Shown here one piece after another: positions 1-37,307 of a stretch of 37,307 bases of DNA; position 1 is the first letter of the stretch, and every line of letters begins with the position of its first letter. Source of the stretch: Chloroflexota bacterium. Lineage in GTDB: Bacteria; Chloroflexota; Dehalococcoidia; Lucifugimonadales; Australimonadaceae. Under the pieces are notes generated by a model. That model worked only from the letters and a program-made list of their open reading frames with translations, searched no databases and had not been told where the DNA came from. The stretch lies in contig VXQP01000106.1 in assembly GCA_009838965.1 (NCBI GenBank), forward strand, positions 1 through 37,307, in the 5' to 3' direction. The position numbers and the translations under genes are program-made.

Positions 1-2635
<2,635 letters not shown>

Positions 2636-2706
2636 TCACGCTCGGTTCGCAGTCGCTGCGAACCTTCCTTGGCTCGTACTCGCTCGATATTCCCTTGTTA
2701 ACGTGC

Positions 2707-2740
2707 AAAGGCGGTGGCACCTTGGCGCGCCACCGCCTTT
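2707..2740 (-). promoter_or_regulatory. Strong hairpin in the 23S rRNA leader
   Basis: There is a perfect 12-bp inverted repeat (AAAGGCGGTGGC at 2707-2718, GCCACCGCCTTT at 2729-2740) with a 10-nt loop, about 70 nt before the mature 23S 5' end. No T-run follows on the minus strand, so a simple terminator is unlikely. An RNase processing stem or an rRNA leader (antitermination) element fits better. The structure is seen; the role is inferred. Confidence 0.6.
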
Positions 2741-2845
2741 CGGTAGCATTGCAACGCCGGATCGGTCCTACGTGCTCACTGGCACTGCCATTACGAAGAA
2801 GTCCTCATGTGGCTACGTAAGCCTCCCCAGATGGCGGTCTGATTG

Positions 2846-2875
2846 AGTATATGCAGCCCGCTCTGCCGGTGTCAA
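2846..2875 (-). promoter_or_regulatory. Sigma70-type promoter of the stand-alone 23S gene
   Basis: On the minus strand a consensus -35 TTGACA (2875-2870) and a 5/6 -10 TATACT (2851-2846) are separated by 18 bp. Transcription would start near 2839 and give a leader of about 200 nt before 23S. This is the strongest promoter-like sequence I found in the window, as expected for an rRNA gene, and it supports transcription of 23S independently of 16S. Confidence 0.75.
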
Positions 2876-2919
2876 CCACACCGGACACCCCTTACGCCCC
2901 TCAGCCCACCCCTGCGCGC

Positions 2920-2947
2920 TTGACCCCCGCGCCCCGTCTGTGATATC
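2920..2947 (+). promoter_or_regulatory. Candidate promoter of the cytochrome oxidase operon
   Basis: TTGACC (2920-2925), a 16-bp spacer and an extended -10 (TG at 2939-2940, GATATC at 2942-2947) lie just before ctaC. If real, transcription starts near 2954. That excludes the in-frame GTG at 2940 as start codon and favours GTG 2988. The -10 is weak, so the call is tentative. Confidence 0.35.
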
Positions 2948-2987
2948 CGTAACAATTGCCCCACTGGCGCGGGGATATGCAACGAAC

Positions 2988-4079
2988 GTGACGACACCTA
3001 CCGCTCATCCGCAGAACCTGGCAGCGACCCTCCGGCGGCTTCTCTACTTCGCACTTGCCGCCGTGGCGCTTGTCGCCGTCCTCGCCTCCTGCGACACCCC
3101 GCTCACCACGTTCGAACCCCGCTCCGACGCTGCCCAGCGCGTCCACACCATATACATCTTCGTCATCGTCGCCGCGAGCATCGTCGGCTTCCTCGTCCTC
3201 GCCGCGATGGCCTACATCCTCTGGAAGTACCGCGAGCGCCCGGGGCACACCGCCCAGCAGATCCACGGCAACACCACGCTGGAGATCACCTGGACGGTCA
3301 TCCCCATCCTCATCCTCGTCGCCATCGCCATCCCCACCATCGTCTGGATCGCAGGCACGACGGCCGAGCCGGACGAGGACGCTCTCCATATAGAGGCTGT
3401 CGGACACCAGTGGTGGTTCGAGTTCCGCTACCCCGGCCTCGGCCCGGACGGCGAGGACCTCGTCACCGCCAACGAACTCCGTATCCCCGTCGGCCGTCAG
3501 GTCGCCATCACGCTCGAGGCGAAGGACGTCATCCACTCCTTCTGGGTGCCCCAGCTCGTCGGCAAGACGGACATGGTGCCCGGCAGGACCAACATACTGG
3601 AGAAGTTCACCGCCACGGAGGTCGGCACCTTCTACGGCCAGTGCGCCGAGTTCTGCGGCTCCGCCCACGCGCTCATGCGCTTCCGCGTTCACGTCGACTC
3701 CCACGCCGACTTCGACCGGTGGGTCGAGAACATGAACGCCGATCCCGTGCCGCCCGAGGAGGGCAGCGTCGAGGCCGCGGGCGCGCGCGTGTTCACCAAC
3801 TTCTGCGCGCGCTGCCACACCATCTACGGCGTCTCCACCGAAGAGATAGGCCCCAACCTCACGCTCTTCGGCGACCGCGCCACTCTGGGCGCGGGCATCC
3901 TCGACAGCACGGACGAGAACCTCAAGGCGTGGGTCTCCAACATCCGCGACATCAAGCCTGTGCTCGAGACCACCAACGCCATGCCCACGTTCTACGTCGG
4001 CGATCCGCTCGTGGACCAGCTCACAGAGGCCCAGGTTGACCAGGTGGTGGTCTACCTGAAGAGCCTCAAGTTGCGGTAA
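2988..4079 (+). CDS. ctaC: Cytochrome c oxidase subunit II with fused cytochrome c domain (caa3 type)
   Basis: Subunit II of an aerobic heme-copper oxidase, which accepts electrons through heme c and the CuA centre and passes them to subunit I. The N-terminus is a lipoprotein-type signal with LASC lipobox. It is followed by two membrane helices, a CuA cupredoxin domain with the complete C-x3-C-x3-H-x2-M site (QCAEFCGSAHALM) and the aromatic patch HQWWFEF, then a C-terminal cytochrome c domain with heme site CARCH and a downstream Met. The fusion defines the caa3 class. GTG 2988 gives a compact signal peptide; the in-frame GTG 2940 is possible but lies in the candidate promoter. It is the first gene of the ctaCDEF operon. 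Confidence 0.95.
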   Translation: MTTPTAHPQNLAATLRRLLYFALAAVALVAVLASCDTPLTTFEPRSDAAQRVHTIYIFVIVAASIVGFLVLAAMAYILWKYRERPGHTAQQIHGNTTLEITWTVIPILILVAIAIPTIVWIAGTTAEPDEDALHIEAVGHQWWFEFRYPGLGPDGEDLVTANELRIPVGRQVAITLEAKDVIHSFWVPQLVGKTDMVPGRTNILEKFTATEVGTFYGQCAEFCGSAHALMRFRVHVDSHADFDRWVENMNADPVPPEEGSVEAAGARVFTNFCARCHTIYGVSTEEIGPNLTLFGDRATLGAGILDSTDENLKAWVSNIRDIKPVLETTNAMPTFYVGDPLVDQLTEAQVDQVVVYLKSLKLR

Positions 4080-4080
4080 T

Positions 4081-4127
4081 CTGAGAGAGGAACGCCGGAC
4101 TGTCCGGCGTCGGCGCCTGAGAGAGAA
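4081..4127 (+). repeat. Intercistronic hairpin flanked by a CTGAGAGAG direct repeat
   Basis: Between ctaC and ctaD an 8-bp perfect inverted repeat with a 3-nt loop (4092-4099 and 4103-4110) sits between two copies of CTGAGAGAG (4081 and 4117). The second copy runs into the ctaD Shine-Dalgarno AGAAGG (4124-4129). The hairpin could act in mRNA processing or stability between subunits II and I. No T-run follows. Confidence 0.5.
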
Positions 4128-4135
4128 GGCATACG

Positions 4136-5995
4136 ATGGCAGCGAACATAGGCATCCTGAAACGCCCCGTCTCCACAGATGGCGTCTGGGGATGGATCAC
4201 CACCGTTGACCACAAGCGCATCGGCATCCTCTACGGCGTGTCCGCCTTCATCTTCTTCCTCGTCGGCGGCATAGAGGCTCTCCTCATGCGCGTTCAGCTC
4301 GCGCAGCCGGACAGCACGTTCGTGGACGCGGGCACCTTCAACGCCCTCTTCACTATGCACGGCACAACCATGGTCTTCATGGTCGTCATGCCTGCCGGAG
4401 CCGCCTTCTTCAACTTCCTCGTCCCGCTCATGATCGGCGCGCGAGACGTCGCCTTCCCGCGGCTCAACGCCCTCAGCTACTGGCTCTTCATCTTCGGCGC
4501 CATCCTCATGAACTTCAGCTTCTTCAAGGCCGCCTTCCCGGACGTGGGATGGTTCGGCTACGCGCCGCTCACCACTTCTGAGTACACCCTCTCCAGCAGC
4601 ACCGACTACTGGGTGCTCGGTCTCCAGATCATGGGCGTCGGCACCACGGCGGCAGGCTTCAACTTCGTCATCACCATCCTCAACATGCGCGCGCCGGGCA
4701 TGACCCTCATGCGCATGCCCCTCTTCCCCTGGATGACGCTCATCGTCTCCTTCCTCATCATCTTCGCCTTCCCGCCGCTCACCATCGCCCTCACCCTGCT
4801 CCTGTTCGACCGCTTCTTCGGCACGAACTTCTTCGACACCGCTGGCGCTGGCGCGGACCCGCTGCTCTGGCAGCACCTCTTCTGGATCTTCGGCCATCCG
4901 GAGGTCTACATCCTCATCCTCCCCGCCATGGGCATCGTCTCCGACGTCCTGCCCACCTTCTCGCGGAAGCCCCTGTTCGGCTATACCACCGTCGTCTTCG
5001 CGGGAGCGGTTATCGCGTTCCTCGGGTTCGGCGTCTGGGCGCACCACATGTTCACCACCGGTCTCGGCGCATGGGCCACAGCCGCATTCGCGGGCGCGAC
5101 CATGGCCATCGGCGTACCCACCGGCGTCAAGGTGTTCAACTGGCTTGCGACCCTCTGGGGAGGCTCCATCCAGTTCAAGACGCCTTTGCTCTTCGCGCTC
5201 GGCTTCATCAGCATGTTCATGCTCGGCGGACTCAGCGGCGTCATGCACGCAGCCGTCCCCGTCGACACGCAGCAGCAGGACACCTACTTCATCGTCGCCC
5301 ACTTCCACTACGTCCTCTTCGGCGGCAGCATCTTCGGCCTTACCGCCGGCATCTACTACTGGTTCCCCAAGATGACCGGACGCATGCTCAGCGAGCGCAT
5401 CGGCAAGTGGCACTTCTGGCTCATGTTCATCGGCTTCAACGCTACGTTCATGCCCATGCATATCCTGGGCGTCCTCGGTATGCCGCGCCGCGTCTACACC
5501 TACTCCGTTGACCAGAACTGGGCGGGGCTCAACCTCTTCGTCAGCGTCGGCGCGTTCATCATCGCGGTCTCCATCCTGCTCCTCATCATCAACATCGTCC
5601 GCTCCGCCCGGAAGGGCGAGGCCGCGGGCATGAACCCCTGGGCCGGCGCGACGCTCGAATGGGCCATCCCGTCGCCGCCCCCGCACTACAACTTCGCCGT
5701 GATTCCCACCGTCCGCAGCCAGCACCCGCTCTGGGACGAGGAAGCCAACGCCGTCGAGCCTCCGCCGCTGCCTGCGCACGGCGAGCCTCACATGCCTGAC
5801 CCCTCCTACTGGCCCATCGTCGTCGCGTTCGGCATCACCATGGTTGCCGGCGGTCTGCTTATCTGGCAGGCCAACACCTGGCTCGGGCTGTTCGTCATCG
5901 CCGTCTCCGGCTTCATCGGCATGCGCGGCATCTACGGCTGGGTGTTCGAGCCTGTCGCCGAGGAGAGCGCGGAGCGCGTCCACGCCCACCACTAG
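4136..5995 (+). CDS. ctaD: Cytochrome c oxidase subunit I
   Basis: Catalytic subunit (619 aa) that reduces O2 to water and pumps protons. Visible signatures are the low-spin heme ligand in FTMHGTTMVF, the CuB site GHPEVY with its His-Glu-Tyr set, the HH pair in VWAHHMF, and heme ligands in VAHFHYVLFG. The D-channel pattern GARD...FPRLNALS and the Glu of HPEVY place it in the A1 family of heme-copper oxidases. About twelve membrane helices are followed by a Pro-rich loop (LPAHGEPHMPDPSYWP) and two further hydrophobic segments near the C-terminus. The ATG has AGAAGG 6 nt upstream. It lies second in the operon. Confidence 0.97.
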   Translation: MAANIGILKRPVSTDGVWGWITTVDHKRIGILYGVSAFIFFLVGGIEALLMRVQLAQPDSTFVDAGTFNALFTMHGTTMVFMVVMPAGAAFFNFLVPLMIGARDVAFPRLNALSYWLFIFGAILMNFSFFKAAFPDVGWFGYAPLTTSEYTLSSSTDYWVLGLQIMGVGTTAAGFNFVITILNMRAPGMTLMRMPLFPWMTLIVSFLIIFAFPPLTIALTLLLFDRFFGTNFFDTAGAGADPLLWQHLFWIFGHPEVYILILPAMGIVSDVLPTFSRKPLFGYTTVVFAGAVIAFLGFGVWAHHMFTTGLGAWATAAFAGATMAIGVPTGVKVFNWLATLWGGSIQFKTPLLFALGFISMFMLGGLSGVMHAAVPVDTQQQDTYFIVAHFHYVLFGGSIFGLTAGIYYWFPKMTGRMLSERIGKWHFWLMFIGFNATFMPMHILGVLGMPRRVYTYSVDQNWAGLNLFVSVGAFIIAVSILLLIINIVRSARKGEAAGMNPWAGATLEWAIPSPPPHYNFAVIPTVRSQHPLWDEEANAVEPPPLPAHGEPHMPDPSYWPIVVAFGITMVAGGLLIWQANTWLGLFVIAVSGFIGMRGIYGWVFEPVAEESAERVHAHH

Positions 5996-6030
5996 CGCGG
6001 CGCATCAACGGAAGGAACCAGAGACAACGG

Positions 6031-6687
6031 ATGCAGTACCTATCGGGCATAGACGACCATCGCACCTCTACCGGGCTCGACAACCGGAAGATGCTCATGT
6101 GGGCCTTCCTCGGCTCGGACGTGATGTTCTTCGGCACGCTCATCGGCACGCACCTCATCTACCGCAACCGCAACCTCTCCGGCCCGCAGGAAGAGATCCT
6201 CAGCATCCCCATAACCACCATCAGCACCTTCGTTCTGCTCATGAGCAGTCTCGCGATGGTGCTCGCCCTCGCCGGCATCCAGCGCGGCAACATGGGCCAG
6301 TTCCGCTTCTGGACAGCCATCGTCTGCATCTTCGGCTCCATATTCATCGGCTTCCAGATGTTCGAGTTCACGGAGTTCGCCGCGCACTACGGCCTCACGC
6401 CGCGCACCAACCTCTTCGGCAGCACCTTCCTCGTCATGACCGGGTTCCACGGTACGCACGTGGCGGTCGGCATCCTCTGGCTGTGGTCCATCCTCTTCGC
6501 GTCGTACAAAGGCAAGATCCACCAGGGCAACTCCCTGCAGGTGGAGATCGCCGGCCTCTACTGGCACTTCGTCGACATCGTCTGGATCGTCATCTTCGGC
6601 GTCGTCTACCTCATCGGCGCGTACGGCGCGGAAGGCCGTGCATTGGAAGACGCCCACCACGCGGCGCGCGCAGTGGGCATCGGCTAA
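6031..6687 (+). CDS. ctaE: Cytochrome c oxidase subunit III
   Basis: Subunit III (218 aa) of the caa3 oxidase, a multi-helix membrane protein that stabilises subunit I and proton uptake. Recognisable family stretches are FLGSDVMFFGTL near residue 30, EFTEFAAHYG near 112, TGFHGTHVAVGI near 140 and HFVDIVWIVIFGVVYL near the end. The start ATG 6031 is 35 nt after ctaD, with AAGGAA 13 nt upstream. The next gene begins only 15 nt downstream. Confidence 0.95.
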   Translation: MQYLSGIDDHRTSTGLDNRKMLMWAFLGSDVMFFGTLIGTHLIYRNRNLSGPQEEILSIPITTISTFVLLMSSLAMVLALAGIQRGNMGQFRFWTAIVCIFGSIFIGFQMFEFTEFAAHYGLTPRTNLFGSTFLVMTGFHGTHVAVGILWLWSILFASYKGKIHQGNSLQVEIAGLYWHFVDIVWIVIFGVVYLIGAYGAEGRALEDAHHAARAVGIG

Positions 6688-6702
6688 GCGGGAGTGGAGA
6701 GC

Positions 6703-7011
6703 ATGACCACCGAGCACGCACACGTCGAAGAGCACAACCACCCGGGGCCGCGCCAGTACGTCATCATCGGCGCGATCCTCGCCGTCATCACCCTCATCGA
6801 GTTCGGCGTCTTCTACCTCTCGATCGACCCCGCGCTGATGACCTGGATCATCCTGATCCTCTCGTCCTCCAAGTTCCTGCTCGTGGTCGGCTACTTCATG
6901 CACCTCAAGTTCGACGACGTACGCTTCTCGGGGCTGTTCTTCGCTCCCTTCCTCATCATGGTGAGCATCGCCGTCGTCCTCATGGCGCTCTTCTTCAACC
7001 TCACCCGATAG
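6703..7011 (+). CDS. ctaF: Cytochrome c oxidase subunit IV (prokaryotic small subunit)
   Basis: Small membrane subunit (102 aa) with a His-rich N-terminus (EHAHVEEHNH), three hydrophobic helices and the family motif SSKFLLVVGYFMHLKFDD. ATG 6703 is chosen over the in-frame GTG 6694 because GGGAG (6690-6694) then sits 8 nt upstream. It is the last structural gene of the operon. A 90-bp gap carrying a dispersed repeat separates it from ctaG. Confidence 0.9.
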   Translation: MTTEHAHVEEHNHPGPRQYVIIGAILAVITLIEFGVFYLSIDPALMTWIILILSSSKFLLVVGYFMHLKFDDVRFSGLFFAPFLIMVSIAVVLMALFFNLTR

Positions 7012-7033
7012 CGCTCCCCGCCCATTGTTTGTC

Positions 7034-7069
7034 ATTCCGAGCGAAGCGCAGCGGAGCCGAGGAATCTCT
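7034..7069. repeat. Dispersed 36-bp intergenic repeat, copy 1
   Basis: A 36-bp element starting ATTCCGAGCGAAGCGCAGCG and ending GAGGAATCTCT is identical to the copy at 10290-10325. Its ends are partly complementary (ATTCC and GGAAT), so it can fold. It lies between ctaF and ctaG and may reduce readthrough or stabilise mRNA; that role is not shown. Confidence 0.85.
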
Positions 7070-7101
7070 CGGCGCCCTGCCTGTGACGCTGGAGGGACGC
7101 C

Positions 7102-7947
7102 GTGAACGACTCCCTCTGGCTCGCCTGGAGCGCCGACCCCACCGCCCTCATCGGCATTCCGCTCGCTGCGATTCTCTATGCGCGCGGCCTGCGCAGCCTG
7201 GAGCGCCGACGCATCCATGACAAGCGCCGCACCGCGTCGTTCTACATCGGGCTCATCGCCCTCTTCGTCGCCCTCGTCAGCCCCCTCGATGCGCTCTCGG
7301 ACGAGCTCTTCCTCGCCCACATGGGACAGCACATGCTGCTCATGTTCTTTGCCGTCCCGGCTATGCAGATCGGCGCGCCGGTCATTCCGCTCATGCGCGG
7401 CATCCCGCGTCCCATTCGCAGGCGCGTCGCTATCCCTATATTCAAGTCCCCGCTCGTGCGCAGCGCGCTCCGCAACCTCTTCCGACCCCTCATCGCGTGG
7501 CCGCTCTTCATCGGCATCATCATCGGCTGGCACTTCCCCGTTGCCTACGAGGCCGCGCTCAGGAACGAGGCCATCCACCTCCTCGAGCACCTCACCTTCG
7601 CGCTCGGCGCCTACCTCTGGTGGTGGAACGTCATAGACCCGTTCCCGCTCCGCGCCAGCCTCTCCTACCTCGCACGGGTGCCGTTCGTCTTCATCACCAT
7701 CGTCCCCACCTTCGTCCTCGGCGCGTTCCTCACCTTCGCCCCCAATCCCTTCTACCCCCACTACGAGGCAACAGCGCCCGCCTATGGCCTCACGGCGCTG
7801 GAGGACCAGCAGATCGGCGGCGTCACCATGTGGATACCCGGCTCGTTCGTCGTCGCTGCCGCCCTCCTCCTCTCCCTCTACTACGCCGTCCGCTACGAGC
7901 AGCAGCAACAGCTCGCCCGCGAGCGCGCCATGGACGCGTCCCCCTAG
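7102..7947 (+). CDS. ctaG: caa3 oxidase assembly factor CtaG-like membrane protein
   Basis: 281-aa polytopic membrane protein of the caa3_CtaG family, which helps assemble the oxidase, probably in copper delivery. About seven hydrophobic helices are visible. Family landmarks are the His-rich HMGQHMLLMFFAVP near residue 74, HLLEHLTFALGAYLWWW near 157, and Pro/Tyr-rich NPFYPHYEAT near 214. The GTG start has GGAGGG 5 nt upstream. Its position right after ctaCDEF supports the role. Its last 4 bp overlap the end of the convergent exchanger gene. Confidence 0.9.
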   Translation: MNDSLWLAWSADPTALIGIPLAAILYARGLRSLERRRIHDKRRTASFYIGLIALFVALVSPLDALSDELFLAHMGQHMLLMFFAVPAMQIGAPVIPLMRGIPRPIRRRVAIPIFKSPLVRSALRNLFRPLIAWPLFIGIIIGWHFPVAYEAALRNEAIHLLEHLTFALGAYLWWWNVIDPFPLRASLSYLARVPFVFITIVPTFVLGAFLTFAPNPFYPHYEATAPAYGLTALEDQQIGGVTMWIPGSFVVAAALLLSLYYAVRYEQQQQLARERAMDASP

Positions 7948-8981
7948 TCTCCCGACAGCTGGAACACGAAGAACAGCGCCACGATGTACGCGGGCGGCAG
8001 TGCGTACGTCAGCCGCCACAGCCACGACAACATCGCCGTCTGGAAGCTCCTTATGATGATGAAACCGCAGGTCATCAGTCCTACCGCCGCGCCCGCCGCC
8101 ACGAAGTGTGCCGACTCCATCTCGGCCAGCAGCGGCCCGCCTACGAAGAACAGCCCCGCTATCGGGATGATGAACAGGTTGAATGCGCAGCTCCCGTAGA
8201 TGTTGCCGAGCACCAGCCCGTAGGACCGCCGCATCGCCGCCGTGACCGTGACCGATGCCTCGGGCAGCGTCGTGACGATGGAGACGAGCAGCACGCCGAT
8301 GAAGCTGCGCCCCAGCCCTGTCGCCTCCGCGATGCCGTCCGCGCTGAGCGCAAGGAAGTACGCCGCCACGAGCACGACCGCCGCCGCAGCGAAGAACCCG
8401 GTCCATACGCGGGATGCGCTCGCCGGTTGCTCGCCCGCATCCCCGTTGCCTTCCTCCGCAGCCGCCGCGCGACCCTCGCTGCCGGCGTTGTAGACCAGTT
8501 TCATCCCCACCACGTACCCCACCGCTATCACCACCGCGCCCACGCTCGTCGGCCCGAGCGCCCAGTCCCGCAGCGCCCCGAAGACGAACGCGATGATGCC
8601 CAGCACCACCGCCACGACAACCAGCGTCTGGGTGTCCTTCGGCTGGTTCCCGAACAGGTTCCTGATGCCGAACACGATCGCCACCAGGGAGATGGCGAAG
8701 ATGTTGATCATGTCCGCGCCGAACACGTTGCCCAGCGCCAGCCCTGGCGCAGGGTTCTCCAGCTTCACAGGCAGGAAGTCCAGAGGACGCACCGCCGTGA
8801 TGTTGGTCACTAACTCCGGCAGCGACGTCGCGATGCTCACGAGTATCGTGCCGACCCACAACGTCCCCCATCCCGTGATGTCCGCGATCTGGTCCCCGTA
8901 CCGCGCGAGCGCGACCCCAGCGAGCACCACCAGCACTGCGCTGGCGAGGAATACGGGCACTGCGACGGTGAGACTGTCCAT
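7944..8981 (-). CDS. Sodium/calcium exchanger family membrane protein
   Basis: 345-aa cation antiporter of the CaCA superfamily, likely a Ca2+/Na+ or Ca2+/H+ exchanger of the YrbG type. The two inverted alpha-repeats are clear: SIATSLPELVTNITA near residues 48-62 and SIVTTLPEASVTVTAAMR near 233-250, each with the ion-binding Glu. About ten helices are predicted by eye, with a short charged loop (AAAEEGNGDAGEQ) between halves. ATG 8981 has AAGGAG 9 nt upstream. It is transcribed convergently to ctaG. The substrate ion cannot be told from sequence. Confidence 0.92.
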   Translation of the reverse strand: MDSLTVAVPVFLASAVLVVLAGVALARYGDQIADITGWGTLWVGTILVSIATSLPELVTNITAVRPLDFLPVKLENPAPGLALGNVFGADMINIFAISLVAIVFGIRNLFGNQPKDTQTLVVVAVVLGIIAFVFGALRDWALGPTSVGAVVIAVGYVVGMKLVYNAGSEGRAAAAEEGNGDAGEQPASASRVWTGFFAAAAVVLVAAYFLALSADGIAEATGLGRSFIGVLLVSIVTTLPEASVTVTAAMRRSYGLVLGNIYGSCAFNLFIIPIAGLFFVGGPLLAEMESAHFVAAGAAVGLMTCGFIIIRSFQTAMLSWLWRLTYALPPAYIVALFFVFQLSGD

Positions 8982-9151
8982 GCGGGAAGGCTCCTTGGGT
9001 GTTGCCGGGTTGCGGGCGGCAACGGCCGCTGATATGGCCGAGGCCGGTACCGGAGGGTATCATAGGCCTGCCGTGCGCAGGGCTGCGGGCGCGTATCTCG
9101 AAGCAGCCGCGCAGGCGATTCAAGAACCCGGTCAGGAGAAGGAGAGAACGC

Positions 9152-10171
9152 ATGGACATCAACGCACTGGCGCAGACCGCGCAGGCGCTCGTCGCCCCCG
9201 CCAAGGGCATCCTCGCCGCCGACGAAAGCTCCGGCACCATCAAGCGCCGCTTCGATTCCATCAACGTCGAGAGCACTGAGCAGAACCGTCGCGACTACCG
9301 CGAGATGCTCTTCACCGCCGAGGGCGCCGAGAACTACGTCAGCGGCGTCATCCTCTACGACGAGACCATCCGCCAGAACGGCGCTGAGGGCGCTCCGCTC
9401 GTCGAGGGCCTGCAGAGCAAGGGCATCATCCCCGGCATCAAGGTCGATACCGGAGCGATGCCCCTCGCAGGCTCCCCCGGCGAGCTCGTGACCGAGGGGC
9501 TGGACGGCCTCCGCCCGCGCCTCGCCGAGTACTACGAACTCGGCGCACGTTTCGCCAAGTGGCGCGCCGTCATCAACATCGGCAGCGGCATCCCCAGCGC
9601 GAAGTGCATCGACGCCAATGCGCACGGCCTCGCCCGCTACGCCTCCCTAAGCCAGGAGGCCGGACTCGTCCCCATCGTCGAACCCGAGGTGCTCATCGAC
9701 GGCGACCACACCATTGAGGCAGACCAGGAGATAACCGAGTGGACGCTCCGCGAGGTCTACAGCGCGCTCGCACTCTACGACGTCGCTCTAGAAGGGACTC
9801 TCCTCAAGCCCAACATGGTCACCTCCGGCTCGACCGCATCCGACCGCGCCCCGGCCACCGAGGTCGCCGTCAGGACGGTCGACGCCTTCATGCGAAGCGT
9901 CCCCGCCGCGGTGCCCGGCATCGTCTTCCTCTCCGGCGGCCAGCCGGACGACGAAGCCACGCTGAACATGCACGAGATCGCTGTCCGTGGCGCAGCGGTC
10001 AACGCGCCATGGGAGTTGAGCTACTCCTTCGGACGTGGCCTGCAGGCCCTCCCGCTCAACACCTGGCTCGGCGACGCCGCCAATGTCCCGGCCGCGCAGC
10101 AGGCGTTCCTCCACCGCGCGAAGCTCACCAGCGCCGCCCGACAGGGCGCCTACTCCCCCGACATGGAGTAG
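9152..10171 (+). CDS. Class I fructose-bisphosphate aldolase
   Basis: 339-aa Schiff-base aldolase that reversibly splits fructose 1,6-bisphosphate into dihydroxyacetone phosphate and glyceraldehyde 3-phosphate. Family signatures are KGILAADESSGTIKRRF near residue 21, GIIPGIKVDTGAMPL near 95, the WRAVINIG strand, EPEVLIDGDH near 175, the lysine loop LEGTLLKPNMVTSG near 215, and FLSGGQPDDEATLN near 258. ATG 9152 is chosen over upstream in-frame starts because AGGAGAAGGAGAG precedes it at 9134-9146. It may pair functionally with glpX downstream in gluconeogenesis. It resembles eukaryote-type (FbaB-unrelated) class I enzymes. Confidence 0.95.
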   Translation: MDINALAQTAQALVAPAKGILAADESSGTIKRRFDSINVESTEQNRRDYREMLFTAEGAENYVSGVILYDETIRQNGAEGAPLVEGLQSKGIIPGIKVDTGAMPLAGSPGELVTEGLDGLRPRLAEYYELGARFAKWRAVINIGSGIPSAKCIDANAHGLARYASLSQEAGLVPIVEPEVLIDGDHTIEADQEITEWTLREVYSALALYDVALEGTLLKPNMVTSGSTASDRAPATEVAVRTVDAFMRSVPAAVPGIVFLSGGQPDDEATLNMHEIAVRGAAVNAPWELSYSFGRGLQALPLNTWLGDAANVPAAQQAFLHRAKLTSAARQGAYSPDME

Positions 10172-10402
10172 ATGCTCATCGGTGTCGGCTGACGCGCAGC
10201 CCTCGCTCCCCTCTCCTGAGGGAGAGGGCAACGCGCTTCAGCCCGTGGGTGAGGGCCCTCGGCGGCAGGGTGGTTGCCGGGGAGTTGCTATTCCGAGCGA
10301 AGCGCAGCGGAGCCGAGGAATCTCTTGGGCGCCCTTCGCTTACCTCGCCCTCTGGGAGAGGTCGCCGCGCGACAGCGTGGCGGGTGAGGGTCGCCCCCCC
10401 AT
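10172..10402. repeat. Repeat-rich intergenic spacer with second copy of the 36-bp element
   Basis: No gene is seen in this stretch. It contains a hairpin CCCTCTCC/GGAGAGGG (10209-10228), a 36-bp element (10290-10325) identical to 7034-7069, and GTGGGTGAGGG/GCGGGTGAGGG motifs that recur at 14690-14702. These are dispersed repeat families of this genome. The hairpin has no T-run. Confidence 0.75.
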
Positions 10403-11434
10403 CTACCCCACGCACTCCCGGTATAGCGCCTCGTACCCGTCCACCATGCGCTCCACCGTGAACCGGCCCTCGACGTGTGACCGCACAGCGCGCCGGTCGA
10501 GCGTGGACGCCCGCGCGATCGCCGCGACCGCCTCCTCCTCCGATGCCACGATGCAGCCGGACACGCCGTCCTCCACCAGCTCCGGCATCGACCCGCGAGC
10601 GTACGTCACCACCGGCGTGCCGCACGCCATCGCCTCCGCCGCCGCGAGCCCGAACGGCTCGTCCCACTGCAACGGGAAGAGGAACGCCTTCGCCCGCGAC
10701 ACGATATCCAGCACCTCCGTGTTCGGTGCCTCTTCGATGTGCGTCACACGGTCGCCGTCGACGTGTGGCAGCACCTCTTCCTCGTAGAACGCGCGGCTCC
10801 ACGGCAGGTAGCGCGACACCGGCCCGATGAGCACCAGCCGCTCCCCTGCCGCCCGCGCGATGCGTATCGCCTCGACTATGCCCTTTGTGGGCGTCATGCG
10901 CGCCACGAGCACAACGTAGTCCTCCGCCGTCTCGCCGAACGGGATGCGCTCGACGTCCAGCCCGTTGTAGACCACCGGCAGGTCCGGCTCGCCCAGCAGT
11001 TCCGCCTGTCTGCGGCTCACGCACACCGGGCGCAGACTCGGTATCTGCCGGCGGTAGTATTCATGCAGGTGACGCTCGATGTAGTGGTACGTCAGCAGTG
11101 TTGGCGTTGCCGTGAACTGCGCAAAGTACTGCGCGAGCACCGGCCAGTGCGCGTGGACGACGTCCACCTCACCCGCGCTCCGGTACGCCTCGAACGCATT
11201 GCGCGCCTCCAGCTCCTTCTCGATGTACAGCGTCACGTCCGCCATACCGAGCGTCGCTTGCTCCGTCACCGCTCGAAGCGAGGCCGCTGTTGAGGAATCG
11301 CCGGAGGCGTGGAGCCGCACCTCGTGCCCGCGCCGTACGAGCTCCTCCGTGAGGTGGGAGACCATCATCTCCGTGCCGCCGTGCGTTGGCGGCGGCACGG
11401 GGATGTACACGCTCGTGATCTGCGCTATCCGCAC
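10403..11434 (-). CDS. Family 4 glycosyltransferase (GT-B fold)
   Basis: 343-aa retaining glycosyltransferase that moves a sugar from a nucleotide donor to an unidentified acceptor. The N-terminal Rossmann half shows HGGTEMMVSHLTEELVRRGHEV (residues 18-39). The C-terminal half shows the GT4 donor-site motif WDEPFGLAAAEAMACGTPVV with the E-x7-E pair, then SMPELVEDGVSG. The start is GTG with no clear Shine-Dalgarno, 13 nt after the stop of the upstream membrane-protein gene, so the two probably share a transcript. The acceptor could be a lipid, glycan or small molecule. Confidence 0.88.
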   Translation of the reverse strand: MRIAQITSVYIPVPPPTHGGTEMMVSHLTEELVRRGHEVRLHASGDSSTAASLRAVTEQATLGMADVTLYIEKELEARNAFEAYRSAGEVDVVHAHWPVLAQYFAQFTATPTLLTYHYIERHLHEYYRRQIPSLRPVCVSRRQAELLGEPDLPVVYNGLDVERIPFGETAEDYVVLVARMTPTKGIVEAIRIARAAGERLVLIGPVSRYLPWSRAFYEEEVLPHVDGDRVTHIEEAPNTEVLDIVSRAKAFLFPLQWDEPFGLAAAEAMACGTPVVTYARGSMPELVEDGVSGCIVASEEEAVAAIARASTLDRRAVRSHVEGRFTVERMVDGYEALYRECVG

Positions 11435-11447
11435 CGTGCTGAGGCCG

Positions 11448-12269
11448 CTACGCCGGACGGTACGCCATCTGCAGCGTTGGCAGGTCGAACCCCTGCGGCT
11501 GCTGCCCCACCGCGTAGTCGTACAGCGCCGCCTTGAAGATGCCCTCCAGCGTTTGCACGATGGTCAGCGCTCCCGCCATCAGCACGACGCCCAGCAGGAT
11601 GCCTGCTCCGATGTTGACCAGCCCCACCAGCACCGCGGGGACGATTGCGATGAACCCCGCCACGAAGTAGAAGATGATGAAGCTGAAGCTCGCCGTGATC
11701 TGTCGCCCCCACGTCTGGCGCACGATGCTCGCCGAGCGCTTGATGCCGCTGATGGGCCCCTGCTCCTCCGCGACGATCACCGGCACGACGAAGAACGTCA
11801 GGAACTCCCACACGCCGCCGACCATGCGGAGCAGCAGGCCGGCGAGCGGGATCCGCCGAGACGCCGCCCGGAGCGCTGTCAGGACGATGGTCACCGTGGC
11901 CGTGATGAGCGCCCACAGGACGAGGTGATGCGCGTGCTTCAGCGCGTGGCGCAGTCCGGACCCCACGTCAGGGTCGCCCCCGCGCAGACGTTCCAGCGCC
12001 GCAGAGACCAGCGAAGCGTTGAAGAACGTCGTGATGATGTACGCCAGCACTATGAAGATCACCATCCCCGCCTGGAACGAACTCTCGGCGGTGGTCGTGC
12101 CGTCTCCGCCGGTGACCTCCCCCAGCAGCCCCAGCCCGCCGAACACGATGACCAGGATGAGTATCGAGATGGCCGAGAACACCGGGAACAGCAGCAACTC
12201 CTTGTCGAGCATCAGCACGTCCCAGCTCATCTTCATCAGGTGGAAGGTGTGTTTGATCGTATTGCACAT
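11448..12269 (-). CDS. Polytopic membrane protein, DUF6159-like
   Basis: 273-aa integral membrane protein with about six hydrophobic segments in paired blocks (LLLFPVFSAISILILVI, VIFIVLAYIITTFFNAS, HLVLWALITATVTIVLTAL, WEFLTFFVVPVIV, FIIFYFVAGFIAIVPAV, ILLGVVLMAGALTIVQT). It carries the conserved-looking motif VPVIVAEEQGPISGIKRSASIVRQTWG near the middle, which I associate with DUF6159 family proteins of unknown function. ATG 12269 has AGGAGG 10 nt upstream, so the longer in-frame extension is rejected. It lies just upstream of the glycosyltransferase. Function is unknown. Confidence 0.82.
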   Translation of the reverse strand: MCNTIKHTFHLMKMSWDVLMLDKELLLFPVFSAISILILVIVFGGLGLLGEVTGGDGTTTAESSFQAGMVIFIVLAYIITTFFNASLVSAALERLRGGDPDVGSGLRHALKHAHHLVLWALITATVTIVLTALRAASRRIPLAGLLLRMVGGVWEFLTFFVVPVIVAEEQGPISGIKRSASIVRQTWGRQITASFSFIIFYFVAGFIAIVPAVLVGLVNIGAGILLGVVLMAGALTIVQTLEGIFKAALYDYAVGQQPQGFDLPTLQMAYRPA

Positions 12270-12346
12270 GATTCCCTGTCCTCCTGTTGCAGACCGGCGA
12301 TGCCCGGGGCGCCCGCGCGGAGTATACGGCATCCCCGCCGCCCCGC

Positions 12347-12355
12347 TGCTAGAAT
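12347..12355 (+). promoter_or_regulatory. Extended -10 promoter of glpX
   Basis: TGC directly before TAGAAT (12350-12355) forms an extended -10 about 36 nt before the glpX ATG. No good -35 hexamer is visible. The same TG-n-TAnnnT pattern precedes the genes at 14793 and 16715, which supports it as a promoter signature in this genome. Confidence 0.5.
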
Positions 12356-12391
12356 CTCACCGCGCCCCATCAACCGGAGGACTGACCCGCA

Positions 12392-13384
12392 ATGACACAA
12401 CGAAGCCGCCAACCCATCGAGCGAAACGTTGCCATGGAGCTCGTCCGCGTGACCGAGGCCGCGGCCATGTCGGCCGCACGCCACATGGGCTTCGGCGACA
12501 AGGAGATGGTCGACCAGGCCGCCGTCGACGCCATGCGTCACACCCTGGACGGCATCAGCATGGACGGCATCGTCGTCATCGGAGAGGGCGAGAAGGACGA
12601 AGCCCCCATGCTCTACATCGGAGAGCAGATCGGCGACGGCTCCGACCCCCGGGTGGACATCGCCGTTGACCCGATAGACGGCACCACACTCCTCTCCAAG
12701 GGAATGCCGGGGGCCATCGCCACCATCGCCCTCTCCCCTCGCGACACCATGCACGTCCCCGCCGACATCTTCTACATGGACAAGATCGCCGTCGGCCCCG
12801 GCGCTGCGGGCGTGATAGACATCGAGGCCCCCGTTGAGACGAACCTCGCCAACATCGGCAAGGCGCTCGGACGCGCTATGGGTGAGATCACCGTCGGTGT
12901 GCTGGACCGCCCCCGTCACGAGGAGCTGCTCAGGCGGATACGCTCCGTGGGAGCGCGCGTGAAGCTCGTGCCGGACGGCGACATCGCCACCGTCATCCAG
13001 GCTGCCCTGCCGGACGGTCCCATCCAGGCTGCGATGGGCGTCGGCGGCTCGCCGGAGGGCGTCCTCGCCGCCGCGGCCGTCCGCTGCACCGGCGGCGCTA
13101 TCCAGTGCAAGCCGTGGCCGCGCAATGAAGAGGAGCGGCAGGCCGCCATCGAGCGCGGCACCGACGTCGATCACGTCTACGACACCATGGAACTCGTCGG
13201 CGGGGAAGACGTCTTCTTCGCCGCCACTGGCGCGAGCACCGGCGAACTTCTGCGCGGCGTCCGCTTCTCATCAGGCCGCGCGTCCACGCAGTCGCTGGTC
13301 ATGCGCTCCCGCTCCGGCACCATCCGCTGGATCGACGCCATCCACAACTTCGACCGCCTCGACAAGATCCGCTACGAGTCCTGA
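12392..13384 (+). CDS. glpX: Class II fructose-1,6-bisphosphatase
   Basis: 330-aa metal-dependent phosphatase that removes the 1-phosphate of fructose 1,6-bisphosphate in gluconeogenesis. In some lineages it also hydrolyses sedoheptulose 1,7-bisphosphate. The Li+-sensitive phosphatase site is complete: [15 protein letters not shown] near residue 63 and the metal-binding [12 protein letters not shown] near 92. Other GlpX landmarks are [27 protein letters not shown] and [24 protein letters not shown] lies 11 nt before the ATG. purT starts 7 nt after its stop, so the two are likely cotranscribed. Confidence 0.96.
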
Positions 13385-13391
13385 TCCGCGC

Positions 13392-14573
13392 ATGGCGTCC
13401 ATCGGCACACCGCTCTCCCCGACGGCGACGCGCCTCCTGCTGCTCGGCTCCGGCGAGTTGGGCAAGGAGGTCGCCATCGAGGCGCAGCGTCTCGGCGTCG
13501 AGGTAATCGCCGCTGACCGCTACGCCGACGCCCCCGCGATGCAGGTCGCGCACCGCGCACACGTCTTCTCGATGCTGGACGGCAGTGCCCTCCGCCGCGT
13601 CGTCGAGAGCGAACGCCCCCACCTCATCGTGCCCGAGGTCGAGGCCATCGCGACCCCGACGCTCGTCGAGCTGGAGAACGAGGGCTGGCGCGTCATCCCC
13701 ACCGCACGCGCCGCGCGTCTCACCATGGACCGGGAGGGCATCCGCCGTCTCGCCGCCGAGGAGCTTGGACTCCGCACCTCGCCCTACCGGTTCGCGGACA
13801 GCGAGGCTGAGGTGCGTGACGCCGTCGATGCCGTCGGACTCCCGGCCATCGTGAAGCCGGCCATGAGCTCCTCCGGCCACGGACAGAGCGTGCTGCGCGC
13901 TACTGACGACATCCCCACGGCATGGCGCTTTGCTATCGAGAACGCCCGCGGCGACAGCACCCGCGTCATCGTCGAGGGCGTGGTCCCGTTCGACTACGAG
14001 ATCACCCTCCTCACCGTGCGCTACGCTGGCGGAACGTCGTTCTGCGAGCCCATCGGACACCTGCAGGTGGACGGCGACTACCGCGAGTCGTGGCAGCCGC
14101 AGTTGATGACGCCCCGCGCCTTGGAAGAGTCGCACCGCATCGCCGAGGCCGTGACCGGCGCGCTCGGCGGCACAGGCATCTTCGGCGTCGAACTGTTCAT
14201 CAAGGGAGACGACGTCTGGTTCAGCGAGGTCTCGCCCCGTCCCCACGACACCGGCATGGTGACGCTCGTCTCGCAGGACCTCTCCGAGTTCGCACTCCAC
14301 GTCCGTGCCATCCTCGGCCTGCCCGTCCCTGCGATACGCCAGTTCGGCCCCGCCGCCTCCTGCGCCCTGCTCGTCGACGGCGAATCGTCCGCTGTCGCCT
14401 TCGAGGGGCTCGACGAAGCCCTCGCCGAGCCGGACACTGCCCTGCGCCTCTTCGGCAAACCGGAGGTCACTGGCCATCGCCGCATGGGCGTCGCCCTTGC
14501 CCTCGGCGCAACCATCGACGACGCCCGCGCCAGGGCCCGCCGCGCCGCCGCCGCCATCCGCCCCATCCTCTGA
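13392..14573 (+). CDS. purT: Formate-dependent phosphoribosylglycinamide formyltransferase
   Basis: 393-aa ATP-grasp ligase that uses formate and ATP to formylate GAR in purine synthesis, the folate-independent alternative to PurN. The N-terminal Rossmann domain carries [20 protein letters not shown] near residue 18 and the family signature [15 protein letters not shown]. The ATP-grasp core shows [14 protein letters not shown] near 155, [15 protein letters not shown] near 195 and [13 protein letters not shown] near 280. ATG 13392 is 7 nt after glpX; the longer frame extending into glpX is spurious. Confidence 0.95.
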
Positions 14574-14749
14574 ACTTCCGTCGTTCCTGCGCTTCAGCGC
14601 GCGCGGAGAGCAGGAACCTCGTATCCCACCTCTCCCCGGGGGAGAGAGCCAGCCCTGAGCTTGCCGAACGGGTCGACGCGCGCCAGCGCGGTGGGTGAGG
14701 GCGGACTGGTGACGGCGTAGGAGCATCACCCTCGTGGGTGCTCATCCCG
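14574..14749. repeat. Intergenic repeat cluster downstream of purT
   Basis: No gene is seen here. The stretch carries GTTCCTGC/GCAGGAAC arms (14583-14590 and 14610-14617) around a GC-rich loop, a motif repeated in compact form at 17487-17506. It also has a CTCTCCCC/GGGGGAGAG palindrome near 14631-14647 and a GTGGGTGAGGG tail like that after the aldolase gene. A further imperfect hairpin (GAGCATCACC/GGGTGCTC, 14721-14742) lies next to the promoter below. Confidence 0.65.
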
Positions 14750-14758
14750 TGCTACACT
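14750..14758 (+). promoter_or_regulatory. Extended -10 promoter of the Rieske/pterin gene run
   Basis: TGC followed by TACACT (14753-14758) lies 34 nt before the ATG at 14793 and just after an imperfect hairpin. It matches the extended -10 pattern seen before glpX and before the gene at 16715. No clear -35 is visible. Confidence 0.5.
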
Positions 14759-14792
14759 CGCCCCGCAATACTGGCGCTCAGGGGAGGCATCC

Positions 14793-15128
14793 ATGACCGA
14801 ACAGCCCGACTTCGTAGCCCTCTGCAATGTGGACGACGTCAGACCTGGCGAGGCCCGTCACTTCCGGCCCACTGCGGGCAAGTGGCGCCTCAAGCCCATG
14901 GCCGTCTGGAACGAGAACGGCGAGTTCCACATCACCAACTACGTATGCCCCCACAGCGGCGGCCCGCTCAGCGAGGGCAAGATCGAGAACGGCGTCATCG
15001 AGTGCCCCTGGCACGCGTGGCAGTTCAACGTGAGCGACGGCACGTCCGCCCGTGGCGACGGCCACGCCATCGCCATCTACGAGTGCAAGATCGAGGGCGG
15101 CGAGGTCCTCGTGGGCGACGTCAAGTAA
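14793..15128 (+). CDS. Rieske [2Fe-2S] ferredoxin-like protein
   Basis: 111-aa soluble Rieske protein. Both cluster-binding boxes are intact: C-x-H in VCPHSGGPLSEG near residue 52 and C-x2-H in ECPWHAWQFNVSDG near 71. Length and order match stand-alone ferredoxins of the NirD / dioxygenase-ferredoxin type, with no signal peptide and no oxygenase domain. GGGGAGG is 5 nt upstream of the ATG. It precedes the pterin genes by 12 nt, so it may be cotranscribed, but its electron partner is not in the window. Confidence 0.9.
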   Translation: MTEQPDFVALCNVDDVRPGEARHFRPTAGKWRLKPMAVWNENGEFHITNYVCPHSGGPLSEGKIENGVIECPWHAWQFNVSDGTSARGDGHAIAIYECKIEGGEVLVGDVK

Positions 15129-15140
15129 GCGAACACCCGT

Positions 15141-15557
15141 ATGGGCCCCGTAACCATCTCACGCCGGTTCGACTTCTCCGCCAGCCACCGCTACTACCGC
15201 GACGACTGGAGCGAGGAGGAGAACCGGCGTGTCTTCGGCCTCTGCGCTCTGCCCAACGGCCACGGCCACAACTACACACTGGAGGTCGCCGTCTCCGGCG
15301 AGCCCGACCCGGCAACCGGCATGGTCATCAACCTCGTCGACCTCAAGTCCGCCGTCGAGGGTGTCCTCGTCGACTTCGACCACAAGCACCTCAACCTGGA
15401 CACGCCGTGGTTCACCGACCGCCAGCCGACGACCGAGAACCTCGCCGCCGTGCTCTGGGACCGTATCGCCGACACCCTCGCAGGCGCGACGTTGTCGCGC
15501 TTGCGCCTCTACGAAGCCGACGACCTCTACGTCGACTACTTCGGAGCGACCGCATGA
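15141..15557 (+). CDS. 6-pyruvoyltetrahydropterin synthase-like protein, copy 1
   Basis: 138-aa T-fold enzyme of the PTPS/QueD family, which acts on 7,8-dihydroneopterin triphosphate. Zinc ligands are the His of FSASHRYY and both His of NGHGHNY. The catalytic Cys lies five residues before HGH (C-ALPNG-HGH), Asp-His is in DFDHKHLNLD, and Glu in PTTENLA. The C-x5-HGH spacing and the MVINLVDLK and TTEN stretches resemble tetrahydrobiopterin-type PTPS more than QueD, whose Cys is three residues before HGH. No clear Shine-Dalgarno is present. Its stop overlaps the start of a second copy (ATGA). QueD activity remains possible. Confidence 0.88.
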   Translation: MGPVTISRRFDFSASHRYYRDDWSEEENRRVFGLCALPNGHGHNYTLEVAVSGEPDPATGMVINLVDLKSAVEGVLVDFDHKHLNLDTPWFTDRQPTTENLAAVLWDRIADTLAGATLSRLRLYEADDLYVDYFGATA

Positions 15558-15970
15558 GCACGCCCGTCGTCCACCTTTCGCGGCGCTACACCTTCGCCGC
15601 CTCCCACCGCCTCTACGCCGACGCGCTCTCGCCCGAGCAGAACGAGGCCATCTTCGGCAAGTGCGCCAACCCCAATGGCCACGGCCACAACTACGGACTC
15701 ACCGTCACCGTCACCGGCCCCGTCGACCCGGACACCGGCTTCGTGATCCCGCTCGCCGAGCTCGACGACGCGGTCAAGCGCAACGTCCTCGACCTCTACG
15801 ACCACCGCTACCTCAACCTGGACGTGGAGGACTACTTCCACCTCGTTCCCACCGGCGAGAACATCGCCCGCATGGTCTGGCAGCGCCTCAGCGGCCCCCT
15901 CGCCGGACGCCTCGAACGCGTCATCCTCGACGAGACGCGCAACAACCGCTTCGAGTACCCCGCCCCGTGA
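15554..15970 (+). CDS. 6-pyruvoyltetrahydropterin synthase-like protein, copy 2
   Basis: 138-aa paralogue of the preceding gene, fused to it by a 4-bp ATGA overlap. It keeps the zinc-site His residues (FAASHRLY, NGHGHNY), the Cys of FGKCANPNGHGH, Asp-His in LYDHRYLNLD and the Glu of PTGENIA. FGKCANPNGHGHNY is strikingly like animal PTPS. The two copies are diverged over most of their length, so this is an old duplication, perhaps forming a heteromer or two sequential activities. Its TGA shares a base with the ATG of the short-chain reductase. Confidence 0.88.
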   Translation: MSTPVVHLSRRYTFAASHRLYADALSPEQNEAIFGKCANPNGHGHNYGLTVTVTGPVDPDTGFVIPLAELDDAVKRNVLDLYDHRYLNLDVEDYFHLVPTGENIARMVWQRLSGPLAGRLERVILDETRNNRFEYPAP

Positions 15971-16683
15971 TGGACCTCGCCGGAAAGACCGCAGTCGTCA
16001 CCGGCGCGTCGAGCGGCATCGGCAAGGCTGTTGCGCAGCGCCTCGTCGACTCCGGCGCGCGTGTCGCGCTCGTCGGACGCAGCGAGGAGCGGCTGCGCGA
16101 GGCCGCCTCTGCCTGGCCCCGGGACTCGTGGCTTGCGCTCCCCTGCGACGTGCGCGACAGCGCAGCGGTGCAGGCGATGGCCGCCCGCGCCGAGCAGGAA
16201 CTCGGACGCGTCGACATCCTGGTGAACTCGGCGGGTGCCTTCAAGGCCGCCGCCCTCACGGAACTCGACGACGAGACCTGGCGCGAGCTCTGGGAGACGA
16301 ACGTCAACGGTACGCTCTTCCCCACCCGCGCACTGCTGCCCGGCATGCTGGAACGGGGCTTCGGCTGCATCGTCATCGTCTCCTCCGTCGTCGCGCACCG
16401 GGGCTTCGCGGGCATGACCGGCTACGGCGCAACGAAGCACGCCGTTACCGGCTTCGCCCGTGCTCTCACGACCGAGGTGCGGCGGCAGGGCGTGCGTGTC
16501 GTCAACGCCTGTATCGGCCCTGTGGACACGCCGATATGGGAAGGCATGACCACGCCGCTCCCACGGGAGGAGATGCTCACCGTGGACGAGGTCGCCGGCG
16601 CCATCGTGAGCGCCATGACCCTCTCGGACAGGCAGGTCGTCGAGGACCTGCTCCTCCTTCCGCAGGGCGGCCTCTACCCCTGA
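15970..16683 (+). CDS. Short-chain dehydrogenase/reductase, candidate pterin reductase
   Basis: 237-aa classical SDR. The N-terminal NADP(H) site VTGASSGIGKAV is at residues 11-22 and LVNSAGAF near 86. The catalytic Ser is in IVSSVVAHRG near 138 and the Tyr-x3-Lys in GYGATKHAVTG near 152. It overlaps the second pterin synthase by one base, so translation is coupled. By context it could be the sepiapterin-reductase step of a tetrahydrobiopterin route. Sequence alone only says SDR, and a 3-oxoacyl or sugar reductase is possible. Confidence 0.88.
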   Translation: MDLAGKTAVVTGASSGIGKAVAQRLVDSGARVALVGRSEERLREAASAWPRDSWLALPCDVRDSAAVQAMAARAEQELGRVDILVNSAGAFKAAALTELDDETWRELWETNVNGTLFPTRALLPGMLERGFGCIVIVSSVVAHRGFAGMTGYGATKHAVTGFARALTTEVRRQGVRVVNACIGPVDTPIWEGMTTPLPREEMLTVDEVAGAIVSAMTLSDRQVVEDLLLLPQGGLYP

Positions 16684-16696
16684 TGCCCCCCGCTGG

Positions 16697-16705
16697 TGAT
16701 AGGCT
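16697..16705 (+). promoter_or_regulatory. Extended -10 promoter with near-leaderless transcript
   Basis: TGA followed by TAGGCT (16700-16705) ends 9 nt before ATG 16715. With usual spacing the transcript would start about 3 nt before the ATG, giving an essentially leaderless mRNA. No Shine-Dalgarno is present, which fits. Confidence 0.4.
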
Positions 16706-16714
16706 GTCTCTGAC

Positions 16715-17473
16715 ATGACCACGCTTATCCAGACCGCCCTCACGGGCATCCGCCGCGCCATCAGCCTCAACCTCGGCCAGCACGCGCACGGCGAGCAGCA
16801 TCACCGGAGCGAAGGCGCGTCCGTCCGCGAGGTCGTCTTCGGTGCGAACGACGGCCTCGTCTCGAACACGGCGCTCGTCGCCGCGGTCGCAGGCGGCACG
16901 TCGGACCCCGGCATCATCATCCTCGGCGGCATCGCGGGGATGGTCGCCGGCACCATCTCGATGGCGCTCGGAGCGTACGTCTCCACGAAGAGCCAGCGCG
17001 AGCTCCACGAGTCCGAGGAGGCCCGCGAGTTCTGGGAGATCGAGCACATGCGCGAGCATGAACTCGCCGAGACGCGCCGCATATTCCGCCTCAAGGGCAT
17101 CACCGGTCCGCTCCTTGACGAGGTCGTCGACGCCGTCTCCCGCGACCACGACCAGTGGGTGAAGCTGATGATGACGGAGGAGCTTGGCCTGCCCAGCAAG
17201 CCCCCGAAGCCGCACCTCGCCGCCAGCGTGATGGGCGTCGCGTTCGCCTTCGCCGCTATCGTGCCGGTGCTGCCGTTCTTCTTCGCCGAGGGCGCCGCCG
17301 CGCTCGCCTCGACGTTCATCATGAGCGGCGTCGCGCTCTTTGCAGTCGGCGCGTGGCGCGCCACCCTCAGCCAGGGCAACATGCTCCGCAAGGGAACGGA
17401 GATGGTCGTCCTCGCGGGTATCGCCGTCGCCGCCGCCTACGGTATCGGCACCGCCGTCGGGGTCGTCGTCTAG
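16715..17473 (+). CDS. VIT1/CCC1 family iron/manganese transporter
   Basis: 252-aa membrane protein of the vacuolar iron transporter family, which moves Fe2+ or Mn2+ by proton antiport. The signature REVVFGANDGLVSNTALVA is at residues 38-56, followed by a Gly-rich helix. A cytoplasmic metal-binding region is rich in Glu and His (HESEEAREFWEIEHMREHELAETRR, about residues 95-120). Three C-terminal helices follow. The N-terminus has a His cluster (QHAHGEQHHRSEG). It has its own predicted promoter, so it is probably separate from the pterin genes. Confidence 0.92.
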   Translation: MTTLIQTALTGIRRAISLNLGQHAHGEQHHRSEGASVREVVFGANDGLVSNTALVAAVAGGTSDPGIIILGGIAGMVAGTISMALGAYVSTKSQRELHESEEAREFWEIEHMREHELAETRRIFRLKGITGPLLDEVVDAVSRDHDQWVKLMMTEELGLPSKPPKPHLAASVMGVAFAFAAIVPVLPFFFAEGAAALASTFIMSGVALFAVGAWRATLSQGNMLRKGTEMVVLAGIAVAAAYGIGTAVGVVV

Positions 17474-17486
17474 CCCGCGTTTCGTC

Positions 17487-17506
17487 GTTCCTGCGGAGGC
17501 AGGAAC
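17487..17506. repeat. Compact palindromic repeat GTTCCTGC/GCAGGAAC
   Basis: 8-bp arms with a 4-nt loop lie 14 nt after the transporter stop. It is a short form of the arms at 14583-14617. It could act as a transcript end for the transporter gene, but no T-run follows. It also marks the last core-type repeat before the lower-GC accessory region. Confidence 0.65.
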
Positions 17507-17582
17507 CTCGCAGCCCGTTCATGGTGAACCAGAGGCTACCGTATTGCGAACTTTCCAGTGGGAGGTTGCACTGTAGTACCCG

Positions 17583-17774
17583 CGGGTACCTCTCGGTGCG
17601 AAACACGGCGTGCGTCACGATGCCAGTGGCCTCGTCTACAGCCAGCAGCAGGACGAATTGCAGACCTCGTTTCTCCAACCACGGATGATGACTGCCATCG
17701 ATTTTACACAAGTCCCTTAGGGCATCCGCTAGGGAGGACGCCGTTTTTCGTGGGCTTGGGGTGTCTGCCCCCAT
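17583..17774 (-). pseudogene. ISNCY-like transposase fragment (DDE core piece)
   Basis: A minus-strand frame reads CKIDGSHHPWLEKRGLQF and then LLAVDEATGIVTHAVFR. This is the start of the DDE integrase core of ISNCY-type transposases, including the first catalytic Asp (DGSHHPW) and the D-E-A-T-G strand. The upstream HTH half and the rest of the catalytic domain are missing, and the frame runs into unrelated sequence on both sides. It is a decayed insertion-sequence remnant at the left edge of the accessory region. Confidence 0.6.
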
Positions 17775-18308
17775 CAGGATGCGGTGTACCGCCCGCTGGC
17801 TGAGGTGCCTCGCAAGGAGGGAGCGTTGTCAGCGACTATGCTATCCTCCCGTCTGGAGCCACGGTTTGAGGCGCTAGGAGGTACCCGGCCGCCAATGGCT
17901 AGCATTCCTTCGTCGGTCCATACGGGCGCATGCAGCGTACGCGCTACGAGTGTTGCGGTAGAGTGCAAGGTAGTATTGCAGGAATGCGCCAGATACGAGG
18001 TGGCCTCGACGGGAAGGCACAGGGGCATGCGAGTAGCACCAAGGAGATGCCTCGCACCGTACAACGAAGATCGGGGCCGACCGCTGGAAAACGTTGATTC
18101 GCGTAGTCCCGCAGTCACCCCCACGAGATTGGCTTGCAGAGGAGTGTGGCAGTTGCCTCGTGCTTCAAGGCTTCTCCTCCTCCAATCCAAATGGCATCAC
18201 CACAACACCGCCTCGCTCCTGTATACTACTCCTCCGTTACCATCCACTCGTTTCTGGAAAGAGGTTAGCTCGTTGGAAGGGGAGCGGACAGATAGCGATG
18301 GACACGGA
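17775..18308. other. Gene-poor stretch between transposase remnant and unknown gene
   Basis: Base composition is lower in GC than the core genes. One open frame on each strand spans it, but neither shows recognisable motifs or sensible composition. A TATACT at about 18221-18226 could be a -10 element for the following gene, with no good -35. It probably holds decayed insertion-sequence DNA. Confidence 0.4.
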
Positions 18309-18803
18309 ATGCGGGCCGCACAGGCATTAGACGAGTTCCGAAGCCGACATACTCCTCGGCACCCAAGGTCAACTTCAATCCCAGAAGAAGAACAACAGCT
18401 AAGCACCCAGGATGGACTTCGGCATCTGTCACCGGCCCCGGTGACAGATGTCTTGTTTGGAAAGCCTCCTGTGTCATTGGAAGATCCGGGGCAACACAGG
18501 TATCTATGGGTAATCGACGCTAGCGGTGTCCCCTACATCGGTGAGATACCGATCCCAGCGATTGGCATGAAACCAAAGCATACGAACTTGACGGGAGGGC
18601 AAGAAGCATACCTAGGAGGCGAAATGTGGTTCGCTTCCAGTGACGCCCTGTACATTTCAGGAGGTTCTGGTCGTTATCCTCCGCAGGATAGTCGCCAACT
18701 TGAAGAGGCGGGCGAAGTCTTGGAGTTATTTGACTATTCTGTCACTTCGTTGGGCTGGGACGATGGGACAGGAACAGCGAAACGCTTTCTGGAGGAACCG
18801 TAA
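18309..18803 (+). CDS. Unknown protein coupled to the HTH-metallopeptidase gene
   Basis: 164 aa. I do not recognise a named family. The C-terminal 115 residues look like a compact conserved domain: YLWVIDASGVPYIGEIP, the HTNLTGGQEAYLGGEMWF segment, LYISGGSGRYPP, and VTSLGWDDGTG near the end. The N-terminal 45 residues are polar and low in structure. ATG 18309 is the first ATG in the plausible coding part; TTG 18273 with AGAGG upstream is an alternative. The stop TAA shares its last A with the ATG of the next gene, so both are made from one mRNA. It has no membrane segment or signal peptide. Confidence 0.65.
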   Translation: MRAAQALDEFRSRHTPRHPRSTSIPEEEQQLSTQDGLRHLSPAPVTDVLFGKPPVSLEDPGQHRYLWVIDASGVPYIGEIPIPAIGMKPKHTNLTGGQEAYLGGEMWFASSDALYISGGSGRYPPQDSRQLEEAGEVLELFDYSVTSLGWDDGTGTAKRFLEEP

Positions 18804-20227
18804 TGAATAGCCTAACGCACATATTTGGGTCAAGTGCTGAAGGCCTTTCCCCACAAGCTGCGGCCCGGGCATCCAACAAGAACTTCGTCCGGAGTGAAGG
18901 CCAGCTAGCAGTATACGATCCCTCGCGGGATCCTACCGGTCATGTACTCACTGCATGGGAGGCGTTCACGGCGTACGGACTTGGTGTCCTTGAGGAAGCA
19001 GCCGACTATGGTTCTGCGATCTTGAGGCGCACTCAGGAGTCCCCTGGTACCGTCCTGAAGCGTCGGAGGGAAGCCCTTGACTTGTCCGCACAATCCGTTG
19101 CCAGAGCAGCGAAGATAGCACTAGCAGACCTCAAGTCTGCGGAATCCGGTGAATCAGCAGTCTCTCTCTCAACCTTGGAGCGCGTCGCGTTCGTGCTAGG
19201 ATTAGATGAGCGATTGCTTGCCTACAATGTGCACTCTGGCGGAGACGACAAACTAGCCTACCGCCTCAAGATGCTAATCGGGCAAGGCGACAATTCTCCA
19301 CGACTTGTTTCAGCCGGAACGGCTCTTCTTTTTGCCGAGGCGGCTTCAATTGCACGTGTGCAATTGAGACTACAGGACTGGCTTACAATCCCAATGGAAA
19401 AGGATTACTTTGAAATACACAAGAACTACGGATCGCCCAGCAATCCTGCTTGGAGCATCGGATACCGACTAGCGGAAGATTGCAGGAGGGCCTTGGGTCT
19501 CGGGGAGTCGCCTGTACCTTCTATGAGAGAATTAGTTGAGAAGCGGCTGGGCATCCCAGTGATCCAAGCCCGACTCCGCCAAGAGATTGCGGGCGCGACC
19601 GTGAGCACCAAGAACATTGACGGCGAACAAGTTCGGGGAGTGATTCTAAATACCGTAGGAGCCAACAAGAACGTCTGGGTACGACGAGCAACCTTGGCTC
19701 ACGAACTTGGGCATCTCCTCTATGACGCTGAAGAAAGCCTTGAAAGCGTCCGAGTTGACTCGTACGTCGACAGCCAGAAGGACCCTCAAAGGCAGGGGGT
19801 GGATTTTGTGGAGCAGCGTGCCAACGCTTTCGCCATAGCATTCCTAGCTCCAAATGACATGGTGCGGGACATGACACCCTCCCCGATTTCGGAGGAGTCC
19901 GTGTACCATGTCATGCGTACCTTCGGCATCAGTCAAACGGCGGCACGCTATCATGTTGCCAATTCCCACTACAAACAAGACAGTGTCCCCTTCTTATCGT
20001 TCAACTTGGAACCAACAGATGAACAAAAAGCCGCAGAAGACTTCGCTCTGGACTACTTCCCAATACTGTCCACACCGGATCAGCGCAGAGGTAGGATTTC
20101 GAGTCTAGTAGCAGTCTGTTATGAGCAAGGTCTTCTCTCTGAAGAGACCGCCTCTTTGTACCTTAGGTGCACACCGGACGAATTCGTAAGCAACCTAGCG
20201 CCTCTCCGGGAACTCCATAACATTTAG
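18803..20227 (+). CDS. XRE-type HTH protein with ImmA/IrrE metallopeptidase domain
   Basis: 474-aa regulator-protease. Residues 83-140 form a Cro/C1-type helix-turn-helix (TVLKRRREALDLSAQSVARA...LERVAFVLGLDERLL). Residues about 235-360 form an ImmA/IrrE zinc peptidase with HELGH at 300-304 and the third ligand Glu near 337 (VEQRANAFAIAFLAP). The C-terminal 110 residues are helical and of unknown role. Proteins of this design cleave or sense repressors in mobile elements, stress responses and toxin-antitoxin-like systems. The 82-residue N-terminal extension is unusual. It is coupled to the unknown gene upstream and flanked by transposase debris, so transfer is likely. Confidence 0.85.
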   Translation: MNSLTHIFGSSAEGLSPQAAARASNKNFVRSEGQLAVYDPSRDPTGHVLTAWEAFTAYGLGVLEEAADYGSAILRRTQESPGTVLKRRREALDLSAQSVARAAKIALADLKSAESGESAVSLSTLERVAFVLGLDERLLAYNVHSGGDDKLAYRLKMLIGQGDNSPRLVSAGTALLFAEAASIARVQLRLQDWLTIPMEKDYFEIHKNYGSPSNPAWSIGYRLAEDCRRALGLGESPVPSMRELVEKRLGIPVIQARLRQEIAGATVSTKNIDGEQVRGVILNTVGANKNVWVRRATLAHELGHLLYDAEESLESVRVDSYVDSQKDPQRQGVDFVEQRANAFAIAFLAPNDMVRDMTPSPISEESVYHVMRTFGISQTAARYHVANSHYKQDSVPFLSFNLEPTDEQKAAEDFALDYFPILSTPDQRRGRISSLVAVCYEQGLLSEETASLYLRCTPDEFVSNLAPLRELHNI

Positions 20228-20509
20228 ACCGCGCCCAGTTCCACAACAGCAGCACGATATAGAATGCTCTGCGTAAGCTGCGCCATTGAGTATCTGACCT
20301 CCAGCTTGTTGATGGGGTTCCTCGACTTGGCAATTGTTCTAAGCCCTCCATGAGATCCATAAGAGCTTAGCCGACCCTGCATGAGAGAATGTGTCAAACA
20401 GTCAAACGCCAAGAACTATAGGCCAGTAAAGTGAGGAATCGCCAAGGTCTTTAGGCCACCTGGGCACCGAACCGGAGAGCATGGCCGCACTTCACAGCGG
20501 GGATCGGCG
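20228..20509. other. Intergenic, no gene recognised
   Basis: Nothing is supported on either strand beyond short open frames without Shine-Dalgarno sites. The right end (from about 20470) is GC-rich and leads into the IS21 transposase remnant, so the insertion boundary probably lies near 20440-20500. No terminal repeat was found. Confidence 0.4.
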
Positions 20510-21671
20510 GTGGCTGGGGTGTCCAGAGTGGACATAGCAGAGGTTATCCGGCGGTGGCAGTGGGGGAACAGCCAGCGGTGTCCTAGCGTCGGGCACCGGG
20601 CTGTCCCGGGAGACGGTTCGCAAGTATGTGCGCGGCCCTGGAGGCTGGGATACGGGAGAGCGGTTCGGCCCCCACGGAGGAGCAACTCAGCCGTCTGGCG
20701 GCGATGGGGCGTTCGAGTCCGCGGAAGGCGGCGCGACCGGTCGACGGTCAGCCGGCTCCCTGGGCTGACCAGATATACCAGTGGCTCACGGTCAAGCGTC
20801 TGCAACTGACCCGCATCCTCGAGTTGCTGGAGGAACAGGGCTGCCGGGTCTCCTACACGACACTGAGGCGCTTCATTCAACGGCGCAACTGGCGGCGGCG
20901 CAGTCGCGCGACCGTTCGCATGGAATCCAGCGCGCCGGGAGAGGTGGCGGAACTGGACTTCGGACGGCTGGGACGGCTAGTCGATCCGGATACCGGTCGC
21001 AACCGGACGGTGTGGGCGCTGATCGTGGTGCTGTCCCACTCCCGGCACAGCTTCGTCTGGCCGACCTACGGCCAGAAGCTGGAGGATGTGATCGCGGGGC
21101 TGGAAGCGGCGTGGGCGTTCTCGACGGTGTTCCCCGCTACCTGGTCATCGACAACTTCCCCGCCGCGGTAGCGGGCGCCGATGCGCTGAACCCCCGGCTC
21201 ACGCGCGGTTTCCTGGAGTATGCCCAGCACCGAGGCTTCATCTGCGACCCGGCGCGGGTGCGCCATCCCAAGAACAAGCCCCGTGTGGAGCGTGGGATCC
21301 AATACGTGCGGGAGCGCTTCTTCAAGGGCGGCTGCTTCAGGGATCTGGCCCACCTGCGGGATGAGGCTGCGCGCTGGTGTCGCGACGTCGCCGGGCATCG
21401 GGTGCATGGCACCACCCGGCGGCAGCCGCTGGCGGTCTTCAAGGCGGAGGAGCGCGATGCCCTGCTCGCCTGGGACGGCGTCCCCTACGAGCTCACCGAT
21501 TGGCGCATCGCCAAGGTGCATCCCGACCACCACGTCTTCTGCCAGTACGCCCTCTATTCGGTGCCGGCGGCCCTCTGCCCGCCGGGACAGCAGGTGGAGA
21601 TCGGGCTGGGCGCCAAGCTGGTGCGCATCTATTACCGGGGCAGGTTGATCAAAGTCCATCCCCGGCAGCCT
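20510..21671 (+). pseudogene. istA: IS21 family transposase (istA), multiply frameshifted
   Basis: Three reading frames together encode an IstA-type DDE transposase. The N-terminal HTH reads DIAEVIRRWQWGNSQR in one frame and VLASGTGLSRETVRKYVR in the next. The core reads ELDFGRLGRLVDP (first Asp) and LIVVLSHSRHSFVWPTYGQ, then after a further shift VPRYLVIDNFPAAV (second Asp) and NKPRVERGIQYVRERFF (Glu). Frames break near 20577, 20638 and 21120; the last looks like loss of one C. The C-terminus after KVHPRQP is replaced by other sequence. No istB is present, so the element is dead. Confidence 0.85.
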
Positions 21672-21753
21672 TGCGGCCTGGATGCGCAAGCTGCTCATCA
21701 TCCTCAACGCCATGCTCAAGCACCGTACCCCATGGCGTGATTCTGGCTCCTAA
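21667..21753 (+). pseudogene. IS110-like transposase C-terminal fragment
   Basis: In a frame different from istA the sequence reads AAWMRKLLIILNAMLKHRTP and stops at TAA 21751-21753. This matches the conserved C-terminal tail of IS110/IS116/IS902 transposases (MRKLL.ILNAML...PW). The fragment abuts the truncated istA within a few bases, so one element apparently inserted into or recombined with the other. Confidence 0.6.
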
Positions 21754-21965
21754 GGCAGTCACTAATCCCTCTTGATTTCCAAGACAGTTGCTATCGGAGG
21801 CAGCACCCCTTGCGGACGCCCGCGCTCGGGGCGTACGATTCTGCAACCGCAACTCGTCAGCATCGTGGAACACGGGCGCCTGCCCCACGCCGACGCCGGT
21901 CCCAGACCCAGTCCCCGCGCTCCTAGCCTAACCCCATCCCTCTGCACGGCGCATATACTCGTGGC

Positions 21966-22104
21966 TAGTGTCCTGTATCTGAAGTACGTTGGCCACAGCG
22001 GGCACGCTGCCCGGGATTTGGTCAGCGGTTTTGGCCCAACCGAAGGGTAGGAGGACTCCCGAATGCCGGTAGCAATGACGACTAACTACGATTACAGGAC
22101 ACTA
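21966..22104. mobile_element. 139-bp MITE-like element with 12-bp terminal inverted repeats
   Basis: TAGTGTCCTGTA (21966-21977) is perfectly inverted as TACAGGACACTA (22093-22104), with partial similarity continuing inward. The ends begin and end in TA, as expected for IS630/Tc1-type TA insertions. The interior is too short for a transposase; only a 16-codon frame near the right end (MPVAMTTNYDYRTLDC) is present. It would be a non-autonomous relic. Confidence 0.6.
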
Positions 22105-22162
22105 GATTGTTAGTTCGGTCGTTCAGAGCTGTAAGCGCCGGGTGGTGCTAAGGAGTATTGGT

Positions 22163-22675
22163 GTGGTTTCCTTATTCAAGGCACTCTTGGTTCCATTGCG
22201 CGATCGCAATGTGGTGCGGATGGGGGTCTGGCTGCTGTTCTTAGCTCCATTCGTCTTATACTATGCTTTCGGATCAGGCATGTTGCTAGACCGCCCACAA
22301 GCCCTTGACTTGGGGATCGTGACGGCTGCGGCGATGCTCGGTGGGCTCACGCTGAATGCAGGGCTGACTCTAGAAGGCCAGAAGAGGAAAGAGGTCGTTC
22401 AGGTCGCAAAGACGTTCATCTGGGTTGTAATCCTGATGAGCTTCTTCCTACCCGCCCTGCACTTAGTTGAGTTATTGGGTGGTATCGACCTCCACTCGTT
22501 TGAGCCAGATACCTTCCAGGCTTGGATGCGTGGGGTCTTCTTTTATGTCGGTGCATTTGCGTTCTACGTGAGTATCAGCTTATTCATCTGCGCTCTGGTC
22601 AATCTGGCGTACGCGATGTCTGGGATCGAGAACGCAAGAGATATACGCAAGGGAAGTCGTGAGGGCGAAGTCTGA
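22163..22675 (+). CDS. Membrane protein of unknown function, four predicted helices
   Basis: 170 aa, family not recognised. Hydrophobic segments lie near residues 23-41 (VWLLFLAPFVLYYAFG), 50-70 (ALDLGIVTAAAMLGGLTLNAGLTL), 82-104 (FIWVVILMSFFLPALHLV) and 125-150 (GVFFYVGAFAFYVSISLFICALVNL). The C-terminus is charged (ENARDIRKGSREGEV). GTG 22163 is chosen because AAGGAG lies 7 nt upstream (22150-22155); the longer GTG 22142 has no such site. It follows the MITE-like element directly. Confidence 0.6.
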   Translation: MVSLFKALLVPLRDRNVVRMGVWLLFLAPFVLYYAFGSGMLLDRPQALDLGIVTAAAMLGGLTLNAGLTLEGQKRKEVVQVAKTFIWVVILMSFFLPALHLVELLGGIDLHSFEPDTFQAWMRGVFFYVGAFAFYVSISLFICALVNLAYAMSGIENARDIRKGSREGEV

Positions 22676-22969
22676 CGCAGGCTGAACCGCCGTCAAGGTC
22701 AAGGGGCTTTGATGCAGTACTTCTTGTCTGATGCATAATCCTGCCGCGCGATATGCGGCCCGGATGAGGTGCCATAGGCCTCACCGGTTAGTGCGCCCAG
22801 GATGGCATCAGGCTCGACCGTATCCCTCAGAGCGTGTCACCGCTGACCCCGCATGAGTTGCCATTCAAAGGTTACTACTGTCGAGCCTATGCCGAGGACA
22901 ACGTGGATTTCCTGTTCGAATGGAGATAGGATGGCATGGTCAACGCTACGTATGGCGTAGAGGTGCAGC
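22676..22969. other. Intergenic with a possible short C-terminal gene remnant
   Basis: From about 22833 to 22930 a short plus-strand frame reads LTPHELPFKGYYCRAYAEDN and ends FLFEWR at a TAG. It looks protein-like but has no convincing start, so it may be the tail of a lost gene or a roughly 30-residue peptide starting at GTG 22833. Nothing else is seen. Confidence 0.35.
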
Positions 22970-23404
22970 GTGCAGGGCGAACTAGTTCCGGTTGAACGGC
23001 TCGATCTGGTCTACCGACCCAACACAACCTATGTCTGCGTCTACTGCGGTGAAGATTTCGTCGGCAATGACAGTTACCGTGACATCTACCGATGCGACAG
23101 GCACCTCTTGGACAGCAGCGAGCGCCCAGTCTCTGGGGGAACCAACAACCCCGCGATGATTCGGCGCTACTACATGCATAGGAAGAAGATCCCGAAGCCC
23201 ATCCGCGAGAAGTTCCCATTGGTCGCAGACATAGTGCAGAACGCCACAGAACTGACGCGCTGCCGGTTTCCCGACACGGGGGCCCACACCCACAAATCTA
23301 TCTATCGCATCTGCATCCCTGGTGTAGCGAATCCCACCCTCTGGAACTCCGACTATCATCCCACATCCTTGATGCTGGATGCGTATGAGCATCTGGTTTC
23401 GTAA
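22970..23404 (+). CDS. Unknown small protein with Cys/His cluster
   Basis: 144 aa, family not recognised. A zinc-ribbon-like cluster C-x2-C near residues 23-26 (YVCVYCGEDF) is followed by CDRH near 42-45 (RDIYRCDRHLLD), suggesting one bound zinc. A basic middle (RRYYMHRKKIPKPIREKF) could bind nucleic acid. The GTG start has GAGG about 7 nt upstream. The next small gene begins 10 nt downstream, so the two may be cotranscribed. Confidence 0.5.
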   Translation: MQGELVPVERLDLVYRPNTTYVCVYCGEDFVGNDSYRDIYRCDRHLLDSSERPVSGGTNNPAMIRRYYMHRKKIPKPIREKFPLVADIVQNATELTRCRFPDTGAHTHKSIYRICIPGVANPTLWNSDYHPTSLMLDAYEHLVS

Positions 23405-23414
23405 GAGAATCCAC

Positions 23415-23618
23415 ATGAAAGAGTGGGGACGCCTACTTATCTTCTGCTGCGTGTCCATGGCACTGGGCATCGTCGCCGTCTTCCTCTACAGGGTGAGCGA
23501 TCCAGCCGCAGCTACACTCCTCGGCCTGTTCGCCATCGGGATGGGCTACACTCTGTGGAGACCGGCCCACAAAGCCGATGAAGACCGTAGTGCCTGCGCC
23601 TTCGCGAGGGAGGCCTAG
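23415..23618 (+). CDS. Small membrane protein, possibly truncated by an in-frame TAG
   Basis: 67 aa with two hydrophobic segments (LLIFCCVSMALGIVAVFLY and AAATLLGLFAIGMGYTLW) and a charged tail. ATG 23415 is taken as start since it follows the upstream stop by 10 nt. After TAG 23616-23618 the same frame stays open for 44 codons to TAG 23751, encoding AIPILFTLFGVIVLANGLG and a Leu-rich amphipathic end. This suggests a longer three-helix protein interrupted by a nonsense change. No start codon with Shine-Dalgarno serves the second part. Confidence 0.45.
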   Translation: MKEWGRLLIFCCVSMALGIVAVFLYRVSDPAAATLLGLFAIGMGYTLWRPAHKADEDRSACAFAREA

Positions 23619-23916
23619 AAGGCCATTCCGATCCTGTTCACCCTGTTCGGCGTAATCGTCCTAGCGAATGGCCTAGGCAGGCTGACCGGATTCGAGTTAC
23701 TGACTGCCCTAGGCGAAGCCATAGAAGATCTACTCACAGCTGGTGGCGAGTAGTCACGATGCAGGCTCGTGTCAAATGAGTCCCCTCGAACTCTCTGGTT
23801 ATGTTCCTCATGATGCGCGGGAGGGAGGTCAATTGCAGAGAGATTCCGTTAGTCGCGGACATCCTGAATAGGGCTGCGGGAATCACATACAATCTCAGAC
23901 CCCGCTCCCGCGACGC

Positions 23917-25605
23917 CTAGCCAGTGGAGCACTGCTGGAGTTCGATGAGCCTGAGCGAGTCGAGCCCGTCGTAGTCGGGACGGGTGCCCCACACACCGAG
24001 CGCCACGTCCTCGGGGTCCGGTAGCCATGCAGGGTAGTCGCCCTTCAGGTGGAACTCCCCGTTCCGAGGCGTGGACAGGATGTCGGCAATTATCTGTTCG
24101 CGGGACAGGCCCGAGTACGAGGAACCCGGAGGGGCAGGTTTCAGGTACCCCGCTATCGAGGGAACAGTGGGTCGCACCCATGCCTCAAGCGACGGCTGTA
24201 GGGCGGCCTCCTCATAGAGAAGGAACGGAAGGAAGCCGCCTCCGTATTCAACCCTGCTGCCGTCCCGAGCTCGCCCTCTGAACTCCAAGGTGCCGTCGCA
24301 GACGCGCGGTTCAACCGAGAACACGATCCAGCGGTCGCTCCATTGCTGGCCTGAGGGTGAGGGCGGGATCGGCGTGGGTACGTTCGCCGTGGGCGTTGGG
24401 AGGGCAGTGACTACGGCTGGCGTGGGTGTCGGGGTCGGGCGTGGTGTCGGCGTGGCAGTAGGGCGCGGCGTTGGGGTCGCTGCGACCGTTGGAGTAGGCG
24501 GCGTGGGCGTCGCGGTTGGACAGGGCGGAAGTGGCGTGGACGGCATAGCAGCCAGCGTCGGCGTAGGAGGCGGGACCGGAGTCGCAGTAGCGATGGGCGT
24601 CGGCGTCGCCAGGAGGCTCCTGCACTCGGCGACGGGTGCGTGAGTCCTGACGGCCTCAGCAAGCAACTCGCGCTGGAGACGCAGCCATATCGTCCACGTG
24701 ATGCCTGAGTGCTGCCCCGGGACGTTCCCGTCGCGGAGCCGGTGCGCGTCGACGAGGTACTCGGCTATCTCGAGACGCACCTCGAACGCGGCTACGAAGG
24801 CGCACGCGTCGCCCTTCAGCAGGCCTTCCAACTCGTCCAGCCCTTCCTCGAAGACCCGGAGGCTCTCTCCGAGTGCAGCATCCACCTGCCGCTCGCTCCA
24901 CCCACGCGCCCAGTCTCGCCAAGCGTCGGAGAGCGGCTGTGGTGGCCAGTCCGGCGTGGGCGTCGCTGTGGGAGCGGGCGATGGCGTCGGAGTCGGGTCT
25001 GCGCAAGGCACCGAGGCTGGCGTTGAGGTAGGGGCGGGCGACGGTGAAGGGGTGGGTGTGGGAGTTGGCGGCAGCGTCTCCACCGCTACGGGCCGGGCCG
25101 TCGGAGTGGGTGTTGCAGCAGGTTCGCTCTCCATCTCCTGCGAGGCGTACCAGGAGTAGTAGCCGACCCCGCCGAGCCCACCGATGAGGAGGAACGCCGC
25201 GATGACGAACAAACACCGACCGCGCCCGCCGGACCTCGGCCTGCCTGCAGTCCGAGCGCCGGAGCCTCCCGGCCGCGAACCGCGTTGCTCCCGCCTGTCC
25301 CTCCCGGTGTCGGCACCAGCTTGCGCGTTGCTCCGCCATACCGTCTTCGCCCCCTTGCACTCCGGACACTCCTGACCGGCACGGATATCCGCAGACCGGG
25401 CAAGGCGACTCCGCGCCTCGTTGACCTCCTTCATGCGCGCTTCAGCGTCGGGCGCCTTGTTCCGATCAGGGTGATACTGCAGCGCCTTCCGACGAAAGGC
25501 CTTGCCTATGTCCTCGGGAGACGGGTCTACGGGAAGCCCAAGCGTGTCATGGAACCTCGTAGTGACGCGCCCAACTCCCTTGCAGGTCGGGCATCGGAGG
25601 TTCAC
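23917..25605 (-). CDS. Membrane-anchored J-domain protein with Thr-Pro-rich ectodomain
   Basis: 562 aa. Residues 1-15 hold one DnaJ-type zinc motif (CPTCKGVG). Residues 17-72 form a J-domain with the HPD signature (LQYHPDRNK), which would stimulate a DnaK-type chaperone. A second CPEC motif follows at about 80. A basic Gly-rich linker leads to one membrane helix (CLFVIAAFLLIGGLGGVGYYSW, near 130-151), then long PT-repeat linkers around a helical Cys-containing domain (about 225-330) and a C-terminal domain of unknown fold (about 425-562) with Cys near its end. The J-domain should face the cytoplasm. The GTG start lacks a clear Shine-Dalgarno. The overall architecture is not one I recognise. 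Confidence 0.8.
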   Translation of the reverse strand: MNLRCPTCKGVGRVTTRFHDTLGLPVDPSPEDIGKAFRRKALQYHPDRNKAPDAEARMKEVNEARSRLARSADIRAGQECPECKGAKTVWRSNAQAGADTGRDRREQRGSRPGGSGARTAGRPRSGGRGRCLFVIAAFLLIGGLGGVGYYSWYASQEMESEPAATPTPTARPVAVETLPPTPTPTPSPSPAPTSTPASVPCADPTPTPSPAPTATPTPDWPPQPLSDAWRDWARGWSERQVDAALGESLRVFEEGLDELEGLLKGDACAFVAAFEVRLEIAEYLVDAHRLRDGNVPGQHSGITWTIWLRLQRELLAEAVRTHAPVAECRSLLATPTPIATATPVPPPTPTLAAMPSTPLPPCPTATPTPPTPTVAATPTPRPTATPTPRPTPTPTPAVVTALPTPTANVPTPIPPSPSGQQWSDRWIVFSVEPRVCDGTLEFRGRARDGSRVEYGGGFLPFLLYEEAALQPSLEAWVRPTVPSIAGYLKPAPPGSSYSGLSREQIIADILSTPRNGEFHLKGDYPAWLPDPEDVALGVWGTRPDYDGLDSLRLIELQQCSTG

Positions 25606-25647
25606 AGGCGGCGGCGCCTCGGTTCGCGCGTCAGTTCCACGTTCTCC

Positions 25648-25974
25648 CTATCTCCCCAGAACGGCCTCGCGAAGGGCGGCATTGGCGCGGGTCTGCCAGC
25701 CGGGGCCATCTGCGCGGAGGCGCGCCACCACATCCGCGTCGAGGCGGATCGTAACGCGCGTCTTCGGGTGCTCCCTGCGTGCATGGGGCGGCAGGGTCAG
25801 CTTGCCCGCGCGGTACATCGCCACCAGCTCGGGGTCGGCCTCTGCCATGGGTCGCGCGCGTGCGAAGTCCTCCTCCGCCCACTCAGGGTTCTCGGGGTCC
25901 GAGGCGATACCCATGTTGATGGCTTCGTCCTCTTCTGGTGCAGGACTGATGTGGCCAGGCTTAAGAGGCGGCAT
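25648..25974 (-). CDS. brnA: BrnA-type antitoxin
   Basis: 108-aa antitoxin of the BrnT/BrnA type II system; it binds and neutralises the BrnT ribonuclease and represses the operon. Family signature: NPEWAEEDFARARPMAE near residue 37, then the C-terminal ribbon-helix-helix VTIRLDADVVARLRADG followed by GWQTRANAALREAVLGR. ATG 25974 lies inside the 3' end of brnT, overlapping by 14 bp when the brnT frameshift is corrected. In the raw sequence the toxin frame runs directly into brnA because of that shift. The antitoxin itself looks intact. Confidence 0.85.
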   Translation of the reverse strand: MPPLKPGHISPAPEEDEAINMGIASDPENPEWAEEDFARARPMAEADPELVAMYRAGKLTLPPHARREHPKTRVTIRLDADVVARLRADGPGWQTRANAALREAVLGR

Positions 25975-26220
25975 AGCGCACCTCCTCCCTTCGATTGGCT
26001 TTGCGCAGGCTGATGACCCGGATGTCGGCCTCTCGCCGCACGTACCGAGGACGTGCATCCGGTCGCCGATGTAGCCGTATGCTCGGACTCGCGGCTCGTC
26101 GTAGCGCAGGTCAGGCACCTGCATCGCCGTCTCCATGTTGAACCCCTCCACCAGCACGAAATCCACGCCGTGCTTGCGGATGTTGACCTCACGCTTGGTT
26201 TCGTCCCATTCGAACGGCAT
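25961..26220 (-). pseudogene. brnT: BrnT-type toxin with a single-base frameshift
   Basis: The N-terminal part MPFEWDETKREVNIRKHGVD is the BrnT signature; this family are RNase toxins of the RelE-like fold. The frame continues to GDRMHVL. After a missing base near 26043-26049 another frame reads YVRREADIRVISLRKANRRE and ends VRYAAS at TAA 25963-25961, the expected BrnT C-terminus. As sequenced the toxin loses its last third and fuses to BrnA. ATG 26220 follows the -10 element by 4 nt. Confidence 0.8.
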
Positions 26221-26224
26221 CTCT

Positions 26225-26255
26225 AGTGTATGTACACCCGTTGACGCGGTCAACG
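26225..26255 (-). promoter_or_regulatory. brnTA promoter with overlapping palindromic operator
   Basis: On the minus strand -35 TTGACC (26253-26248), a 17-bp spacer and -10 TACACT (26230-26225) stand 4 nt before the brnT ATG, so the transcript would begin at or next to the start codon. A perfect palindrome of 7-bp arms (CGTTGAC at 26239-26245, GTCAACG at 26249-26255) with 3-nt spacer covers the -35. It is the natural site for BrnA autorepression. Sequence is direct; binding is inferred. Confidence 0.65.
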
Positions 26256-26494
26256 CAGGGGCAAGCGACATCCTACCCGTGCCTTGCCATGCGAGGGAAG
26301 CGGGCTCTGTCAGGAGGTGGACGGGTTCGCCATGCGAGAGAGTTTCTGTCAAGTCACATTTTCGTGTACCCCTTACATCACGGAAGGCACCGCGAAGAGA
26401 AAGCCTTGTAGCACCCCGCATCCGTGCGGGGGCTTACAGGGGAGGGGCCTGCAGCAGGTCTTTTTCCGGCGTTCGATCGTTCAGACTCTTTCGC
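26256..26494. other. Intergenic with a free-standing hairpin
   Basis: No convincing gene in this part. A stem CCCCGCA (26414-26420)/TGCGGGG (26425-26431) with TCCG loop is extended imperfectly by CCTTGTAG/CTTACAGG, making a 36-nt hairpin at 26405-26440. No T-run follows on either strand and no gene ends here, so it is not an obvious terminator. Confidence 0.4.
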
Positions 26495-26665
26495 GTGTTG
26501 TCGCTGCGACCCACTGGCTCGTGGCAGAACACACGGAGGCGAACGGAGTCGCTACGCGAAGGAAGTTCCGGCCAGGACGGTCGCCGCTGTCAACGGCGGC
26601 GCAGCCGCACCGCCCGTAACGAGGCCAAGGCCTGCTTCAACCGCCGCTGCGAGTGCAAGCCATGA
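26495..26665 (+). CDS. Possible small basic Cys-rich protein
   Basis: 56 aa if GTG 26495 is used. The C-terminal part QRRRSRTARNEAKACFNRRC then ECKP is basic with four Cys in the region, like a small zinc-binding peptide. The main support is that its TGA overlaps the ATG of the next gene as ATGA. The start is uncertain and no Shine-Dalgarno is visible. Confidence 0.25.
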   Translation: MLSLRPTGSWQNTRRRTESLREGSSGQDGRRCQRRRSRTARNEAKACFNRRCECKP

Positions 26666-26895
26666 GAGACGCCAGGAGACCGAACAGAAGACGAGAGCCC
26701 TCAGGGGACGCCCCCGAGACAGCGGGTGCCGGGGTCGGCACCGGCCCCGCGCGCGACGCGGAGGCTAGGGAGCGGCTCGAACAGGGGCTGCGCATCCTCG
26801 CGAGGCTCGCAGTGCGCGCCTACCTCCGGAGGGAAGCGTCACTTCCTGCCGCCGACCCGGGAGAGCAACGCCCCGACTATCCGGCTGAACAATGA
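26662..26895 (+). CDS. Small protein of unknown function, paralogous-looking to 33260-33565
   Basis: 77 aa. The core ARERLEQGLRILARLAVRAY followed by LRRE resembles RERVLRTLARCIVQAHLRRQ of the minus-strand gene at 33260-33565: an Arg/Leu-rich amphipathic helix. The flanks are Pro/Gly-rich and probably disordered. Its ATG overlaps the stop of the frame before it. It ends facing the minus-strand frame that ends at 26877. No function can be assigned. Confidence 0.45.
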   Translation: MRDARRPNRRREPSGDAPETAGAGVGTGPARDAEARERLEQGLRILARLAVRAYLRREASLPAADPGEQRPDYPAEQ

Positions 26896-27095
26896 GACCG
26901 GTCTGCACGGACTGCCGGCTCCAGCCCCTCCGTTCCAGCCGCGTTCGACGGACACGTCGAGATGATCCGGCGCCTCGTGGGCGCGAAGCGGTTCCGCATT
27001 GTTCGCCTGATGTCGTCCACGTCGTCGTCGTCCGTGCCGCCCTCGGTTTCGCCATGCACGAGGTGGCCCGCGTATCCGTCGTGGAGCTCAACCAC
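26877..27095 (-). CDS. Possible small acidic protein
   Basis: 72 aa from GTG 27095, but the start is poorly supported. The frame shows high GC at third positions like the real genes nearby, and protein-like text such as VELHDGYAGHLVHGETEGG followed by an Asp run and RRTMRNRFAPTRRRII. The coding frame continues upstream without an ATG, so the start may be lost. It would be convergent with the small gene ending at 26895. Confidence 0.22.
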   Translation of the reverse strand: MVELHDGYAGHLVHGETEGGTDDDDVDDIRRTMRNRFAPTRRRIISTCPSNAAGTEGLEPAVRADRSHCSAG

Positions 27096-27147
27096 GGCTG
27101 CGTTCCCGTCGGGGTCATTGTCAGGTTGCCGATTGCTCTCCTCACCG

Positions 27148-27396
27148 TCATGCCGCCACCTTCTCGACCTCTCGGACGTCGCCCATGCCGAGGTCTCCGC
27201 CCGTTCCGTGCGCCGTTCGCTCGTGACCATCGACGGCGTATCCGCTCTCGCTGGGATGATCCGGCCAGCGCGCGGTCCCGCCCACGCTCCCGACGTCGGC
27301 CCGCAGAACACGCTGGGGGAGGTGCTCCCTCACGAGTTCAGCCATGCCCAGCGCGTAGCGCAACCCCGTGCCGCCGTGACGCGTCACCGTCCTCAT
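27148..27396 (-). CDS. Possible small hypothetical protein
   Basis: 82 aa from ATG 27396, with GAGG 5 nt upstream. Codon use is strongly GC at third positions and the text looks natural (TGLRYALGMAELVREHLPQR; a polar Gly-rich middle; GDVREVEKVAA at the end). No family is recognised. A GTG at 27441 would add 15 residues. Competing plus-strand frames across the same bases are Arg/Ser-rich shadows. Confidence 0.35.
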   Translation of the reverse strand: MRTVTRHGGTGLRYALGMAELVREHLPQRVLRADVGSVGGTARWPDHPSESGYAVDGHERTAHGTGGDLGMGDVREVEKVAA

Positions 27397-27853
27397 CACG
27401 GCCTCAGCATGGCCCCCGCGAAGTTCGCCCTCACCTCTCACCCTCCCTGTGCCGTTTTGTCATCGCCACTCGTAGCACTTGTCCTCGCCCCGGTCACCGG
27501 CAGCTGCAAGACATGCAATCGTCAGGAGTGGCCCTTGCAATCCGGCTTGCCACAGCAGGTAACCCCAAAGTGTTTACTGCGTCGCTCCCCGCGCAGGCGC
27601 GGAATCCCATAGCGGCCTTGCCCACGACCTCGGCGTCCCATTGCCACTTACCTGATTTCTCTGTCCCACCCCCACACCCCAACCACCCGTTTGCCATGCG
27701 GGCTAAACGGAAGGGTCGCCCGCGAACCCCCTTCCAGGGCGTACCCGCCGTAGCCGAGGTCGCGCATGCTGACACGAGCCCCTTGCGCCGTGCGAAACAC
27801 GGCTGCGAGCCTGACGGAGAGTCCGTCGTCGTCGAGGACAGGAGGTGAGTTTG
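27397..27853. other. Divergent intergenic region upstream of the replication-relaxation gene
   Basis: No gene is supported. A minus-strand frame ending at 27494 (containing SGKWQWDAEVVGKAAMGFRA) looks slightly protein-like but lacks a start signal. A strong Shine-Dalgarno AGGAGGTGA (27840-27848) ends 5 nt before the next gene. No promoter stands out. Confidence 0.4.
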
Positions 27854-29554
27854 ATGGAGCGTGAGATGCAGATGCTGCGCGCCCTGGCGTCGATGTCGTT
27901 CGCTGACACGCTGGAGATGGCGGTCATCCTCGGCGAGGCGTACGCGACGGTGCACCGCGCGCTGAGCGGCCTGCTCGCCGACGGCATCGCCGCACGGGTC
28001 AATCACGGAACGGTCCACCTGCCGACGAGCGGGAGGTGGTTCCTGACAGCCGAGGGCATTGACGAGGCCGCCGACCAGCTGGGCTTCGCGGCGCCGTCCG
28101 AGTTCGTGCGAGCGTACCCGGTCTCGCAGCAGTGGCTGACGCTGCTGCTGCGCCGGATGGACGCGGTGGCATCGGTCTACCGGCTGGCGGTTGCGCTTTC
28201 GCCGGGGCATAGCTCGCTCCGCTCCCGGGTGGAGTTCCACCGCCGCGGGCGGTTCGACGCGACGATCACCCTGCACAACGGCCGCAGCTTCGGCGTGGTG
28301 CGCCAGGGGCTGGCGCTGCGCAGGCGCTCGCTGCACGACCGCCTGCGTGCCATAGCGCAGTACGACCCCTCCCTCCGGCCCGGCACGGTGCTTGTCCTCG
28401 TGCCAAGCCCGTGGGAGCAGCGGCTGACGGCTCGGCTGTGCGAGCGGGTGCATCTCTACGACTGCTACGTCGCAGAGGAGTCGCGCGACGCGCTGGAGAG
28501 CGAGAACAGCCACCTCTGGCTGGAGCGGACGTGGACGTATGGCGATGAGTACCACACGCTTCACGACGTGCGCTCGCGGTGCCGCAGCGGCAGGGGTTGG
28601 TTGATGCAGCAGCGGGGCCGGAGACGCGCCTCGCTGCCCCATCCGGAGCGGATGGCGCGCTCGGCGCCTACGTTCGGCCTGAGCCCGTCGGAGAAGCGCG
28701 TCCTCGACCTCGTGACCGACCATCCGATGCTGCCGCGCGAACACCTCGGGCGCTGGCTCGGCGTCTCCGAGGGGCGCGTGAGCCAGGTGATGCGCAGCCT
28801 CGTGGATACGTGGGGCCTGATCGAGCGCCACGGACGTCGTGGCCGCGTTCGCTACACGCTGTCTGACGGAGGCATCCGCCACGTGGCCCACCGGGACCGG
28901 GCGCAGCTCCCGGCGGCGCGTGAGACGTGGAGCACGGCGCTCACGACCGACCACCACGGCCGCAGGCGTCACCTGGGACACCGGATCGACACCTGGGCGC
29001 GCCAGACGAGGCACGCTGACGCGGTGACGTGGTTCCTGTCGGAGCTGGCGGCAGAGACGCTGGCGGATGATTCGAGCGAGCTGCTGTGGACGATTCCGAC
29101 CGAGCGGGCGACACGGTCCGTCAGACGTGGAGAGCCGGTCATCGCGCCGGATGCGGTCGGAGAGCTGATCGCCGGGGACAGCCGTGTGCCGTTCTACCTC
29201 GAATGCGAGCACCGCGCGCGCCATCCCCGCGGGGTCAGGGCCAAGCTGAGGCCGTACACGCGTTACTACCACTGGGGAGAGTTGGAGGACGATCATCCCC
29301 CGTTCCCGTTCACCCTGTTCGTCGTCGACAGTGAGGACATCGAGGATACCTACGTGCGGACGGCGGCGGTGATGAGGTCTATGACGATTCCGGTGCTGGT
29401 CTCGTGCCGGCCGGTGCTGGAGCGCTCCGGGATACTGGGCCGTTCCTGGCGTCCGCTGTGGGCGCCCGCGAGCTCGCGACTGCGGTTGTCGGAGCTACGA
29501 GCCTACCGTTGGAGTCCCCTGTACAACGTGATGCATTGTGATGGTGATGTGTGA
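27854..29554 (+). CDS. Replication-relaxation family protein
   Basis: 566 aa, matching the layout of Replic_Relax proteins encoded on plasmids and integrative elements. A winged-helix domain lies at about residues 5-70 (ASMSFADTLEMAVILGEAYATVHRAL). A second one is at about 280-345 (LSPSEKRVLDLVTDHPMLPREHLGRWLGVSEGRVSQVM). The C-terminal nuclease-like region has FYLECEHRARHPRGVRAKL then YTRYY near 445, an E-x-E...K arrangement seen in this family. ATG 27854 is chosen for its near-perfect AGGAGGTGA 5 nt upstream. It is the best marker that this region derives from a mobilizable element. Biochemical function is not established. Confidence 0.75.
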   Translation: MEREMQMLRALASMSFADTLEMAVILGEAYATVHRALSGLLADGIAARVNHGTVHLPTSGRWFLTAEGIDEAADQLGFAAPSEFVRAYPVSQQWLTLLLRRMDAVASVYRLAVALSPGHSSLRSRVEFHRRGRFDATITLHNGRSFGVVRQGLALRRRSLHDRLRAIAQYDPSLRPGTVLVLVPSPWEQRLTARLCERVHLYDCYVAEESRDALESENSHLWLERTWTYGDEYHTLHDVRSRCRSGRGWLMQQRGRRRASLPHPERMARSAPTFGLSPSEKRVLDLVTDHPMLPREHLGRWLGVSEGRVSQVMRSLVDTWGLIERHGRRGRVRYTLSDGGIRHVAHRDRAQLPAARETWSTALTTDHHGRRRHLGHRIDTWARQTRHADAVTWFLSELAAETLADDSSELLWTIPTERATRSVRRGEPVIAPDAVGELIAGDSRVPFYLECEHRARHPRGVRAKLRPYTRYYHWGELEDDHPPFPFTLFVVDSEDIEDTYVRTAAVMRSMTIPVLVSCRPVLERSGILGRSWRPLWAPASSRLRLSELRAYRWSPLYNVMHCDGDV

Positions 29555-29742
29555 GCGGCCCAGCGGACGCCACAGGCCATCCCATATGGGTGAGAGGCAA
29601 TAGCAGCGGAAAGATTCGATACTCGTGGGTGGTAGACCTAGGATAGTTGAGCAGGCCGCAGCGGCCAACTACCCACTGACGAGGTTCAAACGAGTCAATG
29701 GCGCTGGGAGGGCTGCTGGGGCGCGGAGATGCGGCGGCCAAG

Positions 29743-30801
29743 CTAACTGCCAGGCTCTGCGCACAGGCTCCTGTCCCCGGATGCACTGGCAACTTCCGAG
29801 AAGAAGTCCTCGTAACCCATGACGAGCGTCTCTTGGCCGCCATTCACCCGAATCTCAGTGCGGACCTGCTTCTGGTTGAGATCAGGCTCCAAGTAAAATC
29901 TCGGTGTGGTGAAGAACACCTGAGTCGTGACCTCCTTAACATCGGCAGGAAGACCCGCTGGGTACTTCCTAGCAAGATGTTGCCGCTCAGCCCTATCCAG
30001 AATAGTTTTCAGAGGACCTGAGTTTACGGAACTGGCGCCTCCGACGATTGAACCTCCGAGCGTGTATAGATTCTGGGTCAAGAAAACGATGTCCTTGACG
30101 CTGGATGACGGAGATAGCTTCTTCACAATCCCCCACAGCTTTCCTATCAGATCCTTGACGGTCAGACCTCTGACAACTTTGCCGACCTCCGAGAGATATT
30201 CGGCCACGTTGAATTTGAGGCCCATCTGAGGATCTTCGACCATGAACTGCTCATCCGACATCAGGTCCACCACCTGGTGGCCTCTTATAGCTATGTACCT
30301 GTTGTGCACAAGCAAGTCCGCTATCTTTCTAATCTCGATTCTGCCGACCTCGCCATCGTCGTAGTCATAGACATTGACTTTTCGCCCCTTGAGTTGAGTC
30401 GGGAAAACTTCGGAAAGGATGCGGATGTTCACGGACACCGCCAGCAGCACATCCTCAAGCAAGTCTTCCTGCTCATCAAGGATGCGATCCGCTGTCTCGG
30501 ATTCAGGAAGTTCCGAACTCCCCGGTGTGGATAGAGAGATGCCTTCAGCAGCTAGCTTGGCCTGGGATACGGAGTGCAACTTCTCGATCCGGTCCAGTTG
30601 CGACTGAAGTTTCAACAGAGTTCGCTCAACTGTCCCGTAAACTACCTCTTTCCCATTAGGTTTTGTCTTGGAGATGATGAAGGGTTTCTCCCACCGCTGA
30701 TTGGCCACGCTACGGTCCACAATGTGCACCGCACCATACAAATAGGGCTTGTGTTGGTCGTTGTAGAAGACTTGGAGTCTGTTCGTTTCTTCGATTGACA
30801 C
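29743..30801 (-). CDS. Protein of unknown function with no recognised domain
   Basis: 352 aa, not recognised. Soluble, with mixed alpha/beta character. Notable parts are the N-terminal beta-like LQVFYNDQHKPYLYGAVHIV, a coiled-coil-like segment near residues 60-90 (TVERTLLKLQSQLDRIEKLH), an acidic stretch (SETADRILDEQEDLLEDVL), and a C-terminal portion with FFTTPRFYLEPDLNQKQV. GTG 30801 is chosen because GGGGAG lies 7 nt upstream; the longer GTG 30834 lacks one. Codon use is less GC-biased than the core genes, consistent with foreign origin. No membrane segment. Confidence 0.7.
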   Translation of the reverse strand: MSIEETNRLQVFYNDQHKPYLYGAVHIVDRSVANQRWEKPFIISKTKPNGKEVVYGTVERTLLKLQSQLDRIEKLHSVSQAKLAAEGISLSTPGSSELPESETADRILDEQEDLLEDVLLAVSVNIRILSEVFPTQLKGRKVNVYDYDDGEVGRIEIRKIADLLVHNRYIAIRGHQVVDLMSDEQFMVEDPQMGLKFNVAEYLSEVGKVVRGLTVKDLIGKLWGIVKKLSPSSSVKDIVFLTQNLYTLGGSIVGGASSVNSGPLKTILDRAERQHLARKYPAGLPADVKEVTTQVFFTTPRFYLEPDLNQKQVRTEIRVNGGQETLVMGYEDFFSEVASASGDRSLCAEPGS

Positions 30802-30940
30802 TGCATCACTCCCCACCGACGCGTCTAGCCACACCTACCGAATCGCGCCTCGCAGGGGCTACCTCCGCGGGTATCGGGATCAGCCACTCTGTACCGGCCT
30901 TCACCGCTCCTCGCACCTGGCCATGGCGAACCCTAGCCCT

Positions 30941-31186
30941 TCACTTCTGGGGAAGTTCCTCGACGATGGTGCCCCTCCACACCACGTCATCATGGAGGCC
31001 ATCGCCGCTCAGGCGCACCTCGGTGTCCGTACCCTTGGGGGACAGCCGGATGCAGTTCCAGCAGCGTATCTTGCCACCCGTGCCTTCCAGCAGCGGGGCG
31101 GGAGCATTCTTTACGTGCTGGCAATCATCATCGTCGTGGTACCTCTGGGACTTGAGGGAGATGTACTTGGGAGCCATTCGCGCCAT
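30941..31186 (-). CDS. Small protein with CxxC motif
   Basis: 81 aa, family not recognised. Basic N-terminus (MARMAPKYISLKSQRYH), an Asp run with a Cys, then IRCWNCIRLSPKG with C-x2-C, which could form half a zinc site with the earlier Cys-x-His (DCQH). GGAGG 6 nt before ATG 31186 supports it strongly over the overlapping plus-strand frame. It may follow other genes of the accessory region in one transcript, but the distance to 30801 is about 140 nt. Confidence 0.6.
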   Translation of the reverse strand: MARMAPKYISLKSQRYHDDDDCQHVKNAPAPLLEGTGGKIRCWNCIRLSPKGTDTEVRLSGDGLHDDVVWRGTIVEELPQK

Positions 31187-31279
31187 GCCAAACCTCCGGC
31201 GTCCCTTAGTGCCCTGGACTCTCGCTGATGGGACTATAGGGGCCGCGTCAAGGTGAGGTCAAGGCAAGCCCACCCTGTG

Positions 31280-31342
31280 GACTTTTGCATCAGAATGGGG
31301 CACTTGATGCAAAAGTCGGCTCATGCAGGGGGTTTTGCATCA
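31280..31342. promoter_or_regulatory. Three copies of TTTTGCATCA, two forming a perfect 13-bp inverted repeat
   Basis: GACTTTTGCATCA (31280-31292) is inverted as TGATGCAAAAGTC (31305-31317) with a 12-nt spacer. A third direct copy TTTTGCATCA is at 31333-31342, exactly 50 bp after the first. The arrangement resembles a multi-site operator or a short iteron array. It lies in the divergent gap between the CxxC gene and the restriction-methylase remnant. No protein that binds it is identified. Confidence 0.6.
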
Positions 31343-31489
31343 AAGCCACCCTTACTGTGCATCCTGTCCGTCGCCCCCTTGCCACCCATGAAGGCGGTGT
31401 GGGATGCGGTCGTCCTCGACACTAACGCCAATCCCGCGCGCAGCGGAACGGCATCGACGCCAGGGCGCGCAGCGCGCGCATCTCCATTC

Positions 31490-31968
31490 CTATCGGAACT
31501 GATCCCTGTCCTCGCCGCCGATGACGACTATCTGGCGCAGTCAGCCAAGCAGGGCAGAGTGCGCATGGGTGTCCTCACGGACGGCAAGCACTGGCTGCTG
31601 CGCTGGCCCGGCGCGGGTGAAGAGGTCCGTTTGACCCGCCCGTATCTGGTTCACTCTCCATGAGTGGCTGCGAGACTACGCCCTGGGCGTCCCTGAGAGC
31701 CTGAAGCCCAATAGAGAAGAGATCGCCAAGCATTTCGGCCAGGGCAGCCCCTCCTACCAGGCGGGACATCGCCGCCCTGAAGGCCCACCACCAAGAGAAC
31801 GCCGGGAAGGAGACGATCCGGATCAAGCGGCGGCTGTGGTACGACCTGCTGCGGACCGCCCTGGGCGAGACCTCCTATACGACGAAGGGGATGGATAGCC
31901 CTCTACATCACGACACGGAGGAAATGGACGACCTGTTCGTCCGACACTCCTACTTGAGCGCCAGAGGA
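31490..31968 (+). pseudogene. Type II (Eco57I-like) restriction-methylase N-terminal remnant
   Basis: Across three frames the sequence reads YLAQSAKQGRVRMGVLTDGK HWLLRWPGAGE, then LHEWLRDYALGVPESLKPNR and AKHFGQGSPSYQ, then RDIAALKAHHQENAGKETIR followed by KRRLWYDLLRTALGE and EEMDDLFVRHSYLSA. This is the N-terminal, nuclease-side region preceding the methylase domain in large fused restriction-modification enzymes. Frames shift near 31655 and 31760, an insertion-like segment interrupts after LGETSY, and everything after YLSA (the methylase core) is absent. It is a dead relic. Confidence 0.6.
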
Positions 31969-32025
31969 CTAGCAGAGCGGGGCGTCCAGGGAGGTGTGGT
32001 AACATCGGTTTGCGGGAGGTGGCCA

Positions 32026-32214
32026 ATGCCGCAACTTGACCGGATGCCAACTGATGAGCAAGCAGTGGAGAATCTTGCGAAGGAGGCCGGCGTTGCAGAC
32101 CTCATGGACCTCTATAGGAAAGTCGAAGAGGTCTATATCGCTTCGTACGGCGCTCCTTCGTCGATGCCCTTGGACTTTTTGACCGACTCCACCAACATGC
32201 TTCCACCTAGGTAG
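32026..32214 (+). CDS. Small protein preceding a Clp-fold protease
   Basis: 62 aa. Acidic and helical (DEQAVENLAKEAGVADLMDL), ending in MLPPR. GGGAGG 6 nt before ATG 32026 is a strong start signal; the longer frame to the left belongs to the restriction-methylase relic. The protease gene begins 8 nt after its stop, so the two form a unit. It could be a partner, substrate adaptor or inhibitor of the protease; none is shown. Family not recognised. Confidence 0.65.
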   Translation: MPQLDRMPTDEQAVENLAKEAGVADLMDLYRKVEEVYIASYGAPSSMPLDFLTDSTNMLPPR

Positions 32215-32222
32215 CCCGCACA

Positions 32223-33233
32223 TTGCCTACCTGGGGTGACATTCTCAAAGAACTAACTGCCTCGGCATCCCCCTCTAGCGGACCCGACTTTGACAGAGTT
32301 CGACGACATTACCTCAACCAGATGCACAATCTGACGGGCCGCGCGGTAATCCTCTATTCCAGCGCTTGGCTCGAAGCTCGCGACTTGCCTCCAGCGACCG
32401 TCTCAATTTCTCTGCAAGACATGGTTGGCTTCATGGAGGTCGTGTCAAACGTCGAAGAAGACGAACTCGATCTAATAGTCCACAGCCCCGGTGGCTCCGC
32501 GGAGGCGGCTGAGGCTATCGTGGAGTACCTGCGGACTCGCTTCAAGCACGTCCGGGCCTTCGTCCCGTTAGCGGCGATGTCAGCGGCCACCATGATTGCT
32601 CTCTCCGCAGATGAGATTGTGATGGGCGACCATTCGCAGCTAGGCCCACAGTTTCAGATTGCGACTCCCGAGGGGCCACGAGCAGCCCCTGCAAAGGCAA
32701 TCCTCGACCAGTTCGAACACGCCAAGAGAGAGTGTCGCGATCCTGCGAACTTGGCAGCTTGGATGCCAATCCTGCGCTCTTATGCCCCTGGTCTGTTGGC
32801 CCAATGCGAAGACTCCCGCGAGCTTGCGGAAGGGATGGTCTCCCAATGGCTGGCTGACTACATGTTCCAAGGAGAAGCAGACAGGGAGGAGAAGGCCAAG
32901 CGAGTCGCGGCATGGTTCGCCGACTACGACTCATTCCAGTCCCACGGTAGACGGGTCGGACCCCAGCCCGCACGTAACCAAGGTGTTCATGTAACTCGAC
33001 TGGAAGACGACCATGATCTCCAAGACGCCGTCCTCTCCGTTCATCACGCGGCCATGCACACTTTCAGCAACACCATGTCGGCCAAGATAGTCGAGAATCA
33101 CCACGGAAGGGCTTGGGTACAGTCGCGACGAGACATGCTGGTCCCTGGGCCTTCTATCCCTATCCCAGTTCCCGCACCCCAGAATCCACCGAACCGCGCG
33201 GCTAGGCGCCGACAGCAGCGAGGACGGCAGTAG
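32223..33233 (+). CDS. Clp-fold serine protease of the SDH_sah (SppA-like) family
   Basis: 336 aa. The Clp/crotonase-fold core spans about residues 70-180: LDLIVHSPGGSAEAAEAIVE forms the oxyanion strand, PLAAMSAATMIALSADEIVM holds the nucleophile Ser, and GDHSQLGPQF follows. SDH_sah (serine dehydrogenase proteinase) proteins are soluble, membrane-associated relatives of SppA. The N-terminus lacks a signal peptide. The C-terminal 40 residues are Pro- and Arg-rich. The start is TTG 32223, 8 nt after the small gene; the N-terminus PTWGDILKEL supports it. The substrate is unknown. Confidence 0.8.
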   Translation: MPTWGDILKELTASASPSSGPDFDRVRRHYLNQMHNLTGRAVILYSSAWLEARDLPPATVSISLQDMVGFMEVVSNVEEDELDLIVHSPGGSAEAAEAIVEYLRTRFKHVRAFVPLAAMSAATMIALSADEIVMGDHSQLGPQFQIATPEGPRAAPAKAILDQFEHAKRECRDPANLAAWMPILRSYAPGLLAQCEDSRELAEGMVSQWLADYMFQGEADREEKAKRVAAWFADYDSFQSHGRRVGPQPARNQGVHVTRLEDDHDLQDAVLSVHHAAMHTFSNTMSAKIVENHHGRAWVQSRRDMLVPGPSIPIPVPAPQNPPNRAARRRQQRGRQ

Positions 33234-33259
33234 CCTTCTGCATCCCCGCGCAGGTCGCT

Positions 33260-33565
33260 TCAATCTCTCTCTGCTTCACGAGGGTCTTCGAAAGCCTCTG
33301 AGGGTCGTTCGTGCTCGGTGCAGTTTCTCCCCAGAGATACTCCCTGCCGTCGCAAATGGGCCTGCACTATGCACCGTGCAAGTGTGCGGAGGACTCGCTC
33401 CCTTGCCCCTTGCTGCTTAGTCGAGTACCGCGTCGAGGGCCGTCCGGGACAACTGCGCCCCGCCGGTAGTGTCTCAGTTTGAACTGAGACACTACCGAGC
33501 GAGTCTCGCTCGCGACAACGGCAGCGGTCGCACCTGCGTGTCACATGCACGTAGCCGCTGTTCAT
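33260..33565 (-). CDS. Small protein ending an ATGA-linked gene chain
   Basis: 101 aa. ATG 33565 has AAAGGAG 5 nt upstream and overlaps the stop of the preceding gene as ATGA. The N-terminus is Cys-rich (RRCDRCRCRERD). The core RERVLRTLARCIVQAHLRRQ resembles the small gene at 26662-26895. A perfect 32-bp palindrome (33465-33496) lies in frame inside residues 24-34, suggesting it was inserted in or shaped this coding region. Function unknown. Confidence 0.5.
   Translation of the reverse strand: MNSGYVHVTRRCDRCRCRERDSLGSVSVQTETLPAGRSCPGRPSTRYSTKQQGARERVLRTLARCIVQAHLRRQGVSLGRNCTEHERPSEAFEDPREAERD
33465..33496. repeat. Perfect 15-bp inverted repeat with 2-nt centre
   Basis: GGTAGTGTCTCAGTT (33465-33479) is followed by TG and its exact complement AACTGAGACACTACC (33482-33496). 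It looks like two insertion-sequence or MITE ends joined head to head, or a protein-binding palindrome. It interrupts the minus-strand gene in frame (32 bp plus context keeps it open). Confidence 0.75.
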
Positions 33566-33777
33566 GTGGACTCCTTTCTCCGCTTGGCTGCCCTATCCCA
33601 CCGCCAGTGGCTGATGCTCGCGGTGACGAGCACGACAGCGGCTGGGATGAGGAAGAACGTCTCGCCGTCCACGATGATGTTGAGCACGAGAAGCGCGAGG
33701 ATGCACCATTGCACGATGGACGCGGCCTTCCACGCCCTTCGGCGCGAGTCTACTGAGTTGTCGTGTTGCCTGTTCAT
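33562..33777 (-). CDS. Small two-helix membrane protein
   Basis: 71 aa. Two adjacent hydrophobic segments (AASIVQWCILALLVLNIIV and FFLIPAAVVLVTASISH) with a short acidic turn (DGE) form a hairpin; the N-terminus and C-terminus (RWDRAAKRRKEST) are basic and likely cytoplasmic. ATG 33777 overlaps the lipoprotein stop as ATGA, and its own stop overlaps the next ATG the same way. Family not recognised. Confidence 0.65.
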   Translation of the reverse strand: MNRQHDNSVDSRRRAWKAASIVQWCILALLVLNIIVDGETFFLIPAAVVLVTASISHWRWDRAAKRRKEST

Positions 33778-34358
33778 ACTGCACCGCACTTTCCGAGGAC
33801 CGGCAGGAACGCCTCAGTGAAGCCCTCTGTGTAGAAGATGTAGCGTCCGCCCGCGTCCCCTGCTACCCGGACCTCGAACTCGGAAGCACCGGCCTGTAGC
33901 GCGTCAAGGATATCGTCGGCCTGCGTCGTCGGCGCGTAGGCTCCGTCCCATGCGGGGTCATACGCGGACGGCCTCCACGCCGCGACCTCGCGCAACTCGC
34001 CGTCCAGGGCGTAGGCAACGTGCGGCGCGGGCGGCTCTTCGTCGGGGAGCATCGGAAGGCGCAGGCGGTTGGGCCAGAGGAGGCTCAACTCGATGACGTC
34101 CGGATGTTCCCTCCAGTAGCACTCGACGTAGAGCCAGACGGGGACGCCACGTGCCTTCAGCGCGATCACGGGGCCGACTCCGTAGTGCTGTATCGTCCGC
34201 TGCTGGACCTCTTCCCAAGTGACCCAGCTCCCCGTAGGGATGGGCGTGGGCGTCGGCTCAGGGGTGGGCGTGGGAGTCGGGGAAGAACAAGCGAGAGGGA
34301 CGCCCAGCAGGAGCGCGAGCGGGATCGCGGCGAGTAGAACAGGTGCAAAGCGAGTCAT
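33774..34358 (-). CDS. Lipoprotein with Thr-Pro linker, unknown function
   Basis: 194 aa. A lipoprotein signal (FAPVLLAAIPLALLLGVPLACSS) ends in lipobox PLAC, followed by a Thr-Pro-rich spacer (PTPTPTPEPTPTPIP) that would hold the domain away from the membrane. The roughly 145-residue domain contains WEEVQQRTIQHYGVGPVIAL, VWLYVECYWREHPDVIELSL and a C-terminal Cys (LPVLGKCGAV). ATG 34358 has AGGAG upstream and overlaps the previous stop as ATGA. The linker and C-terminal Cys recall the J-domain protein at 23917-25605. Not recognised as a known family. Confidence 0.75.
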   Translation of the reverse strand: MTRFAPVLLAAIPLALLLGVPLACSSPTPTPTPEPTPTPIPTGSWVTWEEVQQRTIQHYGVGPVIALKARGVPVWLYVECYWREHPDVIELSLLWPNRLRLPMLPDEEPPAPHVAYALDGELREVAAWRPSAYDPAWDGAYAPTTQADDILDALQAGASEFEVRVAGDAGGRYIFYTEGFTEAFLPVLGKCGAV

Positions 34359-34522
34359 GGCCTCTCCTTGAAGGTTGCCTCGTGCAGTTGAGCGATGGCC
34401 CCGGCGTGGTCCGCGTCGTCCGTGCTGCGCACGGCGATGCAAGGTTCAGTCCCCTCGATCACTACCCCGTGGGACCGTTGTGGGGTAGGCATCACAGAGC
34501 CGTCAATGTTGTGGATTCCCAT
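34355..34522 (-). CDS. Small hypothetical protein at head of ATGA-linked chain
   Basis: 55 aa. AAAGGAG lies 6 nt before ATG 34522, and the stop overlaps the lipoprotein ATG. The sequence (MPTPQRSHGVVIEGTEPCIA, then VRSTDDADHAGAIAQLHEA) has one Cys and no membrane segment. Family not recognised. Just upstream (about 34540-34640) another minus frame encodes CAYRCVFALGFLAVVLIGLG and ends IIVLP at a TGA, a possible small membrane peptide without a canonical start. Confidence 0.6.
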   Translation of the reverse strand: MGIHNIDGSVMPTPQRSHGVVIEGTEPCIAVRSTDDADHAGAIAQLHEATFKERP

Positions 34523-34656
34523 CTCCGTCTCCTTTCGCTCATGGCAGGACGATGATGCCGAAGCGGTACCCCAGCCCGATGAGCACGACGGCGAGAAAGC
34601 CGAGGGCGAAGACACACCGGTACGCGCACTTGAGCCGAGGTACACACCCGCAGCCA

Positions 34657-34839
34657 TCACGACGACTTGCCGCTGATCTGCGCTGGGTTCATGCCTAACT
34701 CAGCCCACCACCGCTTACGGTAGATACCGCCATCTTCGAAATGTCGCTCGGCAGCCTGTCGGCGCACCGAGGACTCGCGATTCCCGTAGTGTGACGTATA
34801 GGGGCCGGAGGGAACCAAGAGAACGTCAAAGCTGGGCAT
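34657..34839 (-). CDS. Possible small hypothetical protein
   Basis: 60 aa. The C-terminal part reads naturally (SVRRQAAERHFEDGGIYRKR followed by WWAELGMNPAQISGKSS). ATG 34839 has no clear Shine-Dalgarno, so the true start may differ. It lies upstream of the ATGA-linked gene chain on the same strand and may belong to the same transcript. Confidence 0.4.
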   Translation of the reverse strand: MPSFDVLLVPSGPYTSHYGNRESSVRRQAAERHFEDGGIYRKRWWAELGMNPAQISGKSS

Positions 34840-34898
34840 GTGGGGACGGTAGATGGCCCCACATTTGAATTGTGATTATAGGGCAAAGCACCGCCAGT

Positions 34899-36338
34899 CT
34901 ACTGAGATGTAGGTGTGCCCTCCAACCCGCAGGTCTCCGCTGCCCTTAGGAACGCTCCCGATGGTTCACCTAAGCTAGCGTCTCGCATGGCTTCCACCAG
35001 CTTCGCAGGCCCCCCCATCTCCTCGAACAGGCAGGCAGCGCCCTCCCTGAAATCGGGCGGCAACCCCAATCTTGGGGCGTAGGTGTCCCATTCGTCGTTG
35101 TTCATGCAGACCACGGAGACGTTCAGTGCGGTCATTCCCAGCGCCAGTGAGTTTTCGAGGGCAAACCCGGCGACGGCTGGAGCCAACAGCCCCCGCAGAT
35201 CAATCGGTACGAATCCTTCCCGTATGCACGATGAAGTCTCTTCACTGAACGGGTCAACCTGTCCAACGAGCGTTGTCAGGAACAGCCTCAGCACCGTATC
35301 GTCTCGCAGGCAGTTGACGATGTCCGCAGCGGTTTCCTGCGAGCCGCCGGGAGAACGCCCCGTCATCTGCAACAGTTCCTGGGGGCCGATGTCCTTATCG
35401 CCGAGGCAGGACTGTTCCCTGGGCGACAGCCCAGACAGGAACGCCTCAGGGTCGTCGACAGCCACGGGGTGCAGCGTGTCCGGCGGCAGCCCCATGCCCT
35501 CCGTGGAACTATCGCCGCCTATGGCACCGGAGCCGGAGTCGCCAGGCACGTTCTCCGACGTTCCCGCAAACCCCACGCCGCACTTGGCTGTTGCGGACAT
35601 GAACGCCGTAGGCAAGCCGGGTTCGTCCGGTCGGAGCAGAGCCTCCGCGACCCCCGTCGGTCCGCCCAGTTCGGCCAGCAGGCAATCCGTGCCGGATTTG
35701 TCGCGAGGCCCTAACTCCAGTGCGGAGGACGCCGCCGCCCACTCCTCATCGTTCAGGCAGGCGGCGAACGTCAGGAAGCCAGCCATCCCGATTATCTGGG
35801 CATCCATCGCTCCGGCAGCTGCCCCAGGCGGTTTCATCATTGGACGCAGGTCCATCCCGCCGAAACCTTCGCGTATGCACGCGGAGGTCTCATCGCTCAG
35901 TTCTCCGGTTGCCGTCAGCGGTTCGTTCAGGAACATGCGCAACACCGTCTCATCTTCCAGACAGTCGAGGATGGCGTCCCCCTCCGCGGCTCCATCGGTC
36001 GAAGTCATTGCCGTCATAATCTGGGCGATGCCGAGATTGCGGTCGGACAGGCAGGACTGCTCCTGCGCAGATATAGCCGACAGGAATGCCTGTGGGTCTT
36101 CCAAATCCAACGGGGCAAGGCTCCGGGCGGTCTCCGGGCGGTCTGTCTGCGGTGTCGCTGTCGCCGTAGGCTGCGGAGTGGCCGTCGGCGTCAGCGTAGC
36201 GGTGGCCTCCGGCGCGCGGGTGGTCGTTGCCTCCGCCGTAGGCTGCACGGCCGGTGTTTGACCGTCGTCTGAGCAGGCTACGATTGAAAGTAACGAAGCC
36301 GAGACAACTGTGACTACCACCAGGTGCCGTTTCCACAT
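34899..36338 (-). CDS. Lipoprotein with two Cys-rich repeats of about 200 residues
   Basis: 479 aa. Signal peptide with lipobox IVAC (Cys 22), a Thr-Pro-rich spacer (about 29-68), then two tandem homologous units. Each starts with DP-AFLS...EQSCL-D and contains six Cys at matching places: EQSCL, DCL/NCL, SACI/SSCI, ACL/VCM, DCL/ACL and KCG/TCG. Shared landmarks are CIREGF---DLR, the NDEEW/NNDEW segment, and E-GGP. The Cys pattern suggests three disulfides per unit, so the protein is probably exposed outside the membrane. ATG 36338 gives a clean signal peptide; the longer frame is rejected. Family not recognised. Confidence 0.8.
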   Translation of the reverse strand: MWKRHLVVVTVVSASLLSIVACSDDGQTPAVQPTAEATTTRAPEATATLTPTATPQPTATATPQTDRPETARSLAPLDLEDPQAFLSAISAQEQSCLSDRNLGIAQIMTAMTSTDGAAEGDAILDCLEDETVLRMFLNEPLTATGELSDETSACIREGFGGMDLRPMMKPPGAAAGAMDAQIIGMAGFLTFAACLNDEEWAAASSALELGPRDKSGTDCLLAELGGPTGVAEALLRPDEPGLPTAFMSATAKCGVGFAGTSENVPGDSGSGAIGGDSSTEGMGLPPDTLHPVAVDDPEAFLSGLSPREQSCLGDKDIGPQELLQMTGRSPGGSQETAADIVNCLRDDTVLRLFLTTLVGQVDPFSEETSSCIREGFVPIDLRGLLAPAVAGFALENSLALGMTALNVSVVCMNNDEWDTYAPRLGLPPDFREGAACLFEEMGGPAKLVEAMRDASLGEPSGAFLRAAETCGLEGTPTSQ

Positions 36339-36453
36339 GTTCGCTCTCTCTAGGTAGGTGAAGTTCATAGCCTCGAATCGACCGGCTCGCTCTCGAGGGT
36401 GAGCACGCCGAAGGCGCACCAGGTCGGTCGCTGGTCGATGCGTCGTTGTGAGC

Positions 36454-36484
36454 AAGGGGCCGGCAGCATCGCCGCCGGCCCCTT
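36454..36484 (-). terminator. Hairpin terminator after the Calx-beta gene
   Basis: A perfect 11-bp GC-rich stem (AAGGGGCCGGC 36454-36464, GCCGGCCCCTT 36474-36484) with a 9-nt loop lies 30 nt past the stop of the minus-strand surface-protein gene. The T-run is better on the plus strand (TTTT at 36483-36486), but no plus-strand gene ends here, so the minus gene is the likely client. Confidence 0.65.
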
Positions 36485-36514
36485 TTGACGCTTCGCCGAT
36501 TCAGATGCCCCGGA

Positions 36515-37307
36515 CTAGTCGTCGTCCACGATGGTCATGGTCCCCACGGCGTCGGGCGTGAAGAAGCTTCCGGGCAGGAACGCCTCCACCGCGAAGTACT
36601 CGTCGGGTTCGTCCTCGTCGTCCTGCTCCAGCAGCACCTCCGCCGTCAACTCCGTCACTCCCGGCGCGAACACCAGCTGACCCTCCGAAGCCTGATAGTC
36701 GGACCTATGCGCTCGGTCGTCCACCCGGTCATAGGCCGGCGCGGTGTACCACCTGATCCTCACTTCCTCGGTGGACGCCGCAGACAGCCGCACCCGGAAC
36801 GTCAGGACGCCGCCTTCCGTCGCCGAAGCGTCCTCCACGGTCACGCTTATCCTGGGAGTGTCGTCGTTGTCCGCGACGCTGACCGTGGCCGCGCCCTGGG
36901 ACGACGACACCGTGTAGCCACTGTCCGCGTCCACCGTGGCCGTTACCGAGCCGTCGGCCTCGTCGGCCTCGTCGTCGGTGGTGCCGACGGTGAAGGTGAC
37001 GCTGCCCGAGGTGGGGATGGTCACCGTGCGCTGGCCGGTGGTCGCCCCGTAGTCCCCGCTCTGGGTGATGGTGACCTTCACGTCCAAGTTGGCCGACGGC
37101 GCAGGGCTGGCCGTCACCGTGAAGCTGGCGCTCCCGCCCTCGGTGATACCGCTGTCGCCCGTGACGCTGATCTCAGGTGTCGCGTCGTCGTTGTCGGCCA
37201 CGCTGACCGTTGCCGCGCTCTGGGACGACGACACCGTGTAGCCGCTGTCCGCGTCCACCGTGGCCGTGACCGAGCCGTCGGGTTCGTCCGTGCTGTCGTC
37301 GGTGGTG
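36515..37307 (-). CDS. Calx-beta repeat surface protein, C-terminal part (5' end outside window)
   Basis: The frame is open to the window edge; 263 codons are visible. At least two complete Calx-beta-like units end in TVSVADNDD or TMTIVDDD, with Asp/Glu-rich Ca2+-binding turns (TTDDEADEADG, EQDDEDEPDEY). Units beginning ISVT...ITEGGSASFTVT are near-identical in DNA with a 324-bp period (compare 36877 onward with 37201 onward), which indicates recent tandem amplification. The last unit (ISVTVEDASATEGGVLTFRV) is diverged. Such proteins are secreted or surface-anchored adhesin-like molecules. No C-terminal sorting signal is seen. A hairpin terminator follows. Confidence 0.85.
   Translation of the reverse strand, partial: TTDDSTDEPDGSVTATVDADSGYTVSSSQSAATVSVADNDDATPEISVTGDSGITEGGSASFTVTASPAPSANLDVKVTITQSGDYGATTGQRTVTIPTSGSVTFTVGTTDDEADEADGSVTATVDADSGYTVSSSQGAATVSVADNDDTPRISVTVEDASATEGGVLTFRVRLSAASTEEVRIRWYTAPAYDRVDDRAHRSDYQASEGQLVFAPGVTELTAEVLLEQDDEDEPDEYFAVEAFLPGSFFTPDAVGTMTIVDDD

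Follow-up and report, generated by a model that had tools for sequence, protein, structure and literature searches.

Why would a bacterium carry, side by side, two genes for 6-pyruvoyltetrahydropterin synthase (PTPS), the animal enzyme on the route to the cofactor tetrahydrobiopterin (BH4)? The question is raised by a 37,307-nucleotide stretch of DNA, hereafter the window, from a marine-type Chloroflexota bacterium; the stretch is contig C96 of a 3.01-Mb assembly that is 96.6% complete. Two PTPS-like genes lie here between a gene for a Rieske protein and one for a short-chain dehydrogenase/reductase (SDR). The gene positions and overlaps given in the initial annotation all hold, and each of the four genes has a clear Pfam match. 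The features discussed below, including a glycosyltransferase gene elsewhere in the window, are as follows.

14793..15128, + strand: Rieske [2Fe-2S] ferredoxin-type protein, 111 aa (Pfam PF00355, 3.5e-17)
15141..15557, + strand: PTPS-A, 138 aa, animal-type 6-pyruvoyltetrahydropterin synthase paralogue A (Pfam PTPS, 7.6e-32; human PTPS, 2.5e-38)
15554..15970, + strand: PTPS-B, 138 aa, paralogue B (Pfam PTPS, 4.3e-29; human PTPS, 5.3e-32)
15970..16683, + strand: SDR, 237 aa, candidate sepiapterin/6-pyruvoyltetrahydropterin reductase (Pfam adh_short, 3e-56)
10403..11434, − strand: GT4 glycosyltransferase, 343 aa, candidate tetrahydropterin glycosyltransferase, a lead (PDB matches 7fg9/8x3q and 5ze7)

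We consider it likely that the block encodes steps two and three of a tetrahydrobiopterin-type pathway, with PTPS-A and PTPS-B acting as one mixed enzyme. GTP cyclohydrolase I (GCH1), encoded elsewhere, would make dihydroneopterin triphosphate; PTPS-A and PTPS-B would jointly convert it to 6-pyruvoyltetrahydropterin, the reaction predicted for the pair; and the SDR would reduce this intermediate to a tetrahydropterin, either BH4 or an isomer. The assignment to a tetrahydropterin pathway is well supported, and action of the paired PTPS as a single heteromeric enzyme is most likely on the comparisons given below. What we observed directly is the family of each protein, the gene order, the degree of conservation, the fusions and which residues have been lost in which copy.

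Conservation of the four-gene block

The order Rieske, PTPS-A, PTPS-B, SDR is kept in all eight of the nearest Dehalococcoidia/SAR202 loci, where PTPS-A is 72–97% and PTPS-B 74–94% identical to the window copies; with such conservation, the arrangement is not a matter of chance. PTPS-A and PTPS-B overlap by 4 bp (ATGA), and PTPS-B and the SDR gene by 1 bp (TGATG). Translational coupling had been proposed from these overlaps, which are real, and the 4-bp overlap is retained in six of the eight loci. In the other two (L003 and L004), 118–317 bp of repeats lie between the PTPS genes, so the overlap is broken in both close relatives. Judged by gene overlap, A/B coupling is thus common, not universal. 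In the intervening segments (L003, 5681–6003; L004, 5877–6003) there are direct repeats of about 107 bp, in L003, along with a small GC-rich element that is palindromic.

The Rieske protein has its PDB kin among the ferredoxin components of dioxygenases, and its gene is present in 8/8 nearest loci and in one further locus (L117). No Rieske gene was found near L116, L118, L131 or the fused pairs described below. Absence from many loci that carry the pair means that the protein is not a required part, and we rejected it as an essential component. The initial annotation suggested that it may supply electrons to a pterin-related enzyme; we treat it as an optional neighbor of the pair, perhaps an auxiliary electron carrier, perhaps a passenger.

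The SDR retains a complete core, with TGxxxGIG and the Ser-Tyr-Lys set, and residues G12, G16, G18, S139, Y152 and K156 are invariant. When a profile of the pair-linked SDRs was compared with the PDB, Chlorobium sepiapterin reductase (2bd0) ranked fifth with a full-length match, among many SDRs that score alike. A fold search placed 2bd0 eighth among about 2000 near-equal matches, and fold comparison was therefore rejected as a test of sepiapterin specificity. The initial annotation had read PTPS followed by a sepiapterin-type SDR as the BH4 route; the tetrahydropterin pathway stands, while specificity for sepiapterin is unreadable from sequence or fold. The SDR is a candidate reductase of 6-pyruvoyltetrahydropterin, a role that rests on gene position.

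Relationship of the two PTPS copies

The family has been divided into PTPS-I (QueD), PTPS-II (biopterin) and PTPS-III (folate) (PMC5041015). The two window copies, which are 47% identical to each other, both contain His23/48/50, Cys42, Asp88-His89, Glu107 and Glu133 (rat numbering) and both have the C-x5-HGH spacing; alignment to rat PTPS thereby bears out the zinc His, Cys, Asp-His, Glu and spacing first read in them. Their best PDB matches are human and rat PTPS, with E-values against the human enzyme of 2.5e-38 (A) and 5.3e-32 (B) versus 8e-10 and 9e-11 against E. coli QueD. Human PTPS is also the closest fold to the predicted model of PTPS-A (mean pLDDT 82). A maximum-likelihood tree groups animal PTPS and Bacteroidota homologues with A and B and separates them all from QueD (support 99/97), an outcome in favor of the first reading of the copies. 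On these sequence comparisons, both copies are animal-type PTPS-II. They are the only PTPS genes found in the genome.

Within the tree, the A rows form a clade with support of 97/98, and the B rows one with 86/50 as a whole and 96/81 for its core; a constraint holding 31 A rows together was not rejected. Each paralogue has an old clade of its own, and a recent local duplication was rejected as the origin of the tandem. The paralogues also differ at fixed positions. Residue 25, beside a zinc ligand, is Tyr in A and Leu in B, and residue 137, in the loop after Glu133, is Leu in A and Asn in B (rat numbering throughout). Leu25 and Asn137 are the usual residues, so that it is A that departs at both.

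We surveyed 294 genomes at the level of the class and 400 at that of the phylum. Adjacent A/B pairs occur in several Chloroflexota families, and the tandem, initially regarded as unusual, is not so within this phylum; tree position and adjacency mark A and B as an old paralogous pair that occurs together across it. Outside the class of the window, most carriers have A and B in one open frame of 273–365 codons, and two loci (L168 and L170) encode three PTPS domains in one chain. The pathway neighbors recur around these genes. GCH1 adjoins the fused PTPS in 26 of 26 fused-pair loci (L139, L141–L165), and an SDR lies near the fusion in many of the 26 where the short locus extends far enough; the longer stretches L167 and L171–L173 likewise contain an SDR. 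One genome (G065, locus L119) has an overlapping operon in the order A-B fusion-GCH1-SDR. Other gene orders are GCH1-A-B-SDR-phenylalanine hydroxylase (L166), PTPS-GCH1-PCD-SDR (L170, PCD being pterin-4a-carbinolamine dehydratase) and A-B-SDR-GCH1-GT4 (L180).

Two complete PTPS-II genes also stand in tandem on a Chitinophagaceae contig (L057, 2835–3695); they belong to two different Bacteroidota clades, from which it follows that pairing of PTPS arose more than once.

Loss of catalytic residues in paired copies

The pattern of residue loss bears on how the pair might work. Across 44 A/B pairs, which include related genomes and are not independent of one another, A retains Asp88-His89 in 44/44 and has lost Cys42 in 11/44 (replaced by Tyr, Ala or Leu, or deleted, with zinc ligands lost too in two). 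B shows the mirror image, with Cys42 and the zinc ligands intact in 44/44 and Asp-His lost in 19/44 (DY, DF, HL or AF). Among 17 unpaired PTPS-II proteins, none had lost Cys or Asp-His. Parsimony on the tree requires at least four independent losses of Cys, all in A, and at least two of Asp-His, all in B, with no loss in the opposite direction. Only about six loss events set the direction; were each a coin toss, either consistent orientation would arise with a probability of 1/32. In seven fusions (L151, L153–L157 and L159), Cys is missing from A and Asp-His from B, meaning that neither half could work alone.

According to Burgisser et al. in 1995, the Cys is reportedly provided by one subunit and the Asp-His by the next. 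Two trimers make up the PTPS hexamer, and its active sites lie where three adjacent monomers meet (PMC7546909); the title of the 1995 article, cited there, describes the catalytic triad as intersubunit. Since the triad is intersubunit and the paired copies lose opposite residues, an A/B heteromer with its site between B and A would account for the pattern. On this simplest reading, B gives zinc and Cys and A gives Asp-His. The old paralogues would assemble into one mixed hexamer in which the triad spans two subunits, so that B could contribute the zinc and Cys42 of a site and A its Asp88-His89; several relatives would have no other complete site left. The paralogue-specific residues at positions 25 and 137 fit the heteromer, and the hetero-oligomer guessed at in the initial annotation gains support from the A-B fusions and the complementary losses. 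We infer heteromer formation in this organism, as well as the reactions and the product.

Every catalytic residue is intact in both copies of the window and of its close kin. In the window, sites of all three kinds (A-A, B-B and A-B) could therefore be active. This completeness leaves some room for two independent homohexamers, one forming 6-pyruvoyltetrahydropterin and the other a different pterin, for example through a second step or as another stereoisomer; the fixed differences at positions 25 (Tyr/Leu) and 137 (Leu/Asn) could be read in the same way. We regard such a division of labor as improbable, however. One-chain fusions in several families, combined with one-directional, complementary loss of half-sites, argue for a shared active site, and in the Chloroflexus-type fusions neither half is complete by itself.

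The heteromer thus remains our preferred reading, and comparison with known PTPS-II enzymes shows where it departs from precedent. The window pair shares with the animal and bacterial enzymes the fold, C-x5-HGH, three zinc His, the Cys-Asp-His triad and the Glu anchors, along with GCH1 and SDR as pathway neighbors. In the known enzymes, a single gene product forms the homohexamer, whereas Chloroflexota have two old paired paralogues, often fused, in which half-sites have been lost complementarily in several lineages. Our search of the open literature, with most subscription journals outside it, found no paired or fused PTPS in Chloroflexota. Judged by those open papers, a paired PTPS with partitioned half-sites seems to be new, within a pathway of a known type. 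The tandem amounts to a natural experiment on the intersubunit triad, in which evolution has removed opposite half-sites from two paralogues.

A broader proposal, which we advance tentatively, is that Chloroflexota possess an obligately heteromeric 6-pyruvoyltetrahydropterin synthase, with A as the Asp-His donor and B as the zinc/Cys donor, encoded as split genes (as here), A-B fusions or three-domain chains. In the lineage of the window, its product would go into a tetrahydropterin, which may be glycosylated and would serve some purpose other than folate, queuosine or aromatic hydroxylation.

The pathway and its product

The remainder of the genome is consistent with a tetrahydropterin pathway. 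GCH1, whose presence the initial annotation had left to be established, is encoded on contig C92, and PCD on contig C91. Family searches of this 96.6% complete draft detected no QueC, FolB or HPPK/FolK; the missing QueC in particular favors the tetrahydropterin reading over a queuosine one. With QueC, FolB and FolK absent, queuosine and de novo folate are set aside as the purpose of the pathway, a conclusion drawn from absence in draft genomes. By the same reasoning, neither a folate nor a QueC route is in view for GCH1 to supply in this lineage, which leaves the PTPS pair as the evident consumer of its product. One point against the assignment is that GCH1 lies outside the cluster of the block in this genome, and the genes adjoining GCH1 and PCD provide no link to the pathway. 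At the GCH1 locus (L084, 3943–8346), GCH1 overlaps a GNAT-type gene; then come a GT4 gene and one for a PIG-L deacetylase, so that the context is one of sugar handling. The PCD gene adjoins a glyoxalase-like gene.

The user of the cofactor is a separate matter. An aromatic amino-acid hydroxylase (Biopterin_H), sought from the outset as a pterin user, was not found in the 96.6% complete draft, nor was any pterin-dependent enzyme among the families searched one by one. Across the phylum survey, aromatic hydroxylases occur in 17 of 34 pair-carrying genomes, counted by hand from the 400, versus 25 of 366 others (Fisher p 6e-10, kinship ignored). A tetrahydrobiopterin-type cofactor is the prediction for this Chloroflexota lineage, in which it has no known user.

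Pterin glycosides are made at high levels by cyanobacteria (PMC13259868), and the pathway here could likewise end in a glycosylated tetrahydropterin through the neighboring GT4. This extension of the preferred reading is compatible with it, somewhat unlikely on present comparisons, and best treated as a reasonable lead rather than a result. An orthologue of the window GT4, from the BH4-glucosyltransferase neighborhood, lies directly upstream of the block on the same strand in L008, L009, L011 and L131; the GT4 of the L180 operon has the BH4 glucosyltransferase 5ze7 as its best PDB match (4.7e-29); and the absence of a detected aromatic hydroxylase from this genome points the same way. The window GT4 itself, however, is nearer to 7fg9/8x3q, whose substrate is unstated (2e-62, 215 bits), than to the UDP-glucose:tetrahydrobiopterin glucosyltransferase 5ze7, which comes next (3e-23, 86 bits), and it lies on the opposite strand, 3.4 kb from the block. 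The GT4 adjoining L119 was rejected as a BH4 glucosyltransferase (BGluT), its best matches being other GT4 enzymes. The cyanobacterial BH4-glucoside pathway (GCH1, PTPS-II, sepiapterin reductase and BGluT) and that of Chlorobium use the same enzyme types, and a BGluT-related GT4 is found near the window pair. The Chloroflexota version differs in its paired PTPS, its product being a candidate tetrahydropterin and its GT4 a candidate tetrahydropterin glycosyltransferase.

Service to folate synthesis, with a PTPS-III-like bypass replacing the missing FolB, would be in keeping with the presence of GCH1, but we consider it very improbable. HPPK is missing here and from 6/6 other genomes of the same family tested (it is present in more distant pair carriers), which leaves no downstream folate route in view. 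PTPS-III activity is tied to a Cys-to-Glu change (PMC2229834) that is absent from the window copies, and the assignment was rejected on motif and on HPPK. QueD and PTPS-III do share the fold and superfamily (COG0720) of the window pair; their C-x3-HGH or Glu-containing motif and their queuosine or folate context are absent from the pair and the genome. A QueD pair for queuosine/preQ0 synthesis is scarcely credible, and was rejected given C-x5-HGH rather than C-x3-HGH, the tree position and the missing QueC, even though the NCBIfam QueD model matches the window copies at 63.6 and 63.9 (below its cut-off of 89.25) and fusions exceed that cut-off.

The fusions pass the QueD cut-off, as at L171 (4946–5812), because the scores of two halves are summed, while single window copies stay below it. 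In public annotation, A-B fusions may consequently be misnamed QueD; such a name would reflect nothing but the addition of domain scores.

Two further observations concern the rest of the window. The region 17500–22000, downstream of a VIT1 gene, differs from all relatives. It holds a gene for an HTH plus IrrE-type peptidase, and what is left of a transposase with a Mu C-terminal domain, and is probably an inserted island. At 25648–26421 on the − strand, a 257-aa frame matches both the BrnT toxin (residues 72–125) and the BrnA antitoxin (178–254), as if the two were fused.

What the first reader, a model, noticed from the sequence alone, without database searches (positions are those of the whole stretch)
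18309..20227. Coupled unknown protein plus HTH-ImmA/IrrE metallopeptidase: candidate undescribed two-gene system
An unrecognised 164-aa protein with a compact conserved-looking domain shares its stop codon base with the start of a 474-aa protein carrying XRE-type HTH and an intact HELGH zinc peptidase. The unit is flanked by transposase remnants on both sides and differs from neighbours in base composition. ImmA/IrrE proteins act with repressors in mobile-element control, stress response and toxin-antitoxin-like modules. Here the HTH and protease are already fused, so the first gene may be a toxin, effector or sensed substrate.
Basis: partly seen in the sequence, partly recalled or inferred. 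Interest (0 to 1): 0.7.

Follow-up and report, generated by a model that had tools for sequence, protein, structure and literature searches.

The report
Paired toxin-antitoxin-like operon, new partner
Two overlapping genes, an undescribed small protein and a DNA-binding zinc protease of a kind that acts as the antidote in known toxin-antitoxin and phage-defence pairs, travel together in unrelated bacteria, so the small protein is probably a new type of bacterial toxin or effector.

Summary
The pair is real and is a conserved two-gene unit. ORF1 (18309-18803, 164 aa) matches no Pfam, NCBIfam, PHROGs or PADLOC model. ORF2 (18803-20227, 474 aa) has an XRE-type HTH, an intact HExxH...E M78/ImmA peptidase and an extra 80-residue N-terminus; its core matches RmrA, the antitoxin of RosmerTA. 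In all 13 ORF1 homologues with readable context (Chloroflexota, several proteobacterial groups, a cyanobacterium) a full-length ORF2 follows at once, and divergence of the two proteins is correlated. The pair is patchy: absent from all 5 same-genus and 10 same-family genomes searched. Some copies lie beside CRISPR-Cas, restriction or candidate defence genes. One full-length ORF2 lacks ORF1; it is fused to a DUF433 domain and followed by a DUF5615 PIN-like protein. This makes ORF1 the likely toxin or effector of an HTH-ImmA toxin-antitoxin-like module. Invariant H91, E105, S120, R122 and Y123 suggest an enzyme. Models of two divergent homologues both rank human phosphohistidine phosphatase PHPT1 first in the PDB, but at modest Z (6.5, 4.7) and without significant sequence support. 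Toxicity and phage defence are untested. I rate it a new variant of a known kind.

The parts
18309..18803 (+). ORF1, 164 aa: partner protein of unknown family, proposed toxin/effector
   Evidence: no hit in Pfam, NCBIfam, PHROGs, PADLOC or PDB sequences; 13 homologues, all followed by ORF2
18579..18599 (+). ORF1 motif H91-TNLTGG97 (H91 invariant in 13 pairs and in distant domain relatives)
18618..18623 (+). ORF1 motif G104-E105 (invariant)
18666..18677 (+). ORF1 motif S120-G-R-Y123 (invariant; the loop that hhalign, without significance, pairs with the PHPT1 phosphate loop)
18803..20227 (+). ORF2, 474 aa: HTH-ImmA/IrrE fusion, proposed antitoxin and autoregulator
18803..19042 (+). ORF2 N-terminal extension, residues 1-80, not covered by the core-only RmrA-like relatives
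19046..19222 (+). ORF2 XRE-type helix-turn-helix, residues 82-140
   Evidence: HTH_31 4.1e-5, HTH_3 4.1e-4; slightly under the curated cut-offs
19682..19951 (+). ORF2 Peptidase_M78 (ImmA/IrrE) domain, residues 294-383; H300, E301, H304 and E337 invariant in 13 homologues
20626..21740 (+). degenerate IS21 istA-like transposase remnant to the right of the unit (frame-broken)

Best explanation
The two genes form a toxin-antitoxin-like (possibly phage-defence) module. Proposed working: ORF2 binds its own promoter through the HTH and holds ORF1 inactive; on a trigger (phage protein, DNA damage or incoming element) its ImmA-type peptidase cleaves an HTH repressor, most likely itself, which lifts repression and frees ORF1; ORF1, probably an enzyme with a PHPT1-like fold and an H-E-S-R-Y site, then acts on a phosphate-bearing cellular target and stops growth. 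Shown here: the conserved operon, co-divergence, purifying selection, intact peptidase motif, invariant ORF1 residues, patchy distribution, and replacement of ORF1 by DUF433/DUF5615 components in one relative. Inferred: toxicity, neutralisation, self-cleavage, trigger, and the chemistry of ORF1.
For: All 13 ORF1 homologues with readable context have a full-length ORF2 directly after, in Chloroflexota, alpha-, beta-, gamma- and delta-type proteobacteria and Synechococcus. Genes overlap by 1-47 bases in 11 of 13 on the starts I chose and lie 1 and 17 bases apart in the other two. Pairwise identities of ORF1 and ORF2 correlate (r = 0.93 for 10 pairs, 0.85 for 13, Mantel p = 1e-4). dN/dS is 0.20 (ORF1) and 0.18 (ORF2) in the closest pair. 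The ORF2 core matches PADLOC RmrA at 2.8e-14 and capP at 5e-13; RmrA is the ImmA-domain antitoxin of RosmerTA (PMC10440598). ORF2 profile searches are bimodal: full-length hits of 388-652 bits against at most 180 bits for core-only relatives. The one full-length hit without ORF1 (L095:5361-7253) carries a DUF433 domain (5.8e-15) and is followed by DUF5615 (5.7e-20). Four core-only relatives have partner proteins matching the PADLOC candidate PDC-S70 or Pfam PIN weakly to moderately. Some copies adjoin type I-E CRISPR-Cas, a type IIG restriction enzyme, or Hhe/PDC-S06-like genes. The pair is absent from 5 same-genus and 10 same-family genomes searched. H91, E105, S120, R122, Y123 are invariant even in distant domain relatives.
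Against: No toxicity, neutralisation or defence data exist. No PADLOC model matches ORF1. Several copies have no defence gene nearby (L006, L102 by inspection of their ORFs). Neither ORF1 nor full-length ORF2 was found in phage records or viral contigs, although TA and defence genes are often found there. The N-terminal extension of ORF2 also occurs without ORF1 in L095, so it is not strictly an ORF1-binding module. The PHPT1 similarity is modest (Z 6.5 and 4.7, a range the tool warns may be only a common arrangement) and PHPT1 Arg78 would fall on Glu105.
Confidence: 0.6

Rival explanations
1. ORF1 is not a toxin but a sensor or co-factor: it detects a ligand (for example a phosphorylated molecule) and controls the ORF2 peptidase, so the pair is a one-operon regulatory switch that acts on genes elsewhere.
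For: ImmA/IrrE proteins need an activating signal in known cases (ImmA-ImmR, IrrE; described in PMC2701414, and in the abstract of PMC7907104). A small protein that is always present with the peptidase could supply the signal. The ORF1-like domain also occurs in large multidomain proteins, one with a Peptidase_C39-like domain, where a sensing role is as easy as a toxic one.
Against: The one ORF1-less relative has TA-associated domains (DUF433, DUF5615) around ORF2, and core-only relatives adjoin PIN-like proteins. No conserved third gene that would be the regulated target was seen beside the pairs.
Confidence: 0.22
2. The pair is a stress-response regulator like IrrE-DdrO or ImmA-ImmR, with ORF1 as the substrate that the peptidase cleaves.
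For: The peptidase motif is invariant in 13 homologues. ImmA and IrrE cleave a separate partner protein (PMC2701414, PMC7907104).
Against: In those systems the cleaved partner is an HTH repressor. ORF1 has no detectable HTH and its model is a mixed alpha/beta fold with an invariant polar residue set, which looks like an enzyme. The HTH is inside ORF2 itself.
Confidence: 0.1
3. A fortuitously linked accessory pair with a metabolic or housekeeping function for ORF1 and an ordinary regulator for ORF2.
For: In the window the left neighbour is an ordinary cellular gene (VIT1 family), and some other copies lie among ordinary genes.
Against: 13 of 13 linkage across distant groups, co-divergence, and absence from close relatives are unlike a housekeeping gene.
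Confidence: 0.08

Closest known systems
RosmerTA (RmrT toxin + RmrA HTH-ImmA antitoxin)
   Same: ORF2 core (HTH + M78 peptidase) matches RmrA models (2.8e-14). Two adjacent genes. RosmerTA pairs RmrA with diverse toxins, and the ImmA node has the toxin gene first in 58% of cases (PMC10440598).
   Different: ORF1 matches no PADLOC model. ORF2 is longer, with an 80-residue N-terminal extension. Phage defence is not shown.
Xre-COG2856 fusions beside PIN or RelE toxins (Makarova, Wolf and Koonin 2009, PMC2701414)
   Same: Fused HTH-Zn-peptidase encoded next to a small partner protein, sporadic distribution.
   Different: The partner is neither PIN nor RelE by any family search; the passages read do not describe an ORF1-like partner.
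PADLOC candidates PDC-S70 and PDC-M69
   Same: PDC-S70-like proteins adjoin core-only ORF2 relatives; ORF2 matches PDC-M69B weakly (4.4e-5).
   Different: ORF1 matches neither.
CapH/CapP of CBASS
   Same: M78 peptidase with an HTH partner; capP model matches ORF2 at 5e-13.
   Different: In CapH/CapP (from general knowledge) HTH and peptidase are separate genes within a CBASS operon; here they are fused, with ORF1 the only partner seen.
Human PHPT1 / Janus-Ocnus family (PF05005)
   Same: Best structural match of two separately predicted ORF1-family models (Z 6.5 and 4.7; next unrelated rows 4.2 and 2.7). hhalign places SGRYxP on PHPT1 SMAYGP.
   Different: No PF05005 match. hhalign is not significant (P 0.1-0.2). 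PHPT1 Arg78 would correspond to Glu105, and Ala96 to Arg122.

Membership tests
Type II toxin-antitoxin module | two small adjacent, usually overlapping genes inherited together | tested here: met
   13 of 13 linked, mostly overlapping; identity correlation r = 0.85
Type II toxin-antitoxin module | one partner has a DNA-binding domain for autoregulation | tested here: met
   HTH in ORF2 residues 82-140, slightly under the Pfam curated cut-off; operator and repression not tested
Type II toxin-antitoxin module | one partner is toxic and the other neutralises it | not testable with these tools
   needs an expression assay
RosmerTA | RmrA-type HTH-ImmA antitoxin | tested here: met
   PADLOC RmrA models 2.8e-14 to 0.001 over residues 82-388; ORF2 is longer than the models
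RosmerTA | an RmrT toxin of a listed type | tested here: not met
   no PADLOC model matches the window ORF1 or four homologues at E up to 1; I did not check which RmrT models the library holds
RosmerTA | protects against phage | not testable with these tools
   needs a phage challenge
M78 (ImmA/IrrE) peptidase | HExxH plus downstream Glu zinc site | tested here: met
   H300, E301, H304, E337 invariant in 13 homologues; Pfam PF06114 6e-8
spr1629 family repressor/antitoxin (NF052239) | NCBIfam equivalog cut-off of 335 bits | tested here: not met
   26.5 bits
CapH/CapP (CBASS) | separate HTH and peptidase genes within a CBASS operon | tested here: not met
   HTH and peptidase are fused in ORF2; no CBASS hit among the neighbours scanned, though not every neighbour was scanned
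PHPT1 / Janus-Ocnus (PF05005) | Pfam PF05005 match | tested here: not met
   no family hit up to E = 10 for ORF1 and several homologues
PHPT1 / Janus-Ocnus (PF05005) | PHPT1 fold | tested here: inconclusive
   rank 1 for two models: Z 6.5, rmsd 4.1, 87 aligned; Z 4.7, rmsd 4.0, 84 aligned; both in the range the tool calls possibly only a common arrangement
PHPT1 / Janus-Ocnus (PF05005) | catalytic His53, phosphate-loop Ser94, Arg78 and Lys21 | tested here: inconclusive
   H91 and S120 are invariant and plausible equivalents by eye and by non-significant hhalign; Arg78 position reads Glu105; Lys21 not placed

The most novel reading that the evidence does not exclude
ORF1 founds a new family of toxins or defence effectors with a phosphohistidine-phosphatase-like (PHPT1/Janus) fold, which act by removing or transferring phosphate on an essential bacterial target (for example phosphohistidine proteins of two-component or PTS pathways), controlled by a self-cleaving HTH-ImmA antitoxin; the same domain serves in larger proteins, some of them near defence-like genes.
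Probability: 0.17. Interest if true: 0.82.

Novelty: new variant of a known kind. Interest (0 to 1): 0.58.

Why it matters
If true, it adds an undescribed partner family to the HTH-ImmA antitoxin hub, where known partners include PIN and membrane-active proteins, and gives a compact test case for how an ImmA peptidase in one chain with its HTH senses a trigger. If the PHPT1-like reading also holds, it would, as far as I know, be a first bacterial toxin or effector of that fold, and would raise the question whether histidine phosphorylation is a target in phage defence.

Tried and rejected
Single-sequence scan of genome contigs with ORF1 found nothing; the 4-row alignment was needed. Sequence searches of the PDB with ORF1 and its profiles gave nothing credible. 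Foldseek on PDB gave no match below E = 0.6 for either model; the PHPT1 match comes only from the VIA-align second look. Foldseek on viral models gave three hits at E below 0.001 (G8DGH9, E5EQ39, a Hyperionvirus protein), unnamed or uncharacterised, not followed. PF05005 in 200 proteobacterial genomes: no match over the cut-off, so no bacterial PHPT1 family could be built for a profile-profile test. I recalled plant IQM proteins as having a similar HSSxLxGG...SGHYRP segment; I could not test this and do not use it (only confirms that the plant family exists). Conserved operator upstream of ORF1: no shared inverted repeat and no consensus promoter. Membership in RosmerTA, CapH/CapP and spr1629 rejected (see membership test). 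Paper searches for a phosphohistidine-phosphatase toxin-antitoxin link found none.

Full report
Observation. The window encodes ORF1 at 18309-18803 (164 aa) and ORF2 at 18803-20227 (474 aa), joined by TAATG. ORF2 has an XRE-type HTH at residues 82-140 and a Peptidase_M78 domain at 294-383 with HELGH. GC falls to 0.53-0.55 over the pair, against about 0.67-0.71 on the left. The right flank holds a broken IS21 istA-like remnant; on the left I found no transposase match, only unassigned ORFs and then a VIT1-family gene. The window genome is a 3.0 Mb assembly with one copy of each gene. I infer that it is a member of the Dehalococcoidia (Chloroflexota) because a close relative of the pair lies in an uncultured Dehalococcoidia genome (61% and 60% identity); I did not test the taxonomy otherwise.

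Is it a conserved unit? ORF1 has no match in Pfam, NCBIfam, PHROGs or PADLOC, or to PDB sequences. Iterating from one Rhizobium plasmid hit and two same-phylum genomes to profile searches gave 13 ORF1 genes with readable context, the window's own included. In all 13 a full-length ORF2 follows directly. On the starts I chose, the genes overlap in 11 and lie 1 and 17 bases apart in the other two. Further ORF1 matches cannot be judged: L014 runs off its contig, and L010 is an interrupted ORF1 remnant on a 4.4 kb contig with no ORF2 match; L040, from the delta-type sample, was not resolved. Pairwise identities of the two proteins correlate (r = 0.85 over 13 pairs, Mantel p = 1e-4; r = 0.93 over the first 10), and dN/dS in the closest pair is 0.20 and 0.18. 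Related sequences share history, so the correlation shows co-inheritance, not physical contact.

Distribution. The pair is rare and patchy. ORF1 matched 3 of 400 genomes sampled in its own phylum, the window's own among them. In the proteobacterial and cyanobacterial samples the only full-length match was the seed genome (1 of 398 and 1 of 244), while the sample around the delta-type seed gave two more linked pairs. It is missing from the 5 same-genus and 10 same-family genomes searched. Nothing was found in phage records or viral contigs. Several copies sit beside defence-type genes: type I-E Cas3, Cas8e and Cas7e in L033, a type IIG restriction enzyme and kinases in L032, and Hhe- and PDC-S06-like genes in the Brucella pecoris locus L012. 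L009 lies next to a TniQ gene. Others, such as L006 and L102, lie among ordinary genes. I did not test whether the defence neighbours exceed chance.

What ORF2 is. Its core matches RmrA models (2.8e-14) and capP (5e-13) in PADLOC. RmrA is the ImmA-domain antitoxin of RosmerTA, and ImmA-domain antitoxins pair with many toxins (PMC10440598). HTH-COG2856 fusions beside PIN and RelE toxins were noted in 2009 (PMC2701414). ORF2 differs by an 80-residue N-terminal extension. Profile searches with full ORF2 in two phyla were sharply bimodal: four full-length hits (388-652 bits, two per phylum sample), then core-only relatives at 180 bits or less. Three of the four full-length hits have ORF1. The fourth (L051/L095, genome G429) has no ORF1; ORF2 is there part of a 630-aa protein with a C-terminal DUF433 domain (5.8e-15) and is followed by a DUF5615 protein (5.7e-20). 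An N-terminal segment of that protein weakly resembles HicA (E = 0.095, below cut-off), which I do not rely on. Among five plasmid-borne core-only relatives examined, partners in two match Pfam PIN weakly (one of these also PDC-S70), and two others match PDC-S70; the fifth matches nothing. So ORF1 occupies the place that toxins hold in related systems. That is guilt by association, and the strongest single argument for ORF1 as toxin or effector.

What ORF1 is. In 13 homologues W67, H91, N93-G97, G104, E105, G118, S120, G121, R122, Y123, P125, G149 and D151 are invariant. A related domain occurs in larger proteins and in one short one, including a 726-aa protein with a Peptidase_C39-like domain on a Pseudomonas aeruginosa plasmid. 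Across 15 aligned members W, H, G, A, GE and SGRY stay invariant. An invariant H, E, S, R, Y set suggests an active site. These distant relatives have no ORF2 homologue nearby, so only the small ORF1 branch is tied to ORF2.

Structure. AlphaFold models of the window ORF1 (pLDDT 87) and of the Synechococcus homologue, 33% identical (pLDDT 92), were built from the same eight sequences, so they are not fully independent. Foldseek finds no significant PDB match for either. The VIA-align second look puts human PHPT1 first both times: Z 6.5, rmsd 4.1, 87 aligned, next row 4.2; Z 4.7 and 4.2 for two PHPT1 entries, next row 2.7. These values are in the range that the tool says may be only a common arrangement. 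hhalign against PHPT1 is not significant (P 0.2 and 0.1) but picks the same segment twice, SGRYxP on SMAYGP, which in PHPT1 contains Ser94 and Ala96 of the phosphate site (PMC4817053). The order strand, His, helix, two strands, SGRY loop, helix, strand fits PHPT1 by my reading. PHPT1 Arg78 would fall on Glu105. I treat a PHPT1-like fold as plausible, about one in three, and phosphatase chemistry as a hypothesis.

Mechanism. Shown: conserved operon, co-inheritance, purifying selection, intact peptidase motif, invariant ORF1 residues. Inferred: repression by the HTH, neutralisation of ORF1 by ORF2, self-cleavage on a trigger, and toxicity of ORF1. Rivals, chiefly ORF1 as sensor of the peptidase, remain open. 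The verdict is a new variant of a known kind.

Noticed in passing
window 18421-18452: A 13-bp perfect inverted repeat (terminator-like, followed by TTGTTT) inside the ORF1 coding sequence; RNA fold z-score -4.2; absent from the homologous genes compared and from the rest of the genome. Function unknown.
   Followed up: partly
L095 5361-7593 (genome G429): A 630-aa fusion of an ORF2-type HTH-ImmA protein with a C-terminal DUF433 domain and a weakly HicA-like N-terminus, followed by a DUF5615 PIN-like gene: two TA modules apparently merged.
   Followed up: partly
L034 5300-7480 (Pseudomonas aeruginosa plasmid), also L031 6019-8277 and L035 5345-7504: 720-750-aa proteins with the ORF1-like domain at the C-terminus; the L034 protein has a Peptidase_C39-like domain and lies downstream of a multiubiquitin-ThiF-DUF6527 cluster with HTH and ImmA genes.
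   Followed up: partly
L046 2954-3520 (genome G1199): A distant ORF1-like protein with SGRF in place of SGRY, about 1.1 kb from a TsiV-type T6SS immunity gene.
   Followed up: no
L033 1-10000 (genome G133): The ORF1-ORF2 pair lies directly upstream of a type I-E CRISPR-Cas operon.
   Followed up: partly
window 15141-15970: Two neighbouring ORFs that both read by eye as 6-pyruvoyl-tetrahydropterin synthase/QueD-like proteins; not tested.
   Followed up: no
L010 1211-1339: Interrupted ORF1 remnant in a Chloroflexi contig without an ORF2 match, consistent with decay of the pair.
   Followed up: no
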